From Candidatus Edwardsbacteria bacterium RifOxyA12_full_54_48 (lineage in GTDB: Bacteria; Edwardsbacteria; AC1; EtOH8), in the NCBI GenBank assembly GCA_001777915.1, contig MFFN01000004.1:894396-958395 (forward strand): DNA of 64,000 nt, given 5' to 3'. A program made the translations under genes and the position numbers. The number at the start of each line of letters is the position of its first letter. Within the stretch, counting starts at the first letter, position 1. This document shows, in pieces, positions 1 through 64,000 of the stretch. A model generated the notes under the pieces. The model was not told where the DNA came from and did no database searches. It worked only from the letters and a program-made list of their open reading frames with translations.

Positions 1-1
1 C

Positions 2-907
2 GCGGCCCACCGCAAGACATTTCTATCCAAGCGGGAGGAGATGCAGAGACAGAGCCAGGGCTCGCTCAACCGTCTGAAGCAGGCCGAGTCGGTGATGCAC
101 CGCAGCCGCCTGGAGAGCGACGAGCTTCAGAGCAAGCTTTCCCAGGCTCAGATAGAGCTGGGCTCGGTGCGGAACGATCTGGACAACATCACCAACCGGC
201 TGAGGAACGAATACGAGGTCGATATCCAGGCCCTGGCGGCCTGCGAAGAAATAAACCTGGAAGAGAGCCGCAGCCGGATAGAAGACCTCCGCCACCGTTT
301 GAAGAAACTGGGCCCGGTCAATTTTGCCGCCTTCCAGGAGCTGCAGCAGGATGAAGAGCGGTACGGTTTCCTGGTCAAACAGCGGGACGACCTGCTGTCG
401 GCCAAGGAGGATCTGGCCAACACCATCAGGAAAATTGACGAAACCGCCAGGGCCATGTTCCTGGAAACCTTCGAGGCCATCAAGAAAGGCTTCTCCCAGA
501 TATTCCAGCGCTTGTTCATCGGCGGGGAGGCCGACCTGAAACTGACCGGCAGTGATGATCCGTTGGAGGCCGAGATCGAGATCCTGGCCACCCCGGAGGG
601 CAAGAGCCTGAAGTCCATCCGGCTGTTGTCGGGCGGGGAGAAGGCCATGACCGCCACCGCCCTGCTGTTCGGGATCTATCTGGTCAAACCGGCCCCCTTC
701 TGCGTGCTGGACGAGCTGGACGCACCGCTGGACGACGCCAATGTCCAGCGCTTCTGCGCCATGCTCAAGGACTTTGCCGGCGGCACCCAATTCCTGGTGA
801 TCACCCATAACAAGCGGACCATGGAGGTGGCCGACCGGCTTTACGGGGTGACCATGGAGAAGCCCGGCATCTCAAAGGTGGTCTCGGTCAAATTTGACAA
901 CAGTTAA
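2..907 (+). CDS. smc: Chromosome segregation protein SMC, C-terminal part (5' end outside window)
   Basis: This is the C-terminal third of an SMC ATPase, the core of the condensin-like complex that compacts and segregates chromosomes. The frame is open from base 2, so the gene starts before the window. The first ~110 residues are charged and coiled-coil-like. They are followed by the conserved arm-to-head segment (LGPVNFAAFQEL) and the C-terminal ATPase head. The head has the ABC signature LSGGEKAMTA near base 625 and a Walker B with D-loop (VLDELDAPLDD) near base 704, ending in ITHNKRTMEVADRLYGVTME as expected. Order smc, corA-like, ftsY matches the frequent smc-ftsY pairing with one gene inserted. 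No unusual residues were seen. Confidence 0.95.
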   Translation, partial: AAHRKTFLSKREEMQRQSQGSLNRLKQAESVMHRSRLESDELQSKLSQAQIELGSVRNDLDNITNRLRNEYEVDIQALAACEEINLEESRSRIEDLRHRLKKLGPVNFAAFQELQQDEERYGFLVKQRDDLLSAKEDLANTIRKIDETARAMFLETFEAIKKGFSQIFQRLFIGGEADLKLTGSDDPLEAEIEILATPEGKSLKSIRLLSGGEKAMTATALLFGIYLVKPAPFCVLDELDAPLDDANVQRFCAMLKDFAGGTQFLVITHNKRTMEVADRLYGVTMEKPGISKVVSVKFDNS

Positions 908-926
908 CATTATCTGGTTATAACCG

Positions 927-1841
927 ATGCTCAGAATATGCCAAATAAAAGACCATCAGGTGTCCGATTGTTCCGGAGAACAGGGACCCATCTGGGTATA
1001 CACCAATCCCAGCGAGCAGGAAAAAAAGCATCTGGTAAATGAACTGAAGATCGACGAGCACACCCTGGCCTCGGCCCTGGACCCCGATGAGTTATCGAGG
1101 CTGGAATTCGAGCCGGATCATGCGGCCCTGATATTCAAACGGCCCAAGAACTACTCCTCCCAGGACGAACTTCTGTTCAAGGTGTCATCGGTCGGCCTAT
1201 TCCTTTTTAAGGACCGGCTGATCGTGGTGATGCCGGAAGAGGCTCCGCTGTTCGAGGGAAAACAGTTCCAGCGGGTGGCGTCCCTGAACGACCTGTTGCT
1301 TAAGTTGATCTACCGATCCATCTTTCATTACCTGGAGCACCTGAAGATAATAAACATGATAACCGATTCTTTGGAGGACAAGATCAGCTCCTCCATGGAG
1401 AATAAATACCTGCTCAACCTGTTCACCCTGGAGAAGAGCCTGGTCTATTACCTGAATGCCATCAACTCAAATTCCATGCTGATAGAAAAACTCAAGACCA
1501 ATGCCGCCAAGATCGGCTTCTCGCCCGAGGGGCTGGAATTCCTGGACGACATCATCATCGAGAACAACCAGTGCTACCGTCAAGCCGAAATATATTCCAA
1601 CATCCTGGCCAGCATGATGGACGCCAGAGCCTCCATCGTCAGCAACAACCTCAACGTGCTGATGAAGACCCTGAACATCATCACCATCGGCATCATGGTG
1701 CCCACCTTCGTGGTCAGCGCCTTCTCCATGAACGTCGGCATCCCCCTTTCCTGGCACCCGTCGGCCTTCTGGATGGTGATGGGACTGGCCCTGGTCTCGG
1801 TGGTGGCCTTCATGCTGTTCTGGCGCTTCAAGAAGTGGTAG
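927..1841 (+). CDS. CorA-family divalent metal ion transporter with SMN instead of GMN motif
   Basis: The 304-residue protein has the CorA layout: a soluble alpha/beta N-terminal domain, a long helical stalk (~residues 140-245) and two C-terminal membrane segments ending in a basic tail (WRFKKW). The family pore motif is normally GMN at the end of the first membrane helix. Here the position reads FSMNVGIPL, so the Gly is Ser. CorA proteins form pentameric channels for Mg2+ or Co2+, so a transport role is likely, but the ion is not certain. The gene lies 19 bp after smc and its stop is 2 bp before the GTG of ftsY, so it is probably co-transcribed with both. No clear ribosome binding site was seen before its ATG. 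Confidence 0.85.
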   Translation: MLRICQIKDHQVSDCSGEQGPIWVYTNPSEQEKKHLVNELKIDEHTLASALDPDELSRLEFEPDHAALIFKRPKNYSSQDELLFKVSSVGLFLFKDRLIVVMPEEAPLFEGKQFQRVASLNDLLLKLIYRSIFHYLEHLKIINMITDSLEDKISSSMENKYLLNLFTLEKSLVYYLNAINSNSMLIEKLKTNAAKIGFSPEGLEFLDDIIIENNQCYRQAEIYSNILASMMDARASIVSNNLNVLMKTLNIITIGIMVPTFVVSAFSMNVGIPLSWHPSAFWMVMGLALVSVVAFMLFWRFKKW

Positions 1842-1843
1842 CC

Positions 1844-2749
1844 GTGCCCCTGATCAAAAGCATCCGGGACGGCCTGAATAAGACCCGGATGGGCATCTGG
1901 CAGAAAACGGTCGGCGTTATCACCGGAAAAAGATCGCTGTCACCTCAGGAACTGTCGGAACTGGAAGAGCTTCTTATCCTTTCTGATGTCGGGGTGGAGG
2001 CCGGGGAAAGGCTGATCAACGCTGTCAGGAACGGCCAGAGCGACCAAACGGCCATGGAACGGCTGAAGGGCGAGATGCTGGGGATCCTGTCCCTAAATTC
2101 AAATTTCAAATTTCAAATTTCAAAATACGAAAATAAACCCCAGGTATGGTTGATCATAGGGGTCAACGGGTCGGGCAAGACCACCTCCATCGCCAAATTG
2201 GCGCATTACCTGAAAGAACAGGACCGGCGGGTGATGCTGGCCGCCGGGGATACCTACCGGGCGGCCGCCATCGAGCAGCTTAAAAAATGGGCCGACCGGC
2301 TGGGGGTCGAGTTCATCGGCAGTAAAACCGGGGCCGACCCGGCCAGCGTAGCCTACGATGCGGTGGAATCGGCCGCGGCCAGAAAGGTCAGCCATCTTTT
2401 GATAGATACCGCCGGCAGATTGCATACCCAAAAGCATCTGCGGGACGAGCTGGGCAAGATATACTCCACCATAGGCAAAAAGCTGCCGGGGGCCCCGCAT
2501 CTGACCCTGTTGGTACTGGATGCCACCACCGGACAGAATGCCGTCAGCCAGGCCAAGCTGTTCTCGCAGGCTGCCAAGATCGATGGTATAATACTCACCA
2601 AATTAGACGGCACCGCCAAGGGCGGCATAGTGCTGGCCATTGCCATGGAGCTGAAGATCCCGGTTTTTTTCACCGGAGTGGGGGAGGGTCTGGATGACCT
2701 GCTGGCTTTCGAACCGGCTGCTTTTGTGGATAGCCTGCTGGAGGGATAG
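1844..2749 (+). CDS. ftsY: Signal recognition particle receptor FtsY
   Basis: FtsY is the SRP receptor GTPase that docks Ffh-ribosome complexes at the membrane. The protein has 301 residues when started at GTG 1844, which gives the usual N-domain start (MPLIKSIRDGLNKTR). The frame is open further upstream, but that part only overlaps corA. The G domain has GVNGSGKTT (~residues 106-114), DTAGR, and TKLDGTAKGG. It lacks a long acidic A-domain, as in many short FtsY proteins. Residues ~84-96, in the linker between the N and G domains, are encoded by an AT-rich heptanucleotide tandem repeat (bases 2094-2130) that looks like an inserted sequence and is described in the findings. Confidence 0.95.
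   Translation: MPLIKSIRDGLNKTRMGIWQKTVGVITGKRSLSPQELSELEELLILSDVGVEAGERLINAVRNGQSDQTAMERLKGEMLGILSLNSNFKFQISKYENKPQVWLIIGVNGSGKTTSIAKLAHYLKEQDRRVMLAAGDTYRAAAIEQLKKWADRLGVEFIGSKTGADPASVAYDAVESAAARKVSHLLIDTAGRLHTQKHLRDELGKIYSTIGKKLPGAPHLTLLVLDATTGQNAVSQAKLFSQAAKIDGIILTKLDGTAKGGIVLAIAMELKIPVFFTGVGEGLDDLLAFEPAAFVDSLLEG
2094..2130 (+). repeat. Heptanucleotide tandem repeat inside ftsY
   Basis: About four units of a 7-base repeat (TTCAAAT in one register) are followed by a degenerate unit. They sit in frame between the N and G domains of FtsY and encode an Asn/Phe/Lys-rich linker (NSNFKFQISKYENK). Base composition is far more AT-rich than the flanking gene. A similar period-7 repeat with unit AAATTGC lies in fmt at 10578-10612. 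Confidence 0.75.
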
Positions 2750-2772
2750 CCGGGTTTTAAAGCATTTGAATA

Positions 2773-2801
2773 TTGACATTATCTTGATAATGGGATATAT
2801 T
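2773..2801 (+). promoter_or_regulatory. Sigma-70 type promoter of the riboflavin operon
   Basis: TTGACA (2773-2778) and TATATT (2796-2801) are separated by 17 bases. This places the transcript start near 2808, immediately before the first base-paired stem of the FMN riboswitch. Confidence 0.8.
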
Positions 2802-2808
2802 TACCATA

Positions 2809-2993
2809 CCTTCGGGGCGGGGTGAGATTCCCCGATCGGCGGTAGGTCCGCAAAATAAGCCTGGCGGACAAAGCCCGCAAATCCATCATGGATCGACCCG
2901 GTGAAATACCGGGGCCGACGGTCCCTCCACAATACCCATAATTAACTGCTCTTTCAGTGGTTGAGCGGAGGGGAAAGTCCGGATGAAAGAAGG
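2809..2993 (+). promoter_or_regulatory. FMN riboswitch (RFN element)
   Basis: The segment carries the conserved RFN blocks in order: GGGGCGGGGTGAGATTCCCC, ATCGGCGGTA, AGCCCGC, GACCCGGTG, CCGGGGCCGACGGT and AGTCCGGATGAAAGAAGG. The outer stem pairs CCTTC at 2809-2813 with GAAGG at 2989-2993. It lies between a strong promoter and a terminator ahead of ribD, so FMN binding should cause premature termination and lower expression of the riboflavin genes. Confidence 0.96.
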
Positions 2994-3050
2994 TTTAACG
3001 GGGCCTGAATGCAAGCAGCGTTCTTGCGTAAGGGCTGTCTGTTTTGATTT

Positions 3051-3090
3051 CCCCGAAGGAGTCTTTTAGGCTTATTCGGGGTTTTTATTT
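3051..3090 (+). terminator. Rho-independent terminator of the FMN riboswitch expression platform
   Basis: CCCCGAA (3051-3057) pairs with TTCGGGG (3075-3081), followed by TTTTTATTT. The position between the aptamer and ribD fits a ligand-controlled attenuator. Confidence 0.85.
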
Positions 3091-3107
3091 GTCAATGCGT
3101 GAGCCAG

Positions 3108-4214
3108 ATGGAAGAACATAAGCGATACATGATGATGGCCCTGGAGCTGGCGGCTAAGGCCAAAGGCCGGACCTGGCCCAATCCCATGGTGGGGGCGGTC
3201 ATCGTAAAAGGGCATCAAGTCGTAGGGCAGGGGTATCACCAAAAGGCCGGACTGGTGCATGCAGAGATTGAGGCCCTGGCCCAGGCCGGGGATCAGGCCG
3301 GGGGGGCCATCCTGTATGTCAACCTGGAGCCCTGCTGCCACAGCGGAAAAAGGACCCCGCCCTGCACCCAGGCCATCATTGGGGCCGGCATCAAAACCGT
3401 AGTGTACGGGATGGATGATCCCAACCCCAATGTCAATGGAAAGGGAGCCGAAGAACTCAAAAAAGCCGGAATCGAAACGATAGGAAAAGTGATGGAAAAA
3501 GAAGCCCAAGGGTTGAACGAAGTTTACCGGAAATACATGATCACCGGGTATCCCTTTACGGTTCTTAAGATGGCTTTAAGCCTGGACGGCAGGATCGCTA
3601 TCCATAATGGGGAATCGCGTGGGCTGTCGTCGAAGGAATCCCTTGAACTGGTGCATAAACTGCGGCTGGAATCGGAGGCCATCATGGTGGGCAGCGGCAC
3701 GGTGATTAAGGACGATCCCGATCTGACAGTCCGGCTGGTGGACAACCCCGACAATAAACAGCCCACCAGGTTCGTGGTCGACAGCACTCTAAAGAGTCCA
3801 ACCAACTCCAAAGTCTTTGATCAATCCATTGCCAAGACGGTGATGATAACCACCGACCAGGCTGATCCCAGCAGGAAAGCGGAACTGGAAAAGAAAGAAA
3901 TAGAGATCTGGACAATCCGGGCCCTGCCGGACGGAATGGTGGACATAAAGGAACTGCTGCGCCAGATGGGGCTTCATGAATACTGCAACCTCCTGGTCGA
4001 GGGAGGCAGCGGCCTGGCCACGTCATTTTTAAAAGCGGGGCTGGTCGACAAGCTGAGCCTCCTTTATACGCCCACTATCATCGGGGGGGACGGGGTCCCG
4101 CCTTTCGGCCAGCTGGGTCTGAAAAACATCGCCGAGGCCTTCAAGCTTCGCGATCTGAAGGCCCGGCCGGTGGGCGATGATATTTTAGTCGAAGCCTACC
4201 CGGCGAGGGATTGA
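3108..4214 (+). CDS. ribD: Bifunctional riboflavin biosynthesis deaminase/reductase RibD
   Basis: RibD deaminates the GTP cyclohydrolase II product and then reduces the ribosyl side chain in riboflavin synthesis. With ATG 3108 the protein has 368 residues and its N-terminus aligns with the usual family start. A GTG at 3099 is the alternative, and neither has a clear ribosome binding site. The deaminase domain shows the zinc ligands in HAE (His51) and EPC (Cys76), with TPPC following (Cys86). The reductase half (from ~residue 145) starts with PFTVLKMALSLDGRIA and contains LLVEGGSGLATSFL. It is the first gene after the FMN riboswitch and its stop is 1 bp from ribE, so the rib genes form one operon. 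Confidence 0.95.
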   Translation: MEEHKRYMMMALELAAKAKGRTWPNPMVGAVIVKGHQVVGQGYHQKAGLVHAEIEALAQAGDQAGGAILYVNLEPCCHSGKRTPPCTQAIIGAGIKTVVYGMDDPNPNVNGKGAEELKKAGIETIGKVMEKEAQGLNEVYRKYMITGYPFTVLKMALSLDGRIAIHNGESRGLSSKESLELVHKLRLESEAIMVGSGTVIKDDPDLTVRLVDNPDNKQPTRFVVDSTLKSPTNSKVFDQSIAKTVMITTDQADPSRKAELEKKEIEIWTIRALPDGMVDIKELLRQMGLHEYCNLLVEGGSGLATSFLKAGLVDKLSLLYTPTIIGGDGVPPFGQLGLKNIAEAFKLRDLKARPVGDDILVEAYPARD

Positions 4215-4215
4215 T

Positions 4216-4803
4216 ATGTTCACCGGACTGATAGAGCAGATAGGCACCATCAAGGCCCTTAAAAATGCCGGGCATTCGGCCCAGATCGATATTGCGGCCG
4301 AGTGGTCCGGCCTGGTTTTGGGGGAGAGCATCGCTGTCAACGGGGCCTGCCTGACCGTGGCCAGGATGATCGCCGGGGGGTTTTCCGCCGACCTCAGCCG
4401 GGAGACCATCAGTAAAACTTCGTTTTCCGGGATCAAGATCGGTGCTCCGGTCAATCTGGAAAGGGCCCTGAAGTTAGAGGACAGGTTTGGCGGCCATTTT
4501 GTCTCCGGGCATGTGGACTGCACAGCAAAGATCTCCAAGATCATCCTCCGTCCGGGCGGCACCGAGATCAAGATATCGATAGGCTTGGGGCATTCAAAAT
4601 ACATAATTGACCAGGGCTCGGTGGCGGTGGACGGCATCAGCCTGACGGCATCGCGCAAAGAGCCCGACGGATTCTGGATAGCCGTCATTCCCCATACCCT
4701 GGAACATACCAACCTGAAATTCCGAAAAACCGGGGACCAGGTAAACCTGGAGTTTGATATGATGGTCAAATATACCGAATCAATAATAAAAGGGAAGCGA
4801 TAA
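4216..4803 (+). CDS. ribE: Riboflavin synthase alpha chain
   Basis: This enzyme dismutates two 6,7-dimethyl-8-ribityllumazine molecules to riboflavin. The 195-residue protein starts with the hallmark MFTGLIEQIG and has two tandem lumazine-binding repeats. The first covers residues 1-~95 and contains VNGACLTV. The second begins near FVSGHVD and contains VDGISLTA. Length is typical of the family. It begins 1 bp after ribD and precedes ribBA. Confidence 0.96.
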   Translation: MFTGLIEQIGTIKALKNAGHSAQIDIAAEWSGLVLGESIAVNGACLTVARMIAGGFSADLSRETISKTSFSGIKIGAPVNLERALKLEDRFGGHFVSGHVDCTAKISKIILRPGGTEIKISIGLGHSKYIIDQGSVAVDGISLTASRKEPDGFWIAVIPHTLEHTNLKFRKTGDQVNLEFDMMVKYTESIIKGKR

Positions 4804-4900
4804 TTCAACCACAAAAGGCGCAAATCAAAACCAAGAAATATATCTTGTGATCGATGTGCTTTATGTGGCTAAATTCGGAATGTTATTTTATAAGGAAACG

Positions 4901-6127
4901 ATGAGCGGTAAATTTAAATTCAACTCCATTTCCGAGGCCATCCGCGATACCAGAGCCGGCAAAATGATCATAGTAGTGGACGATGAGAACCGCGAGAACG
5001 AGGGGGATCTGGTGATGGCGGCGGCCAGGGTGACCCCGGCAGCGGTGAATTTTATGGCCAAAGAGGGGCGGGGGCTGGTCTGCGCCTCGCTCTCCCGGCA
5101 GAGGCTGGAACAACTGGATCTGGGGCCGATGGTGGAGCGCAACACCGCCAAGCTGGGGACCAATTTCGCGGTATCGGTGGATGCCGTGAAAGGCACCACC
5201 ACCGGCATCTCCGCCCATGATAGGGCCTCCACCATCAAAACCCTGATCCATCCCAAGACCCGGCCGTCCGACCTGGCCCGGCCCGGCCATGTTTTTCCGC
5301 TGATGTCGGCCGAGGGCGGGGTGCTGCGGCGGACCGGACATACCGAAGCGGCCCTGGACCTGGCCCGGCTGGCCGGACTGTATCCGGCCGGGGTCATCTG
5401 TGAGGTCATCTCCGACGACGGTACCATGGCCCGGGGAGCAAAACTGTTTGCCTTCGCCGCCAGGCACAAACTGAAGATCATCACCATCAAGGATCTGATA
5501 GAATACCGCCGGAAGAAGGAAAAATTGGTGATGCCGGTGCTGGAGACCAAGCTGCCCACCAAATACGGCCAGTTCCGGCTGGTGGTCTACGAAGACATGA
5601 TTGAGAATTACCATCATCTGGCCCTGGTAAAAGGGGCGGTCAGGGGCCGGAAAAATATCCTGGTGCGGGTGCATTCCCAGTGCCTGACCGGGGACATTCT
5701 GGGCTCCAGCCGCTGCGACTGCGGCGACCAGCTGGCGGCGGCCATGAAGATGATCGACCAGGAGGGCCGGGGGGTCTTTTTGTACATGAGGCAGGAGGGC
5801 CGGGGCATCGGGTTGTTCAACAAGCTGAAGGCCTATAAGTTGCAGGACCAGGGGATGGACACCATCGAAGCCAACCTGGCCCTGGGCTTCGCCGCCGACG
5901 AGAGGGACTACGGCATCGGGGCCCAGATACTGGCCGACCTGGGCCTCTCCAGCATCAGGTTGATAACCAACAACCCCGATAAGATCGCCGGCCTGGAGGG
6001 CTATGGCCTGAAGATAGTAAAGCGGATCGCCATTCAGGTGCCCTGCACCCCGGCCAACGCCCGCTATATGAAGACCAAGCGCGACAAGATGGGACATCTG
6101 CTGGACAAGAATTTCTGCCTCAGCTGA
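4901..6127 (+). CDS. ribBA: Bifunctional DHBP synthase / GTP cyclohydrolase II (RibBA)
   Basis: RibBA makes both riboflavin precursors: dihydroxybutanone phosphate from ribulose 5-phosphate and the pyrimidine intermediate from GTP. From ATG 4901 the protein has 408 residues. That start has AAGGAA just upstream and gives the usual N-terminus (FNSISEAIRDTRAGKMIIV). Longer starts at GTG 4847 or ATG 4880 are open but add a tail not expected in the family. Residues 1-~200 are DHBP synthase (DDENRENEGD, GRGLVCASL). The rest is GTP cyclohydrolase II with the zinc cysteines in CLTGDILGSSRCDC and the motif RQEGRGIGL. It sits between ribE and ribH. Confidence 0.96.
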   Translation: MSGKFKFNSISEAIRDTRAGKMIIVVDDENRENEGDLVMAAARVTPAAVNFMAKEGRGLVCASLSRQRLEQLDLGPMVERNTAKLGTNFAVSVDAVKGTTTGISAHDRASTIKTLIHPKTRPSDLARPGHVFPLMSAEGGVLRRTGHTEAALDLARLAGLYPAGVICEVISDDGTMARGAKLFAFAARHKLKIITIKDLIEYRRKKEKLVMPVLETKLPTKYGQFRLVVYEDMIENYHHLALVKGAVRGRKNILVRVHSQCLTGDILGSSRCDCGDQLAAAMKMIDQEGRGVFLYMRQEGRGIGLFNKLKAYKLQDQGMDTIEANLALGFAADERDYGIGAQILADLGLSSIRLITNNPDKIAGLEGYGLKIVKRIAIQVPCTPANARYMKTKRDKMGHLLDKNFCLS

Positions 6128-6166
6128 TCCGTTAACGGAACATTCATTATTTTAAGGAGGGTTAAA

Positions 6167-6631
6167 ATGCCAAAGATAATCGAGGGCCACTTAAGCGCGG
6201 CCGACAAAAAATTCTGCCTGGTGGTGTCACGCTTCAACGACCTGATAAGCCAGCGCCTGGTGGACGGAGCCTTGGACTGCATAACCAGGCACGGCGGGAG
6301 CGACGCCAACGTGGAGCTGGTCTGGGTGCCGGGCTCCTTTGAGATCCCCGGGGTGGCTGCCAGGGTGGCCGCATCCAAAAAATATCAGGCGGTCATCTGC
6401 CTGGGGGCCGTCATCCGGGGCGATACCCCGCATTTCGACTATATCGCGGCCGAGGTGGCCAAGGGGGTGGCCCAGGTCTCCATGAATTCAGGGGTGCCCA
6501 CGGTGTTCGGAGTGATCACCACCGACAACCTGGACCAGGCCCTGGACCGGGCCGGCAGCAAGGCCGGCAACAAGGGATGGCAGGCGGCCCTGTCGGCCAT
6601 CGAGCTGACCGATCTCTACCGGAAGATATAA
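6167..6631 (+). CDS. ribH: 6,7-dimethyl-8-ribityllumazine synthase
   Basis: RibH condenses dihydroxybutanone phosphate with the pyrimidine intermediate to give lumazine, usually in a 60-subunit or pentameric shell. The 154-residue length is standard. Visible motifs are the N-terminal strand with SRFND, WVPGSFEIP, ICLGAVIRGDTPHFDY with its catalytic His, PTVFGVITTDN, and the C-terminal KGWQAA segment. A strong AAGGAGG ribosome binding site lies just ahead of the ATG. It is the last rib gene and nusB follows after 7 bp, the common ribH-nusB order. Confidence 0.97.
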   Translation: MPKIIEGHLSAADKKFCLVVSRFNDLISQRLVDGALDCITRHGGSDANVELVWVPGSFEIPGVAARVAASKKYQAVICLGAVIRGDTPHFDYIAAEVAKGVAQVSMNSGVPTVFGVITTDNLDQALDRAGSKAGNKGWQAALSAIELTDLYRKI

Positions 6632-6638
6632 GGAACAG

Positions 6639-7058
6639 ATGGGCTCCCGAAGAAAATCAAGAGAGCTGGCCCTGCAGGCCCTGTACCAGGTGGACCTCAC
6701 CGGGGACTTGGCGGAGAAGGCGTTGTATGACCTTAAACACCGGAATCCAGAGGATCCTGAAATGGTCGAGTTTTCAGGGGTCCTGGTCAATGCCGTGATC
6801 ACCAACCTGGACAGCATCGATCGGGTCATCATCAAAGCGGCCCAGAACTGGACCATGGACCGCATGGCCCTGATCGACCGGAATATCATCCGTCTGGGGG
6901 TGGCTCAATTGCAGCATCTTGAGGAGCAGGTGCCCCCCAAGGTGGCCATCGACGAATCCATCGAACTGGCCAAGAAGTTCGGGGACGAGGAATCCGGGCG
7001 CTTCATAAACGGAGTGCTGGACAAGATATTCAAGGATATGGAAAAAAAGGAAAGATAA
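6639..7058 (+). CDS. nusB: Transcription antitermination factor NusB
   Basis: NusB binds boxA RNA together with ribosomal protein S10 in antitermination complexes on rRNA operons. The 139-residue all-helical protein starts with the typical basic segment SRRKSRELALQALYQ and has LIDRNIIRLGVAQL and VAIDESIELAKKFGDEES, then FINGVLDKI near the end. These match the NusB fold and length. It begins 7 bp after ribH, and the following phosphoesterase begins 1 bp after its stop, so it lies within the long + strand operon. Confidence 0.95.
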   Translation: MGSRRKSRELALQALYQVDLTGDLAEKALYDLKHRNPEDPEMVEFSGVLVNAVITNLDSIDRVIIKAAQNWTMDRMALIDRNIIRLGVAQLQHLEEQVPPKVAIDESIELAKKFGDEESGRFINGVLDKIFKDMEKKER

Positions 7059-7059
7059 G

Positions 7060-7800
7060 ATGCGGTGCGCCTTAATATCAGACATACATGGCAACCATGA
7101 AGCCCTGGCCGCGGTGCTGGCCGACATCAAACAAAAAGGCATCAAGGACATTTTTTGCCTGGGCGACACCGTAGGTTACGGGGCCGATCCGGCCAAGTGC
7201 CTGGCGGAGATAGGCGGGCTTACCGACCAGGTCATCGCCGGCAATCACGACCATGGGGCGGTGGGCCTGCTGGATCTTTCCAGCTTCAATCTTAATGCCC
7301 GCAAAGCGGCGGAGTGGACGGGGAAAAAACTAACCTCGGGGGAAAGAGACCTCCTTAAAAAACTACCCCTGAATCTAAAGGCCAGCATTCAGGGAAACGA
7401 AATGCTGATGGTCCACTCCACTCCCAATAAGCCGGAGGACTGGCATTATATCCTGTCGCTGGATGAGGCCGAATACCAGTTTGAAAAATTTGGCGAAAGG
7501 CTTTGTTTTGTCGGCCATTCCCACCAGCCCATATTCTGGGAATGCGACGCCCATGGCAAGTGTAGCATCGCCGGCAGGGAGTACGTTCACCTGGAGAGGG
7601 ACCGGAGATATATAATCAACGTGGGCAGCGTGGGGCAGCCCAGGGACGGCGACCCCAGGGCCACCTATGCCATCTGCGACGGGGAAAGAATGGAAGTGGC
7701 GATACGGCGGGTGGAGTACGATATCAAATCCGCCCAGGAAAAGATAATCCGGGCCGGTTTGCCGGCCCGCCTGGCCGAACGCCTGTCAACCGGGATCTAA
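7060..7800 (+). CDS. Calcineurin-like metallophosphoesterase
   Basis: The 246-residue protein has the full set of metallophosphoesterase motifs: SDIHGN (residues 7-12) with the D-x-H metal ligands, GDTVGYG, GNHDHG, a His in MVHSTPN and GHSH near residue 155. The family uses two metal ions to split phosphoester bonds. This subgroup (YfcE/DR1281-like, often annotated diadenosine tetraphosphatase-like) has no fixed substrate. It lies 1 bp after nusB and 17 bp before a glycosyltransferase. The context does not fix its function. Confidence 0.85.
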   Translation: MRCALISDIHGNHEALAAVLADIKQKGIKDIFCLGDTVGYGADPAKCLAEIGGLTDQVIAGNHDHGAVGLLDLSSFNLNARKAAEWTGKKLTSGERDLLKKLPLNLKASIQGNEMLMVHSTPNKPEDWHYILSLDEAEYQFEKFGERLCFVGHSHQPIFWECDAHGKCSIAGREYVHLERDRRYIINVGSVGQPRDGDPRATYAICDGERMEVAIRRVEYDIKSAQEKIIRAGLPARLAERLSTGI

Positions 7801-7817
7801 CGGGGGATATCGCAGCC

Positions 7818-8846
7818 ATGTCAACCGCCATAGCCATAATAATACCGCATCACAACGGCCAACAGATGCTGGCCGACTGCCTGTGTTCCCTGGCCAAGAC
7901 CGAATATGATAATTACCGCATCTACCTGGTGGACAATGCTTCGCGGGACGGAAGCCCCCAATGGGCCAAACAGAACTATCCCCAGATAGAACTGATCTCC
8001 TCCCAACAGAACCTGGGATATGCCGGCGGCTGCAACCTGGGCATCCGTTCCACCACCGAAAGATATATCGTTCTCCTGAACAATGACACCGAGGTCAAGC
8101 CGGACTGGCTGAGCAAGCTGTCCTCCGAACTTGACCAGGACGATACCATAGCTGCGGCCCAGCCCAAGATCCTGTGGCTGAAGGACCGGACCCGGTTTGA
8201 TTATTCCGGCGGGGCCGGAGGCATGATGGATATCTACGGATTTCCCTATTGTCTGGGCCGGCTGTTCGACTGTAAGGAGAAGGATCTGGGGCAGTACGAC
8301 CATAATCAGAAAGATATCTTCTGGGCCTCGGGATCGGCCTCCATATACCGCCGGAGCGTGCTGGACAAGGTGGGCCTGCTGGACCAGGATTTCTTCATGC
8401 ACATGGAGGAGATAGATCTGGCCTGGCGGATGCACCTGGCCGGGCACCGGGTGATAGCCGTCCCCGGGTCGGTGATCTATCATTTATCCGGAGGTTCCCT
8501 GCCGGCCGGCAATTTCCGCAAGATGTACCTCAATCACCGCAACAGCCTGCTGATGCTGTGGAAGAACTATTCGCTGACCAGCCTTCTGTGGGTCTGGCCC
8601 CTGCGGCTGGCGCTGGAGGTGATGGCATTCTTAAAAGCCTTGACCTCCGGCAATCTGGAGTGGGCCCGGGCCATTGTCCAGGCGGGTTTATGGATGGCGG
8701 AAAACCCGCGGCTGGTCTGGAAAAAACACCGGGAGGTCCAGAGATTAAGAGCCGCCAGCGACAGCAGGATCAGGGCTAAAATGTACCAGGGCAGCATAGC
8801 TGTCAAGTATTTTCTTCAGGGTAAACGCACTGCCAACGATTTATGA
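7818..8846 (+). CDS. Family 2 glycosyltransferase (rhamnosyltransferase-like)
   Basis: This is a 342-residue GT2 enzyme with a GT-A fold. Residues 1-~230 hold the nucleotide-sugar domain: IIIPHHNG, VDNASRDGS, NLGYAGGCNLG, the metal-binding LLNNDTE and, later, EIDLAWRMHLAG. The C-terminal ~100 residues include a hydrophobic stretch (SLLWVWPLRLALEVMAF), so the protein is probably attached to the inner face of the cytoplasmic membrane. Such enzymes add sugars to surface polysaccharides. The donor and acceptor cannot be read from the sequence. The next gene encodes a flippase-like membrane protein, which fits a cell-envelope role. Confidence 0.85.
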   Translation: MSTAIAIIIPHHNGQQMLADCLCSLAKTEYDNYRIYLVDNASRDGSPQWAKQNYPQIELISSQQNLGYAGGCNLGIRSTTERYIVLLNNDTEVKPDWLSKLSSELDQDDTIAAAQPKILWLKDRTRFDYSGGAGGMMDIYGFPYCLGRLFDCKEKDLGQYDHNQKDIFWASGSASIYRRSVLDKVGLLDQDFFMHMEEIDLAWRMHLAGHRVIAVPGSVIYHLSGGSLPAGNFRKMYLNHRNSLLMLWKNYSLTSLLWVWPLRLALEVMAFLKALTSGNLEWARAIVQAGLWMAENPRLVWKKHREVQRLRAASDSRIRAKMYQGSIAVKYFLQGKRTANDL

Positions 8847-8852
8847 AATGAA

Positions 8853-9842
8853 ATGAGAGAAAATATAAAGAAGGCCTCCCTGCTGATTCTGAGGATAATC
8901 ATCAGCCTGGGCTTGATCGGTTGGATCATGCTGAAAGTTGATAAGCGGCAATTGCTGGAATCATTCCGGTCCCTGAACGTCTGGCTGTTGCTGTCATCGC
9001 TGGCCGCCTATTTCGTGGTCAATGCCATCTGCGCCTGGCGCTGGCAGCTCTTGCTGACGGCCCGGGGGATAAAAAGCGGATACGGGACGCTTCTGCGGTA
9101 CTTTTTGAACGGCCTGTTCTTCGGCAATTTCCTGCCCACCACCGTGGGGGGCGACCTGGCCCGGGCCTACCTGGTGGCCGACGATTGCGCCAGCAAGTCC
9201 GAGGCCCTGGCCTCGGTGCTGGTGGACCGCTTCATCGGGCTTTTCGGGGTGATCATCACCGGCATAGCGGGGCTGATCCTGGTGGCCAAGGGCGGCCAGG
9301 AGATCAGCCTGCTGCAGGGCATGCTGATCGGCATCGTGGCGGCGCTGTTGTTCGTGGTTTTATTTTTGAACAAATCATTGGTAAAAAAGTTCCGCTGGCT
9401 TTTTAAGCTTCCGCTGATGGAAAAAATTGAGCAGCAGCTGATAGATTTCTATCATGCCATCTACGCCTACCGCACCCATAAGCGGGAGGTGTTTCTGTCC
9501 CTCTTCCTGTCCCTGATGGTTCAGGTATTTGTGGTGGTAACCGCCTACCTGATAGCCCTGTCGCTGGGAATAGGGATATCCGTGATACCGTTCTTCCTAT
9601 ATATGCCGGTGATCGCCGCGGTCAGCATGATCCCCCTGTCCATCAACGGCTGGGGGCTCCAGGAAGGGGCTTTCATTGTATTCTTCGGCCGGGCGGGGAT
9701 AGCCCAGCCCCTGGCCCTGTCGCTGGGATTTTTATATCACCTGGTGGCCGTCGGCATCTCCCTGCTGGGCGGCCTGCTGTGGCTGATATTCGGGGGGCGC
9801 AAACCGGGCAATAACAATAAAGACAGTTCAAAGTGCGGATAA
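8853..9842 (+). CDS. Lysylphosphatidylglycerol synthase TM-region (UPF0104/YbhN-like) integral membrane protein
   Basis: The 329-residue protein is almost entirely hydrophobic with about eight membrane helices. It carries the family features of the UPF0104/AglD-like group: an N-terminal helix (IIISLGLIGWIML), the RWQLLL segment, FLPTTVGGDLARAYLV and a C-terminal NGWGLQEGAFIVFF. Members are thought to move lipids or lipid-linked sugars across the membrane, or form the transmembrane half of MprF. No MprF catalytic domain is present here. It starts 6 bp after the glycosyltransferase and overlaps the fmt start by 10 bp. Confidence 0.85.
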   Translation: MRENIKKASLLILRIIISLGLIGWIMLKVDKRQLLESFRSLNVWLLLSSLAAYFVVNAICAWRWQLLLTARGIKSGYGTLLRYFLNGLFFGNFLPTTVGGDLARAYLVADDCASKSEALASVLVDRFIGLFGVIITGIAGLILVAKGGQEISLLQGMLIGIVAALLFVVLFLNKSLVKKFRWLFKLPLMEKIEQQLIDFYHAIYAYRTHKREVFLSLFLSLMVQVFVVVTAYLIALSLGIGISVIPFFLYMPVIAAVSMIPLSINGWGLQEGAFIVFFGRAGIAQPLALSLGFLYHLVAVGISLLGGLLWLIFGGRKPGNNNKDSSKCG

Positions 9843-10777
9843 TCTTTATGGGAACTCCGGGGTTTGCTGTGCCCACTCTGGAGGCCATTCATCAAAAAGG
9901 GCACCAGGTCGTGGCTGTTTTTACCCAGCCGGACCGGCCGTCGGGCCGGGGCCGCAGCATTGCCTTTTCCCCGGTCAAGCAAAAAGCCCTGGAACTGAAT
10001 CTGCCGGTTTGCCAACCGGCGACATTAAAAGACACTGCGACAGTCGAACACCTTTCAAACCTCAAACCAGACGTTCTAATGGTGGTGGCTTACGGACTTA
10101 AACTTCCTGACGATATCCTGAACATCCCGAAATACGGCGCGGTCAACCTGCACCCCTCGTTGCTTCCCAAATACCGTGGGGCGGCGCCCATCAATCACGC
10201 CCTGCTCAATGGGGAGAAGTCCACCGGGGTGACCAGCATCCTAATGAACAGCAGAATGGACGCCGGGGACATCATCCTGCAGCAGGAGGTGCCGATCACT
10301 GGCGATGAAAATGCCGGGGAACTGGAAAACAGGCTGGCCGTATTGGGGGCAGACCTGATCTCCAGAAGTTTAGAAGTTCTGAAGACGGAGAACTGCGAAC
10401 TTAAAAAACAGGATGAGGGCTTGGTCACTTTGGCGCCGAAACTTTCTTCTCAAGACGGACATATTGACTGGGGCCGGACCGCTATCCAGATCCAGAACCA
10501 GATCCGGGGGCTGGCCCCCAGGCCCGGGTCCTATGCCCTGTTCAAAGGGAAAAGACTAGAGATATTGAATATACTGACAAATTGCAAATTGCAAATTGTA
10601 AATTACGAATTACTGCCGGGGCAAGTAGTGGCGGCGGATAAAAACAGCGGATTGGTGGTTAAAACCCTGGACGGGGCGGTTATCTTGATGAAAGTAAAAC
10701 CGCAGGGAAAAAATGCGATGAGCGGTGACGAATTCATCCGGGGATACAAGCCGCTAGTGGGGGAAAAGTTATCATGA
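9833..10777 (+). CDS. fmt: Methionyl-tRNA formyltransferase
   Basis: Fmt formylates initiator Met-tRNA. The GTG start at 9833 gives the canonical MRIIFMGTPGFAVP and overlaps the previous gene by 10 bp. The 314-residue protein has the formyltetrahydrofolate-binding HPSLLPKYRGAAPINHALLNG and the catalytic Asn/His/Asp region, with MDAGDII. The C-terminal OB-like domain begins around residue 205. Residues ~250-260 (LTNCKLQIVNYELL) are encoded by a heptanucleotide tandem repeat (10578-10612). Another odd stretch (LKTENCELKKQDEG, ~residues 182-195) looks like a degenerate version. Both are in loops, so activity is probably kept. Confidence 0.95.
   Translation: MRIIFMGTPGFAVPTLEAIHQKGHQVVAVFTQPDRPSGRGRSIAFSPVKQKALELNLPVCQPATLKDTATVEHLSNLKPDVLMVVAYGLKLPDDILNIPKYGAVNLHPSLLPKYRGAAPINHALLNGEKSTGVTSILMNSRMDAGDIILQQEVPITGDENAGELENRLAVLGADLISRSLEVLKTENCELKKQDEGLVTLAPKLSSQDGHIDWGRTAIQIQNQIRGLAPRPGSYALFKGKRLEILNILTNCKLQIVNYELLPGQVVAADKNSGLVVKTLDGAVILMKVKPQGKNAMSGDEFIRGYKPLVGEKLS
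10578..10612 (+). repeat. Heptanucleotide tandem repeat inside fmt
   Basis: Five period-7 units are visible: CAAATTG three times, then TAAATTA and CGAATTA. They encode a loop in the C-terminal domain of Fmt. Composition is AT-rich against a GC-richer gene. The period matches the repeat in ftsY. Confidence 0.75.
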
Positions 10778-11529
10778 ATGGCAGCAAGAGGTTGTTTTTG
10801 GCCCTGTCCTTCGTCAGCCTGGCCATCCTGGGCAGCGGGGTGATGCTGTTTTTCTGGCTGGTGATGCCGCGCCTGCAGATGCTGTCGGAATGGATGTTCT
10901 ATGCCGCCGGCGCCGCGGCAGCATTGTTCCTGCTGGTGGTAAGCGGCGGGCTGTTCCTGCTTTTCCTGTCGGCCATAACCGAAAGGGATTTCCTGTTTCC
11001 CCACGGCAAAAAACAGGTGACGGTCAAAGTGCTCTACCCCATAAACCTTTTCCTGGGATTTCTGCTGGGCATCGGCCGGGAGAGGGTGGGGGAGTCTTTC
11101 GTCGAATTCAACAATGCCCTGGTCCGGGCCACCAGAAAGCGGATCGATCCCGGCCGGATGATGATATTGCTGCCGCACTGCCTGCAGCTGAGCGACTGTC
11201 AATATCGGGTAACATCGGATATCGGCAACTGCCGGAGATGCGGTAAATGTGCCATCTCCAAACTGGCCGAGCTTTCTGAAAAAATCAACGCCAGGATCGC
11301 AGTGGCCACCGGCGGAACCCTGGCCCGGCGGTTGATCGTGGAGATCAAACCGACCCTGATACTGGCGGTGGCCTGCGAACGGGACCTGGTCTCGGGGATC
11401 CTGGATGCCTACCCCATCCCGGTCTACGGCATTTTGAACCAGCGCCCCCACGGACCATGTAACAACACCACGGTGGACATGGAAAAGGTCAAGGCGGGCT
11501 TTGTCTCCCTGCTGGGAAAGGAAATTTAA
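10774..11529 (+). CDS. DUF116 family protein with N-terminal membrane segments and a Cys cluster
   Basis: The 251-residue protein has two hydrophobic helices in the first ~75 residues, then a soluble domain. This carries the DUF116 pattern LLPHCLQLSDC, followed by DIGNCRRCGKCAI, five cysteines that could bind a metal or an iron-sulfur cluster. The rest (VATGGTLARRLI, ILAVACERDLVSGI, PVYGILNQRPHGPC) is typical of DUF116. No biochemical function is established for the family. Its ATG overlaps the fmt stop by 4 bp and the rsmB GTG follows directly after its stop, so it is translated with the fmt-rsmB pair. Confidence 0.8.
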   Translation: MNGSKRLFLALSFVSLAILGSGVMLFFWLVMPRLQMLSEWMFYAAGAAAALFLLVVSGGLFLLFLSAITERDFLFPHGKKQVTVKVLYPINLFLGFLLGIGRERVGESFVEFNNALVRATRKRIDPGRMMILLPHCLQLSDCQYRVTSDIGNCRRCGKCAISKLAELSEKINARIAVATGGTLARRLIVEIKPTLILAVACERDLVSGILDAYPIPVYGILNQRPHGPCNNTTVDMEKVKAGFVSLLGKEI

Positions 11530-12858
11530 GTGACGGCCAGAGAAACCGCTCTCAAAATACTGTCGGCCATAGATCAGAATACCGAGTTCAGCGACAGCAT
11601 ATTGAGAAAATATTTCAGCCAGGCCGGGCTTTCCCGGGTCGACCAAAACCTGGCCAGGGAATTGGTGTCAGGGGTGCTCAGGCATAGGGCCAAACTGGAC
11701 TGGCTGCTGGATGGGTCGCTTAAAAGGGGCCTAAAATCACTTAATGCATTGGAAGCCAATATATTGCGGTTGGGGCTGTATCAGGTTGCATTTTTGGATA
11801 AAATCCCGGCATTTGCAGCGGTAAATGAAAGCGTTGAACTGGTTAAACGCTTTGGCCGGAAAGAGATAATTGGCTTGACAAACGCCGTCCTGCGGGATAT
11901 AATTAGGAACAAAAAATATCTGAAAAAACCCGATACCGGGGATAAAGTTAAAGATGCCGGCGTCGAATATTCCCATCCGGAATGGCTGATCGAAAGATGG
12001 GTCAAGCAATTGGGCTGGGATGATACCCTAAAGATATTAGAATTCAATAATTCTCCGGCCCCGGTGATCATAAGGGCCAACCGTCTGAAGGCCCCGGCCG
12101 AAAATTTATTCGAACAACTTGAGGCTGGGGGGTTTGGGCCGAAATGCCTGGAAATCATTCCCCAGGCCATAGAAATAGACAACCCTTCCGGACTGGTTGA
12201 TAATGAATTATTTGTCCGGGGGCAGTTCTATTTTCAGGATTCCAGCGCCCAGGCGGCGGGGATGCTTTTTGGGGCCAAAGAGGGCGACAGCATTTTAGAC
12301 CTGTGCGCGGCTCCGGGGGGCAAGGCAGGGCTGGCCCTGGAGCAGGCCGACGGCCGGGCGGATATGTTCGCCCTGGACCGAAGTTTCCGGAAATTGCCCA
12401 GGGTCAGAGAGAATTTTATCCGGCTGGGCTTGGATTCATGGTATTTGATCAACGGAGATGCCGTTGATATAAAATTCAAGACCGCTTTCGATCTGGTCTT
12501 GGCCGATGTGCCCTGCACCGGGCTGGGCGTCATTAGGCGGAGGCTGGACCTGCGCTGGCGGATCAGGGAGGCCGATATCCAGCGGATGGCCGGGCTGCAG
12601 AGCCTGATCCTGGAGAATGCCGCAGGGCTGGTCAAGCCTGGCGGGGCGGTGGTATACAGCACCTGCACCCTGACCCCGGAGGAGAACCAGGATCAGATAA
12701 AGGGATTTTTGACCCGCCATCCCGAATTCTGGCTGGACCCGGCCGAAAAATACCTTCCGGCAGTGCTGTGCCAAAACGGTTTTCTGGCCGCCTGGCCGCA
12801 GCTCCATCAAATGGACGGGGCCTTTGCCGCCCGTTTAATAAAAAACAAAAACATATAA
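11530..12858 (+). CDS. rsmB: 16S rRNA (cytosine-967-C5)-methyltransferase RsmB
   Basis: RsmB methylates C967 of 16S rRNA with S-adenosylmethionine. The 442-residue protein starts at a GTG right after the DUF116 stop. Residues 1-~135 form the NusB-like RNA-binding domain (TARETALKIL, FAAVNESVELVKRFG). The catalytic domain has LDLCAAPGGKAG for SAM binding, ADVPCTGLG with one catalytic Cys, and YSTCTLTPEENQDQI with the second Cys. The order fmt-rsmB is conserved in many bacteria. PASTA-domain genes follow. Confidence 0.95.
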   Translation: MTARETALKILSAIDQNTEFSDSILRKYFSQAGLSRVDQNLARELVSGVLRHRAKLDWLLDGSLKRGLKSLNALEANILRLGLYQVAFLDKIPAFAAVNESVELVKRFGRKEIIGLTNAVLRDIIRNKKYLKKPDTGDKVKDAGVEYSHPEWLIERWVKQLGWDDTLKILEFNNSPAPVIIRANRLKAPAENLFEQLEAGGFGPKCLEIIPQAIEIDNPSGLVDNELFVRGQFYFQDSSAQAAGMLFGAKEGDSILDLCAAPGGKAGLALEQADGRADMFALDRSFRKLPRVRENFIRLGLDSWYLINGDAVDIKFKTAFDLVLADVPCTGLGVIRRRLDLRWRIREADIQRMAGLQSLILENAAGLVKPGGAVVYSTCTLTPEENQDQIKGFLTRHPEFWLDPAEKYLPAVLCQNGFLAAWPQLHQMDGAFAARLIKNKNI

Positions 12859-12878
12859 AACCAATCCAGGAGAAAGTG

Positions 12879-13613
12879 ATGCCGATATACGAACAGACCA
12901 GCAACAAGAAGAACGTATGGGTGGCGATCCTATCGGGGGCCCTGTCCGGCCTGATCACCACCATTTTATTCTGGGCTTTTATCCAGCCGATCCTGGAGAT
13001 GTCCGAGGTGCCCGATGTCACCGGCAAGAAGGTCGAGATCGCCAAATCGCTGCTGGAGGGCCGCGGATTCCGGGTGTACGAGGAGACGGCCATCAGCGAT
13101 CCCACCGTGCCGGACGGGACGGTCAGCAAGCAGGATCCGGTGCCGGGCAGCAAGGTCCGCAAAGGGTGGACGGTCAAGGTGTGGCCCAACAGCGCCGGGG
13201 CCGAAGTGCCCAATATGAAGAGCCTGCCTCTGGCCCAGGCCACGGTGGTGCTGCAGCAGTCCGGGCTTAAGCTGGGACAGGTGATAATGCAGCCCTCCGA
13301 CTCGGTGGAGAAGGACGGGGTGATATCCAGCAATCCGGTGTTCGGGCTGAAGGTGTCCAAGGACAGCGCGGTGGACCTGATAGTCAGCGCCGGGGCCGGA
13401 GAGGTGGCGGTGCCCTCGGTGCGCGGCTGGGGCCGGTCCCGGGCCCAGGAGATGATCAAGCAGGCCGGCCTTAACGTGGGCGGCATCCGATATGTCTACG
13501 ACGAGGAGCAGGATCCGGGCCTGGTGATCAGGCAGGATCCCTCGCCGGGATCCAAGGTCGCCAAGGGCTCCAATGTCAACCTCTGGATAAGCACCGACGT
13601 CGAACCGGAATAA
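12879..13613 (+). CDS. Membrane-anchored protein with three PASTA domains, no kinase domain
   Basis: The 244-residue protein from ATG 12879 (CAGGAG upstream) has a short cytoplasmic start and one membrane helix (~residues 13-35). Three PASTA repeats of ~65-70 residues follow, beginning at VPDVTGKKVEIAKSLL, VPNMKSLPLAQATVVL and VPSVRGWGRSRAQEMI. PASTA domains bind peptidoglycan fragments and usually sit outside the cell on Ser/Thr kinases or penicillin-binding proteins. Neither partner domain is present here. A frame open upstream into rsmB was ignored because it only shadows that gene. The next gene has the same architecture. Confidence 0.88.
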   Translation: MPIYEQTSNKKNVWVAILSGALSGLITTILFWAFIQPILEMSEVPDVTGKKVEIAKSLLEGRGFRVYEETAISDPTVPDGTVSKQDPVPGSKVRKGWTVKVWPNSAGAEVPNMKSLPLAQATVVLQQSGLKLGQVIMQPSDSVEKDGVISSNPVFGLKVSKDSAVDLIVSAGAGEVAVPSVRGWGRSRAQEMIKQAGLNVGGIRYVYDEEQDPGLVIRQDPSPGSKVAKGSNVNLWISTDVEPE

Positions 13614-13616
13614 TAA

Positions 13617-14354
13617 ATGCCTAAATTTTTCAAAAAACTTCCCCGGCTTTGGCGTAATGTGATCTGGGTGCTGCTGGTCTTTCTGGGCGGATTTCTGCTG
13701 GCCAACTTCGTGCTGATGCCGCTGATCGTCCGCCAGGGCTCGGTGGTGGAGGTGCCCGATGTCCGGGGCATGAATATCAAGCAAGCCCAGGAGATCCTGC
13801 AGGCCCGGGAGCTGGAACTGGTGAACGCCGGCTGGCGCTATGATGCCGCTCTGCCCGACAGCTCCATCATCTCCCAGGACCCCGAGCCCAGGATGATGGT
13901 CAAGAAAAGACGCAAGGTGCGGGTGATCATCAACCGGGGGGAGGAGAAGGTCTCGGTGCCCTATCTGGCCGGGCTCTCATCGGTGCGGGCCATCAACCTG
14001 ATCGACCGGCTGGGGCTGGCGGTTAACGAGGTGGACAGCATCTCCAGCGATTCCATCGCCCTGGGCTGCGTGGTATCCTCCAGTCCGGCGGCCGGGACCC
14101 TGCTGGCCAAAAGGAGCGCCATCAAGCTCACCATAAGCAAGGGTTCCACCGGCAAGATGCTGATGCCCGACCTGGTGGGCCGCAAGCTGGCCGAGATCCA
14201 GGGCCAGCTGGTGGGCCAGGGCCTGGTGATAGGCCAGATCAAGTACATCTCCGGCCAGGCTCTGGAGCCGGGGACCGTCATGCTGCAGGCCCCCCAGCCC
14301 GGTTTCGTCATCAAGCAGGGCGATACCATCAATATCGCGGTCAGCACCCAGTAG
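13617..14354 (+). CDS. Second membrane-anchored triple-PASTA protein
   Basis: This 245-residue neighbour of the previous gene has a basic N-terminus, one membrane helix (~residues 15-36) and three PASTA repeats. The repeats start at VPDVRGMNIKQAQEIL, VPYLAGLSSVRAINLI and MPDLVGRKLAEIQGQL. It begins 3 bp after the upstream PASTA gene and is clearly a diverged duplicate. In Firmicutes the stretch between rsmB and rpe holds a PASTA Ser/Thr kinase gene. Here the same slot holds two kinase-less PASTA proteins. A role in sensing or binding cell-wall material is inferred. Confidence 0.88.
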   Translation: MPKFFKKLPRLWRNVIWVLLVFLGGFLLANFVLMPLIVRQGSVVEVPDVRGMNIKQAQEILQARELELVNAGWRYDAALPDSSIISQDPEPRMMVKKRRKVRVIINRGEEKVSVPYLAGLSSVRAINLIDRLGLAVNEVDSISSDSIALGCVVSSSPAAGTLLAKRSAIKLTISKGSTGKMLMPDLVGRKLAEIQGQLVGQGLVIGQIKYISGQALEPGTVMLQAPQPGFVIKQGDTINIAVSTQ

Positions 14355-14396
14355 GCACGGACAAGCTAAATTCTATGAAAATGCATAATTTTTTTT

Positions 14397-14478
14397 GACA
14401 GGATTTACAGGATGATCAAAGTTTTGCATAATGGTCATTTACAGAATGTTAAATCCGGTAAATCATGTTAATCCTGTC
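14397..14478. repeat. Dispersed inverted repeat (GACAGGATTTACAGGAT type)
   Basis: GACAGGATTTACAGGAT at 14397-14413 recurs in inverted orientation at 14462-14478 with 15 of 17 bases matching. A T-run precedes the left arm. The element fills most of the 175 bp gap between the second PASTA gene and rpe. I saw no gene in the gap. Confidence 0.6.
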
Positions 14479-14529
14479 TGATTTGGTTCCGGCTTGCCCG
14501 CCCCGCAAAGACGGTGGCCCGGGTTGGGA

Positions 14530-15186
14530 ATGACGGATATGATCAAGATCGCAGCTTCACTGCTGTCGGCGGATTTTGCAGATCTTAAAAGCGAGATCAG
14601 ATCAGTGGAACAGGGCGGGGCCGACTGGCTGCACCTGGACGTGATGGACGGGCACTTCGTTCCCAACCTCACCTTCGGGCCTTTCATCGTGGAAGCCATT
14701 AAAAAGATCTCCCGGCTTCCGCTGGATGCACATTTGATGATCAGCGACCCCCTGAAATACGCTCCGGAGTTCGCCAGGGCCGGGGCCGATTACATCACCA
14801 TCCACGCCGAGGCCATCGATGACCTGCCGGCAGCGGTGGAGCATATCAAAAGGCTCGATGTCAAGGTGGGTCTGTCGGTCAACCCGGAGACCCCGCTGGA
14901 CAAGGCCCTGCCGGCCATAGAAGGGATAGACCTTTTCCTGGTGATGAGCGTCCATCCCGGATTCGGCGGGCAGAAATTCATGCCGGAGGTGCTGAACAAG
15001 GTCCGGCAGTTGTCCGCCCTGAAAAAGCAGGGAAAGACCAAGGCCATAATATCCATAGACGGGGGCATCAACCCGGAAACATCCCGGCAGGCCAGGGAGG
15101 CCGGGGCCGAGGTGCTGGTGGCCGGGGCGGCCATCTTCAAGCACCAGGACCGGGCGGCGCAGATAAAAGCCATCAGGGGGATATAA
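14530..15186 (+). CDS. rpe: Ribulose-phosphate 3-epimerase
   Basis: Rpe interconverts ribulose 5-phosphate and xylulose 5-phosphate in the pentose phosphate pathway. Ribulose 5-phosphate is also a riboflavin precursor. From ATG 14530 the protein has 218 residues, and ATG 14539 gives an equally plausible MIKIAASLLSADF start. The TIM barrel shows LHLDVMDGHFVPNLTFG with a metal-binding His and catalytic Asp. DAHLM, MSVHPGFGGQKF, SIDGGI and VAGAAIF follow. An upstream extension to 14494 is open but runs into repeat-rich sequence. Its stop codon overlaps the next ATG by one base. Confidence 0.95.
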   Translation: MTDMIKIAASLLSADFADLKSEIRSVEQGGADWLHLDVMDGHFVPNLTFGPFIVEAIKKISRLPLDAHLMISDPLKYAPEFARAGADYITIHAEAIDDLPAAVEHIKRLDVKVGLSVNPETPLDKALPAIEGIDLFLVMSVHPGFGGQKFMPEVLNKVRQLSALKKQGKTKAIISIDGGINPETSRQAREAGAEVLVAGAAIFKHQDRAAQIKAIRGI

Positions 15187-15692
15187 TGGATCCCAACGCT
15201 TTCCGGCTGATCAGTTACGGGATGTATGTGGTCTCCAGCTTCAGGGAGGGAAAGCTGAACGGCCAGATAGCCAACACCGTCTTTCAGGTGACGGCCGAGC
15301 CGCCGTTGATGGCGGTCAGCCTCAACTGCCAGAACCTGACCAACGAGTTCATCAAGAGTTCAAAAAAGTTCTCGATCGCGGTGCTGTCCCAGGAGACGCC
15401 GCTCACCACCATCGGCACTTTCGGCTTCAAGTGCGGCCGCCAGGTGGACAAGTTCAGCGGGGTCAAATACCAGGTCTGCTCCAGCGGCAACCCCAAGATA
15501 CTGGACCACAGCCTGGCTCATTTCGACCTGGAGGTGGTCCAATCGGTGGAATTGGGCAGCCACACCCTGTTCATCGGGAAGGTGGTGGAATCGGAGATCC
15601 TGGCCGAGGGCCAGCCTATGACCTACGATTACTATCATAAGGTCAAGGGCGGGAAGACCCAGAAGAACGCGCCCTCCTTTGTTAGATCCTAA
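15186..15692 (+). CDS. Flavin reductase-like FMN-binding protein
   Basis: The 168-residue protein matches the flavin reductase-like split-barrel family: ISYGMYVVSS at the start, TAEPPLMAVSLN, TNEFIKSSKKFSIAVLS, the GFKCGRQVDKF segment and HTLFIGKVVE. In Moorella-type high-molecular-weight rubredoxin a domain of this kind is fused to rubredoxin and passes electrons from NADH to a flavodiiron protein. Here a free rubredoxin follows 100 bp downstream and a flavodiiron protein comes next, so an NAD(P)H:rubredoxin reductase role is inferred from the family and the context. The ATG overlaps the rpe stop. Confidence 0.85.
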   Translation: MDPNAFRLISYGMYVVSSFREGKLNGQIANTVFQVTAEPPLMAVSLNCQNLTNEFIKSSKKFSIAVLSQETPLTTIGTFGFKCGRQVDKFSGVKYQVCSSGNPKILDHSLAHFDLEVVQSVELGSHTLFIGKVVESEILAEGQPMTYDYYHKVKGGKTQKNAPSFVRS

Positions 15693-15792
15693 AATTGCCG
15701 ACAATGTTCAACCACTAAAATCACCTAACCGCACGAAACACCCATCTGTTTTCGTGCATTTAGTGGGCAACGGATAGAAAGGGAGATATGCC

Positions 15793-15954
15793 ATGAAGAA
15801 GTACACTTGCACTGTCTGCGGATATGAGTACGATCCGGCCATCGGCGATCCCGATAACGGGATACAGCCCGGGACCAGTTTCGAATCCCTGCCCGACGAC
15901 TGGGTATGCCCGGTGTGCGGCGCCGCCAAGGACGCCTTTGAGCCGGAAGATTAA
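15793..15954 (+). CDS. Rubredoxin
   Basis: A 53-residue rubredoxin, starting at ATG 15793 with GGGAG seven bases upstream. The two Cys pairs that hold the single iron are plain: CTVCG (Cys6, Cys9) and CPVCG near the C-terminus. The aromatic core residues are also present (Y4, Y11, and W preceding VCPVCG). Length and sequence are typical. It carries single electrons in the cytoplasm, most likely from the upstream flavin reductase-like protein to the downstream flavodiiron protein. Confidence 0.96.
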
Positions 15955-15968
15955 AACCGATACTTTTT

Positions 15969-15985
15969 ACCACCAAGACACCAAG
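15969..15985 (+). repeat. Left arm of an inverted repeat flanking the flavodiiron gene
   Basis: The 17-base sequence ACCACCAAGACACCAAG occurs here and, exactly reverse-complemented, at 17458-17474. Partial matching continues a few bases further. The two arms bracket the flavodiiron protein gene. Confidence 0.7.
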
Positions 15986-16068
15986 GCACAGAGAGAACAA
16001 AATCAAACTTGGCAACATATCGGTGATTTGATATTGGGTTTTGTTTAGCGTTTAGAATTTAAATTGAG

Positions 16069-17247
16069 ATGATCAGAGAATTAAAGAAGAACATTTACGC
16101 CGTCGGGGTGCAGGACTGGGACCGCCGTCTGTTCGACGAACTGATCCCCCTGCCGCACGGCACCAGCTATAATTCCTACCTGATAAAGGGCAGTCAGAAG
16201 ACCGCCCTGGTGGACTCGGTGGATCCGGCCAAGTATGATGAACTGCTGGCCAACCTGGCCGAGCACGATGTCAAGCAGCTGGATTACATTATCTGCAACC
16301 ATGCCGAGCAGGACCATTCCGGCTCCATCGGGTTCCTGGCGGAAAAGTATCCCCAGGCGGTGGTGGTGACCAACCAGAAGTGCCAAGGCTTTCTGATCGA
16401 CCTGCTGCACATCCCGGAGGGCCGGTTCCAGGTGGTCAGGGACGGGGAGACGCTATCGCTGGGCGACAAGACAGTTGAGTTCATCCTGGCGCCCTGGGTG
16501 CACTGGCCGGAGACCATGTTCAGCTATCTGAGGGAGGACAAGGTCCTCTTCTCGGGAGACTTTTTGGGCTCACACCTGGCCACCACCGATATCTTCGCCT
16601 GCGACGATACGGTGCTGGAGGGCGCCAAACGGTATTATGCCGAGATCATGATGCCCTTCCGCCCCTCCATAGTCAAGCACCTGCAGAAGCTGGACAGCAT
16701 GGATCTGGAACTGATCGCCCCCACCCACGGTCCGGTCTACAAAAAGCCGTTCCATATCGTGGAGGCCTACAGGGATTGGAGCTCGGAGAATGTCAAAAAC
16801 GAAGTGGTGATATCCTGGGTCTCGATGCACGGCAGCACCGAGGCCATGGTCAAGCATCTTACCGAGGCCCTGGTCAAAAAAGGCATCGCCGTCAAACCGT
16901 TCAATTTGACCAAGACCGACCTGGGCGAACTGGCCGCCTCGCTGGTGGACGCCGCCACGGTCATTCTGGCCACCTCCACCGTCCTGGTGGGGCCGCATCC
17001 CCAGGGGCTGTATGCCGCGGCGCTGGTGGGGGCCTTAAGGCCCAAGACCAAGTTTCTGGGCATCATCGGATCATACGGCTGGGGCAGCAAGGCGGTGGAG
17101 ACAATAAAATCACTGCTGACCAACGTCAAGGCCGAACTGCTGGAGCCGGTCTACATCAAGGGCGCACCGCGTAAAGAGGATTTCGAGGCCTTGGATAAGC
17201 TGGCCGAGGCGGTCTTCGAGAAGCATAGATCTTTAGGGCTGTTATAA
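16069..17247 (+). CDS. fprA: FprA-type flavodiiron protein (oxygen/nitric oxide reductase)
   Basis: Flavodiiron proteins reduce O2 to water or NO to N2O and protect anaerobes. The 392-residue protein has the N-terminal metallo-beta-lactamase-like domain with the diiron ligands. These are HAEQDH (His78, Glu80, Asp82, His83), a His in APWVHWPETM, the Asp in FSGDFLGSH and the His in PTHGPVY. From ~residue 250 there is a flavodoxin domain with the FMN loop SMHGSTEAM and the GSYGWGSKAVE segment. Together with the rubredoxin and flavin reductase-like genes upstream it forms a complete electron route. The gene is bracketed by a 17-bp inverted repeat. Confidence 0.95.
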   Translation: MIRELKKNIYAVGVQDWDRRLFDELIPLPHGTSYNSYLIKGSQKTALVDSVDPAKYDELLANLAEHDVKQLDYIICNHAEQDHSGSIGFLAEKYPQAVVVTNQKCQGFLIDLLHIPEGRFQVVRDGETLSLGDKTVEFILAPWVHWPETMFSYLREDKVLFSGDFLGSHLATTDIFACDDTVLEGAKRYYAEIMMPFRPSIVKHLQKLDSMDLELIAPTHGPVYKKPFHIVEAYRDWSSENVKNEVVISWVSMHGSTEAMVKHLTEALVKKGIAVKPFNLTKTDLGELAASLVDAATVILATSTVLVGPHPQGLYAAALVGALRPKTKFLGIIGSYGWGSKAVETIKSLLTNVKAELLEPVYIKGAPRKEDFEALDKLAEAVFEKHRSLGLL

Positions 17248-17622
17248 GTGTTTGACTGTCATTGAGACCCGGAGTCTCAGAGAATAAAAATGGTGTCAAG
17301 GGGGAAGAAACCCAACCCCTGCAACCTGACCTCACCCGGTCTGCCGACCACCCTCTCCAAATTAATTTGGAGAGGGATAGCCTGCCCGCCTATAATAGTA
17401 TCTTGTTAATAGCGGGGGTTAGGTCAAAGCCACGGAAACTTAGAAAAAACTTTGTGACTTGGTGTCTTGGTGGTTAAAAGGGGATCAAAAAAGCCGTGCA
17501 ACGCCAAATTCCTGGCGGAACTTGAGGAATTAACGCAGTACAACTGACGGCGTTTTGTATTTACCGGAGTTGCCCACGAAACACGCGAAAATACAGTTAT
17601 GAAAGATTATTTATGAAGCCAT
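17248..17622. repeat. Repeat island between fprA and ffh
   Basis: No convincing gene was found here. The stretch holds several repeat structures. A short hairpin GAGAC/GTCTC lies near 17264. A 26-base perfect palindrome at 17351-17376 (CCCTCTCCAAATT and its complement) is nested in a larger inverted repeat (GACCTCACCC at 17328-17337 against GGGTTAGGTC ending 17425). The right arm of the fprA-flanking inverted repeat is at 17458-17474. A CGCCA/TGGCG hairpin lies near 17501. It resembles a landing zone for small non-coding elements. Confidence 0.65.
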
Positions 17623-17769
17623 ATGTCAGATATATTACTCTTTTACAGTAAAAAACCATTTCCAGCGTATACTTGTTGGTCTCTCAATAATAATAGTTTT
17701 ATTGGTATACATACCGATAGGGTTACTGTTAAGGTATCTTTACAAGAAATATCTTTGGAAGATAAATAA
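17623..17769 (+). CDS. Possible small open frame upstream of ffh
   Basis: A 48-codon frame starts at ATG 17623 and ends just before ffh. The product (starting MSDILLFYSKKPF) is not recognised and has no signal peptide or membrane segment. There is no ribosome binding site, and the segment is far more AT-rich than its surroundings, which suggests transferred or decayed DNA. It may be a gene remnant rather than a gene. Confidence 0.2.
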   Translation: MSDILLFYSKKPFPAYTCWSLNNNSFIGIHTDRVTVKVSLQEISLEDK

Positions 17770-17788
17770 GAAAATTATTTAGCAAGCA

Positions 17789-19138
17789 ATGTTCGACTCA
17801 TTATCAGAAAAACTCACAGGTCTGTTCAAAGATCTCACCGGAAAGGGCAAACTTTCCGAGGATAATATAAAAGAAGCCTCGCAGAAGGTCAAACGGGCCC
17901 TGCTGGAAGCAGATGTCAATTACAAAGTGGTCAAGGATTTCGTTGCGGCGATAGAAGAAAAGGCCCTGGGGGCCGAGGTGCTTAACAGTATCACTCCCGG
18001 CCAGCAGTTCATTAAAATAGTCCACGAACAATTATCCGCCACCCTGGGCACCAAGAACGAGCCCCTGCGCATGGCCTCCCAGCCGCCCACGGTGGTGATG
18101 GTCTGCGGCCTGCAGGGCTCGGGCAAGACCACCACCTGCGCCAAGCTGGCCAAGAGCCTGCTGCAGCCCGGCCGCCGGGTGATGCTGGCTGCGGCCGATG
18201 TCTACCGCCCGGCCGCCATCGAACAGCTGGAGATCCTGGCCAAGCAGGTGGGCTGCGATTTCTTTAAGAAGGACTCCGCCTACGCTGAAGCTACGGCGGA
18301 TAAATCCACCGACGTGGTGGACATCTGTAGGTCAGCCCAGCACGAGGCCGTCAAGCGGCTGGCCGACTGGCTGATCCTGGACACTGCCGGGCGCCTGCAT
18401 ATAGACCAGCCGATGATGGAGGAGCTCAAGGCGGTCCAGGCGGCGGTCAAGCCCCATGAGGTCCTGTTGGTGGTGGACGGGATGACCGGGCAGGACGCGG
18501 TCAATATCGCCTCGCAATTCGGCCAGCAGCTGGAGCTTTCCGGCGTGATCATGACCAAGCTGGACGGCGATGCCCGGGGCGGGGCGGCCCTAAGCCTCAG
18601 GGCCGTCACCGGAAAGCCCATCAAATATATCGGACTGGGCGAGAAGCTCAACGCTTTGGAGCCGTTCCATCCCGACCGGATGGCCTCGCGGATCCTGGGC
18701 CTGGGCGACGTGGTGGGCCTGGTGGAGAAGGCCCAAAACGTCTTTGACCAGAAGCAGGCCGCCAAGATGGAGGAGAAGGTCCGCAAACAGAGCTTCACCC
18801 TGGAGGACTTCTCCCAGCAGATGAAACAGATCAAGAAGATGGGCTCCATGTCGGAGATAATGGCCATGATCCCCGGGGCGGCCAAACTTCCCCAGAACGC
18901 CGAGATCGACGATAAGGCCCTAAGCAGGATCGAGGCCATCATCGGCTCCATGACCCCGCAGGAGAGGAACCGCCCCCAGATCATCAACGGCAGCCGGCGC
19001 AAGCGGATAGCCTCGGGCAGCGGCACCAGCGTCCAGGAGGTCAATCGCCTGCTGAACCAGTTCGAGATGAGCCAGAAGATGATGAAGCAGATGATGAATT
19101 CAAAGGGCCGGGGCTTCAGGATGCCCAAGGGATTTTGA
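17789..19138 (+). CDS. ffh: Signal recognition particle protein Ffh
   Basis: Ffh binds signal peptides and 4.5S RNA and delivers ribosomes to FtsY. The 449-residue protein has the N domain (residues 1-~90), the GTPase domain with GLQGSGKTTTCAKLA, DTAGR and TKLDGDARGGAAL, and a methionine-rich M domain from ~residue 315 ending in the MMKQMM and RGFRMPKGF region. About nine extra residues (SAYAEATAD, ~residues 163-171) sit in the GTPase domain before the VVDI helix. They are encoded by a palindromic repeat at 18275-18300. The frame is intact. The gene opens the rpsP-rimM-trmD-rplS cluster. Confidence 0.96.
   Translation: MFDSLSEKLTGLFKDLTGKGKLSEDNIKEASQKVKRALLEADVNYKVVKDFVAAIEEKALGAEVLNSITPGQQFIKIVHEQLSATLGTKNEPLRMASQPPTVVMVCGLQGSGKTTTCAKLAKSLLQPGRRVMLAAADVYRPAAIEQLEILAKQVGCDFFKKDSAYAEATADKSTDVVDICRSAQHEAVKRLADWLILDTAGRLHIDQPMMEELKAVQAAVKPHEVLLVVDGMTGQDAVNIASQFGQQLELSGVIMTKLDGDARGGAALSLRAVTGKPIKYIGLGEKLNALEPFHPDRMASRILGLGDVVGLVEKAQNVFDQKQAAKMEEKVRKQSFTLEDFSQQMKQIKKMGSMSEIMAMIPGAAKLPQNAEIDDKALSRIEAIIGSMTPQERNRPQIINGSRRKRIASGSGTSVQEVNRLLNQFEMSQKMMKQMMNSKGRGFRMPKGF
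18275..18300 (+). repeat. Palindromic repeat inserted in frame in ffh
   Basis: TCCGCC and GGCGGA form the arms of a 26-base element with a weaker inner pairing. It adds roughly nine codons to the Ffh GTPase domain relative to the family. The same arm pattern (CTCCGCC ... AGC-ACGGCGGAT) recurs in the tails of both tRNA-Ser genes at 52551-52590 and 52862-52901. Confidence 0.7.
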
Positions 19139-19244
19139 CGGCGGTCATGCAATAGAAAACAATGGCCATACGATAGTTCAATAAAAGTAAATCAAAATAA
19201 ATCAATAACAATAATCACTACAACCAAGGGAGGTGTCAAACCAA

Positions 19245-19592
19245 ATGTCGGTATCAATCAGAATGTCCCGGGGCGGAAGCAACAAATTAGCTGCCTACAG
19301 AATCGTGGTGGCAACCACCAGGTCCAAGCTCGACGGTTCCCAGTTGGATACTTTGGGATACTATCGGCCGGCCGCCAAGCCGGTGGAAGCCCGGGTGGAC
19401 CTGGAAAAGGCCCGGGAGTGGATCAAGAAGGGAGCCATTGTCTCCAGCACGGCCATGCGGGTGATCAAGCTGGCCGAAAAGCAGGCCGCCAATGACGGAG
19501 TGGATCTGAAGAAGGTGATGGTCACTTTTTCGTCAACCAAAACCAAAAAGACCCACAAGGAACGGTTGGCTGCCAAAAAGAAAAAGGATTGA
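19245..19592 (+). CDS. rpsP: 30S ribosomal protein S16
   Basis: S16 is needed for assembly of the 30S body. From ATG 19245 the protein has 115 residues. That start has AAGGGAGG at good spacing and gives MSVSIRMSRGGSN, close to the usual VKIRLxRxG start. A GTG at 19233 overlaps the ribosome binding site and is rejected. Typical segments are AAYRIVVA, LDTLGYYRP and the helix with AREWIKKGA. The C-terminus carries a Lys-rich tail (HKERLAAKKKKD) beyond the ~80-residue core. It is the second gene of the ffh cluster. Confidence 0.95.
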   Translation: MSVSIRMSRGGSNKLAAYRIVVATTRSKLDGSQLDTLGYYRPAAKPVEARVDLEKAREWIKKGAIVSSTAMRVIKLAEKQAANDGVDLKKVMVTFSSTKTKKTHKERLAAKKKKD

Positions 19593-19598
19593 TGAATT

Positions 19599-19832
19599 AT
19601 GTTGAAGGATTTAGTGGAATTCCTTTCCAAGTCCCTGGTGGACCAGCCCGAAAAGGTCAGCGTCAGCGAAGTGACCAAGAACAGCGTCACCGTATATGAA
19701 CTGAGGGTGGCCAAGGAGGATATCGGAAAGGTGATCGGCAAGAAGGGCCGGACCGCCCAGTCGCTGAGGACCCTGCTGGCAGCCGCCGGAACCAAGCTGG
19801 GCAAGCGGACCTCCCTGGAGATAATCGAGTGA
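19599..19832 (+). CDS. khpA: KH-domain RNA-binding protein (KhpA/YlqC)
   Basis: The 77-residue protein is one KH domain. The GxxG RNA-contact loop is in the segment IGKVIGKKGRTAQSLRTLL. The start MLKDLVEFLSKSLVDQPE is the common one for this family. KhpA pairs with KhpB in other bacteria and binds many RNAs. The position between rpsP and rimM is the standard one. It starts 6 bp after rpsP. Confidence 0.93.
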   Translation: MLKDLVEFLSKSLVDQPEKVSVSEVTKNSVTVYELRVAKEDIGKVIGKKGRTAQSLRTLLAAAGTKLGKRTSLEIIE

Positions 19833-19874
19833 CCGGGACGGGCTGCTCCGGTGGCAAAAAAGTGCTGGGATAAA

Positions 19875-20399
19875 ATGATCTCCCAAGACATAAATAGGGA
19901 CGACCTGGTGGTGGTGGCCACGGTGATAAAAAGCCACGGACTGAAGGGCCTGTTAAAGGTCAGGGTGGAGACGGACAATCCCAAAAGGTTCCTGCCCGGC
20001 GAGTCCCTGCTGCTGGTCCTGGCAAACAGGATCCAGGAAGCGACGGTGGAGAGTTTTACGCCCCAGAACAAATACGGACTGCTTAAGCTGGCCGAGATAT
20101 CCAGCATCGAGCAGGCCGATCCCTGGCGGGGGGCGGAGCTGGCCATACCGGACTCCCGGCTGGAACCGCTGGAGCCGGGACGTTATTATACTTTTCAGCT
20201 GCTGGGGATCAGCGTGATATCCCAGGACAACCAGCAACTGGGGGTGCTGTCGCGGATCGAGGATATGCCCTCCGGCGACATCTACCTGGTCAAGGGACCG
20301 AAGGGGGAATTCTATATCCCGGCTCAGGGCGACATCATCCAGCAGATAGACCTGGATAAAAAGGTGATGGTCATCAGGGATGCGGAAGGCCTGAGGTGA
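19875..20399 (+). CDS. rimM: Ribosome maturation factor RimM
   Basis: RimM helps assemble the 30S head, near S19. From ATG 19875 it has 174 residues. A GTG at 19851 would add eight residues, and neither start has a strong ribosome binding site. The N-terminal domain shows VATVIKSHGLKGLLKVRVETD. The C-terminal PRC-barrel part has YYTFQLLGISVI and the end segment FYIPAQGDIIQQIDLDKKVM. The stop overlaps the trmD GTG by 4 bp, which indicates coupled translation. Confidence 0.94.
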   Translation: MISQDINRDDLVVVATVIKSHGLKGLLKVRVETDNPKRFLPGESLLLVLANRIQEATVESFTPQNKYGLLKLAEISSIEQADPWRGAELAIPDSRLEPLEPGRYYTFQLLGISVISQDNQQLGVLSRIEDMPSGDIYLVKGPKGEFYIPAQGDIIQQIDLDKKVMVIRDAEGLR

Positions 20400-21118
20400 A
20401 GATAGACGTATTGACCCTGTTTCCCGAGATGTTCCCCCCGGTGCTGGGACAGAGCATCATCGGGCAGGCCCAGAAGAGGGGTATCGTAAACTTCAACATC
20501 GTCAATATCCGGGATTTCGCCCACGACAAGCACCGGGTCTGCGACGACGTTCCCTACGGCGGCGGCCCGGGCATGGTGATGAAGCCGGAGCCGATATTCG
20601 AAGCGGTGGAAAAGATAAAGGCCGATCCCGACGCCAAGGTGGTTCTGCTGTCTCCCCGGGGGAAGGTATTCAATCAGGAGACCGCCCGGCGGCTGGCCGG
20701 AGAGGAGCATCTGGTATTTCTTTGCGGGCATTACAAGGACATCGACGAGAGAAACAGGAGCCTGGTGGACCTGGACATCTCCCTGGGCGACTATATCCTG
20801 TCCGGGGGGGAGCCGGCGGCCCTGGTGGTGATAGACGCCATCGTCCGGCTGCTGCCCGGGGCCATCTCCGACCCGGAGTCGGCCAACTGCGATTCCTTCG
20901 AGACCGGGTTGCTGGACCATCCCCATTACACCAGGCCCGAGGAATACCGGGGGATGAGGGTGCCGGAGGTGCTGCGTTCCGGGAACCATGCCCAGATAAA
21001 GCAGTGGCGCAGACAGCAGGCTTTGAAATTGACCCAAAGACACCGGCCCGATCTTCTGGATAAGGCCGATCTGAGCGACCAGGACGCCGCCTTTTTAAAA
21101 GAAGCGAACAATAAATAA
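20396..21118 (+). CDS. trmD: tRNA (guanine-37-N1)-methyltransferase TrmD
   Basis: TrmD makes m1G37 in tRNA and prevents frameshifting. The 240-residue protein starts at GTG 20396 with the usual [12 protein letters not shown]. The SPOUT knot is visible in [36 protein letters not shown] and [11 protein letters not shown]. The C-terminal domain has [11 protein letters not shown] and [22 protein letters not shown]. It is placed between rimM and rplS as in most bacteria. Confidence 0.96.
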
Positions 21119-21152
21119 TAAAAAAATAATCAGGAGGTTTAGATCAACCATT

Positions 21153-21527
21153 ATGAACAAGCAAGCTGTGATCAAAAGCATAGAGGCCGAGCAGACCAAG
21201 AGCGATCTTCAGGAGTTCCGGGCCGGGGACACGGTAAAGGTGCAGGTCCGGGTCATCGAGGGCGACAAGGAAAGGCTGCAGGCCTTCCAGGGGGTGGTCA
21301 TCCAGAAGAGGGGCCGGGGAATTGGCGCTTCCTTCACCGTCAGGAAGATCTCCGGCGGAGTGGGGGTGGAGAGGATCTTTCCGCTTCATTCTCCCAATAT
21401 CGCCGCCGTCGATGTGGTCAAGAGGGGCGATGTCCGAAGGGCCAAGCTGTTCTATCTGCGCAAACTGACCGGCAAGGCCGCCAAGGTGGCCCAGAAGAGG
21501 GAGCCCGCAGCTCCGGCGGTAAAATAG
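21153..21527 (+). CDS. rplS: 50S ribosomal protein L19
   Basis: L19 lies at the 30S-50S interface. The 124-residue protein has [53 protein letters not shown] and the basic strand [18 protein letters not shown] clear AGGAGG ribosome binding site precedes the ATG. Length is normal with a short Ala/Pro-rich tail. It lies between trmD and rnhB. Confidence 0.97.
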
Positions 21528-21533
21528 CTTCAA

Positions 21534-22181
21534 ATGGCCAGCCGGTCCGAAGGCAATAAATTATACCTGTTCGACAGTTCATACCGACGGCAGGGTTATA
21601 AACTTATCGCCGGAGTGGACGAGGCCGGGCGGGGTCCGCTGGCCGGGCCGGTGGTGGCCGCCGCAGTGATCCTTAGGGGAAAAGCCGTTCTGCCGGGCAT
21701 CGACGATTCCAAGAAGCTTAGCCCAAAGCAGCGAGAGATCGCCTTTAAACTGGTGCTCGAAAGCTCTCTGGCGGTGGGCGTCGGGATCGTTGCCCCCGAG
21801 GAGATCGACCGGATCAATATCCTTCAGGCCTCGCTCAAGGCCATGAATTACGCCCTATGTTGTCTTAATCTCAGGCCCGACCTGGTCCTGATCGACGGCA
21901 ACAGGATCCCCCGGGGATTGCCCAAGGGCCTCAAGCCCCAAGAGGCTAGGGCGGTCATAGCCGGGGATTCCCTCAGCCTGGCCATCGCCTCGGCATCGAT
22001 AATCGCCAAATGCCTGCGGGATTCGCTGATGAGGGCCCATCATGGTGATTTCCCCGGCTACGGTTTTGACAGGCACAAGGGCTACGGCACCAGATATCAC
22101 ATTGCCGCCCTGAACAGATACGGCCCCTGTGCCATTCACCGCAAAAGTTTTGAGCCGGTCAAATCTTTATTGGGAGCCTGA
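21534..22181 (+). CDS. rnhB: Ribonuclease HII
   Basis: RNase HII cuts the RNA strand of RNA-DNA hybrids and starts removal of misincorporated ribonucleotides. The 215-residue protein has the catalytic DEAG motif in AGVDEAGRGPLAGPVVAAAVI. It also has the DDSKKLS loop, the VLIDGNRIP Asp and ASIIAKCLRDSLM with the last acidic residue. RHKGYGTRYH closes the active site. It starts 6 bp after rplS and the next gene starts 1 bp after its stop. Confidence 0.96.
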   Translation: MASRSEGNKLYLFDSSYRRQGYKLIAGVDEAGRGPLAGPVVAAAVILRGKAVLPGIDDSKKLSPKQREIAFKLVLESSLAVGVGIVAPEEIDRINILQASLKAMNYALCCLNLRPDLVLIDGNRIPRGLPKGLKPQEARAVIAGDSLSLAIASASIIAKCLRDSLMRAHHGDFPGYGFDRHKGYGTRYHIAALNRYGPCAIHRKSFEPVKSLLGA

Positions 22182-22182
22182 A

Positions 22183-22557
22183 ATGAAAGAGACGCCGTCC
22201 GCCGGTAAATGGGGGGAGGAACTGGCAGTCTCTTTTTTGTCGGAAAAGGGTTATATCATAGATGAGAGAAACTGGCACTCCGGGCGGGACGGAGAGATCG
22301 ACATAATAGCCCGGGACGGGCCGATCATAGTATTCATAGAGGTCAAGACCCGGTTCTCGGAAAAATACGGCCAGCCGGTCCAGGCTGTGGGAATAAGCAA
22401 ACAGAGGCAGATCGGCCGGCTGGCCAAGAAATACCTGTACCTGAAAGACCTTTATGGAAAAGCCGACTGCCGTTTCGACGTGGTGGCCATAAAATTTACC
22501 GGTGGGAAAAAGATAATTGAGCACATCGAGGACGCTTTCCGTATCAATCCCAGATGA
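22183..22557 (+). CDS. YraN/UPF0102 family endonuclease-like protein
   Basis: The 124-residue protein from ATG 22183 (GGGAG upstream) has the YraN pattern: GKWGEELAVSFLSEKGY, DGEIDIIARDG and VFIEVKTR, i.e. a PD-(D/E)XK nuclease core with Asp, Glu and Lys in place. The cellular role of the family is not firmly known, and Holliday junction-like activity has been proposed. It almost always follows rnhB, as here. A longer frame beginning at 22129 only overlaps rnhB. Confidence 0.9.
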   Translation: MKETPSAGKWGEELAVSFLSEKGYIIDERNWHSGRDGEIDIIARDGPIIVFIEVKTRFSEKYGQPVQAVGISKQRQIGRLAKKYLYLKDLYGKADCRFDVVAIKFTGGKKIIEHIEDAFRINPR

Positions 22558-22566
22558 TTGGTGAAG

Positions 22567-23301
22567 ATGGTAGTTGTAGTCCTTCCGGCTTATAATGCCT
22601 CCAGAACGCTGGCCGATACCTACCGGGAGATACCGCTGTCCGTGGTGGACAAGGTGATCCTGGTGGATGATGCCAGCAACGACCAGACGGTGTCGGTGGC
22701 CCGCGAACTGGGCATCGAGACCCATCTCCACCAGAGCAACCGGGGCTACGGCGGCAACCAGAAGACCTGCTATAAAAAGGCCCTGGAGCTGGGGGCCGAC
22801 ATCATCATCATGCTGCACCCCGATTACCAGTACACCCCCAAGCTGATACCGGCCATGATCGATCTGATAAGGTCCGGGGAATACGACGTGGTGCTGGGCT
22901 CCCGAATACTGGGGGGCAAAGCCATCCAGGGCGGCATGCCCCGCTATAAGTACTATGCCAACCGGCTGCTGACCATGATCCAGAACATCCTGATGGGACA
23001 GAAGCTTTCGGAATACCACACCGGATACCGGGCCTTCAGCCGGGTGGTGCTGCAGAGGGTAGGTTGGCAATCCAACAGCGATGATTTTGTGTTCGACAAT
23101 CAGATGCTGTGTCAGATACTGTTCCATGGTTTCCGGGTGGCCGAGGTGACCTGCCCCACCAAATATTTCAAGGAGGCCTCCTCGATAAATTTTTTCCGCA
23201 GCCTGGGGTACGGCGCAGGATGCCTAAAAACGGCCCTGCTGTACCGCCTGAATAAATGGAATATCATCCGATCGGATCTATTCAAATGCTGTCAAAACTG
23301 A
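22567..23301 (+). CDS. Family 2 glycosyltransferase (polyprenyl-phosphate sugar transferase-like)
   Basis: The 244-residue GT2 protein (ATG 22567, with TTG 22558 and GTG 22561 as alternatives) has [41 protein letters not shown], the metal-binding [10 protein letters not shown] and VLGSRILGG. These resemble dolichol/undecaprenyl-phosphate mannosyl- or glucosyltransferases. No C-terminal membrane domain is present, so it probably acts at the membrane surface from the cytoplasm. It overlaps the comM start by 16 bp. The substrate is unknown. Confidence 0.85.
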
Positions 23302-24824
23302 TATCCTCGGCGGTGCTGGGCATAGACGCCTATCCGGTGGAGATCGAGACCGATCTGGGCTCCACCATTCCCGGATTTGCCATGGTGGGCCTGCCGGACA
23401 ACGCGGTCAAGGAATCCCGGGAACGGGTGGAGAGCGCCATAAAAAATTCCAGCTTTGTCTTTCCCCTGAAACGGATCACCATCAACCTGGCGCCGGCCGA
23501 CATTAAAAAAGAGGGATCGGCTTTCGATCTTCCCATCGCCCTGGGGATCCTGGCGGCCCACGAGCAGGTGCTGGGCGACGACTTCGACAAGATCGCCATA
23601 CTGGGCGAGCTATCCCTGGACGGCAGTCTGCGGCCGGTGCGGGGCAGCCTGCCGATAGCGGCGGCCATGAGGGATGCCGGGTTCAAGGGGCTGATGCTGC
23701 CGGCCGCAAATGCCCAGGAGGCCGCCATCGTGGAGGGGATAGAGATCTATCCGGTTAACACCCTGAAGCAGGCGGTGGCTTTCTTCAATAAAGAGACCGT
23801 GATAGAGGCCCACCGGGTCGACCTGGACAGGATCTTCAGCGACAGCGCAGTTTACCCGGTGGACTTCTCCGATGTCAAGGGCCAGGCCCATGTCAAGAGG
23901 GCCCTGGAGGTGGCGGCCGCCGGCGGCCACAATATCCTGATGATCGGACCGCCGGGGTCCGGCAAGACCATGCTGGCCAGGAGGCTTCCCACCATTCTGC
24001 CCAGGATGTCCCTGGCTGAAGCCCTGGAGACCACCAAGATCCACAGCGTGGCCGGCCTGCTGCCGGTCAATTCGGCCCTGGTGGCCACCAGGCCTTTCCG
24101 GACCCCGCACCACACCATCAGCGACGCCGGACTGATCGGCGGGGGCGCCCATCCCCGGCCGGGCGAGGTCTCCCTGGCCCATCACGGGGTGCTGTTCCTG
24201 GACGAGCTGCCGGAGTTCAACAAGAACGTGCTGGAGGTGATGCGCCAGCCGCTGGAGGACGGGAAGGTGACCATATCGCGGGCGGCCATGTCCCTGACCT
24301 TTCCGGCCTGGTTCATGCTGGCCGCCGCCATGAATCCCTGTCCCTGCGGGTATTACACCGACCCCAACCACGAGTGCAACTGCAGCCCCCAGAGCATTCA
24401 AAAATACATGTCCAAGGTCTCCGGCCCGCTGCTGGACAGGATAGACATCCATATAGAAGTGCCGGCCCTCAAGTACCAGGAGCTGACCCAAAAAGAACCC
24501 GGGGAATGCTCCGGGGCCATTCAATCCAGGGTCGACCAGGCCCGGGACGTACAGCTTAAAAGGTTTCAGGGCCGGAAGAACATCTTCTGCAACGCCCATA
24601 TGCAGTCAAAAGATATCCGTAAATTCTGCACCATCGATGAATCCAGCGATGAAATGCTGCGCAATGCCATCAACAAATTCGGCCTGTCGGCCAGGGCCTA
24701 CGACCGGATACTCAAGGTGTCGCGCACCATTGCCGATCTGGACGGGTCGGAAAACATCTCCCAGGCCCAGATAGCCGAGGCCATACAATACCGCAGCCTG
24801 GACCGGAACGTGTGGGGCCAGTGA
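23286..24824 (+). CDS. comM: ComM/YifB family Mg-chelatase-like AAA ATPase
   Basis: ComM is a hexameric helicase that promotes branch migration during uptake and recombination of DNA. The 512-residue protein starts at ATG 23286 with the canonical [14 protein letters not shown]. The N-terminal domain (residues 1-~170) has [14 protein letters not shown]. The AAA core shows [42 protein letters not shown] and a zinc-like Cys group (NPCPCGYY ... CNCS). The C-terminal helical part ends with [17 protein letters not shown]. Length is as usual for YifB proteins. Confidence 0.95.
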
Positions 24825-24856
24825 AATATTCAATCTCACAATACAAGGAGCAGTAA

Positions 24857-25564
24857 ATGCAAAAAGGTATCCTATCCATAACGGCGGCGCTGTTGATAAT
24901 GTTGTCAATGATCTCCTGCGGCGGGAAAAAGGCGGTGGCCAAACTTGATGCCGAGGACACTTTTGCCAGGGGCATGGAATTTTTCAACCGGAAGAAATAT
25001 GTGGATGCCATAGACGATTTCAAAGAGATCGTATATAACTACTCCGGCACCAGGGTGGCCGCCGAGGCTTCGTATTACCTGGGGGAATGTTATTTTAACA
25101 CCAAGGATTATGCCACGGCGGTTGACGAGTACCAGCATTTGACCTCCGACTATCCTTCCAGCCCCATGGCCGAAAAGGGCCTGTATCGCATGGCTTACGC
25201 TTATTACAAAATGTCGCCCAACTATGCCCTGGACCAAAGCGAGACCGCCGAAAAATCCAAAAGCACTTTGCAGTTGTATTTTGAGCGCTACCCGGAGGGC
25301 CAGGAGGACGCCCAGAAGCTGCTGCTGCAGGTAAACGAAAAACTGGCTCATAAGGATTACGAGTCAGGCTTGATATATTTCAAGATGAAACAATATTCTC
25401 CGGCCCAGATATATTTCCAGGGCGTCATAAAAGATTATCCCGGCACTTCCTGGGCCGGGAAATCGGGCCAGATGCTGCTGCAGATCGAACCGCTGCTGAA
25501 AAAAACGGCCCCGGCAAAACCTGAGCCTGCGGCCGACAGCACCAAGAGCGACCAGACCGACTAG
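24857..25564 (+). CDS. bamD: Outer-membrane assembly lipoprotein BamD
   Basis: The 235-residue protein has a lipoprotein signal (hydrophobic residues 5-19, lipobox SMIS-C at Cys21) and TPR-type helical repeats: AEDTFARGMEFFNRKKYVDAI, AAEASYYLGECYFNTKDY and AEKGLYRMAYAYYKMS. These match the BamD/YfiO family, the essential lipoprotein of the beta-barrel assembly complex in the outer membrane. The C-terminal tail is Pro/Ala/Lys-rich. It is followed after 9 bp by nadD. A generic TPR lipoprotein is the alternative. Confidence 0.88.
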   Translation: MQKGILSITAALLIMLSMISCGGKKAVAKLDAEDTFARGMEFFNRKKYVDAIDDFKEIVYNYSGTRVAAEASYYLGECYFNTKDYATAVDEYQHLTSDYPSSPMAEKGLYRMAYAYYKMSPNYALDQSETAEKSKSTLQLYFERYPEGQEDAQKLLLQVNEKLAHKDYESGLIYFKMKQYSPAQIYFQGVIKDYPGTSWAGKSGQMLLQIEPLLKKTAPAKPEPAADSTKSDQTD

Positions 25565-25573
25565 GCCAGCTAC

Positions 25574-26182
25574 ATGGCGGTGATCAAAAATAAAATAAAA
25601 AAAATCGGGATCTTCGGGGGCACCTTCGATCCCATCCATTACGGACACTTGATAGCCGCCCAGAGCGCCCTGGAGACCCTGGGGCTGGACCGGCTGATAT
25701 TCGTCCCGGCCGGGAAGCCCCCGCATAAATGCAGCTGGAAGATATCCCCGCCCGCAATAAGATTTAAAATGGTCAAGCTGGGCATTATGGGCAATAAGTA
25801 TTTTACTGCTTCAGATATCGAGCTGGCGTCCGACTGCGCCTCGTATACCGTAGAAAGCCTGAAGAAGTTAAAAAAAATGTTCCCCGGTTCAGAATTATAC
25901 CTATTGATCGGCCTGGATCAGGCCTTGGCCCTATCCGCCTGGAGGAAGCCCGAGGAGATATTAAAAATATGCCAAGTGATGGTTATGTCCCGGCCCGGAT
26001 ACAGTCCTGTGGAGGTTGAGAGCAAATGGAGGAAGGAGACGGGTTTTCTGCCGGTCCCGCTTATCGAGATCAGCGCTTCAGATATCCGGGGGAGGATCTT
26101 TCGCGGTGCCAGCATAGAATACCTGGTGCCCCCCAGTGTCCGACAATACATCCAGCAGCAGGGGCTCTATAAAGATAAATGA
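25574..26182 (+). CDS. nadD: Nicotinate-nucleotide adenylyltransferase
   Basis: NadD joins nicotinate mononucleotide and ATP in NAD synthesis. The 202-residue protein has the nucleotidyltransferase motif GIFGGTFDPIHYGHL, the substrate loop FVPAGKPPHK and the second nucleotide motif ISASDIRGRI. C-terminal VPPSVRQYIQQQGLY is typical. Its stop codon overlaps the ATG of the next, very large gene by 4 bp. Confidence 0.95.
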   Translation: MAVIKNKIKKIGIFGGTFDPIHYGHLIAAQSALETLGLDRLIFVPAGKPPHKCSWKISPPAIRFKMVKLGIMGNKYFTASDIELASDCASYTVESLKKLKKMFPGSELYLLIGLDQALALSAWRKPEEILKICQVMVMSRPGYSPVEVESKWRKETGFLPVPLIEISASDIRGRIFRGASIEYLVPPSVRQYIQQQGLYKDK

Positions 26183-29100
26183 CGGATTTGCGAGATAAAA
26201 CGATGGACTCCCAGAATAATAATTCTCCATCATCAATTTCATTCTGGCAAAATCTGACCGACAAGATGGATTTTGCCAAAAGCCGCCCGGCCATCCGGCC
26301 GGGATGCGAGGAGGCCCGTTTTATCAGCCGCGACGGCAAAGAGTTTTATGTTCTGAAATCCCCCGGCGGAGTGGGCTATATCCGCCTTTCAGTCAAGGAT
26401 CATTTCCTGTTCACACTGCTCGACGGCAGCCGGACGGTCCAGGAGGTCCTGGTGGAGTATTTCAGGAAATACGGCGCCCTGGCCTTCTCCAGGCTGGGGA
26501 CCCTGGTACAGGAGCTCTTCAAAGGGGGCTTTCTTTCCGAAAGCCCGAGATCTTTCTACCGCAGGCTTCTCAAGAGGATCAAACTTGACAAACCACTGGT
26601 CAAGCTTATTGATCTCTTAAAATCGCTGCCCCGGCGGCAGTGGCCGATTGCAAATCTGGACACCGGCATCACCTGGCTGTATGAAAAAGGCTTCAAACTG
26701 TTCTATTTCAGGCCGGTGCAGATAGTTGCCGCCGTCTTTTCCCTGGCAGGGTTATTCATGTTTGCCCACCTATTCAGGGCCGGAGAATACAGCCTGTTTA
26801 AATCGTCCGGCTCGGTCGTTTTGGGGCTGGCGGTGCTGGTGCTCCTCAATTACGTTTCCATTGTGGCCCATGAGCTCTCACATGCCCTGGCCTGCAAACA
26901 TTACGGGCGGCGTGTCAACAGCGGCGGTGTGATCATAAATACAGTCTTTCCGTCCTTCTATGTTGATATCACGGACTCCTGGCTGCTGCCCAAGCGAAAA
27001 AGGGTTCTGATATCACTGATAGGGCCTTTCTCCCAGGCATTTATCGCCGGGGTCCTGTCGGCCGTAATAATGATATTTCCCCATCTTTTCATCAATCCGC
27101 TGCTTTATAAATTCGCCTTTCTGTCCTACCTGACGGTGTTCCTCAATCTCAATCCGTTGCTGGAGCTGGACGGATATTACGTTCTGATAGACTGGCTGGA
27201 GATCCCGGGCCTTAAGGCCAAGGCCTCCGATTTCGTCAAGAAACGGTTATGGCCTAAGATCAGGACCAGAGAGCCGTTTAGCTGGCAGGACAAGGTCTTC
27301 ACGGCCTACGGCCTGGGCGCCATCATTTGGTCGGCTCTGGCCCTGGCCATCGTGGGGTATTTCTGGCGGATAAGAGCCCAGCAGATAGGGAGCCATTTAT
27401 TCAACGCTACCAGCCAGCAGCTGCGCCTGATCCTTCTATTGGGAGTTGGTGTGATAATCTTGGCGGCAATGGGAGCTGCTTATAAAAAGATAAAACTTAT
27501 GGCGGTCAGCCTCTGGAGGGGCTTTACCGACCTGATATATCGCAGACCGGCAGCCATGGCCGGCGCCCTTTTCTTTTTATGCCTGCTGGGCAGCTTCATT
27601 TACAGCCATATTCAAGGCTGGCCGGCCATCGCCATCTCAATCACCTTTGCCCTGGTGCTGGGGGCGCTTTCCCAGAGGGTTTATTCCTATTATAAAGGAT
27701 CTTCATTGTGGCTGGTGTTGATGGGGCTTCTTCTGGCGGCCCTGGGAAGCCTATTCATAAAGATATTTCCGGTTGGCCTTCGGCCGGCCGTTTGGCTGAT
27801 CGGGTCGGTGGCATTGTTTGCCGCCACCTATACCCAATTTTCCTTTTCCAGCCTGCGCCGCTGGCGGCAGTGGCAGCGGGTATTGTGGGGCGGGCTGTGG
27901 TTCGGAATACTGGTATTGCTGGGGTATTTTCACGGGATGTCCACTTGGCGGACCCTGGCCATAATGCTTTCCACCACCGCCTTTCTGATGCTGTTGTCGC
28001 TGGTGTGGCACAACATGGGCTCTTCGCTGGAATATTTTTGGATATACTTTTTGCTTGGCATCATCTCTTGGAACATCATACTTATATTTTCGCTATTCAA
28101 TTTTGGTTTTCTTGCCGCGCTGCTTTTGGTGTTTGCCGTGTTTTGGCTGTATTTGATAATAAAAAGCGCCCGCTGGCTCCCGGAGAGCGCAAGCTTTGAA
28201 CCGGCATCGTCCGAAAAAAGAAGGATGCGCCAGGCCGCCGTAAAGATCTACCGGATGGCAAGCAGTTATTTTGCCTCGTTTTTCGGCCAGGGGCAGGCCC
28301 GGGCGATGGACGACCGCCTTAATCTGATCATGATAGAAAAGAACTGGCCGATCCGCCTTTACGGCAACCGAAGCGAGGAACGATTTGAGCGCAGTACCGG
28401 TATAGTCGACCGGAGCCAGGCTTTCCGGGGCATGCTGGATGAAGTGTTGAATTACCTTTCCCATGAGGTGGGCGATTATTTTGCCAGGAATACAATAAAA
28501 ACGGCCTATCAAAGCCTTTATTGGGAGGAGCGGGAGATAGCCCAGCAGTACTTGATGAAGGGTTCTCTGTGGGCCAGGGATATGGCTGTGGCCAATCTCA
28601 AACAGGAGAAGCGTGACGCCCAGAATGTCATTGCCGGGGTGGCAAGGTTTTGGGAATTGGGCGAAGAGGAAACAACCCTGTTCTATTCCCACCTCAAGGA
28701 GGAAAGGGTCCGTTCCGGAGAGATGATCATAAGACAGGGCGAACCGGGCGACAAGTTCTATATCATTAAATCCGGCCAGGTGGAGGTGGTAATCTCCCGC
28801 AAAGGCGAGCCCGATCTGATGGCGGCCAACCTTTCCCGCGGGGATTATTTCGGCGAGATAGCCCTGATCAAGAACGTCCCCCGAACCGCGTCGGTAAGAG
28901 CCGTGGCCGACTGCTCCCTGTTGGTTCTGGAACGGAAGGATTTCGAGTCCCTGATGGCCAGAAAGGTGGATCTGGCGGTCCGGATCGATCGGCTGATAGA
29001 GAACCGGGGCTTTCTGATAAAACTGCCGCTATTTTCCGAGTTCGCTCCGGCTCAAGTGGCTATGGCCGCCTCCCGTCTGGTTCCTGAAAGATACCACCCC

Positions 29101-29421
29101 GGACAACCGGTAATAATTCAAGGGGAAATTGGCGACAGTTTTTTCATCATCAAAGAGGGCCGCTTGGACGTCCTGGTGATGAAGGACGGACAGAAGAACA
29201 AGGTGGCCGAACTGGGTCCCGGCGAGTATTTTGGCGAGATAGCCTTGCTGCTTGATGTTCCTCGCACGGCCGATGTAGTGGCCGTTACGGAATGCCTGGT
29301 GCTCCGGCTCCATAAGGACGACTTTAAAAGTCTTTTAGGGGAGCAGCTGTATTTTGCCAAGAGCTTGGAGAGGACATCAAGCCGGAGGATGAGCGATACC
29401 AGGCACAAGATAAGTTTTTAG
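26179..29421 (+). CDS. Multi-spanning M50-type metalloprotease fused to two cyclic-nucleotide-binding domains
   Basis: A 1080-residue membrane protein. Residues ~45-120 form a PqqD-like winged-helix region (FLFTLLDGSRTVQEVLVEY). Residues ~180-410 resemble M50 'peptide zinc metalloprotease' proteins, with HELSH at 231-235 as the zinc-binding HExxH and LNPLLELDGYYVL (~residue 320-332) as the third-ligand motif. Many further membrane helices run to ~residue 680. A soluble linker leads to two cNMP-binding domains (~825-930 and ~950-1055). Each has an intact phosphate-binding cassette (FGEIALIKNVPRTASV; FGEIALLLDVPRTADV) with the Glu and Arg that contact the cyclic nucleotide. It overlaps nadD by 4 bp, and a cyclase is encoded downstream. 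cNMP-controlled intramembrane cleavage or export is inferred. ATG 26203 is an alternative start. Confidence 0.85.
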   Translation: MTDLRDKTMDSQNNNSPSSISFWQNLTDKMDFAKSRPAIRPGCEEARFISRDGKEFYVLKSPGGVGYIRLSVKDHFLFTLLDGSRTVQEVLVEYFRKYGALAFSRLGTLVQELFKGGFLSESPRSFYRRLLKRIKLDKPLVKLIDLLKSLPRRQWPIANLDTGITWLYEKGFKLFYFRPVQIVAAVFSLAGLFMFAHLFRAGEYSLFKSSGSVVLGLAVLVLLNYVSIVAHELSHALACKHYGRRVNSGGVIINTVFPSFYVDITDSWLLPKRKRVLISLIGPFSQAFIAGVLSAVIMIFPHLFINPLLYKFAFLSYLTVFLNLNPLLELDGYYVLIDWLEIPGLKAKASDFVKKRLWPKIRTREPFSWQDKVFTAYGLGAIIWSALALAIVGYFWRIRAQQIGSHLFNATSQQLRLILLLGVGVIILAAMGAAYKKIKLMAVSLWRGFTDLIYRRPAAMAGALFFLCLLGSFIYSHIQGWPAIAISITFALVLGALSQRVYSYYKGSSLWLVLMGLLLAALGSLFIKIFPVGLRPAVWLIGSVALFAATYTQFSFSSLRRWRQWQRVLWGGLWFGILVLLGYFHGMSTWRTLAIMLSTTAFLMLLSLVWHNMGSSLEYFWIYFLLGIISWNIILIFSLFNFGFLAALLLVFAVFWLYLIIKSARWLPESASFEPASSEKRRMRQAAVKIYRMASSYFASFFGQGQARAMDDRLNLIMIEKNWPIRLYGNRSEERFERSTGIVDRSQAFRGMLDEVLNYLSHEVGDYFARNTIKTAYQSLYWEEREIAQQYLMKGSLWARDMAVANLKQEKRDAQNVIAGVARFWELGEEETTLFYSHLKEERVRSGEMIIRQGEPGDKFYIIKSGQVEVVISRKGEPDLMAANLSRGDYFGEIALIKNVPRTASVRAVADCSLLVLERKDFESLMARKVDLAVRIDRLIENRGFLIKLPLFSEFAPAQVAMAASRLVPERYHPGQPVIIQGEIGDSFFIIKEGRLDVLVMKDGQKNKVAELGPGEYFGEIALLLDVPRTADVVAVTECLVLRLHKDDFKSLLGEQLYFAKSLERTSSRRMSDTRHKISF

Positions 29422-29516
29422 CAAGGTAAATAAAAGGCGGCGGGATATAAATTTATCTGATTTTCAGTTGATGAGCAGCAAGCATAAATTATACAATAGA
29501 AAAGCAGGCCCAAAAC

Positions 29517-30284
29517 TTGATTATAAAGGATCTTCACACCCATACATTATATTCTGACGGGAAACTTAAACCGGAAGAAGTATGCTCCATAGCCAAGGCC
29601 AAGGGATATCTGGTGGGTATCTCCGATCACTGCGGCGAAGGGAGTTTCCAGATAAACAGCGACGACCAATTCCGGCATTACCTTCAGGCTTTGGAAAGGC
29701 TTCCGGTATTCAGATCGGCCGAGTTGGACCTGGGCACCGAGATCAGAATATCGCGGCAATTGCTGGATGAATGCGATTATCTCATCGGAGGGGTGCATTC
29801 GATCGGCGACCTGAATTTTTTTGACAGCCAGGCGCAAGTGACCGCCCCTCGGGCCATCACTGAACAGCTGTTGGACCTGATTGAAACAAAGGCCCAGCAG
29901 CACAGATTTCACATACTGGCCCATCCGGGGCTTCTCCCGTTAAAACTCAGACCGGATGCAGAAAAGATCCTGGATAACAAATGGAGCCAGCTCCTGGTGG
30001 GGCTGGCCCTGAAGTACGATTTTGCTCTGGAGATCAGTTCCCGGTGGGAACTGCCGGGATACGAAACGATACAAATTGCTTTGGAGGCCGGGGTAAGGTT
30101 TTCATTGGGTTCGGACGGCCACGACCGGGGAACGGTATGCCTATTGGACCATTCGCTGGCAATAGTGAATAAGCTAGGCATTGCCGAGGAAAATATATTC
30201 CCAGGGAGAAGATCAGCCGACGGAGAGGCTGTCCTCGATCCTTTCGTTGAGCACCCTGATCCGGGCGGAAAGCACCCGGGATAA
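29517..30284 (+). CDS. PHP-domain phosphoesterase
   Basis: The 255-residue protein starts at TTG 29517, which puts the PHP metal motif DLHTHTLYSDG at residues 5-15 (His7, His9). Further conserved points are GISDHCG, the Glu in LDLGTE, GGVHSIGD, the ILAHPG His and SLGSDGHD. The family hydrolyses phosphoesters (histidinol phosphate, nucleotides, DNA), and the substrate here is unknown. Its last ~24 codons overlap, in the opposite direction, the end of a cyclic-nucleotide-binding gene (30213-30671). Placement inside a cNMP locus makes a cyclic-nucleotide phosphodiesterase role possible, but this is inference only. Confidence 0.8.
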   Translation: MIIKDLHTHTLYSDGKLKPEEVCSIAKAKGYLVGISDHCGEGSFQINSDDQFRHYLQALERLPVFRSAELDLGTEIRISRQLLDECDYLIGGVHSIGDLNFFDSQAQVTAPRAITEQLLDLIETKAQQHRFHILAHPGLLPLKLRPDAEKILDNKWSQLLVGLALKYDFALEISSRWELPGYETIQIALEAGVRFSLGSDGHDRGTVCLLDHSLAIVNKLGIAEENIFPGRRSADGEAVLDPFVEHPDPGGKHPG

Positions 30285-30671
30285 AGCTAACATTGTCTTG
30301 GCGGCAATCTTGGGCTCTTTTTCAACCAGGTAGGCGATGTGCTTTCTGGTCAGCACGAAAATCTCGGTCTGTTCAAGGGCCACCACATTGGCCGAACGGG
30401 GGGCTTTATCTAAAAGAGACATCTCTCCGAAGAACTTCCCGGGGCCCAGCTCGGCCAGGATAATATCCGTCTGTTCGGCCGGCAGACTGATCTGCACCCT
30501 ACCGCTTTTTACCATGTAGAGACTGTCCCCCGGGGCGTCCTTTTGACAGATCAATGCTCCGGGCATGAAGCTTTCGGCATCGGTGGACATAATTTGAGTA
30601 ATCTTCAAAAATTCCTCATCGGTCAATTCCTGAAAAAGCAGGCATTGCCGCAGGCCGGTAACCTCGTCCAT
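30213..30671 (-). CDS. Single-domain cyclic-nucleotide-binding protein
   Basis: The 152-residue protein is one CAP-type cNMP-binding domain without a DNA-binding helix-turn-helix. The segment PGDSLYMVKSGRVQISL and the cassette FFGEMSLLDKAPRSANVV are intact, with Glu and Arg present. The C-terminal ~35 residues are helical. AAAGGA lies upstream of its ATG. It is the only - strand gene in this locus. It is divergent from the next cNMP gene (38 bp between starts) and its 3' end overlaps the PHP gene by 72 bp. Confidence 0.85.
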   Translation of the reverse strand: MDEVTGLRQCLLFQELTDEEFLKITQIMSTDAESFMPGALICQKDAPGDSLYMVKSGRVQISLPAEQTDIILAELGPGKFFGEMSLLDKAPRSANVVALEQTEIFVLTRKHIAYLVEKEPKIAAKTMLALSRVLSARIRVLNERIEDSLSVG

Positions 30672-30709
30672 GTAAATATCCTTTCTATTATTTTTGGGAG
30701 GAAGACATA

Positions 30710-31162
30710 ATGACCAATATTGTTGAGGCCCTTAAAGGCAACAACCTGTTCAGCGCCCTCACCCCTGAGGAGCTGGAGAGGATATCCCGGCTTATCTTCG
30801 TAAGATCATACCGGTCCGGCAGGACCCTGTTCTTTGAGGGCACTCCCGGGGAGGTGATGTACCTGATCCATTCCGGCAAGGTCGGGATATACAAGACCGT
30901 AAAAGACAAAGAGGAACTGCTGCTGGCCACCCTTGGCCCCGGCAGCTATTTCGGCGAGATGTCACTGCTGGATTCCCAGCCCCGTTCAGCCACCGCCAGA
31001 ATATCAGAGGACGGAGAGCTGGTAGTGATCACCAAAAAGGTCTTTGAACAGATGCTGGAAACCGACCCCAAAATAACGTCAAAACTCCTGATCACCCTGG
31101 TAAAGGTGGCCTTGCATCGCTTGAGAACGACGGATGAGAAATTCAAGGATCAGAACAACTGA
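30710..31162 (+). CDS. Single-domain cyclic-nucleotide-binding protein
   Basis: The 150-residue protein is a lone cNMP-binding domain: NLFSALTPEELERISRL, the beta-barrel segment GEVMYLIHSGKVGIYK and the cassette YFGEMSLLDSQPRSATA with the Glu and Arg that hold the cyclic phosphate. There is no HTH or other output domain, so it probably acts by protein contact. GGGAGGA precedes the ATG. It is divergent from a paralogue and followed by a small gene and an adenylyl cyclase. Confidence 0.85.
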   Translation: MTNIVEALKGNNLFSALTPEELERISRLIFVRSYRSGRTLFFEGTPGEVMYLIHSGKVGIYKTVKDKEELLLATLGPGSYFGEMSLLDSQPRSATARISEDGELVVITKKVFEQMLETDPKITSKLLITLVKVALHRLRTTDEKFKDQNN

Positions 31163-31241
31163 CGCCCATCACTATATAGCATAGCAAAAGAAGACTTTGC
31201 TGTCAAGAAATAATGAATCTTTTAAACCGGGGGCATAGGAC

Positions 31242-31571
31242 ATGAGCAAACCGCAATCAAAAATCGACCAGGCTACCCCGATCCAAAAAAAGAACTATGG
31301 GTACTACCTAAAGCTGGTTGTCTTTTTGGAAAAACTCAAAAGGGAAAGCGACATGGACCTGGGGCCTAAACTGCTGGATAAGATCATCGACGCCCAGAGG
31401 GGGGGCGAATTGGCCTCCGAACAGGTGATGGAGCTTTCGGAGAGGATCCAGGGTTGGGTGGAAAGGCAGCACCAATACTTTGCCAGCCAGGAATTTCAGA
31501 TGAAAAAACTGTTGAGGGCCATGGAGACCGGCGATCGCAGGGTAATAAAATCCAGGGTTCCACGTAGCTAA
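31242..31571 (+). CDS. Small hydrophilic protein of unknown function upstream of the adenylyl cyclase
   Basis: I do not recognise this 109-residue protein. It is mostly helical and charged, with no signal peptide, Cys pair or membrane segment. The middle (LKRESDMDLGPKLLDKIIDAQRGGELASEQVMELSERI) looks like an amphipathic helical hairpin. AGGA lies before the ATG. It ends 22 bp before the cyclase gene and is likely co-transcribed, so a partner or regulator of the cyclase is possible. Confidence 0.65.
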   Translation: MSKPQSKIDQATPIQKKNYGYYLKLVVFLEKLKRESDMDLGPKLLDKIIDAQRGGELASEQVMELSERIQGWVERQHQYFASQEFQMKKLLRAMETGDRRVIKSRVPRS

Positions 31572-31593
31572 AGATACAGAAAAGGAGCCAATA

Positions 31594-34500
31594 ATGGAAC
31601 AGCGGGAGCTCGTAAAAAAAATACTGGAGAAACTGGATCATATAACCGGCAGGGAAAGCAGCTTGTTGCAGGGGGACCTGGAGCAGGCTGTTTTTGCCAA
31701 ACTGGGCCAGGTGGAGAAGATAATATCATCCATTCAGAAATATTTGCCCAAAAGGGTGATAGACAAGATTCTGCTCAACCCCGATGGGGTCAAGGTGGAA
31801 GGGGAGCGCCGGCAGGTCACTGTTTTGTTCGGGGACCTGTCGGGCTTCACCGCCATGTCCGAAACCATGGATCCGGAACAGGTGGTGGAGGTGGTCAATC
31901 AGTATTTCGATACCATGGTGGAGATAGCCTCCCGCTATGGCGGACATATCGATAAATTCATGGGAGATGCGCTGATGGTGCTTTTCGGAGCTCCAGTGGC
32001 CCATGAGGATGATCCGTTAAGAGCCTGTATGGCGGCCATCGAGATGCTGGAGGCCATGGATCGTTTCAGCGCCGAGAGAAAAATGGATCTGGCCATGAGC
32101 ATCGGCCTGAACACCGGGGAGGTGGTGGCGCTCAATGTCGGCTCCAAGGAAAGAATGGAATATACCGTCATCGGCGACGGGGTCAACTTGGCGGCCCGGC
32201 TGGAGAAGGTGGCCACCGCCCGGGAATGCGTTATCGGTGAAAACACCTACCGGCAGGTAAAAGGCAAGATCAAGCTGAAGAAACTCAAACCAGTGATGGT
32301 GAAGGGTAAGTCCAAGCCCCAGAATGTCTACCTGATCCAGGGGCGGATGGATGAGGCCGGTCAGGCCAGTACATTGCGGGCGGGCAGCATCAATCTGGTG
32401 GGTCGTATGGCCGAGATGGACAGCATCAAGCAGGCACTCGCCAAGGCCAAAGACTCACGGGGGCAGGTGGTGGCCATCACCGGGGACCCCGGGGTAGGCA
32501 AGTCCAGGATCGCCAAAGAACTGGAATTGCTGGCCAGGGACCAAGGATTCAAATTTGCCAAGGGCAAATGCCATTCCTATTCCAACAACGTGGCTTATCT
32601 GCCCTTTATCAGGCAGATGCATCTGGTCTTCAACATCGAAGAAAAGGACAGCAGTGAAAGAAAGCTTGAAAAGATCCAAGAAATTCTCCATATGCTGGAC
32701 CTGGGCGATTTCGAATCATTTTTAGGGTCTTTGCTGGGCATCAATTACCCCGAAATAGAAGGGCTGGATCCGGAAAAACGCAAGAGGAAAACCTTCGAAG
32801 GCATCCAGGAGCTTTACCTGCGTCTGTCAAAAAAACAGCCGCTGGTCGTTGCCTTTGAGGACCTGCAATGGGCCGATACCCTGAGCCTGGAACTGCTGGA
32901 GCATCTGGTGGATGCTACCGCAGGCCAGGCGCTGTTGATCTGCGCCGACTTCCGCCCGGAGCTGGCCCTGCCCTTCATCGGCAAGCCCTATTGCCTGAAT
33001 ATAACCCTGAAACCGTTGGGAAAACAGGAGGCCTGGCAGATGGTCTCGGCCCTGGCGGCAGTTTCTGATGTCGAGGATCAGGTGCTGAACAAGCTTTTGG
33101 AAAGGACCGAGGGTAATCCCCTGTTCATAGAGGAAGTGATCCGGCACCTGATATCGCGGCGGCTGGTGAGGCGCGAGGGGGAAAGCCTGGTTCCTTCAAA
33201 AAGATTTGGAAAGATGACCCTTCCCAACACCGTGGCTTCGGTGGTACTGGGCCGGATCGACAAACTGGGAGAGGAGCTGAGAAGAGTCCTGCAGTATTCG
33301 GCGGTGATCGGCAAGGAATTCGACCGGACGGTGCTGGCCAAACTGCTCAAGCAGCCGGAGGAAAAGATCCAATCCCTGCTGGACAGCCTGGAACATTTCG
33401 AGGGGCTGCTCTATTCCAAGCTGGTGGACACCAGACGGGTCTACGAATTTCATTCCACCACCACCCATGAGGCGACCTATTCCACCCTGCTCAAGCAAAG
33501 GAGAAAGGAACTGCACGGCAAGGTGGCCATGACCCTGGAGAACGAGTACCGGGACAACCTTTTCTTCCATCTGGAGGATCTGGCCCATCACTATTACAAC
33601 AGCAGCAATCAGGACAAAGCGCTATCCTACCTGCACCGGGCGGGAGATAAATCCCGCGGGCTTTATGCCAATCCCGAGGCCATTGAGTTCTACGAAAAGG
33701 GGCTTACGGTCCTGAAGGCGCTAAAGGAAAATGATGACAGGCTTTTGGAAAAGGCCGAGATCCTGGGGGCCCAGGGAGCCATCTACCGGCTGATAGGTGA
33801 AATGAGCCGGGCTCTTAAAAATCTCAATCAGGCAGTCAAGGCAACAGCCGGTGGTGGCAATAGCGCCGTCTCCCGGAAATACACATTAGAGGTCGGCATC
33901 ATCCATGATATGCTGGGCCAGGCCGACCGCGCCTTAGTCCTGTGGCAAAAAGTACAGAAAGCGGCCCAAAAGGACAAGGACAAGGAGGCCCAGGCCCTTT
34001 CCCTGCAAAATCAAGGACTTCTATGCTTGCGAAAAGGGGACCCGGCCAAAGCCGTCGAGGATTTCCAGACGGCCCTGAAGGTATTTGAGGAACTCAAGGT
34101 CAAAAAACACATTGCCCGGATAAACTCGCACCTGGCCCAGGCTCAAGAGGTCATGGGGAATCTCGACAAAGCCATCGAGCACAATGGCACCGCCCTGGCG
34201 ATATCACAGGAGATCAATTACCTGGAGGGGATAGCCTCGTACAATAATAACCTGGGCATCAACCTGTTGATGACCGGCAGCATCGAGCAGGCGGCGGTCA
34301 ATTTCCGGACCGCCTATAACCTGGCCGGGAAGATCGGCGACCGAAGGGTCGAAGCCCTGGCCGGTTTCAACCTGGGCAACTGCCAGTACATCATGGGGAA
34401 TTACGATTCGGCTCATGAATATTACCAAGGAGCCCTGGCCTCGGCCCGGGAGATAGGCGATATCGCCCAGCAGATGAACATAGACATCAACCTGGGATGT

Positions 34501-35358
34501 CTGCAACAGGTGAGGGGCAATGCCAAGGCCGCACTGGAATATCACACCAATGCCCTGGAAATAGCCTTGAAGATAGGCGACAGAAACAACGAACTGGAGA
34601 CCAAGCGCAACCTGGGGATCGATCTTTCCATGTTGGCTGATTACAGCAGGGCCCGGGCCGAATTTGAAAGCGGGCTCAAACTGGCACTGGAGATAGGCGA
34701 CCCCCGGATGGTGGCCTATCTCAGGGCCAATTATGGGCTGACCATGGTCAATCTTCGGGATCTGAACCAGGCCGAAAAGCTTCTATCGGAAGCGCTGGAT
34801 GATGCCAGGAAGGTGGGGGATCCAGAGGTCATCCTGTCGGTGGTCAGGGGTTTCATAGAGCTGAACCAGGCCAAGGGCGATTTCGGGGCCGGCCGGCAGG
34901 AAGTTGACCGGGCCCTAAGGATATCCGGCGATACCCATAACAAGAGAGAACGGGCCTATGCCCTAATGTACAGCGCCCTGCTGATGGTCCAGCAGAATGA
35001 ACACGAAGGGGCGGCTACCCCCATATCGGAATCGCTGACCCTGGCCCGGGAAATGAATGATGGTATCCTGTTGTGCAAGCTTTATCTGATCTCGGCCCGA
35101 AGATCGCTGGCCTGCGGATCGTTCAACGAAGCCCAGATGTTCATATCGGATGCCAGGGAGGAAGCGATTAAAAGCGGGGCCAGGGAGGAAATGGCAGAAA
35201 GTTGTGGCCTGATGGCCCGGCTAAAAAAAATGCAGGGCTTGGAAGATGAAGCCGAAACCGAATTGAACAGCCAAAGGAATGAGCTCAGCGACATTGCCCT
35301 GAGTATTCCGGAATATTTGAGAAAAGGTTATATGGAAGCCAGGATATCTTTCGATTAG
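31594..35358 (+). CDS. Class III adenylyl cyclase with AAA ATPase and TPR modules
   Basis: A 1254-residue soluble signalling protein. The cyclase domain (~residues 70-250) has metal-binding Asp81 (FGDLSGFT) and Asp125 (KFMGDALMVLFG). Lys121 and Thr191 (EYTVIGDGVNLAARL) sit at the purine-selecting positions, and Asn198 and Arg202 are the transition-state pair. All catalytic residues of a class IIIb adenylyl cyclase are therefore present. An AAA/STAND-type ATPase follows (~270-560) with GDPGVGKS and FEDLQWAD. The remainder (~650-1200) is TPR repeats (AEYHTNALEIA-like units such as ALEYHTNALEIALKIGDRN). The layout resembles cyclases regulated by ligand or protein binding to the TPR part. It makes cAMP for the four cNMP-binding domains encoded just upstream (inference). 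A strong terminator follows. Confidence 0.92.
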   Translation: MEQRELVKKILEKLDHITGRESSLLQGDLEQAVFAKLGQVEKIISSIQKYLPKRVIDKILLNPDGVKVEGERRQVTVLFGDLSGFTAMSETMDPEQVVEVVNQYFDTMVEIASRYGGHIDKFMGDALMVLFGAPVAHEDDPLRACMAAIEMLEAMDRFSAERKMDLAMSIGLNTGEVVALNVGSKERMEYTVIGDGVNLAARLEKVATARECVIGENTYRQVKGKIKLKKLKPVMVKGKSKPQNVYLIQGRMDEAGQASTLRAGSINLVGRMAEMDSIKQALAKAKDSRGQVVAITGDPGVGKSRIAKELELLARDQGFKFAKGKCHSYSNNVAYLPFIRQMHLVFNIEEKDSSERKLEKIQEILHMLDLGDFESFLGSLLGINYPEIEGLDPEKRKRKTFEGIQELYLRLSKKQPLVVAFEDLQWADTLSLELLEHLVDATAGQALLICADFRPELALPFIGKPYCLNITLKPLGKQEAWQMVSALAAVSDVEDQVLNKLLERTEGNPLFIEEVIRHLISRRLVRREGESLVPSKRFGKMTLPNTVASVVLGRIDKLGEELRRVLQYSAVIGKEFDRTVLAKLLKQPEEKIQSLLDSLEHFEGLLYSKLVDTRRVYEFHSTTTHEATYSTLLKQRRKELHGKVAMTLENEYRDNLFFHLEDLAHHYYNSSNQDKALSYLHRAGDKSRGLYANPEAIEFYEKGLTVLKALKENDDRLLEKAEILGAQGAIYRLIGEMSRALKNLNQAVKATAGGGNSAVSRKYTLEVGIIHDMLGQADRALVLWQKVQKAAQKDKDKEAQALSLQNQGLLCLRKGDPAKAVEDFQTALKVFEELKVKKHIARINSHLAQAQEVMGNLDKAIEHNGTALAISQEINYLEGIASYNNNLGINLLMTGSIEQAAVNFRTAYNLAGKIGDRRVEALAGFNLGNCQYIMGNYDSAHEYYQGALASAREIGDIAQQMNIDINLGCLQQVRGNAKAALEYHTNALEIALKIGDRNNELETKRNLGIDLSMLADYSRARAEFESGLKLALEIGDPRMVAYLRANYGLTMVNLRDLNQAEKLLSEALDDARKVGDPEVILSVVRGFIELNQAKGDFGAGRQEVDRALRISGDTHNKRERAYALMYSALLMVQQNEHEGAATPISESLTLAREMNDGILLCKLYLISARRSLACGSFNEAQMFISDAREEAIKSGAREEMAESCGLMARLKKMQGLEDEAETELNSQRNELSDIALSIPEYLRKGYMEARISFD

Positions 35359-35370
35359 TCAGATTATATC

Positions 35371-35409
35371 AATGAAAAAAGCGCCCCGGTTCGGGGCGCT
35401 TTTTTCATT
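35371..35409. terminator. Bidirectional Rho-independent terminator
   Basis: A near-perfect palindrome: an A-run, GCGCCCC, a short loop, GGGGCGC and a T-run. It separates the convergent cyclase gene (+) and the large secreted-protein gene (-) and can serve both. Confidence 0.92.
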
Positions 35410-35415
35410 GATCTG

Positions 35416-38400
35416 TTATCTCAACAGGGTGATCTTTTGGGTCAAGCAACCTTGGCCCGAAGTCAGGCGGTAGAAATATACGCCATTGGACAGGTTCCGT
35501 CCGTTGTCATCGGTGCCGGTCCAGTTGGCGGCATAGCTGCCGGGCTGTTTGACCTCGTCAAATAGGGTCTTCACCAGATGCCCGCAGATATCGTAAACCT
35601 TTAGCGCCATCCTCTCCTGCCGGCTGGTGCTGTAGCGGATCTGGCAGCTGTTGTTGAATGGGTTGGGCATGGCCCTTAAGCTGTATGAATAGATATCGGC
35701 TGCCTCCGGGATGTTCACCAGCACCGGTCCGTACCATTCGGTGGCGCCAAGATTGTCCAGGGCTCCCAGGCGATACAGGTAATCTTGTCCCGGCAGGGCC
35801 GAATTATCCTGGTAGCTGTAATCCGAACCAGAGCCTGTCCCTTTCAGCTCAGCCAGGCGGGTATATATTTTTCCGTCGTCTGAGGATCGTTCCACCAGCC
35901 ACAGATTGTGCTCCTCCTCCAGACCGCTCCGCCAGGCCAGGTTTACACTTCCCTGTTCGAAAGCCGCAGCAAACATAGATAACTCCACCGCCATGGGAGT
36001 GGCAATGGCTCGGGGAGATACCCCGGCAGCCAGGCTGTTGAATTGGTAGTAAGAGCCGTACTTGGCCGGCACCTTGGCGCCCTTGGTGGTGATGGAATTT
36101 GTAGTTGGGAAGGCGTTCCATGGATTGTCGCTGGTTTCATATTGGGAAACCGCCAAAAACTTAAATACATTGCCCACGGTGTATTTTAAATAACTAAAGG
36201 GCACCCGCATTTCAGCGTAGGTGTACTTATTGATGCTGTCCAGATAGGGCCTATTGGCTGCAAGATAGGCTGCTATGGTAACTGAATCAACCCAGGCTGA
36301 ACCGTTCCATTTCTTTAAAGAAATGGAGTCGGCATTTTCAAAAACCAGGCAGAAATCTGGCCGGAAATTGACATCGAATCCGGCGGATCCGGTGCCGTTG
36401 TATTTGAAAGTTGAGTCGGCCCCTCCGGTGCGGGTGTCAAAATAAAATAGCAAATCACCGGCTGTGCGCCAGTCATTGCGGCCGTAACCCAAGTATAGAT
36501 TGGATGCATCCCACGTGGTAAATAGTGTGTCCCTTGAACCCACTGCTCCAATCCGTGTGCCGATCCGTTCGCTTTTGCAGAAATCATTTACGGCGCCGAA
36601 TGTAACATAACCCAATCTTATCGTATGGGGAGTTACAGTATCTCCTGAAGCCACTATGCGGGGTTCGTTGCCCAAAGTTCCCCACCGAGTGGGAGAACTT
36701 TCATCTCCGGCTTTTAAGGCAAATATCAAGGTATCTCCCGGAGCAAAGCCGTAAACAGTTTTCTTCTCAAGCACACCAGCATTTGCTGGCGCCCAAGTCT
36801 GGTAATATGTAGAACCAGTGTCGATAAAATCGGTTTCGGAACTTATCTTGCCCAAGTCGGAAACAGCGGAATTGTACTTGGAATATTTCAGCCAGTATTT
36901 ACTGGCTTTCTCTGTCAAAGCATCATCGCTGACAGCGGTCCACGAAAGTTCTACGGTGCCCTCAATGGTGCCGGTGTATACCGAATCCACCAGGTCAACG
37001 ATCGGTTCCGGTTCAACGTTGAACCCCTGGTAGGCTAATATCCGGCGGGTCAGTTCGGAAGCGGTGCTGGGATGAATGCCGTTGCTCAACGACCCGATGG
37101 AGAAGGTCAAATAGACGTTATTGTGGTTGGAAGCTTTCTCTCCCTTGTAGTAGCTTCCATAGGTGGTGGCCCGGCCGTAGGTGATCTTGCCGGGACCTTC
37201 GCTCTCCATCAGCAACTGGCTCCCGGTCAACTTCGGTGAGATGATATCCACCGAATTATCAGGCCCCTGCTGGAAAGGATAGTCGAAATACATGCCCTCG
37301 GTGAATGTGCCGGCAATGCCGTTTATCTTCTGAATGTTGCCTGTTTCCGATGCATTGCCGGGGCCCTTGTATTCGGAGCCGAAATATGAGAATAAGGTTG
37401 TGGTATTATACATCTCACCGAAATCGTTACCGGCCACCAGCAGGCAACTCAAACTATCGGTGGCAAAATTTTCCAGAGAGTCTTGTTGTTCTTCCTGTAT
37501 AACGCCGGCAGTGCTGCCGTCCTCGGCATAGCCCAGGTCCAGCAGGCAGAGGTTATAAGCGTCGCTGCTGTTCAGTTTTCCCTGCTTGCGCCAGGCATAT
37601 TCCAGAATATCGGTGTCGGTGATCTGAACGAACAACTGGTTGGGTATGTTGCGTTCATTAAATGCCCGGACATAGGCCGAATCGAGCGGGATATAGATGG
37701 AATCGGGTTCGGCGATGGGGTCCTCGTTCCAGCCGGTAGTGGATGGGTCATCGTAATTCTTTTTGGGGTGATACCAGATGCTCCGGCCTGCCGCCTTGTC
37801 GGCGCTGATGTTGTAGTTGATGTCCACCGCATCCAGGGTGTCATCCTTCTGCGAGTTGAGCAGGAAGTACTGACCGAAATCGTCGCCCCGGCCGTTGGTC
37901 CGGCTGGAATCCAGCCAGGCCACCGAGAACCAGTCCCCGAAGCGGCAGACGTCCGGGGCTCTCTGACCGTAATACCAGTTGTCGTTTACCACTTTGACGG
38001 TGGAGCCCAAGCGGGCATACTGGTCGAAATACCTGGCCCGTATCTGGTAGCCGTAAGTGCTGCTGGAGGAATCTGCCCAGCTGGTCCAGAACGAGGCATT
38101 GTCGGTGCCCATGGTCACGGACGGTATGCGGCAGGCCACCGGGGCGGTGGAAAGGTTGATCTTGCCGTTCGAGCCCAGAGACTTGGCGTCGGGATAAAAG
38201 CGCTGGGCATATATGTCACCGTAGAAATGGTTCTGGAAGCTCAGCCAGACTATGGTGAAATAGCCTGTGTCAGAGGCAGCGATGGATGGAGTGAAATGCG
38301 GTCTCTCGACATCGCTATTGACCTGCTTGCTGGCGGTGAGGGGGGTAAGATCGGGCTTGAAATAACGGAAATAGATATCGGCCCGGGCTAGGCCGTCCCG

Positions 38401-39075
38401 GTTGTCCTGCCAGGTCACGGCAATGCCCTCGTCAGTGAAACTGACCGCTGGCAAAACGTGGCTAACCTTGAGGCCGTCCTCGTTGAGTTTGATGTCGGGC
38501 GACTGCGGCTCGAACTTGTAGTTGAACAACCTGCCCCAAATGTCGATCTGCCCGTCCCGGTCATCCTGCCAGACCACAATAAAGTCCTGGGTTCTTCTGT
38601 TGACCGCGATCTTGGGGTATTTGGCGTTGCCCTTGTTGGACGCCTCCAATACCGGAATCTCGTCGGTCATCGGGTGACCGGTCTTGTCCAGCTTACGACC
38701 ATACAACTGACACAATTCCCCGGATTTCATTATAGAGTCCTGCCAGACCACGAAGAAAAAATCCGCCTCAGTACCAGCCACATCGGGCTGCTCCTGGGTA
38801 TGCTCGTCCACCCGGATCCGGTTGACCAGAAAGGAGCCTGTAGCCGCTGCCGGTTTCCGCTCCCAGATCCGGCCGTAGATGTTGAAATTTCCGTCTCGGC
38901 TGTCGGCCCATACATAGCGGGAGCCGTAATTCTCGTCCATCACAGCGGCCGGGGCCCGCTGTGTAGCTTCCCCGGCATCGTTGTCCCACAGGAATATTTT
39001 GCAGGTATCTTTGGCGGCATGAGCCGTACATGCAACGGTAACGCCAAATAAAACAATCAACGCTAATTTTTTCAC
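35416..39075 (-). CDS. Large secreted protein: beta-propeller-like repeats, Fn3-like region, type IX secretion C-terminal domain
   Basis: A 1219-residue exported protein. Residues 1-20 are a signal peptide ending in AHA. Residues ~45-420 hold about seven repeats built on the pattern VVWQDDRDGQIDIWGRLF (hydrophobic-W-x-D ... D-I-Y-x-R-x-F), suggesting one seven-bladed propeller. A middle region follows, then an Fn3-like segment (TVELSWTAVSDD, ~690-790) and a carbohydrate-binding-like segment (~800-1030). The last ~85 residues (AMPNPFNNSCQIRY ... DICGHLVKTLF ... GVYFYRLTSG) match the FlgD-like/type IX sorting domain. Function is unknown; adhesion or polymer binding is inferred. It overlaps the upstream small gene by 4 bp and probably shares its sigma-54 promoter. 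Confidence 0.85.
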   Translation of the reverse strand: MKKLALIVLFGVTVACTAHAAKDTCKIFLWDNDAGEATQRAPAAVMDENYGSRYVWADSRDGNFNIYGRIWERKPAAATGSFLVNRIRVDEHTQEQPDVAGTEADFFFVVWQDSIMKSGELCQLYGRKLDKTGHPMTDEIPVLEASNKGNAKYPKIAVNRRTQDFIVVWQDDRDGQIDIWGRLFNYKFEPQSPDIKLNEDGLKVSHVLPAVSFTDEGIAVTWQDNRDGLARADIYFRYFKPDLTPLTASKQVNSDVERPHFTPSIAASDTGYFTIVWLSFQNHFYGDIYAQRFYPDAKSLGSNGKINLSTAPVACRIPSVTMGTDNASFWTSWADSSSSTYGYQIRARYFDQYARLGSTVKVVNDNWYYGQRAPDVCRFGDWFSVAWLDSSRTNGRGDDFGQYFLLNSQKDDTLDAVDINYNISADKAAGRSIWYHPKKNYDDPSTTGWNEDPIAEPDSIYIPLDSAYVRAFNERNIPNQLFVQITDTDILEYAWRKQGKLNSSDAYNLCLLDLGYAEDGSTAGVIQEEQQDSLENFATDSLSCLLVAGNDFGEMYNTTTLFSYFGSEYKGPGNASETGNIQKINGIAGTFTEGMYFDYPFQQGPDNSVDIISPKLTGSQLLMESEGPGKITYGRATTYGSYYKGEKASNHNNVYLTFSIGSLSNGIHPSTASELTRRILAYQGFNVEPEPIVDLVDSVYTGTIEGTVELSWTAVSDDALTEKASKYWLKYSKYNSAVSDLGKISSETDFIDTGSTYYQTWAPANAGVLEKKTVYGFAPGDTLIFALKAGDESSPTRWGTLGNEPRIVASGDTVTPHTIRLGYVTFGAVNDFCKSERIGTRIGAVGSRDTLFTTWDASNLYLGYGRNDWRTAGDLLFYFDTRTGGADSTFKYNGTGSAGFDVNFRPDFCLVFENADSISLKKWNGSAWVDSVTIAAYLAANRPYLDSINKYTYAEMRVPFSYLKYTVGNVFKFLAVSQYETSDNPWNAFPTTNSITTKGAKVPAKYGSYYQFNSLAAGVSPRAIATPMAVELSMFAAAFEQGSVNLAWRSGLEEEHNLWLVERSSDDGKIYTRLAELKGTGSGSDYSYQDNSALPGQDYLYRLGALDNLGATEWYGPVLVNIPEAADIYSYSLRAMPNPFNNSCQIRYSTSRQERMALKVYDICGHLVKTLFDEVKQPGSYAANWTGTDDNGRNLSNGVYFYRLTSGQGCLTQKITLLR

Positions 39076-39443
39076 TTCTTCTCTCCTTTTCCGGAATTGC
39101 TTTTTATTCTTATGGATTCCACGGCCACCATCAGCAATCTCAATCTGGCGGATTTATCGGTCATGCCGCTTTTTAATTTTTCAAATATAGGCGCTTTTTC
39201 TGAGGACAGATGGTAATTCTCCTGATTGTTTTCATTTGAATAGAGCACACCCTGCATCAAAAGGTCATCGATAGCCGTCTTGATTGCTTCCTGGGGGCGT
39301 CCGGTCAGCTTGGTCAGGCTGCAGACCGATTCCTGAGCCATGGGCTGCCGGCTGTAGTGAATAAGGATATTCCATTTTTCAAAACAATCAACGGTATCCT
39401 TAATGAAAACGCTAAGCTCCGGGAAGTCCTTTGAGTTATACAT
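39072..39443 (-). CDS. Small protein with winged-helix-like features, first gene of a sigma-54 operon
   Basis: The 123-residue protein starts at ATG 39443, which has AAAGGA six bases upstream; a longer frame to 39488 would run across the predicted promoter. I do not assign a family. Residues ~25-85 (MAQESVCSLTKLTGRPQEAIKTAIDDLLMQGVLY) look like a winged-helix DNA- or protein-binding unit. The C-terminal ~40 residues are basic. Its stop overlaps the start of the 1219-residue secreted protein gene, so it may regulate that gene (inference). Confidence 0.7.
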   Translation of the reverse strand: MYNSKDFPELSVFIKDTVDCFEKWNILIHYSRQPMAQESVCSLTKLTGRPQEAIKTAIDDLLMQGVLYSNENNQENYHLSSEKAPIFEKLKSGMTDKSARLRLLMVAVESIRIKSNSGKGEKK

Positions 39444-39483
39444 GTAAATCCTTTGTGTTATTATTTTTAACACTAGAATTACA

Positions 39484-39500
39484 TGCAACTATTATGCCAA
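39484..39500 (-). promoter_or_regulatory. Sigma-54 (-24/-12) promoter
   Basis: On the - strand the 17 bases read TTGGCATAATAGTTGCA, matching the sigma-54 consensus TTGGCACRNNNNTTGCW at all fixed positions except one (T for C at position 7). Spacing of the GG and GC elements is exact. The start site would be near 39473, giving a ~30 base leader with a ribosome binding site before ATG 39443. The gene just upstream encodes a sigma-54 activator. Confidence 0.85.
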
Positions 39501-39603
39501 CAGAAATTAAACGCTAACTCTTTAATATATAAAAGGTTAAATAATGACGTGGGCTATGATTGTTATACTATTACATAAGCCAATAATAATATAATAGTAT
39601 AAA

Positions 39604-41106
39604 TTATGGTTTGGTTATATTAAGTTCTTTTATAAGCCGGGATAAATAAGTGGGTTGTATTTTTATGGCGGAAGCAGCTTTGCGTTGATTCCATTTGTTT
39701 GCATTCAAGACTTTTATCAGGTATTCTTTTTTGAAAATTTTCTGCGCCTCGTCCCAGGGAATGTTAGAAGACAGCGCCATATCCTTTTTGCCGCCAATGT
39801 TGATATCCTGCAACATAATATTATTGATCACTTTTCCCGAAGATATCACCACTGCCCGCTCAACGACATTCTGAAGCTCCCTGATATTTCCCGGCCAGCT
39901 GTATTCCAGCATGGAATTGATCACCGCGGCCGAAAATCCCATGATATTCTTTTTGGTCTCCCGGCAGAAATATTTCAAAAAATGCTCGGCCAGGACCGGT
40001 ATGTCCTCCCGGCGCTGCCTTAGCGGTGGTAAAAATATCTGGAACACATTCAGGCGGTAATACAGATCCTCCCGAAACTGGTTTTCCCTGACCAATTGTA
40101 TCAGATCGTGATTGGTGGCGCCGACTATCCTGACATCGACCTTTATGGTTTCACTGCCGCCCAGCCGTTCAAATTCGCGCTCCTGCAATACCCTCAGGAT
40201 CTTGGCCTGGACCGCCAAAGGAAGGTCACCCACCTCATCCAGAAAGATGGTCCCCTGGTGGGCCAGCTCAAACCGGCCCCGCCTTAAGTTGATGGCCCCG
40301 GTGAAGGAGCCTTTCTCATGCCCGAACAGCTCTGACTCCAGCAGTTCCAGGGGTATGGCGGCGCAGTTTACGGCGATGAACGCCCTGTCGCGCCTGGGGC
40401 TTTGGTTGTGGATGTACCTGGCCAGAAGCTCTTTTCCGGTGCCGTTCTCACCCTGCAGTAAAACCGTGGTATTGCTCAAGGCCACCTTCTGAGCCAACCC
40501 TAAAACCTCCTGGATGGAAGGGCTTTCTCCGATAATGGTGTAGCGGCTGGCGATGTCATCCCTAAGCTGAAGGTTCTCGGTCTGCAGTTTGTGGTATTTG
40601 TCGGCATTCTCCAGGACCCGGGCCGCCATTTCGGCCACTTTCAGAAGCAGGTCCTGGTCCCGTTCGTCAAAGGACTGGCTTTCCTGCTTGTTCAAGACCT
40701 CGATGACCCCGACCGTCTTGTCGTCCAGCACCAGAGGAACGCACAACAGCGAGCGGGTGATGAATTTGGTCTTTTCGTCAATGCCCTTGTACCAGCGGTT
40801 GTCCTTATCCGCCTGATTGACTATCTGGGGTTTCTTCTCCCGGGCCACCCAGCCGGCTATGCCCTGGCCCATCGGAACCGAAAGCTTCTTTAATTCCTCG
40901 GAAACCTGCCCGGTGGCATGGGCGAAATGAAGTCTCTGGGTGTTCTCATCCAGCAGCAGCAAAGAGCTGGCCTCAGCCATGGTCAGCGTCTTGGCTGCCT
41001 CAATGATCATATCCAACAGCTGGGTCTGGTCCAGGGTCGATGACAAGGCCTTGCTCAGTGAGTATAGAAATTCAAAATCGTTGTTTGAATCTGGATTCTG
41101 TTTCAT
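39604..41106 (-). CDS. Sigma-54-dependent transcriptional activator with N-terminal GAF domain
   Basis: The 500-residue protein from ATG 41106 (AAGGAG upstream; a longer frame to 41160 lacks one) has an NtrC/NifA-type layout. A GAF domain covers ~residues 15-170 (MAEASSLLLLDENTQRLHFAHATG, VPMGQGIAGWVA). The AAA+ domain (~190-430) has LLQGENGTGKELLARYIH, GSFTGA as the sigma-54 contact loop (the usual form is GAFTGA) and FLDEVGDLP. A Fis-type HTH is at the C-terminus (QRKAASAIKIQPTYLSRLIKEL). GAF suggests that a small ligand controls it. The likely target is the -24/-12 promoter at 39484-39500 downstream. Confidence 0.93.
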   Translation of the reverse strand: MKQNPDSNNDFEFLYSLSKALSSTLDQTQLLDMIIEAAKTLTMAEASSLLLLDENTQRLHFAHATGQVSEELKKLSVPMGQGIAGWVAREKKPQIVNQADKDNRWYKGIDEKTKFITRSLLCVPLVLDDKTVGVIEVLNKQESQSFDERDQDLLLKVAEMAARVLENADKYHKLQTENLQLRDDIASRYTIIGESPSIQEVLGLAQKVALSNTTVLLQGENGTGKELLARYIHNQSPRRDRAFIAVNCAAIPLELLESELFGHEKGSFTGAINLRRGRFELAHQGTIFLDEVGDLPLAVQAKILRVLQEREFERLGGSETIKVDVRIVGATNHDLIQLVRENQFREDLYYRLNVFQIFLPPLRQRREDIPVLAEHFLKYFCRETKKNIMGFSAAVINSMLEYSWPGNIRELQNVVERAVVISSGKVINNIMLQDINIGGKKDMALSSNIPWDEAQKIFKKEYLIKVLNANKWNQRKAASAIKIQPTYLSRLIKELNITKP

Positions 41107-41175
41107 AAGATCACTCCTTAAGGTAATGAAAAACCAGAGATGAACAATTTTATAATACAACCCTTATACAATTAA

Positions 41176-41204
41176 ATAATATCAATGTAAACAAGTCAAG
41201 TCAA
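41176..41204 (-). promoter_or_regulatory. Sigma-70 type promoter of the sigma-54 activator gene
   Basis: On the - strand TTGACT (41204-41199) and TATTAT (41181-41176) are 17 bases apart, with the start codon ~70 bases downstream. A direct repeat of TTGACT-like sequence overlaps the -35. Confidence 0.65.
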
Positions 41205-41243
41205 GTAAAAAATATAATTAAAATAATGTATAGAATAAACCCG

Positions 41244-41272
41244 TTGACAGCACGAAATTACAGTGTTATCAT
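41244..41272 (+). promoter_or_regulatory. Sigma-70 type promoter
   Basis: TTGACA (41244-41249) and TATCAT (41267-41272) with a 17-base spacer, 27 bases ahead of the ATG at 41299. Confidence 0.75.
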
Positions 41273-41298
41273 TGCAATTGAATCGTTAGGGAGGAACT

Positions 41299-42144
41299 AT
41301 GTTCAAAAATATTTCCAAGATCATTTTAACAGCAATACTGGCGGCGGCCCCGCTGGCAGCCCGGGAAAATAAAACGATCAAGGGGAAAGATTATTCCGGA
41401 GAATCCCGCCAAACCAGCGTATTCGGCGATCAGGCAATGCTGAAGGGACTCTTTTCCTATGGTGCGGCAGTCTACCAATTCCAGCTTCCGGCCGCCACCG
41501 ACCGGATAAAGGCCGGATTAAGCTTCAAAAACATAAAAAACAAATGGCTAAAGATATACGTCTATAATTATGGAACCGCCTACGATGATCTTTCCATCCG
41601 CAACAAAAGGCTGAGTCCCAACTGGAGGCTGTGGGAAGCGACCAACAGCGATGGCTTATGGGAATCCCGCAGTCCCAAGTATCTTTACACCACTTCATAT
41701 GACGGCCGGATAGATTACCTGGGACCGCAGAATATATTCAAGATCCTGCTTTATGCCGACGGGGGCATACCCTTCATCAGCGACGGAAGATTCATTATCG
41801 AGCAAATAATATTGGAGTATAGCACCAGCGAAAGCCTGCTTCCGGATATCATTACTTCGAAGGACGTTTGGATCGAGGGAAATTTTATGCTGGTCAGGGG
41901 AGTGGGGCGGACCAAAAACAGGATAGACGCGCCGGGTTACGAGGCCCTGCCGAAGCTTACCGCCCTGAGGCTGGCCAAGGTGGATGCCTATAAGAAGCTG
42001 GCGCTGGCCCTGAAAAAGATACCCCTGTCCGGCGGAACCGCGGCCATTCCCGGCAGCCAGGTGCGATCCACTCGTTACATCAGCGACACCGAGGTGGAGA
42101 TCATTCTGGAGGTGCCGCTGGCCAGTCTGCATGAGAAGAAGTAA
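41299..42144 (+). CDS. Secreted protein with LPP20-like C-terminal domain
   Basis: The 281-residue protein has a signal peptide (residues 1-21, cut after PLAA-like sequence) and is probably periplasmic or outer-membrane associated. Residues ~30-185 (YQFQLPAATDRIKAGLSFKN, IKNKWLKIYVYNYG) look like a beta-sandwich I cannot name. From ~190 the pattern GVGRTKNRIDAPGY, LTALRLAKVDAYKKLALALKKI and YISDTEVEIILEVPLASL resembles the LPP20/FlgP-type domain of outer-membrane lipoproteins, though no lipobox is seen. A strong promoter and GGGAGGA lie upstream. Its role is unknown. Confidence 0.65.
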   Translation: MFKNISKIILTAILAAAPLAARENKTIKGKDYSGESRQTSVFGDQAMLKGLFSYGAAVYQFQLPAATDRIKAGLSFKNIKNKWLKIYVYNYGTAYDDLSIRNKRLSPNWRLWEATNSDGLWESRSPKYLYTTSYDGRIDYLGPQNIFKILLYADGGIPFISDGRFIIEQIILEYSTSESLLPDIITSKDVWIEGNFMLVRGVGRTKNRIDAPGYEALPKLTALRLAKVDAYKKLALALKKIPLSGGTAAIPGSQVRSTRYISDTEVEIILEVPLASLHEKK

Positions 42145-42198
42145 ATACTGCAAAAACACCCCGACCAGAAGACACCATACCTACAGGAATATTTTTTA

Positions 42199-44343
42199 AT
42201 GGAATTTTTAGCAAAGCTCAACCCCGAGCAAAAAGAAGCTGTCACCTACCTGAAGGGCCCCCTGCTGATACTGGCCGGGGCCGGCTCGGGAAAGACCCGG
42301 GTGCTGACCCACCGCCTGGCTTACCTGGTGGGGCAGGGTGTTTGCGCCCCCCGGGCCATATTGGCGGTGACCTTTACCAACAAGGCGGCCGGGGAGATGA
42401 AAAACCGGGTGGGCCGCTTGATAAATCGCAGCGTGGACGGCCTGTGGGTGGGGACTTTCCACTCGGTCTGCGCCAGGATACTGCGCCAAGAGGGATATCT
42501 CCTGGGATACCAGCGCGATTATACCATCTACGACGAGAACGACAAGCTGGCCCTGATGAAAAAAGTGATGGGCGACCTGGCCATCCCGGAACGCAGGGTG
42601 CCGGTAAAAGCCGTGATATCGCGCATCTCCAGCTCCAAGGACAGCCTGGTGGGGCCGGAGGAATACCAGAAGATGGCCTACGATTTCTTTGAGAAGGAGG
42701 TAGCCAGGATCTACCACCTCTACCAGCAGGAATTGCTGAAGAACCAGGCCATGGATTTCGACGATCTGATCTTCAATACCGTAAAAATACTGTCCGGCAA
42801 CAAAAAGATCCTGGACGATTACGGCCATAAATTCCAGCACATCCTGGTCGATGAGTACCAGGATACCAACCGCGCCCAGTATATGCTGGTAAAACTGCTT
42901 TCCCAGAGCCACCGCCAGTTATGCGTGGTGGGCGATGACGACCAGTCAATCTACGGCTTCCGGGGGGCCGACATCCGGAATATCCTGGAGTTTGAGAAAG
43001 ATTTTCCCGAGGCCAGGATAGTCCGCCTGGAGCAGAACTACCGCTCCACCCAGGTCATTCTGGAATGCGCCAATCAGGTGGTCAAGAACAATGCCGGCCG
43101 CAAGGGCAAGGAACTGTGGACCGACAATCCCAAGGGGGAGAATGTCTCGCTGTGGTGCGCCTGGGACGAACGCGACGAGGCCGAAAAGATCTGCCGGGCC
43201 ATCAAGCAGCATTGGACCAAAGGCTCCTTGAAGGACTGCGTGATACTTTACCGCACCAACGCCCAGAGCCGGGCGCTGGAGGATTCCCTGCGGCGGGCAG
43301 CGGTGCCCTATCTGATAGTGGGCGGGCTGAAATTCTACGAACGGAAGGAGATCAAGGATGTTCTGGCCTATCTGCGGGTGGTGGTCAACCCGGCGGATGC
43401 CGTGGGCTTGAAAAGGATCATAAATATTCCGCCCCGGGGCATCGGCGACACCAGCCTGTCCCGGATCGAATCCTATGCCGCCGAAAGGGATATCTCCCTG
43501 CTCCAGGCCCTTAAGGAAAACGACCAGGTGCCCGGACTGGGGCCGGGCATAAAATCGGCTGCCAGCGGGTTTGTAAAGGATTTGGAAAAGCTGATAGCCT
43601 TAAAAGAATCCTTGAACGCCCAGGAGCTGATCACAAAGGTCATCGAACAATCAGGCTATATAAAGTTCATCGGCAGCCAGTACCTGGACAAGGTCGAGGC
43701 CGACAGCCGGACCGAGAATGTTCAGGAGCTGGCCTCGGCCGCCAACGAATTCTGTGAACGCTCGGAGGATAAGGGCCTGCCCGCTTTTCTGGCCGAAGTA
43801 TCCCTGGTGGCCGATATCGACCGCTGGAACGATTCCGCCGAGGCGGTTACCTTGATGACCATCCACAACGCCAAGGGACTGGAGTTTCCCTATGTGTTCA
43901 TCAGCGGCCTGGAGGAGGGGCTGTTGCCGCACCGGGCATCGCTGGATACCATTGAAGAGTTGGAGGAGGAGCGGAGGCTGTTCTATGTGGCCATCACTAG
44001 GGCCCAAAGCAAACTGACGCTCTGTTCGGCCATGTCCCGCCGCCATTTCGGCGGACTGATGCAATCATCCCCCTCCCGCTTCATTGCCGAGCTTCCCAGG
44101 GAGAACCTGAATACCGATTCGCCGAGAAACGAAAAACCGGCCGGCGATTTCCACGGGGAGCCTCGGGAGGGAACTTATCAAACCCAGGCCAAGGGCCTCA
44201 AGGGAAAGAGGGTGCATCATGAGATATGGGGCCAGGGCCAGGTGGTGGAGGCCGAGGGGGACGGCGATGATGTGAAGCTCTCCATAGTGTTCAACGGCGG
44301 GGTAAAGAAAAAAGTAATGGCCGGATTTGTGGAATTCATATAA
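42199..44343 (+). CDS. UvrD/PcrA-type superfamily 1 DNA helicase
   Basis: The 714-residue protein has all SF1A helicase motifs: LNPEQKEAVTYLKGPLLILAG (Q motif), GAGSGKTRVL (Walker A), TFTNKAAGEM, FDDLI, VDEYQDTNRAQY (Walker B), GDDDQSIYGFRGA, LEQNYRST and MTIHNAKGLEFPYVFI with VAITRA. Length and the C-terminal Tudor-like segment (VHHEIWGQGQVVEAEGD) fit PcrA/UvrD. It unwinds DNA 3' to 5' in nucleotide excision and mismatch repair and clears replication blocks. The neighbours are not repair genes. Confidence 0.94.
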   Translation: MEFLAKLNPEQKEAVTYLKGPLLILAGAGSGKTRVLTHRLAYLVGQGVCAPRAILAVTFTNKAAGEMKNRVGRLINRSVDGLWVGTFHSVCARILRQEGYLLGYQRDYTIYDENDKLALMKKVMGDLAIPERRVPVKAVISRISSSKDSLVGPEEYQKMAYDFFEKEVARIYHLYQQELLKNQAMDFDDLIFNTVKILSGNKKILDDYGHKFQHILVDEYQDTNRAQYMLVKLLSQSHRQLCVVGDDDQSIYGFRGADIRNILEFEKDFPEARIVRLEQNYRSTQVILECANQVVKNNAGRKGKELWTDNPKGENVSLWCAWDERDEAEKICRAIKQHWTKGSLKDCVILYRTNAQSRALEDSLRRAAVPYLIVGGLKFYERKEIKDVLAYLRVVVNPADAVGLKRIINIPPRGIGDTSLSRIESYAAERDISLLQALKENDQVPGLGPGIKSAASGFVKDLEKLIALKESLNAQELITKVIEQSGYIKFIGSQYLDKVEADSRTENVQELASAANEFCERSEDKGLPAFLAEVSLVADIDRWNDSAEAVTLMTIHNAKGLEFPYVFISGLEEGLLPHRASLDTIEELEEERRLFYVAITRAQSKLTLCSAMSRRHFGGLMQSSPSRFIAELPRENLNTDSPRNEKPAGDFHGEPREGTYQTQAKGLKGKRVHHEIWGQGQVVEAEGDGDDVKLSIVFNGGVKKKVMAGFVEFI

Positions 44344-44403
44344 AACCCAGGCAGATATTTAAGACCCTGCTTGAAATTACTGACAGTTATTATTACATTT
44401 CAT

Positions 44404-45366
44404 ATGGAGATCAAGCCCAGCTTTATAGAACTTTATAAGACAGGAGATCTGGGAAAAAAGAGCCGGGAGGCCGGCGATCTTCTATCCAGCTGTACCCTCT
44501 GCCCCCGTAACTGCGGAGTCAACCGCTGGCAGGGCCAGCTTGGTTGCTGCCGGTCCGGATTTCTGCCCACGGTCTCCAGCTATAACGTCCATCACGGGGA
44601 GGAACCGCCGATATCCGGGATCCGCGGCTCGGGCACCATCTTTTTCAGCCGCTGTAACCTGTCCTGCTGCTACTGCCAGAACTGGCCGATAAGCCAACTG
44701 GGTCAGGGACAGGAGGTCACGGTGGAACGGCTGGCCGGGATGATGCTGGAGCTGCAGCAAAGGGGCTGCCACAATATCAACTTTGTTACCCCGTCCCATA
44801 TGACCGCCCAGATATTGATGGCGCTGGAGATAGCAGTTCGGCAAGGGTTTAATCTGCCATTGGTCTACAATACCAGCGGGTATGATTCGCTTGATTCCTT
44901 AAAACTGCTGGAGGGGGTGATAGACATTTATCTGCCGGATATCAGATACACCGATCCCGGGGCGGCGGAGAGATATTCGGAAGCGGGGGACTATCCGGAG
45001 GTCAATCAGGCGGCATTAAAGGAGATGTGGCGGCAGGTGGGCGAATTGCAACTGGACGACCAGGGGATAGCGCTCCGAGGAATGCTGGTAAGGCATTTGG
45101 TGCTGCCCAACGGATTGTCGCAGACCCGGGAGGCTTTGAAGTTCCTGGCCGGTGAGATATCGCCCCAGGTGCATCTGTCCCTGATGTCCCAGTTCTTTCC
45201 AGCCCACCGGGCGAACCAAACTGCCGAACTGGGAAGGAGCATCAGCCGGGAGGAATATCGGCAGGCGGTGGAGTGGGCGGAGGAATTCGGGCTGGAGAAC
45301 GGTTGGCACCAGGAGCTGGACGATACCGGGGGCGGTCCCCCTGACCGGATAGTGAAGACCACTTGA
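44404..45366 (+). CDS. Radical SAM protein, pyruvate formate-lyase activase-like (PflX/AmmeMemo-type)
   Basis: The 320-residue protein from ATG 44404 has an extra Cys group first (CTLCPRNCGVNRW, ~residues 25-37). The radical SAM motif C-x3-C-x2-C follows in FSRCNLSCCYCQN. GTIFF precedes it and NFVTPSHM and YNTSGYDS follow, as in the PflX subfamily of activase-like enzymes that are often soluble and of unclear target. It uses SAM and a 4Fe-4S cluster for radical chemistry, probably with anaerobic expression. No glycyl-radical enzyme gene is adjacent. Confidence 0.88.
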   Translation: MEIKPSFIELYKTGDLGKKSREAGDLLSSCTLCPRNCGVNRWQGQLGCCRSGFLPTVSSYNVHHGEEPPISGIRGSGTIFFSRCNLSCCYCQNWPISQLGQGQEVTVERLAGMMLELQQRGCHNINFVTPSHMTAQILMALEIAVRQGFNLPLVYNTSGYDSLDSLKLLEGVIDIYLPDIRYTDPGAAERYSEAGDYPEVNQAALKEMWRQVGELQLDDQGIALRGMLVRHLVLPNGLSQTREALKFLAGEISPQVHLSLMSQFFPAHRANQTAELGRSISREEYRQAVEWAEEFGLENGWHQELDDTGGGPPDRIVKTT

Positions 45367-45385
45367 AACAATATCATCTATATCC

Positions 45386-47011
45386 ATGAGTACCAAGTGC
45401 TGGGAAGACAGAAATTGTCAGCAAAAAGAATGTCCGGTCCGGCGGAGGGGCGGTAAGCACTGCTGGTTAAGCGAACCCCGGCCGGGCTTTGACGGGCTGT
45501 ATCTGCCATTCCGGGAACGGCTGTACCGGCACTGCCGCAGCTGCGGCCATTTCCAGGGCATTATCGAAAGGGGCGCCGGGCGCCGGGCGGATGACCATCT
45601 GATGTCCGACACCCTTTTTAAACTGTTGGAGGAGATGGGCTCCTTTCATGAAGAGGTGGCCAGATCAAACCGGGCCCTGACCGAGAATATTCAAAATCTG
45701 GCCATGCTCAATGAAGTGACCAAGGCCCTGCAGTCCACCCTGGACCTGAAACAGATCCTGCACATAATCCTGACCGGGGTCACGGCGGCGGAAATATTAA
45801 GGTTGAACCGGGCCTTTTTGCTGCTGCTGGATGACAGCCGGAAGAACCTGGTGGGAGAGATGGCGGTCGGCCCCACCGGTCCGGAGGAAGCCACCAAGAT
45901 CTGGGACGAGCTTAAAAAAACCCCCGCCAGCTTCAAGGAACTGGCTATGCGGCCCCATCAGGAAATAGACGGCAACGAATATGTCAACCGGCTGGTCAGG
46001 GAGATAAAAGTTCCGGTTGAAGATTACGACAATGTGGCCGTCAGGGCCATCAGCCAAAGAAAACCATTTTTGGTAAGCGACGCCCAGGCCATCCCTGGAG
46101 CCAGGGGCTTTGCCGCCGTTCTCAAGGTCAGCAATTTCGTGATAGTTCCCCTGATTGCCGAGAACGAACCGCTGGGAGTGTTGATGGCGGACAACTCGAT
46201 CACCCGGGCGCCCATCGAGCAAAGCGATCTGACCCTGCTGGAGATATTTGCCGGTCAGGTTGCCAGCGCCATCCGCAATGCCAAGCTTTATCAGCAGCTG
46301 CAGATGAAGATGAAGGAACTGCGCCAGAGCCAGGACCGGCTGATAAAAGCCGAGAAAATGGCCTCCATCGGAGAGATCGCCACCACCCTGGCCCATGAAA
46401 TGAGGACCCCTTTGGTATCCATCGGCGGCTTCATCAACTCCATGGCCAAGCAGCAGCCGGACAACCGGCCCTTTGAAAAGCAATTGAGGATAATAGGCTC
46501 CGAGATCGAGCGCCTGGAGGCGGTCCTGTCCGACACCCTGGAGATGGCTCGATTCAAAGAACCGGAGCTGGTCCGGGCCGATATCAATACCATCATTGAC
46601 GATTGCCTTAAACTGCTGCTGCCGGAATTTGAGGACAAAAAAATAGAGATACAAACCAGCTATCACTGCCCGGAACATCTGATCTGGCTGGATAAACTGC
46701 AGCTGCCCCAGGTCTTTTTTAACATATTCAAAAACGCCGTTCATGCCATGCCGTCCGGCGGCCTGCTGCAGATTGAAACGCAAAAGATGGAACCCAACAA
46801 TATCGAGATAACGATCTCCGACACCGGATCCGGCATATCCGGCGACCATATAGGCAGAATATTCGAACCCCGGTTTACCACCAAAAACAACGGCAGCGGC
46901 ATAGGGCTGGCCCTCAGCAAGAAGATCATAAACAGCCACCGGGGAATGATAAAAGCCGAGTTAAGACCGGAAGGCGGGACCGCTTTCACCATCAGCATTC
47001 CGTTAACATAG
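45386..47011 (+). CDS. Sensor histidine kinase with N-terminal Cys-rich and GAF domains
   Basis: The 541-residue cytoplasmic protein has no membrane segment. Residues 1-~58 form a Cys-rich module (KCWEDRNCQQKECP, HCW, HCRSCG), resembling 'two-CW' type metal-binding units. A helix leads to a GAF domain (~110-300). The kinase core has the HisKA H-box (TLAHEMRTPLVSIGGF, phosphoacceptor His), N-box NIFKNAVHAM, G1 DTGSGI and G2 GSGIGLAL. A receiver-only response regulator follows after 41 bp. The Cys module may bind a metal or sense redox state (inference). Confidence 0.9.
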   Translation: MSTKCWEDRNCQQKECPVRRRGGKHCWLSEPRPGFDGLYLPFRERLYRHCRSCGHFQGIIERGAGRRADDHLMSDTLFKLLEEMGSFHEEVARSNRALTENIQNLAMLNEVTKALQSTLDLKQILHIILTGVTAAEILRLNRAFLLLLDDSRKNLVGEMAVGPTGPEEATKIWDELKKTPASFKELAMRPHQEIDGNEYVNRLVREIKVPVEDYDNVAVRAISQRKPFLVSDAQAIPGARGFAAVLKVSNFVIVPLIAENEPLGVLMADNSITRAPIEQSDLTLLEIFAGQVASAIRNAKLYQQLQMKMKELRQSQDRLIKAEKMASIGEIATTLAHEMRTPLVSIGGFINSMAKQQPDNRPFEKQLRIIGSEIERLEAVLSDTLEMARFKEPELVRADINTIIDDCLKLLLPEFEDKKIEIQTSYHCPEHLIWLDKLQLPQVFFNIFKNAVHAMPSGGLLQIETQKMEPNNIEITISDTGSGISGDHIGRIFEPRFTTKNNGSGIGLALSKKIINSHRGMIKAELRPEGGTAFTISIPLT

Positions 47012-47052
47012 TGCTTTGTCAGGGACCTGTAACCTTTGAAAAGGAGCGCATC

Positions 47053-47409
47053 ATGAAAACTATTTTGGTGGTCGATGATGAGGAGAATATCCGCATTTTA
47101 TACCAGCAGGATTTTACCGCTTCCGGCTACCAGGTGATCTGTGCCGCGACATTGGACGAGGCCCAGAAGGAATTCTCCCGGAACCAGGTGGACCTGGTGG
47201 TGCTGGACCTAAAGCTCACCGCCCAGGATGGCGGGCTGGAGATGCTGCGCTGGATGCGGGAGGCCAACCGCAAGATCCCCATCATCATCAATACCGCCTA
47301 TCCGGCCTATAAGACCGATTTCTCCTCCTGGCTGGCCGATGCCTATATCGTAAAATCAAGCAACCTTGACGAGCTTAAGGAAACCATCGCCAGGTTGATA
47401 ACGCTATAA
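47053..47409 (+). CDS. Receiver-only response regulator
   Basis: The 118-residue protein from ATG 47053 (AAGGAG six bases upstream) is a single CheY-like receiver domain: VVDDEEN acidic pair, VVLDLKL with the phosphoacceptor Asp, the NTAY Thr and the IVKSS Lys. It has no output domain. It is the likely partner of the kinase encoded just upstream and could work by protein contact or in a phosphorelay. A longer frame from 47011 is open but lacks a ribosome binding site. Confidence 0.92.
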   Translation: MKTILVVDDEENIRILYQQDFTASGYQVICAATLDEAQKEFSRNQVDLVVLDLKLTAQDGGLEMLRWMREANRKIPIIINTAYPAYKTDFSSWLADAYIVKSSNLDELKETIARLITL

Positions 47410-47428
47410 ACTTATCATATAGGATGGC

Positions 47429-48724
47429 ATGAAAACAGTTTCAATGAGCATCTTGATAGCATTATCCATGGCTCCCTGGGCCCTGGGTGATGAATTATAT
47501 TTAAAGGCCGGAAACAAATTCGAAGGAACGGTTATAAAATGGGGGGAGGAACAGATTTCGTTCGTCCTGCGCGGCACAACGTTAAATGAGGCCTTCAATA
47601 TCCCGGTGGAAACGATATCAAAGGTTATATTAAACGACAGCACAGAACATGTGCCCGGCGAGGGCCGTTGGATTTCAGACGGGGAGATGAGCCAGGAGGA
47701 TCTTGCAAAAGCCGGGCTGGTCAAACAAAAACCCTCCGGTGCAGTTCTTCCCATAAAACAAACAGGCGAATGTAACTCCTTTAAAAATGAGAGGAAGGCA
47801 GGGGGAAACGACATTTTAATCGAGGGATCGATCCAAAAAGTGTCAGGCTATACCGAGTATCATATAAAATTTGCCGAAGCCTACTATACCTGGCAGAGTG
47901 TTTTGGCCTTTCCGGTGGATGGTTATAAGGTAAATGTCAAGGCCTCGCTAATAAAACATCCTTTTAAATCGCCGGATAAATACGTCGGGTTCGAATTATT
48001 GTACGCCAAGAACATCACCGATCCGGAAACCACAATGGTTGATTCCGATTATGTGACGTACGAGGCATATGGATATTCTGAAAAATGGGTCTGGAGCGCT
48101 ACCCAATCGACGGCCGATTTGAATGCCAGCGAGTTGTGCGCAAATTTACGGGTAGGAAGGACCCTGTATAACGATATCTCAGGTTCAATCTTGCTGGGGT
48201 ACCGGTATCTGAATTTCACCTACGACATATATGGCGTAAAGGGTTGGCAGCAACCAGTATATGAGGGCCAAATATACACGTTTGACACCCTTCAAAGCAC
48301 CAATGTGCTTGATTATCGCGTTTCCTATCATTTGCCTTTCTTGGGATTATGCTTAAGGTTGGGCCTGTCGGAAAATTCGTGGCTGGACGGCAAATTGACG
48401 CGGTACATCAGATCAAGGGCCAATGACGAAGATGATCATATATTGAGATATTTTAAGGTCACCACCAGCTCCAAGGGTTCCGGATGGGGGGCTGAATTGG
48501 GCGGCCGGATAATTCTGTTGAAATTGGGCTCGGGCAAAAAAATATTTGCCGGAGCCGGTTATGAATTCAGCAAGATTTCAACCACCGGTATTCAAACCCA
48601 GAGGTACTATGCCGATGATCCGGATACTCCGGAAAATGAAATCGGGCTGACCTTTACCGGTATTGATAATGAAATTAATTTAAGCCAGCAGGCGCTGACG
48701 CTTTTTCTGGGTATGAACTATTAG
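47429..48724 (+). CDS. Predicted outer-membrane beta-barrel protein
   Basis: The 431-residue protein has a signal peptide (residues 1-20, ending APWALG). A small SH3-like N-terminal unit follows (DELYLKAGNKFEGTVIKWGEEQISF), as seen in many exported proteins that start with a strand-rich 'xGxxxxGxv' module. From ~residue 130 there are alternating aromatic strands (YHIKFAEAYYTW, SGSILLGYRYLNF, GAGYEFSK). The last residues ALTLFLGMNY end in an aromatic like barrel proteins recognised by BAM. No specific family is recognised. AGGA precedes the ATG. Confidence 0.7.
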   Translation: MKTVSMSILIALSMAPWALGDELYLKAGNKFEGTVIKWGEEQISFVLRGTTLNEAFNIPVETISKVILNDSTEHVPGEGRWISDGEMSQEDLAKAGLVKQKPSGAVLPIKQTGECNSFKNERKAGGNDILIEGSIQKVSGYTEYHIKFAEAYYTWQSVLAFPVDGYKVNVKASLIKHPFKSPDKYVGFELLYAKNITDPETTMVDSDYVTYEAYGYSEKWVWSATQSTADLNASELCANLRVGRTLYNDISGSILLGYRYLNFTYDIYGVKGWQQPVYEGQIYTFDTLQSTNVLDYRVSYHLPFLGLCLRLGLSENSWLDGKLTRYIRSRANDEDDHILRYFKVTTSSKGSGWGAELGGRIILLKLGSGKKIFAGAGYEFSKISTTGIQTQRYYADDPDTPENEIGLTFTGIDNEINLSQQALTLFLGMNY

Positions 48725-48747
48725 GTTAAATAGAGGTAAAAATTCAC

Positions 48748-49602
48748 ATGAACAGGCTTAAAACATTGGTCCTGATGGCAGGACTTTCCGTCATTCTGGT
48801 CCTGGCCGGCAATCTTCTGGGCGGCCGGCAGGGGATGATGATGGCCCTGGTGTTTGCCGGGGGGATGAACCTTTTCGCCTACTGGTTCTCCGACAAGCTG
48901 GCCCTGATGAGCTATCGGGCCAGGCAGGTGTCCGAGGCCGAGGCCCCGGAGCTGCACTCAATAGTCAGAGGCCTGGCCACCAGGGCCGGAATACCCATGC
49001 CCAAGGTCTTTGTCATTCCGTCATCTTCTCCCAATGCCTTTGCCACCGGGCGCAATCCGCAACATGCCAGCGTGGCAGTTACCGAGGGGATAATGAGCCT
49101 TCTGAACCGGGAGGAATTGCAGGGGGTGATAGCCCATGAACTGGCCCATATCCGGCACCATGATATCCTGATCGCTTCCATAGTGGCCACTCTGGCCGGA
49201 GCCATCACCATGATAGCCCGGATGGCCGGATGGGCCGCCATGTTCGGCGGCTACGGGGGACGTGACAACGACCGTAACAGCGGTGGCGGGGCCATCGGAT
49301 TCATCCTGATGGCCATCCTGGCTCCGATTGCCGCCCTGCTGGTGCAGATGTGGATCTCCCGCACCCGGGAGTACGACGCCGATGCCGGAGGGGCCAGGAT
49401 AGCCGGGAACCCCTACGGTCTGGCCGATGCCTTGGAGAAACTGCAAAGGGGGGTGCAGGTGCGGCCCATTCAGGCCAATCCCTCTTCGGCCCACATGTTC
49501 ATCGTCAATCCGCTTTCGGGCAAAAGTCTGATGAGCCTGTTCTCCACCCATCCCCCGATCGAAGAAAGGGTGGCAAAATTGAGGGCCATGGCCAGGGGGT
49601 AG
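48748..49602 (+). CDS. htpX: M48 family membrane metalloprotease HtpX
   Basis: HtpX degrades misfolded membrane proteins from the cytoplasmic side. The 284-residue protein has two N-terminal membrane helices (~6-22, ~27-45), the zinc motif [10 protein letters not shown] (HExxH), two more hydrophobic segments ([37 protein letters not shown]) and the downstream zinc-ligand Glu in [15 protein letters not shown]. Length and order match HtpX. It sits between an outer-membrane protein gene and a secreted peptidase gene. Confidence 0.94.
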
Positions 49603-49667
49603 CTTTTGGCGCAAAAGGGGTGTATAATTCAGAAAACCACGCAATAATTTTTTAAGGAAACTGAGCG

Positions 49668-52265
49668 ATGAAAAAAACCGGGTTGTTATTTGCGGTAGCT
49701 TTCTCTTTGCTAGGGGGATATCTGTTCGCCCTGCCGGTGGAGATCTACAAAGTAGAACTTGCTCCCGGCACCGACGCCTACCGCTATGCCGCCGATAAAG
49801 GCTGGGAGGTGTTTTATGCCATGGAGGAACAGCTGCTGGTGTCCGGCAGGCCGGTTGCCAATGCCGAAAGGATATACCAGGGCGATTCAAAAAACCTAAA
49901 GTGGGCCTATCGGAGAAAAGGCTTCGCTGCTGCCGTCCCCGCCCAAAAAATCATTTTCTCTCATAACGGAAGCTATCTGTTGGAAGCCCCCGAAATCAAG
50001 CAATCATCCGCCAGGGGTTACGAGGCTTTTACCATCAAGGATTTCTCCGGGGAGCCGATAAAACTCAACGCCATTACCTATGTGTTGGGTAAAACCCTGG
50101 CCAGGGATTCATCGATAGCGACCCTGACCCATTTGGTTGATACCGCCCAGGTGCGCACCCGGATAGAAGCTTTGCAATCTTTTAACACCAGGTTTTTGGG
50201 CGCCGCCAATCATGACTCGGTGGTGGGATGGATACGGAATCAGTTTCTGAACATGGGCATTACCGATGTTATATTAGATACCTTTAATATCGGGTTCGGC
50301 CCCAAACAGCATAATATCATTGCCACGATACCGGGCCTTTTAGACACATCGGTTGTTTATATTGTAGGGGGGCATTACGACTCCTATTCTGACAGACGTT
50401 ATTCAGATACTTTAATAAAATACTCTCAGGCTCCTGGGGCTGATGATAATGCCTCGGGAACAGTAGCCGCACTGGAAATGGCCCGGGTACTGGCCCAGCC
50501 CGGCAACCGGCCCAACTGCACGGTCAGGTTCATTGCCTTTGATGCGGAGGAATATGGTCTGTTCGGCAGTGAATATTATGCCCAGCAGGCTCTGGCAGAG
50601 GGTATGGACATAGGATGCATGCTCAATTACGACATGATCGGATATAAAGGCAACGACAGCACTTTTATTTCCAAACTTTATCCGGGCTCGGAAGAATATG
50701 CCTACATGCTGGGACAGCTGGCCGGATGGTACGGCCGAACCGCCGACACCAATCTGGTGCCGGTGTATAACAGCGTATATCTTAATGGCAGCGATAGCTG
50801 GGAATTCTCCATCCGCGGGTTTCCGGTGACCTACAGCGAAGAGGATGTTTTCAGCACGGTCTATCACCAGACCAACGATAGCACTACGTATATGAACATG
50901 CGCTATGTTACCAGTATCATCAAGGCTGGGACGGGGTTTTTGGGCACGCTGGCCAACTATCCCCAGAAGGTAGCCGCTGTCATCGCCAGCGATATTGGAA
51001 CCGGAAACGAACTGGCGGTGGAGTGGACACCGAATGCGGCAGCCAACATCGTGGGCTATAATATCTATTATGGCTATGCCAGCGGGTCTTACGATTATAA
51101 CCAATACACTACTTCAGTATCCGACACCATAACAGGGCTGATATCAAACGTCAATTGTTATATTACCGTCCGGGCGGTTGACACTGACGGGAAGGAGAGC
51201 CCGATTGCCTCCGAGGTTATCGGCGTTCCGGTACTGCTGACGCTGGATAAAGGGATACTGGTGGTGGATGAGACCCAGAACTGGACCAGCGGGAGCTTCC
51301 CCCGGGATACCACCCAGGACAAGTATTTCAGGGACCTGCTGGAGGGCTATACCATAACAGAGCACGAATACGGCACCAGCGGGGAGAAGCCGGGTCTGGT
51401 TGACCTGGCCTCGTATTCCACGGTGTTCTGGCACGCCGATGACTACAGTTCCCCGATGTTCGGCAATTGTGTTGGCGATCTGGAGTTGTATTTGTCGCAC
51501 GGCGGCAGATTATGCCTGGCCGGGTGGAAGCCCAGCGCGGATGTCACCGGCAACAATATAGATACCGCCCATTATTATTCCGGAAGTTTCATATACGACT
51601 ATATGAAGGTATCCCAGATGAGCCGATCACTGATAGCGAATTCGTTCCAGGCGGCAGTGGGTAAACTAAGCTATCCGGATGTCTCGGTTGACTCGGCCAA
51701 GGTTCCGGTGGTCTCTTGGGGCGGGACCATGCGGTATATAGAGAAGCTGACCCCGGTATCACCGGCCGAGGGGATCTACGACATCGACATGAAAAACGAC
51801 AGCAGCAGTTTCGAGGGCCAGAACTGCGGGGTAAGGTATCTGGGAAGCGACTTCAAGACGGCATTGCTGGGCTACCCGCTGTATTTCATGGACCAAGCCC
51901 AGGCCAAGGCTGTGGTCCAGAAGATCATGGATGATTTCGGGGAGGTGAACGGGGTGAGCGGGAATCCGGAGGATAAGATCCCGGTTCTGAACTTCAAATT
52001 ATCCCAGAACGCTCCCAATCCATTCAAACAGTTTACGATTATCAGTTACCAGCTGCCGCAGGCCGGACAGGTCAAACTGAGCATCTATAACATAGCCGGG
52101 CAACTTGTGAAGACCTTGGTAAGTGGAGATCAGTCGGCCGGAAGCTATACCATCAACTGGGACCGGAAAGACAACAATAACAGGCAGGTCAGCGCCGGGG
52201 TGTATATCTATCACTTAAGCGCCGGCGACAAGACCCAAAGCCGGAAGATGATAGTCTTGAAATAA
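49668..52265 (+). CDS. Secreted M28-family zinc aminopeptidase with type IX secretion C-terminal domain
   Basis: An 865-residue exported enzyme. A signal peptide (residues 1-22) and a prodomain-like region (to ~170) come first. The M28 catalytic domain (~170-425) has the zinc ligands and catalytic residues in VGGHYDSYSD, PGADDNASGT, DAEEYGLFGSEYY and NYDMIGYKG, with a late His in VYHQTND. An Fn3-like domain (~428-515) follows, then an unassigned domain (ILVVDETQNW) and a C-terminal sorting domain (~785-865: NAPNPFKQFTIISY, YNIAGQLVKTLV, GVYIYHLSAGDKTQSRKMIVLK). The latter suggests surface delivery by type IX secretion. Peptide breakdown for nutrition is likely. Confidence 0.93.
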   Translation: MKKTGLLFAVAFSLLGGYLFALPVEIYKVELAPGTDAYRYAADKGWEVFYAMEEQLLVSGRPVANAERIYQGDSKNLKWAYRRKGFAAAVPAQKIIFSHNGSYLLEAPEIKQSSARGYEAFTIKDFSGEPIKLNAITYVLGKTLARDSSIATLTHLVDTAQVRTRIEALQSFNTRFLGAANHDSVVGWIRNQFLNMGITDVILDTFNIGFGPKQHNIIATIPGLLDTSVVYIVGGHYDSYSDRRYSDTLIKYSQAPGADDNASGTVAALEMARVLAQPGNRPNCTVRFIAFDAEEYGLFGSEYYAQQALAEGMDIGCMLNYDMIGYKGNDSTFISKLYPGSEEYAYMLGQLAGWYGRTADTNLVPVYNSVYLNGSDSWEFSIRGFPVTYSEEDVFSTVYHQTNDSTTYMNMRYVTSIIKAGTGFLGTLANYPQKVAAVIASDIGTGNELAVEWTPNAAANIVGYNIYYGYASGSYDYNQYTTSVSDTITGLISNVNCYITVRAVDTDGKESPIASEVIGVPVLLTLDKGILVVDETQNWTSGSFPRDTTQDKYFRDLLEGYTITEHEYGTSGEKPGLVDLASYSTVFWHADDYSSPMFGNCVGDLELYLSHGGRLCLAGWKPSADVTGNNIDTAHYYSGSFIYDYMKVSQMSRSLIANSFQAAVGKLSYPDVSVDSAKVPVVSWGGTMRYIEKLTPVSPAEGIYDIDMKNDSSSFEGQNCGVRYLGSDFKTALLGYPLYFMDQAQAKAVVQKIMDDFGEVNGVSGNPEDKIPVLNFKLSQNAPNPFKQFTIISYQLPQAGQVKLSIYNIAGQLVKTLVSGDQSAGSYTINWDRKDNNNRQVSAGVYIYHLSAGDKTQSRKMIVLK

Positions 52266-52280
52266 GAGGATAATCCAACC

Positions 52281-52312
52281 AACAGGCCGCCCATAGGGGC
52301 GGCCTGTTTTTT
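52281..52312 (+). terminator. Rho-independent terminator
   Basis: CAGGCCGCC pairs with GGCGGCCTG around a short loop, then TTTTTT. It ends the M28 peptidase transcript. Confidence 0.9.
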
Positions 52313-52368
52313 ACTAAACCTCGAAACATAGGGTGAACAATATAACGAACATTTAGACAACATTTAGA

Positions 52369-52397
52369 TTGACACCAATATATTTAGGTGTTAAAAT
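52369..52397 (+). promoter_or_regulatory. Promoter of tRNA-Ser(TGA)
   Basis: TTGACA (52369-52374) and TAAAAT (52392-52397) are 17 bases apart, 25 bases ahead of the tRNA. Confidence 0.75.
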
Positions 52398-52422
52398 GTT
52401 AACTGAGTTTGACTATCATCAT

Positions 52423-52510
52423 GGAAGCGTGGCCGAGTGGTTGAAGGCGGCGGTCTTGAAAACCGTTGTGCTGAAAGGCACCAGGGGTTCAAATCCTCTC
52501 GCTTCCGCCA
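52423..52510 (+). tRNA. tRNA-Ser (anticodon TGA)
   Basis: An 88-base class II tRNA with encoded CCA. The acceptor stem pairs GGAAGCG with CGCTTCC, followed by discriminator G. The D-arm GCCGAGTGGTTGAAGGC is the serine type. The anticodon loop CTTGAAA carries TGA, and a long variable arm is present. The T-arm reads CAGGGGTTCAAATCCTC. It is followed by an unusual tail that repeats its own 3' end. Confidence 0.96.
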
Positions 52511-52626
52511 TTTTGCAAGAACCCCTGGAGTGGTTGAAGACCACGGGGTTCTCCGCCGGCAGGAATTATGCAAACAAAGCGACGGCGGATGCGCCGCAGG
52601 TGCAAAATCCTCTCGCTTCCGCCATT
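52511..52626 (+). repeat. tRNA-derived tail element behind tRNA-Ser(TGA)
   Basis: Four parts are visible. GAACCCCTGG (52519-52528) is an exact inverted copy of the tRNA segment CCAGGGGTTC. GGGGTTC (52545-52551) is a second direct copy of the T-arm. Then comes a ~52 bp palindromic module (TCCGCCGGCAG ... CGACGGCGGATGCGCC). Last, 22 bases (52605-52626) are identical to tRNA positions 52491-52512, including CCA and two 3' T's. The module sits exactly at TTC|AAAT of the T-loop copy. Confidence 0.8.
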
Positions 52627-52676
52627 AAGTGATAGGGCAAAGCTAAATTTGGAATTGCTTGTCCGGAAACGCTGTC

Positions 52677-52705
52677 TTGAATTTCAGACAAAAAAACGTT
52701 ATAAT
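52677..52705 (+). promoter_or_regulatory. Promoter of tRNA-Ser(GCT)
   Basis: TTGAAT (52677-52682) and TATAAT (52700-52705) with a 17-base spacer, 19 bases ahead of the tRNA. Confidence 0.75.
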
Positions 52706-52724
52706 TAGTGTGATTATTTAATGC

Positions 52725-52818
52725 GGAGAGGTGGCCGAGTGGCCGAAGGCGACGGTTTGCTAAACCGTTATACGGTCTTAAAGCTGTATCCAGGGTTCAA
52801 ATCCCTGCCTCTCCGCCA
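52725..52818 (+). tRNA. tRNA-Ser (anticodon GCT)
   Basis: A 94-base class II tRNA with encoded CCA. The acceptor stem pairs GGAGAGG with CCTCTCC, followed by G. The anticodon loop TTGCTAA carries GCT. The long variable arm (TACGGTCTTAAAGCTGTAT) is typical of serine tRNAs. The T-arm reads CAGGGTTCAAATCCCTG. Confidence 0.96.
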
Positions 52819-52936
52819 TTTTATTTGAGTGAACCTTGGATACAGCGGAAGCTGAAGGGTTCTCCGCCGGCAGTAATACATGCTGCAGAGCGACGGCGGA
52901 TGCGCCTATGGCGCAAAATCCCTGCCTCTCCGCCAT
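52819..52936 (+). repeat. tRNA-derived tail element behind tRNA-Ser(GCT)
   Basis: It has the same plan as the tail of the other tRNA-Ser. TGAACCTTGGATACAGC (52830-52846) is an inverted copy of tRNA bases 52783-52799 (16 of 17). GGGTTC is at 52857-52862. A palindromic module follows (TCCGCCGGCAG ... CGACGGCGGA, then TGCGCC/GGCGCA). The last 21 bases (52916-52936) equal tRNA positions 52799-52819. The module is shared with the first tail, whereas the flanks match this tRNA only. Confidence 0.8.
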
Positions 52937-52961
52937 ACAATACGGATTACATCAGGAAATT

Positions 52962-52991
52962 AATAAAAGGCGGAGCGTTCCGCCTTTTATT
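52962..52991. terminator. Bidirectional Rho-independent terminator behind the tRNA genes
   Basis: A 13-bp stem (AATAAAAGGCGGA and its complement) with a 4-base loop. The T-rich arm ends the tRNA transcript. Confidence 0.85.
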
Positions 52992-53028
52992 ATTAGGGAA
53001 TAAAGCATGGTTTTAAGCGGTATATAAT

Positions 53029-53565
53029 TTGGAAACACTCACAGATCAAGAACTGATAGAAAAGGTGCTGTCCGGCCAGGACGCCCATTACAGCCAGCTG
53101 GTAAAAAGATACCAGCGGGCCATCTATTCCACTGCCGCCAGGTATTTAAGATGTCATGCGGCGGCCGACGAAGCGGTCCAGGAGACATTCATCAAGGCCT
53201 ATTTTTCCCTTAAATCCTACGATAGCCGGTACCGATTTTATACTTGGTTGGTGCGGATAACCATAAACCTCTGCCATGATGCGGCCAAAAAACAACAACG
53301 CTACGTGGCCCTGGAGGAAGACCACCAGCTGTCGGATTCCGACGATCCCCTGGAGAATGCCATCCAGAAAGACTCCTGCCAAAGGATCAGGAACGAGATA
53401 GACGGCCTGCCTAACGACCAGCGGGAGGTCATCCTATTGAGGGTCGACAAGGAGCTCTCCTATGAAGAGATCAGCCAAGCTCTGAAGATTCCCCAGGGGA
53501 CCGTGATGTCCCGGCTATTTCGGGGAAGAAAGACCCTGATGGAAAGATTGAGAGATGTTATATGA
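53029..53565 (+). CDS. ECF-type RNA polymerase sigma factor
   Basis: The 178-residue sigma-70 family factor has region 2 (YSQLVKRYQRAIYSTAARYL, AADEAVQETFIKAYFSL, FYTWLVRITINLCHD) and region 4 (LPNDQREVILLRVDKELSYEEISQALKIPQGTVMSRLFRGRKTL), with nothing between, as in ECF factors. The start is TTG 53029; it gives the usual N-terminus (LTDQELIEKVLSGQ), and an in-frame stop at 53014 excludes longer versions. It overlaps its anti-sigma gene by 4 bp. It redirects RNA polymerase to envelope-stress-like promoters (family knowledge). Confidence 0.93.
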   Translation: METLTDQELIEKVLSGQDAHYSQLVKRYQRAIYSTAARYLRCHAAADEAVQETFIKAYFSLKSYDSRYRFYTWLVRITINLCHDAAKKQQRYVALEEDHQLSDSDDPLENAIQKDSCQRIRNEIDGLPNDQREVILLRVDKELSYEEISQALKIPQGTVMSRLFRGRKTLMERLRDVI

Positions 53566-54500
53566 ATAAAAAGAAACATGAAATAGATCTGGACCAATTG
53601 CAAGCCTATATTGACGGACAACTGGGTCAACCGGATCGAGCCATGGTAGAGACCCATCTGAGCCATTGCCCGGAATGCCGGGGATTGGTCTCGCACTTAA
53701 AGAACCTGGACCGGGCCGTGGCCGATGCGGAATGCCCATCGGCTCCCGAGGCATATTTTGCCACCCTGGCCTCCAGGGTGGCCGGCGGCATCGCCCGGAG
53801 AAAGATGGAAAAAAGAAGGAGATCCGGGGGGATCGTCTTACGGTGGTTGGGCGTGCCGATTGCCGCTGCGGCAACGATTATTTTGGCAGTGGTAGTGTCC
53901 AATAACATGTTTTTGCAAACCGAAAGACAAATTAAACTTGAGGGTGACAAGATAAAAACACCGAATATTCGGGCGGTCCAAGGGCCGCCGTCGGTCGCAT
54001 CCTCAAAAAAAACCTCCGGACAGCCGCGAGTTTCCCTCAAAGATGAAGGGCAGACAGATGTTTTGGCGGCCAGCCGGAAACAGGCAGCCGCCGATATTAC
54101 TATTGCTTCGGAAAAGGGATCCCGGACAATGGAAGCCGCCGTAAAAGAGGAAGAAATCACAGTTGGTTTGGTTGCCGGCCGAAAGCCGGGGGATACTGAC
54201 GGATCCCGGACTCCAGAAAAGAAATCCAGGTTGGAGGAAACTGCTTTTATGGAAGTTAAGGCTCCGGTTGCAATGATATCTCCCCGGGCAAAAAAGGCGA
54301 ACACCGCCGTTGGCGCTCCTAGTAAAGAAACAAGCCAGGCGTCCGACGCGGCCAGGAAAAAACCGCCTGCGGCTTCATCGGTGCCTCACGTGGTGTATGA
54401 GGTAAAAACAATAGTCATATATCTACCGGGCGGCGATTCACCCTGCCCGCCCCCGGAGATATCCACCGCCATAGAGATAGGTATTCCCAACGGAGGCTGA
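53562..54500 (+). CDS. Anti-sigma factor with zinc-binding domain and single membrane helix
   Basis: The 312-residue protein has an N-terminal ZAS-type domain (LQAYIDGQLGQPDRAMVETHLSHCPECRG; His-x3-Cys-x2-Cys) that should bind the sigma factor encoded just upstream. One membrane helix follows at ~residues 94-113 (VPIAAAATIILAVVVS). The ~190-residue outer part is low-complexity, Lys/Ala/Ser/Pro-rich, with no named domain. The last ~40 residues (HVVYEVKTIVIYLPGG) may fold. Overlap with the sigma gene indicates coupled synthesis. A terminator follows. Confidence 0.88.
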   Translation: MNKKKHEIDLDQLQAYIDGQLGQPDRAMVETHLSHCPECRGLVSHLKNLDRAVADAECPSAPEAYFATLASRVAGGIARRKMEKRRRSGGIVLRWLGVPIAAAATIILAVVVSNNMFLQTERQIKLEGDKIKTPNIRAVQGPPSVASSKKTSGQPRVSLKDEGQTDVLAASRKQAAADITIASEKGSRTMEAAVKEEEITVGLVAGRKPGDTDGSRTPEKKSRLEETAFMEVKAPVAMISPRAKKANTAVGAPSKETSQASDAARKKPPAASSVPHVVYEVKTIVIYLPGGDSPCPPPEISTAIEIGIPNGG

Positions 54501-54513
54501 GGGCCGGGAATAT

Positions 54514-54548
54514 GAAAAAAGGGGAAAGCGCAAGCTTTCCCCTTTTTC
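54514..54548. terminator. Bidirectional Rho-independent terminator
   Basis: An A-run, GGGGAAAGC, loop GCAA, GCTTTCCCC and a T-run, lying between the convergent anti-sigma and TonB-like genes. Confidence 0.92.
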
Positions 54549-54564
54549 TAATTGTCCGCCGCGG

Positions 54565-55383
54565 CTATTTTCCCAGGGTGAAGGTGATGGGGTAGGCCAG
54601 CCAGACCCGTACCGCCCGGCCGGAGGAGGCCAGGGCCGGCGAGAAGATGAATTGCCCGGCGGCAGCCACCGCCGCTTCGTCCAAAGCGGTATTCCCAGAG
54701 CTTCTGACGATCTCCACCTTCATGATATGGCCGTCATAATCCAGCAGCAGGTTCAGGAAAACCCGGCCCTGGGCCTGGGCGGCGATGCAGATCGAGGGGT
54801 AGACCGGCTTGACGGATTTGATCAGTTCCGGTGCTTTGCTTAACTCCTGATAGGCGCCGGATACGGGGATATCGTTGTCTTTGACAAATTCAACCGGACC
54901 TTTGATACTATCGGTATTGACGGCATTGGCCACCATGGCGTTGTTCAGATCCCTCTGGGAAAAGCCGCCGTCATCCGTGGCCAAGGCATCAGGCACCGGC
55001 GTGGGGATGCCGGGCATCGGGGCGTCAACCGCTGCCGGCCCGGGGATAACAGGATCAACGAACCTGTCGTCAAGACGCGGGGGCGGTGGGATCAGCCCTA
55101 CCGGAATCCTGATGATATCGCCTCCTGGAATAAATTTTCCGGAGTCATTACGAGCCTGGATGATATTCCGGTACGCAGAGTATCCCGTCGAACAGAGCAT
55201 AACAAGAACCAGACCGTAAACCGTAAATAGCAGACCGAGCTTCAGGTCGTTGCTTTCAATGGGTCCATAGTTGTTCCGGGTATATCCCTTTGAGAATGCG
55301 GGCTTTAAGCGCAGGAAGGCCGAGCTTAAGGCGAATCCTATCAGGACTCCAGCCATCGGGAATAACCAGATATAGTGGGACAT
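54565..55383 (-). CDS. TonB-family energy transducer-like protein
   Basis: The 272-residue protein has two hydrophobic helices in the first ~75 residues (YIWLFPMAGVLIGFALSSAFL; LKLGLLFTVYGLVLVMLC) rather than the single anchor of classic TonB. A Pro-rich periplasmic linker follows (LIPPPPRLDDRFVDPVIPGP, PMPGIPTPVP). A TonB C-terminal domain (~residues 185-272) has KSVKPVYPSICIAAQAQGRVFLNLLLDYDGHI, VRSSGNTALDEAAVAAAGQFIFSPA and RVWLAYPITF. It may energise outer-membrane receptors such as the BtuB protein encoded nearby. No ExbB/ExbD genes are adjacent. AAGGAGG precedes the ATG. Confidence 0.85.
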   Translation of the reverse strand: MSHYIWLFPMAGVLIGFALSSAFLRLKPAFSKGYTRNNYGPIESNDLKLGLLFTVYGLVLVMLCSTGYSAYRNIIQARNDSGKFIPGGDIIRIPVGLIPPPPRLDDRFVDPVIPGPAAVDAPMPGIPTPVPDALATDDGGFSQRDLNNAMVANAVNTDSIKGPVEFVKDNDIPVSGAYQELSKAPELIKSVKPVYPSICIAAQAQGRVFLNLLLDYDGHIMKVEIVRSSGNTALDEAAVAAAGQFIFSPALASSGRAVRVWLAYPITFTLGK

Positions 55384-55526
55384 CTTTCATTCCTCCTTTT
55401 ACCCAATATACCATAAAGGGAGGAACTTTATTCCCGGACGATCGGGGAAAAACAAATAACATTGAGTTGATGCCAATGGCTACAGGACCGTTGCAAAAGC
55501 AACGCACCGGGCCTTAACCGGATCTC

Positions 55527-57125
55527 TTAAGAATTGACTCTTCCAAAAACTCGGTGTTTCCGTGGTAAAAAACTCTTTGGCAGGTTGAAAGGAAGCGATT
55601 TAACAAGAAGGGCCATAAGGGGAAAAATAGAGACGATAAGAATTAATAGAACGAAGAGATCGCCATATTTCTGGTAAAAGGTTCTGTTGTTCAAAAGCGG
55701 GATGGCATTGGTTATTATCATCTGTTTATAAAGGGGGGTGGGTTTGATGATCTCTCCGGTGGGCAGGATGAACATGGAGATGCCGGAGTTGGCGCAGCGG
55801 GCTATCGCCCGTCTCTGTTCCACTGCCCGGAAGACGGCCATCTCGGCGTGCTGGCGGGCCGCCCCGGATCGCCCGAACCAGCCGTCATTGGTGATGTTGA
55901 CCAGGAACCGGGCCCCCCGGCCTACCTGCTGGCGGGCGATCTCCGGGAAGATGGATTCGAAGCAGATCATACAGGAGAAATTTATGCCGCCCATATCGAA
56001 AATAATGCTGTCGGCCCCCGGGGTCCATTCGCCCTCGCCAAAATTAATGTTTCTGATAAAGGGGATCTTCTCCTTGTAGGGGAACCTTTCGCCGAACGGC
56101 ACCAGGTGTCTCTTGGCATAAGAGCCGGTCAGCCCGTAGATGGGGCGTATCAAAAAAGCCGAATTATAATAAAGCTGTGTCTGCCGGTTCGGTTCGTAGG
56201 AAAAATCCGGGACCCCGGTCAGGATGCTGCTTTTCAAATCGTTGGCCAGGGAAAGAGCCCGCAGGTAATATTCCGGCTCATAGCGGAGATAAAAGGGCAG
56301 GGCGGTCTCCGGCCACACCAGCAGATCGACCGGCTGTTTTACGGCCTGCCGGCTGAGAGAATCGTAGATCTGCCAGTTATATTCCCGGAATTCCCGGTCC
56401 CAGCGAAAGCCCTGTTGGATATTTCCCTGTATCAGGGAGACGTTCAGCAGCGGAGAATTTCGTATCTTCTTGTTTACCGGAAATAGCATCAGTTTGCCGG
56501 TCAGCGGGGGCAGGGCAAAGACCAGCAGAACTAAAGCCATCCTCAAAAAAAACCGGGGGGTCAACCGGAAAGGCCGGTTGGCTATAAAATATTTTATAAG
56601 CCCATAGATCAACCCGTTCACCAGGACGATCCAGAAGGTAACACCGTAGACCCCGGTAATAGAGGCCATTTGAATGGCGCTGGTCCACCGGGCCAGGCTA
56701 TAGCCCAACGAACCCCAGGGGAAGCCCAGGATGCCGTGGCTGCGGATGAAATCGAACAGCACCAAGCCGAATGGTGCCGCCCACCAAAACGGTATATTCA
56801 ATTTGCCGGTCAGCCATTTGGCCAGAGTAAAGGATGCGGCCAGGAAAAGGGAGAGATAGGCTGCGATCAACATCACCCCCAGATAAAGCAAGGGGCGGAC
56901 CCAGCTCTCCACCGCCGGATTGAATACTATCCAATGCAGCAGGCCGCAGAAAAAGAAAAATCCGCTCAACCAGGTCACCAGGAACGTTCTGTGAGTCGAG
57001 AGATTTTCAAAACCGAAATACAGAGGGATCAATGAGACAAAGGCCAGGGGCCACAGGGAAAAGAGGGGGAATATCAGGAACAACAACAGGCTGGTAAGGG
57101 AAGCTAAAATAAAACTACGTTTCAT
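55527..57125 (-). CDS. lnt: Apolipoprotein N-acyltransferase
   Basis: Lnt adds the third acyl chain to lipoproteins in the inner membrane. The 532-residue protein has several N-terminal membrane helices (to ~residue 210), then a nitrilase-like domain with the catalytic triad: Glu in LVWPETALPF, Lys in the AKRHLVPFGERFPYKEK region, and Cys in FSCMICFESIFPE. A final helix precedes the C-terminus. Length is typical. It agrees with the lipoproteins BamD and BtuF seen here. It lies 1 bp downstream of purN. Confidence 0.94.
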   Translation of the reverse strand: MKRSFILASLTSLLLFLIFPLFSLWPLAFVSLIPLYFGFENLSTHRTFLVTWLSGFFFFCGLLHWIVFNPAVESWVRPLLYLGVMLIAAYLSLFLAASFTLAKWLTGKLNIPFWWAAPFGLVLFDFIRSHGILGFPWGSLGYSLARWTSAIQMASITGVYGVTFWIVLVNGLIYGLIKYFIANRPFRLTPRFFLRMALVLLVFALPPLTGKLMLFPVNKKIRNSPLLNVSLIQGNIQQGFRWDREFREYNWQIYDSLSRQAVKQPVDLLVWPETALPFYLRYEPEYYLRALSLANDLKSSILTGVPDFSYEPNRQTQLYYNSAFLIRPIYGLTGSYAKRHLVPFGERFPYKEKIPFIRNINFGEGEWTPGADSIIFDMGGINFSCMICFESIFPEIARQQVGRGARFLVNITNDGWFGRSGAARQHAEMAVFRAVEQRRAIARCANSGISMFILPTGEIIKPTPLYKQMIITNAIPLLNNRTFYQKYGDLFVLLILIVSIFPLMALLVKSLPFNLPKSFLPRKHRVFGRVNS

Positions 57126-57126
57126 C

Positions 57127-57765
57127 TTAGGGCCGCATCTTTAAGGGGATGTTTTTGTTAAGACCGATTTTCAATTCGCCCCGGGCGATCAGGGCTATGG
57201 CCTGGGAATAGGCCAAGTGCTCCTCTTTCAGCACCCTGTCAGCCAGGCTATCCGCAGTGTCCTCCGGCAGCACCGGCACGGTCCTCTGTAAAATTGTCGG
57301 TCCGTGGTCCACCTCTTGGTCCACAAAATGAACCGTACAGCCCGATATTTTATCGCCGGAGGCCAGCACCGCTTGGTGCACCTTGTGCCCGTAGAATCCC
57401 TTGCCGCCATGGGCCGGCAGCAGGGCGGGATGGATGTTGATGATGCGGCCCGGGTAATGGTCTATGAAGAACGGGCTGAAAATGCGCATAAATCCGCAGA
57501 GGCAGATCAATTGGGCCTCCTGGCGGTCAATGATGGCGGCCAGTTCCCGGTCGAAAAGCTGACGGGAAGCATATTCCTTGTTATTTACCACAAACCAGGG
57601 AATATGGTGCTTTTGGGCCCTGGCCAGCGCGCCGGCGCCGGGAACGTTGGAGATGACGGCCACTATCCGGGCCTCCAGCCGGCCGGATTCGATATTGTCA
57701 ATAATGGCCTGGAGGTTGGTACCATCGCCGGAGGCCAGGCAGGCTATTTTCAATTGGTGATCCAT
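57127..57765 (-). CDS. purN: Phosphoribosylglycinamide formyltransferase
   Basis: PurN formylates GAR in purine synthesis using 10-formyltetrahydrofolate. The 212-residue protein has the phosphate loop LASGDGTNLQAII, the catalytic Asn-x-His in IINIHPALLPAHGGKGFYG and the Asp in VDQEVDHGPTILQ. Start ATG 57765 gives a normal N-terminus. The stop is 1 bp from lnt, and a hairpin upstream (57808-57831) separates it from btuB. Confidence 0.94.
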   Translation of the reverse strand: MDHQLKIACLASGDGTNLQAIIDNIESGRLEARIVAVISNVPGAGALARAQKHHIPWFVVNNKEYASRQLFDRELAAIIDRQEAQLICLCGFMRIFSPFFIDHYPGRIINIHPALLPAHGGKGFYGHKVHQAVLASGDKISGCTVHFVDQEVDHGPTILQRTVPVLPEDTADSLADRVLKEEHLAYSQAIALIARGELKIGLNKNIPLKMRP

Positions 57766-57807
57766 ATAAAGGATTTTATACTAAGTGATGGCAGTTGTCA
57801 AATATAA

Positions 57808-57831
57808 AAAGCCCGAGGGGGATCGGGCTTT
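57808..57831. terminator. Hairpin terminator between btuB and purN
   Basis: AAAGCCCGA pairs with TCGGGCTTT. In the - direction the stem is followed by a short T-rich run, so it likely ends the B12 uptake transcript. Confidence 0.7.
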
Positions 57832-57853
57832 CTGCGGTTAAAAACCTAAACGA

Positions 57854-59773
57854 TCAGTTCCAAAGCTCCAGGGATATGCCGAAAGCATAGCTCCGGCGGG
57901 GCATGGGATATCCGGCCCGCACCTGGTATTCGGCATTGAATAAGTTGTCGATCTTATAGAACAAGACGGCATCCCGGATCTTCAATGAAAGCGTTTGGCC
58001 GGAAACAAAATAACGCGGCAGTTCGAATCCCGGACCAAATTCATCGGGGTGGCTGACCAGCTGGCGGTCCTTATACTGGGTGTTTACCTGCCAGCTGAGC
58101 GAGAGATGGTCGGTAATGGGGATATCCCTAAGGGAAAGGGCCACTCTGGCGGAATTGGCCGGGGTATAGTTTAGTTCCCGGTTGCTATCGGACGACACCT
58201 CTGCCAAACAGTAGCCATAATTAAAATCAAAAAATAGATGGTTCATTGGAGTTACTTCGCTAGATATTTCAACCCCGGAGGTATTGACATCCAGATTATT
58301 GGCCCAAGTTGTAAGCCAGGTGTTCATATCAGTTAGCCATCTTATCATATCATTAGTCTGGCGCCGATAACCCGAGATTGATGTTTTATGCCAATCGTCA
58401 GTGAATCTCACTCCACATTCATATTGCCATGATTTTTCGGGAACAAGGTCGGGATTCCCTGACATGTAAGGATCTTTCCAAAACAGTTCATTGATGGTGG
58501 GCACCCGGTAGGCCTGGCCGTAGTTCCCGTAGATCGTCCAGCGGTCATTAAACTGCCAACTGCTGGAGATGTTCGGCGATGTTTGGGCATCATGTCCGTA
58601 GTTTTTATCATATCGCAGTCCGCCCACTATCAGCCATTGGCGCCAGGGGCGATACTCCTGATTCAGAAAGGCCGAATATAGATTGGTCCGGTGATTTCCG
58701 GAATTATCGCTTTCGCTCTTTACCTGTTGATAGGCGCCGCCCAATACGGTGTTGAACCCCTTCCGGAATCCGTAAGTAAATTGGAGGTCGGCATTGCTTT
58801 GCCGGGAAAAATTTTCCGGGGCGGTATTGTTGTATTCGTAATAATAAAAGGTATTGATCTGGCTCTGACCTATTTTGAACTTGACAATGTCCGAATATTC
58901 CAGGCTGGCGTAATAATCCTGCTGGTCGTCGGTCATTCTGTCATTGGGGGTCTGCATTGATATGCTTCCCGGCGATCCGCCGATAGACTGATAGGACTGG
59001 TATTCCATCCCGATCCGGATCAGACTGTCGGGCCTGATTTTTAAGCCCAGAAGATAGTTGCTGCCGCTGTAATCCGAATTTAATCTTTCGCCGTCGGTGC
59101 TTTTCCAGTCGGCCGAAAGGATGATGTCCGTAAAACGGTTCAACTGCCGGGAAATGACGGCCGACATAGTCTGTTGTTTATGCTTGCCGTATTGATAGGT
59201 TATTCTGGAATAAGGCTTTTCCGGGGCATCGTCAACCGTTATTATATTGACCACACCGGCCAGGGCATTGGCTCCGTAAAGAGCCGAGGCCGGACCTCTG
59301 ACGATCTCGATCCGTTTTATGTTGGCGTTCAGTTTTTTCAGATCATACCCTCCGTTGAGGGCAGAATTCAAGGGCATTCCATTTAGCAGGAACAATACCT
59401 GCTCGGCAGAGGAGCCTCTGATGCTGAAATTTGCCATGCTTCCCAACCCGCCATAGAGGCCGGAATTGGTTCCCGGCACCTGAGAGAAGGCGGCCACCGC
59501 ACCCTTGGCGGGGTCGCTGGGATCGGGGCCGATGATGGAAACACTGGCCGGGGCCGCCAACTGGGCCAGGGGTGTCCGGGTGGCGGTCACCACGATGCCT
59601 TTCATGGTGAAAACCGGAATGCTGTCGGCCAGTATAGCGGGTTTGAGTGTTTCTTTCTCGATGGAAGTATCAATAGATACAGTAACGTCGTTGTCGGAAA
59701 CGGCTTGGGCAGTCGTAGTGCTGTCGGGGGACGCGGCTGCTACAAATAAAACGGCTATTAATGAGAACAACAT
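57854..59773 (-). CDS. btuB: TonB-dependent outer-membrane receptor, BtuB-like
   Basis: The 639-residue protein has a short signal-like N-terminus, a TonB-box-like stretch (GIVVTATRTPLAQLAAP), the plug domain (~70-185; FSIRGSSAEQVLFLLNGMPLN, RIEIVRGPASALYGANALAGVVNIIT) and a 22-strand type barrel ending in AFGISLELWN. This is the pattern of BtuB/cirA-type receptors. It lies at the end of the riboswitch-controlled btuFCD cluster, which supports vitamin B12 or a related corrinoid as the substrate. AGGAGGG precedes the ATG. Confidence 0.9.
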   Translation of the reverse strand: MLFSLIAVLFVAAASPDSTTTAQAVSDNDVTVSIDTSIEKETLKPAILADSIPVFTMKGIVVTATRTPLAQLAAPASVSIIGPDPSDPAKGAVAAFSQVPGTNSGLYGGLGSMANFSIRGSSAEQVLFLLNGMPLNSALNGGYDLKKLNANIKRIEIVRGPASALYGANALAGVVNIITVDDAPEKPYSRITYQYGKHKQQTMSAVISRQLNRFTDIILSADWKSTDGERLNSDYSGSNYLLGLKIRPDSLIRIGMEYQSYQSIGGSPGSISMQTPNDRMTDDQQDYYASLEYSDIVKFKIGQSQINTFYYYEYNNTAPENFSRQSNADLQFTYGFRKGFNTVLGGAYQQVKSESDNSGNHRTNLYSAFLNQEYRPWRQWLIVGGLRYDKNYGHDAQTSPNISSSWQFNDRWTIYGNYGQAYRVPTINELFWKDPYMSGNPDLVPEKSWQYECGVRFTDDWHKTSISGYRRQTNDMIRWLTDMNTWLTTWANNLDVNTSGVEISSEVTPMNHLFFDFNYGYCLAEVSSDSNRELNYTPANSARVALSLRDIPITDHLSLSWQVNTQYKDRQLVSHPDEFGPGFELPRYFVSGQTLSLKIRDAVLFYKIDNLFNAEYQVRAGYPMPRRSYAFGISLELWN

Positions 59774-59926
59774 GGATAGCTCCCTCCTTTGAGGTTTTTA
59801 ACTTCTGGTAGTCCAGTAGGCCGGTTGTTGGTAATAATATTGGGAATGATAAATAGGGGTAATCTAAGCTCCGTCTGGTGCGGTCGCTTTTGTTTCCGGC
59901 TGGGCCCGAATAAATTTCACGTATAA

Positions 59927-60094
59927 TCAAATCCCTCCTTTCTGGGCAAATCTTTTTTTCTCCCGCTTCTCTATCTGGACGATTTTGGAGTTGTGAATGG
60001 TTATCACGATTTCGCCATAGTTGATGTCATGGATGGCGGCGATTATCTCGTCCAGTATTTTTGTATCAGGAATATTTGCTTTTTGGGCGATCAT
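59927..60094 (-). CDS. Small DUF2292 (YezD-like) protein
   Basis: A 55-residue frame from ATG 60094 to the TGA at 59927. The centre (IHDINYGEIVITIHNSKIVQIEKREK) matches the DUF2292/YezD pattern 'I..I.YG.V.ITIHdgkvVqIe..eK'. No function is established for the family. It lies between the winged-helix gene and btuB, in the same direction and probably the same transcript. The ribosome binding site is weak. I base the call on this recognisable pattern only. Confidence 0.75.
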   Translation of the reverse strand: MIAQKANIPDTKILDEIIAAIHDINYGEIVITIHNSKIVQIEKREKKRFAQKGGI

Positions 60095-60143
60095 ATTATT
60101 TACCGGTAGTTGGTCAGGGATAGGTTTACAGCAGTATTTGTTA

Positions 60144-60344
60144 TCAGCTCAAACCGATCATGATTTGTCGTTGTTTTTGGGTGAAAATTATTTTGTTCTC
60201 CTTTGCCAGCCAGCCCAGTGCTAGGTAAAGATTTTTATCATCAAGCCGGGTACTTTTTTTTAAAGCGCTGACATTCTGCTCGCCCTTGGCGTTTACTGTC
60301 TGCCAGATTATTCCGGCATTTTCGCCGATCTTCATTTTCAACAT
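60144..60344 (-). CDS. Small winged-helix protein (DUF2582-like)
   Basis: The 66-residue protein (MKIGENAGIIWQTVNAKGEQNVSALKKS, then LYLALGWLAKENKIIFTQ) matches the DUF2582 winged helix-turn-helix pattern, in which one wHTH domain makes up the whole protein. AAAGGAGAT precedes the ATG. It could bind DNA or act by protein contact; no target is known. It lies 14 bp after the btuD stop and before the DUF2292 gene. Confidence 0.8.
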   Translation of the reverse strand: MLKMKIGENAGIIWQTVNAKGEQNVSALKKSTRLDDKNLYLALGWLAKENKIIFTQKQRQIMIGLS

Positions 60345-60358
60345 GGGAATATCTCCTT

Positions 60359-61123
60359 TTAAATAAGAATTTGCGGCCTATTGGTTCTGGGATGCAAAAC
60401 AATATCGATATCCGTCTCATAGACTGGTTTTAAGACGGCCTCTTTTAATACTTCGTTGGGCCGGCTATCGGCGTTAATGGCCCCCTGATGCAGCAGTATT
60501 ATCCGGTCACAAAAACTGGCGGCCAGGTTCAGATCGTGCAGGACGGCTATGACCAAAACCCCGCTTTGGGAGCTTAATCTTCTGGCCGTATCCAAAATCA
60601 AACGTTGGTGCTTAAGGTCCAGATGATTGGTAGGCTCGTCCATCAATAATACTTTGGGCTGCTGGGCCAAGGCCCGGGCCAATATCACCCGCTGCCGCTC
60701 ACCGCCCGAAAGTTCGGTGATAGAACGTTCCTTCAACTGACAGCAGTCGCTCTGCCGCATGGCCTCCTCGATTATCTTTTGGTCGCGGGCGGTCTCATCC
60801 TGCAGGGCTTTCAGGAACGGGCTCCGGCCCATGGCCACGATCTCGTAGGCGGTAAAATCGAAGGGGAAGAAATTGTCCTGAAAAACCACCGAGATCACCC
60901 GGGCCAGAGCCTGCGAATTATACCCGGAGATATCTTTTCCCCCAATCATTATCCGGCCGGAGAAATTAATTCTTAAACCGGCCAGGCATGCCAGTAAAGT
61001 GCTTTTGCCCGAGCCATTGGGCCCGATTAGCCCTATCATCTCTCCGGAAGCGGCCTGAAGGCTGATATCGCGAAGGGCCGTGATCGTTCCGTAGCGGTAT
61101 GTCAGATGGTTTACAGCTATCAT
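60359..61123 (-). CDS. btuD: Cobalamin ABC transporter ATPase BtuD
   Basis: The 254-residue ABC ATPase starts at ATG 61123, which shares ATGA with the btuC stop and shows coupled translation; a GTG at 61147 is an alternative. It has Walker A GPNGSGKST, Q-loop FQDNFFPFD, signature ELSGGERQRV, Walker B VLLMDEPTNH and the H-loop VLHDLN. It belongs to the FecE/BtuD/BhuV class that powers B12, haem or siderophore importers. The riboswitch favours cobalamin. Confidence 0.93.
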   Translation of the reverse strand: MIAVNHLTYRYGTITALRDISLQAASGEMIGLIGPNGSGKSTLLACLAGLRINFSGRIMIGGKDISGYNSQALARVISVVFQDNFFPFDFTAYEIVAMGRSPFLKALQDETARDQKIIEEAMRQSDCCQLKERSITELSGGERQRVILARALAQQPKVLLMDEPTNHLDLKHQRLILDTARRLSSQSGVLVIAVLHDLNLAASFCDRIILLHQGAINADSRPNEVLKEAVLKPVYETDIDIVLHPRTNRPQILI

Positions 61124-62085
61124 ATCTTCTGCGATTTTTTCCTCCACAACAGGAAAATGAAAAACGGCACACCCAAAAGAGCTGTAATAACGCCGACCGG
61201 GATTTCGAAATTACCCAAGCTTCTGGCCAAGGTGTCCGAGAGGATCAACAGGCTGGCGCCCAACAGTCCGGAGACCGGCAGCAGGCGTTTGTTGTTCGGC
61301 CCCGACAGCATCCTTCCCAGGTGGGGCACCATCAACCCGATAAAACCGATCACCCCGGCCAAGGAAACCAGCGCCGCCACCATCAGGGCCATGATGAAAA
61401 ACACGATCTTTTTCAGCCGTTCCACCGGAACCCCCATGCTCTGGGCCTGGGCCTCCCCCAGGGTCAGCAGGTTCAGGTTTTTCGACTGGATCCATAGATA
61501 GACCGATCCTGAAACCACCAGCACCGAGGCGATGGCCATCAGGACGACGGTGTCCCGGGTAAACAGTATCCCCAGGTTGCCCATTAAAATATAGATCATA
61601 TCCTGCAGCTGTCTTCCGGCCAGCGACATCAGCAGCATTATCAGGCCGGAGAAGAAGGCATTGACCACTACGCCGGATAATATCATGGTCTCTGAAGGAA
61701 GCCGCCCGTGGACCCTGGCCAGCCGGTAGACCAAAAAGATAGCGGCCACTCCGAAAAAGAAAGAAAATAACTGCAAGGTGAAAGCCCCGGCCAGGCCGGA
61801 CGATAGGCCCAGGATTAAGGCTAAAGCCGTGCCGAAGGCCGCTCCGCCTGAAACCCCCAACAGATAGGGTTCGGCCAGGGCATTGCCCAAAACCGCCTGC
61901 AGGGCGGCGCCGGAAACAGCCAGGCCCATCCCCACCAGGGCTCCCAGCAAGACCCGGGGCAGCCTGATGGAGGCTATCTCCGGGCTGACCAACAGTCCGA
62001 ACCCGCCAGGGCCGAAGGAAAGGCCGGCCAAAACCGCCAGGAAAAGTATCAGCGGCGACAGCCAGGTTAAATGCTTATTTCTCAT
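61120..62085 (-). CDS. btuC: Cobalamin ABC transporter permease BtuC
   Basis: A 321-residue FecCD-family permease with about ten membrane helices. Typical segments are RLPRVLLGALVGMGLAVSGAALQAVLGNALAEPYLLGVSGGAAFG near the N-terminus and VSLAGVIGFIGLMVPHLGRMLSG before the coupling helix, then LLPVSGLLGASLLILSDTLAR. It overlaps btuF by 11 bp and btuD by 4 bp. It forms the membrane channel of the B12 importer. Confidence 0.94.
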   Translation of the reverse strand: MRNKHLTWLSPLILFLAVLAGLSFGPGGFGLLVSPEIASIRLPRVLLGALVGMGLAVSGAALQAVLGNALAEPYLLGVSGGAAFGTALALILGLSSGLAGAFTLQLFSFFFGVAAIFLVYRLARVHGRLPSETMILSGVVVNAFFSGLIMLLMSLAGRQLQDMIYILMGNLGILFTRDTVVLMAIASVLVVSGSVYLWIQSKNLNLLTLGEAQAQSMGVPVERLKKIVFFIMALMVAALVSLAGVIGFIGLMVPHLGRMLSGPNNKRLLPVSGLLGASLLILSDTLARSLGNFEIPVGVITALLGVPFFIFLLWRKKSQKI

Positions 62086-62974
62086 AAAATATTCTATTAA
62101 GCTCTTTTAATCCCATAACAGACCGGGGTCCGGCCCGCAGGATAATATCCAGATCCAGATCGTCGAACACTTTTTTATTCTTAACTGCCGGGATGTTCTG
62201 CCAGCCAATCCGTTCAGACAATCGTTTTTTATCGGTTTGGGGATGGAGGATCAGTATTATATCCGGCCGACGTTGAATGACGACCTCCGGGTTGATGACG
62301 GCATAATCCCGTCCAACATCCGACATGATATTTATACCCCCGGCTCGATCTATCAGCAGCCCCACCAATCCCAGTTGGCCGGCGGTCATCAACGGCTGAG
62401 ACGATATCTCGGCATAGACCTTGGGCCTTTTACCTGGCGGAATCATCTCCAGGGAGGAGGTTGTTTTTTTTGAGGTGGCGGAGAAAACAGCCAATAGTGA
62501 ATCGGCAGCGGCCTGTTTATTGAAAACAATAGAAAGAAGCTGGATATTTTGGGATATATCGTCAAGGCTGACCGGGTTCAGGACCAATACCGGAATGTTC
62601 AGCGCCTTTAGTTTGGCCAGGATGGGAGTATTTTTCGTTCCCACCATGACCGCCAGGTCCGGTTTTAAGGCCAGTATCCTTTCCAGATTGGCGGTAGCAG
62701 CGTCGCCCACCACTTCTTTCTCCCTGACCTGCGGGGGATAGTTGCACCAGGCGGTTACGCCTACCAGCTTATCATCGGCCTGCAGGGCGTAGATCATTTC
62801 AGTCACATTGGGAGCGAAGGAGATCACCCGGGCAGGGGTTTTGGATAATGAAACTGTCCGACCAATATCGTCGGTTATTGTTAATTTCCCCCCGGAGTAC
62901 AGCCGCTGGGGTTCCGTTTGATTACAGCTTATAAAAAAAAGCGTTGCCGTGATTAGCAGAAAGGATTTTTTCAT
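62075..62974 (-). CDS. btuF: Cobalamin ABC transporter substrate-binding lipoprotein BtuF
   Basis: The 299-residue protein has a lipoprotein signal (lipobox FIS-C at Cys17) and the class III periplasmic-binding fold. TITDDIGRTVSLSKTPARVISFAPNVTEMIYAL is the family start, followed by VGVTAWCNYPP, LERILALKPDLAV and NPEVVIQRRPDIIL. It captures B12 in the periplasm and hands it to BtuCD. It is the first gene behind the cobalamin riboswitch and its attenuator, with GGGGG ahead of the ATG. Confidence 0.93.
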   Translation of the reverse strand: MKKSFLLITATLFFISCNQTEPQRLYSGGKLTITDDIGRTVSLSKTPARVISFAPNVTEMIYALQADDKLVGVTAWCNYPPQVREKEVVGDAATANLERILALKPDLAVMVGTKNTPILAKLKALNIPVLVLNPVSLDDISQNIQLLSIVFNKQAAADSLLAVFSATSKKTTSSLEMIPPGKRPKVYAEISSQPLMTAGQLGLVGLLIDRAGGINIMSDVGRDYAVINPEVVIQRRPDIILILHPQTDKKRLSERIGWQNIPAVKNKKVFDDLDLDIILRAGPRSVMGLKELNRIFYEK

Positions 62975-62987
62975 ATACCCCCAAATT

Positions 62988-63021
62988 GAAAAAGCTCGAA
63001 CCTTATGAAAAGATTCGAGCC
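62988..63021 (-). terminator. Attenuator terminator of the cobalamin riboswitch
   Basis: Read on the - strand, CTCGAATC pairs with GGTTCGAG and is followed by CTTTTTC. It lies between the aptamer and btuF. GACCTTCGAG just upstream (near 63065) could pair with the arm as an anti-terminator. Confidence 0.8.
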
Positions 63022-63075
63022 TTGACCTTAAAACAAATCAAGCCCGACCTTTTCCCTCGAAGGTCCGGTAAATAT

Positions 63076-63253
63076 CCTGTTAAGGCCGGTCTCCTGGCTT
63101 GCCCGAATCCCAAGCGCCTTCCCGTGGTAACAGTGGCGATATGCTTGGATCTATTATTTGGGCTTACAGTTGCGGGGCAGCTCCCGATTTTCTAAAAAAT
63201 TAGAGCACGGGATTCCCGATTATCTCCCGAAAATTCGGGAGCACCTTAACAGG
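63076..63253 (-). promoter_or_regulatory. Cobalamin riboswitch
   Basis: On the - strand the P1 stem pairs CCTGTTAAGG (63253-63244) with CCTTAACAGG (63085-63076). Between them are GGTGC, GGGAATCCCGTG, the B12 box-like AGCTGCCCCGCAACTGTAA, GGGAAGG and GCCAGGAGACCGGCC, the hallmark blocks of adenosylcobalamin riboswitches. B12 binding should stop transcription of btuFCD and the genes behind. Confidence 0.96.
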
Positions 63254-63257
63254 CTGG

Positions 63258-63286
63258 ATTATATAAGAAATTTTAAATTTTGTCAA
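63258..63286 (-). promoter_or_regulatory. Consensus sigma-70 promoter of the btu operon
   Basis: On the - strand TTGACA (63286-63281) and TATAAT (63263-63258) with a 17-base spacer, a perfect match to consensus. The transcript starts right at the P1 stem of the riboswitch. Confidence 0.92.
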
Positions 63287-63301
63287 GTGGTACTAAAATT
63301 G

Positions 63302-63414
63302 ACCTGCTGGACAAAGCCGGTAGATTATTTTTGCCCATTTGGGCGTAGTCTGCCGACTACATCCTTCATTAGCCAGGCATAGAGCATAACCGATTTCGTC
63401 GGTCAAAGGCGGAG
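63302..63414. repeat. Structured dispersed repeat, copy A
   Basis: It contains TTTTTGCCCATTTGGGCGTA, hairpin GTAGTCTGCCGACTAC, CATCCTTCATTAGCCAGGC, AGAGCATAACCGATTTCGTC and GGCGGAGA in order. Copies B and C follow. It has about ten extra bases near its left end compared with them. Confidence 0.85.
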
Positions 63415-63442
63415 ATAGTTCTGGCATTAAGCTGACAAAAGC

Positions 63443-63560
63443 TCTGGCTCGCCAGACGAAGCCTGCTGGTTATTTTTGCCCACCTGGGCGTAGTCTGCCG
63501 ACTACATTCTTCATTAGCCAGGCGTAGAGCATAACGGATTTCGTCGGCTAAAGGCGGAGA
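63443..63560. repeat. Structured dispersed repeat, copy B
   Basis: Same blocks as copy A with point changes (GCCCACCTGGGC hairpin, CATTCTTCATTAGCC, GGCGTAGAGC). It has a fuller left end (TCTGGCTCGCCAGACGAAGC) that forms a hairpin of its own. It lies 53 bp from the stop of the GIY-YIG gene. Confidence 0.85.
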
Positions 63561-63613
63561 GTCAGCCTCCTTCGTTCCTCTTGATAGAAAATAAATAAAG
63601 GGAACTACGGCGG

Positions 63614-63865
63614 CTAAAGGGATTTTAATAAATGTTTTAGTGAGAACGCTCGACCGGAACCGCTTTTGAGGTATTTCTCAAAAAGGAAAGCCTTTTCTTT
63701 ATTTTTGAAGCAGCAATACCAAATTAAATCGTATGGTCCTTTATTTTTGGTATATTGTGCCAATCCCTCATTATGCTTTTTCAATCTCTCGGTCAAACTA
63801 TTTGTGCAGCCAACATAGGTTTTCAAAGTTGTTTGGCTTCGAATTATGTAAACGAAGTAATCCAT
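63614..63865 (-). CDS. GIY-YIG domain endonuclease-like protein
   Basis: The 83-residue protein (ATG 63865; a TTG two codons earlier is also open) is a stand-alone GIY-YIG domain of the UPF0213/YhbQ-like type: FVYIIRSQ, TYVGCTNSLTERLKKHN with the catalytic Arg, and FLFEKYLKSGSGR with the metal-binding Glu. Such small proteins may cut or nick DNA, but most have no known role. It lies between copies B and C of a structured repeat, on an otherwise gene-free end of the window. Confidence 0.88.
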   Translation of the reverse strand: MDYFVYIIRSQTTLKTYVGCTNSLTERLKKHNEGLAQYTKNKGPYDLIWYCCFKNKEKAFLFEKYLKSGSGRAFSLKHLLKSL

Positions 63866-63896
63866 GCCCAAAACAATTAAAATAGTTTAATTTCTC

Positions 63897-64000
63897 TCTG
63901 GCTTGCCAGACGAAGCCTGCTGGTTATTTTTGCCCACCTGGGCGTAGTCTGCCGACTACATCCTTCATTAGCCAGGCATAGAGCATAACCGATTTCGTCG
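63897..64000. repeat. Structured dispersed repeat, copy C (cut by window end)
   Basis: It starts with CTCTGGCTTGCCAGACGAAGC and carries the same blocks as copies A and B up to the last base of the window, so it continues beyond it. It lies upstream of the start of the GIY-YIG gene, in the same orientation as A and B. Confidence 0.85.

Follow-up and report, generated by a model that had tools for sequence, protein, structure and literature searches.

Elements that carry a tyrosine or serine integrase insert at a tRNA gene, restore the tRNA, and leave a partial copy behind. In the endonuclease elements of fungal mitochondria, such as those of Allomyces atp6, an endonuclease ORF is inserted in a gene and brings along a duplicate of the part that it displaces. 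Group I introns in bacterial tRNA genes lie inside the tRNA, are self-splicing, and in some cases carry homing endonucleases. SegB of T6 phage is a free-standing GIY-YIG homing endonuclease that cuts within tRNA genes and for which the motif RAWTSGAAC is enriched in SITE-seq (PMC13096335). The reverse complement of this motif, GTTCSAWTY, reads as T-loop sequence—a reading made here and not stated in the accessible part of that paper. A review of T4 phage places segB between tRNA genes and uses the term "intronless homing" (PMC2988022).

The window, i.e., the whole analysed stretch of 64,000 nucleotides from Candidatus Edwardsbacteria bacterium RifOxyA12_full_54_48 (G000), carries two tRNA-Ser genes that are each followed by a structured tail. 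These tails are probably ORF-less members or remnants of mobile elements that target tRNA genes, restore the tRNA, and in their full form encode a small free-standing GIY-YIG endonuclease. The genes of tRNA-Ser(UGA) (positions 52423–52510, plus strand) and tRNA-Ser(GCU) (52725–52818, plus strand) are both intact as judged by ARAGORN and Rfam. The T-loop residues C56 and R57 are located at 52490 and 52491 in the former, and C56 at 52798 in the latter. The tails, likewise on the plus strand, feature the same order of parts: a leader, hairpin 1, a further GGGTTC, the twin-hairpin module of 53 nt, and a copy of the 20 nt at the 3′ end of the own tRNA. In tail 1, hairpin 1 (52519–52551) has as its 5′ arm an exact 10-nt inverted copy of the T-stem and variable region of its own tRNA, GAACCCCTGG (52519–52528), and as its 3′ arm the second GGGGTTC (52545–52551), a direct copy of the 5′ side of the T-arm. 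The module follows at 52552–52604 with the stems 52552–52557/52584–52589 and 52590–52595/52599–52604, and is followed in turn by the displaced 3′ end of tRNA-Ser(UGA), AAATCC..CCA (52605–52624). In tail 2, the variable arm and T-stem of the own tRNA recur in inverted form, GAACCTTGGATACAGC (52831–52846), as the 5′ arm of hairpin 1 (52831–52862), with 15 of 16 nt matching; the second GGGTTC lies at 52857–52862, the module at 52863–52915 with the stems 52863–52868/52895–52900 and 52901–52906/52910–52915, and the displaced 3′ end of tRNA-Ser(GCU) at 52916–52935. The four tail parts named in the original prediction—an inverted T-arm copy, a second GGGTTC, a common module, and a copy of the own 3′ end—are hence real at both genes, the direct copy measuring 20 nt (22 nt in tail 1 if the next TT is included), and the module lies, as had been claimed, exactly between GGGTTC and AAATCC of the T-loop copy in both tails. 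Neither tail contains a nuclease ORF.

The tails are insertions. Aligned with the tRNA-Ser(GCU) locus of the congener G002, the window shows a single gap of 117 nt, which is placed at C56^R57 but can be slid within the repeat of 20–21 nt at its ends. This difference is consistent with an insertion between C56 and R57 of the T-loop, comprising the restored 3′ end of the tRNA (52799–52818) and a 97-nt element (together 52799–52915), to which nothing corresponds in G002. On the model of the empty site aligned for the GCU gene, the 114-nt insert of tRNA-Ser(UGA) (52491–52604), made up of the restored 3′ end (52491–52510) and a 94-nt element, may be read as an insertion at C56^R57 as well. The inverted arms fit their own tRNA better than other tRNAs, with a mean of 10.3 versus 7.2 nt (12 tails, permutation p = 5e-5). 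This specificity, the single gap against the empty site, and the recurrence of the module at other tRNAs argue that the tail structure is not a product of chance. The tail at tRNA-Ser(UGA) is common to G000–G003 and is doubled in tandem in G003, and the one at tRNA-Ser(GCU) is missing in G001, G002, and G006; the empty GCU sites of G001 and G002 bear out the suggestion that the structure arose twice. A single local duplication shared by both loci, put forward as part of the finding that would speak against this, cannot account for the tRNA-specific copies.

Two orthologous loci connect such tails with GIY-YIG ORFs. At tRNA-Ser(GCU) of G003, an extra segment with a 96-aa GIY-YIG ORF is located between tRNA and tail, and the tRNA end CTGCCTCTCCGCCA occurs at both ends of the segment; G000–G002 carry no such insert. 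The tRNA-Gln(UUG) locus upstream of prs occurs in three states: empty in G002 and G006, with only a tail in G003, and with a GIY-YIG element in G000 and G001. In G000, this locus features additionally a fossil GIY-YIG C-terminus farther upstream. Presence and absence at orthologous sites, by which homing endonuclease elements are recognised, are therefore seen at both Gln-UUG and Ser-GCU.

A search for the module at other tRNA genes of this genome and its relatives, proposed along with the original prediction, located it at many of them. The covariance model of the module was searched in 10 genomes and yielded matches in G000–G003 and G005, and none in G004, G006, or three unrelated genomes; G008, outside this search, carries the module too. 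Across the Edwardsbacteria relatives, the tRNAs with a module-bearing tail represent a dozen amino acids: Ser (all four isoacceptors), Ala (CGC, GGC, UGC), Leu-CAA, Met, Phe, Arg (CCU, UCG), Gln (UUG, CUG), Gly (GCC, CCC, UCC), Glu, Asp, Tyr, and Ile. In nearly all matches, the module is flanked by GTTC and RAATC (or their T-loop counterparts) within a partial copy of the own tRNA. The tails share with MITEs that they are short, ORF-less, present in many copies, and related by the module to an ORF-bearing element; terminal inverted repeats common to the tails are lacking in the alignments, where the palindromes are internal.

Several further arrangements accompany these tails. In this genome, two tails are located away from their tRNA, namely a solo tail of the Gln type (L290) and one of the Gly type that is split off by an island (L291, L331), and a weak antisense match to the module lies near tRNA-Val (L308). 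At L331 (G000:C9:75500-87453), tRNA-Gly(UCC) and its tail are separated by approximately 10.8 kb that encode a large serine recombinase and contain an ArdC-like gene; in G001 (L305), the distance is only approximately 84 nt. Within the displaced copy of the T-stem, the Ala tails (L139, L134, L140) contain a second insert (..GAATCCCA^..^TCAGCTCC..). Another family of palindromic repeats, CCAGACTWCGCC..GGCTWCGTCTGG, starts at the CCA of tRNA genes (L034, L123, L125, L134, L142, L314); some of its copies are arranged in tandem, and some are accompanied by a GIY-YIG ORF. Phe and Arg-CCU loci (L101, L299, L029, L300) have in common a tRNA-like block whose anticodon arm is replaced (AGAGCACCCCGATRARATCGGGGGTG).

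It is quite unlikely that the tails are scars of islands that tyrosine or serine recombinases integrated at the 3′ ends of tRNAs and whose cargo was subsequently lost. Integrases likewise use tRNA genes and restore the 3′ end, and the serine-recombinase island at tRNA-Gly(UCC) demonstrates that such elements are present in this very genome. However, this real island looks different from the tails, and no recombinase is found in the tails or among the ten large ORFs of the window between 45 and 60 kb. The same module of 53–90 nt recurs at tRNAs for a dozen amino acids, each time with the flanks of the own tRNA, and an intact tRNA downstream combined with a 5′ copy upstream of a GIY-YIG ORF is not the usual integrase pattern.

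The fold of the module is conserved. In the window, the pair TGCGCC/GGTGCA against TGCGCC/GGCGCA does not represent the compensating change for which it had been taken, as it is one-sided and turns G-C into a G-U wobble; two-sided changes did emerge once more copies were compared, and the stems covary. Among 33 distinct copies, 96% of the cells of the first stem are paired, and two-sided changes occur in four of its six pairs. The covariation score of this stem is 0.220 compared with 0.050 in shuffles (0/500 reach 0.220) and at most 0.040 when the stem is slid. The second stem features one pair with a two-sided change (12 sequences). Among the few non-standard cells of the first stem, C-A and A-C make up the majority, and not G-U—hence, these few cells give no sign of selection specific to a plus-strand RNA.

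This composition of the stem departures weighs against a functional RNA, to which only a small probability is assigned. Under that reading, the tail would be a conserved 3′ structure that pairs with the variable and T arms of the pre-tRNA in an alternative giant-tRNA fold and controls the maturation of tRNA-Ser. The strong fold of tRNA plus tail (z of −5.2 for GCU), the covarying stems, and the complementarity of the inverted arm to the own tRNA would suit such a role, but congeners carry empty alleles, a terminator-like hairpin with a T run separates the tRNA from the module at Gly, Met, Phe, Gln-CUG, Asp, and others, and the module occurs also in the 5′ half copy upstream of GIY-YIG ORFs. 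Less probable still is single-strand transposition of the hairpin module in the manner of REP/RAYT or IS200/IS605, with GTTC as target tetranucleotide: short GC-rich hairpins beside a fixed GTTC and exact module boundaries would fit, but nearly all covariance-model matches lie at tRNAs, the module being confined to tRNA copies rather than dispersed, and the duplicated tRNA parts are left unexplained.

The preferred reading, tRNA-restoring mobile elements with a GIY-YIG endonuclease in their full form, draws on the occurrence of the module in larger elements that encode GIY-YIG nucleases of 80–95 aa. In all five Gln elements (G000, G001, G003, G005), the module lies at C56^R57 of a 5′ tRNA-Gln copy just upstream of the ORF, and an intact tRNA-Gln follows downstream. 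Small GIY-YIG ORFs are frequent in these genomes: in 11 genomes (G000–G009 and the more distant G010), 22 of 65 such genes have a tRNA gene at a distance of at most 500 bp, in every case on their own strand. In a protein tree of 81 columns, whose deep forks are weak, the tRNA-linked genes fall almost wholly into one large clade; 21 of its 22 members from these genomes lie near a tRNA compared with 1 of 43 other genes (p = 8e-15). In an alignment of 19 GIY-YIG members, Y5, Y16, G18, R26, H30, and E62 are invariant. The dN/dS of linked ORFs ranges from <0.05 to 0.24 (simple Nei-Gojobori), which indicates that they are under purifying selection.

The sole unlinked member of this clade in these genomes is located in the window itself: an ORF of 83 aa (63614–63865, minus strand) that matches PF01541, the GIY-YIG catalytic domain, with an E of 4e-16. 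It adjoins a piece of the 3′ end of tRNA-Ser(CGA), and its tRNA probably lies beyond the end of the contig. The UPF0213 protein BH0048 (structure 1zg2) belongs to the same domain family (E 1.5e-7). NCBIfam yields nothing above cut-off, its weak matches being to endonucleases of group I introns. The ORF sits within an array of AGACTACGCCC..GGCTTCGTCTGGC units. The orthologous locus of G002 (L307) features tRNA-Ser(CGA), a tail, and a cobalamin riboswitch without the GIY-YIG ORF; in the window, a cobalamin riboswitch is found at 63067–63263 (minus strand) and an FMN riboswitch at 2804–2998 (plus strand).

With seven of these proteins as query, GTDB genomes were scanned and 80 loci from more than 20 phyla retained. 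A tRNA gene lies within 500 bp in 70 of the 80, on the same strand in 70/70—a proportion that describes this subfamily and not GIY-YIG proteins at large, as the query was drawn from linked genes. A partial copy of the same tRNA, outscoring every other tRNA type, is found across the ORF in 50 of 69 testable loci. The ORFs are free-standing: they are inserted at a conserved target with no intron or intein, and the window has no Rfam match to a group I intron or other intron family. The most frequent break point is C56^R57, the exact junction in 10 of the 50 partial copies, which belong to Gln, Ser, Tyr, Asn, and Cys genes; other breaks are located near 25^26 (D-arm), in the anticodon loop, and near 44. 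A confinement of the break points to loops in general is not supported (28/50, p = 0.15); C56^R57 alone stands out. On the tree, the target amino acid changes 29 times versus 46 in shuffles, and the phylum 33 times versus 44 (59 rows). Targets are therefore conserved while hosts change, as expected of homing elements. Phage records contain no related tail and one weak GIY-YIG protein match, and viral contigs few relatives.

The small GIY-YIG nuclease is the probable driver of the insertions. It would cut an unoccupied tRNA gene at a conserved place, here C56^R57 of the T-loop, and repair would copy the element in together with the missing tRNA part, so that the gene stays whole. The displaced tRNA part remains as a partial copy, and it is in this copy that the twin-hairpin module occupies the putative cut site. 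The module might block re-cutting and thereby protect the displaced copy, or might be copied between tRNAs by short-homology gene conversion. ORF-less tails may afterwards persist, move in trans with the help of the nuclease, or decay. At first insertion into a new tRNA, a staggered cut with fill-in and a resulting 20-nt target duplication would supply the own 3′ end, although no GIY-YIG enzyme is known to leave such a stagger. The original idea, a tiny non-autonomous element that has the T-loop of tRNAs as its target and does not destroy the tRNA, gains support from the empty and filled orthologous sites, the position C56^R57 at many tRNAs, the tandem copies, and the covarying stems. On the other side, the inverted T-arm copy and hairpin 1 are not accounted for by simple homing, and the lack of a nuclease ORF within the two tails of the window and the many GIY-YIG elements that break elsewhere in the tRNA than at C56^R57 count against this best explanation. 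Tails and nuclease are tied by co-location only, since the module family is seen only in this family of genomes. A more far-reaching proposal, tentative and somewhat less than even in our estimate, is that the twin-hairpin modules form a separate class of miniature mobile DNA, which enters only T-loops of displaced tRNA copies and depends for its mobilisation in trans on GIY-YIG nucleases, these constituting a general tRNA-gene drive throughout bacteria.

Few targets in any genome are as conserved as tRNA genes. If the preferred reading is true, a compact nuclease gene that parasitises tRNA genes and mends its own damage would be a widespread, overlooked selfish element. It would account for many unassigned small GIY-YIG genes of candidate phyla, as well as for the tRNA duplications and fragments adjacent to them, and would provide a simple testable model of a bacterial gene drive with empty and filled alleles ready-made. 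The open-access full text of PMC, which is the literature covered, yielded no account of GIY-YIG genes that are inserted in tRNA genes of bacteria; as far as searched, this group of tRNA-gene parasites is undescribed.

Compared with known systems, the family features a distinct combination of properties. Integrative elements carry a recombinase, whereas here a nuclease takes the place of the integrase, the inserts measure only approximately 0.1–0.6 kb, and in some elements the intact tRNA lies downstream and a 5′ copy upstream. The Allomyces atp6 elements reside in mitochondrial protein genes, and not in bacterial tRNA genes. Unlike with group I introns, the tRNA is intact and restored at the DNA level. 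The small GIY-YIG proteins of UPF0213 belong to the same domain family, but those small GIY-YIG clades of these genomes that are not tRNA-linked do not lie near tRNA genes. With SegB, the family shares the GIY-YIG enzyme, the link to tRNA genes, and the T-loop motif GTTCSAWTY, cleavage being a prediction in the present case. SegB is phage-borne and located between tRNA genes, whereas the elements described here are chromosomal, occur in many phyla, and lie in or around the tRNA gene itself; the accessible parts of the SegB literature do not describe interrupted and restored tRNA copies, twin-hairpin modules, or ORF-less derivatives. The most fitting place for the family is among the free-standing homing endonuclease elements, as a variant that is inserted in tRNA genes, restores the tRNA, and possesses ORF-less twin-hairpin derivatives.
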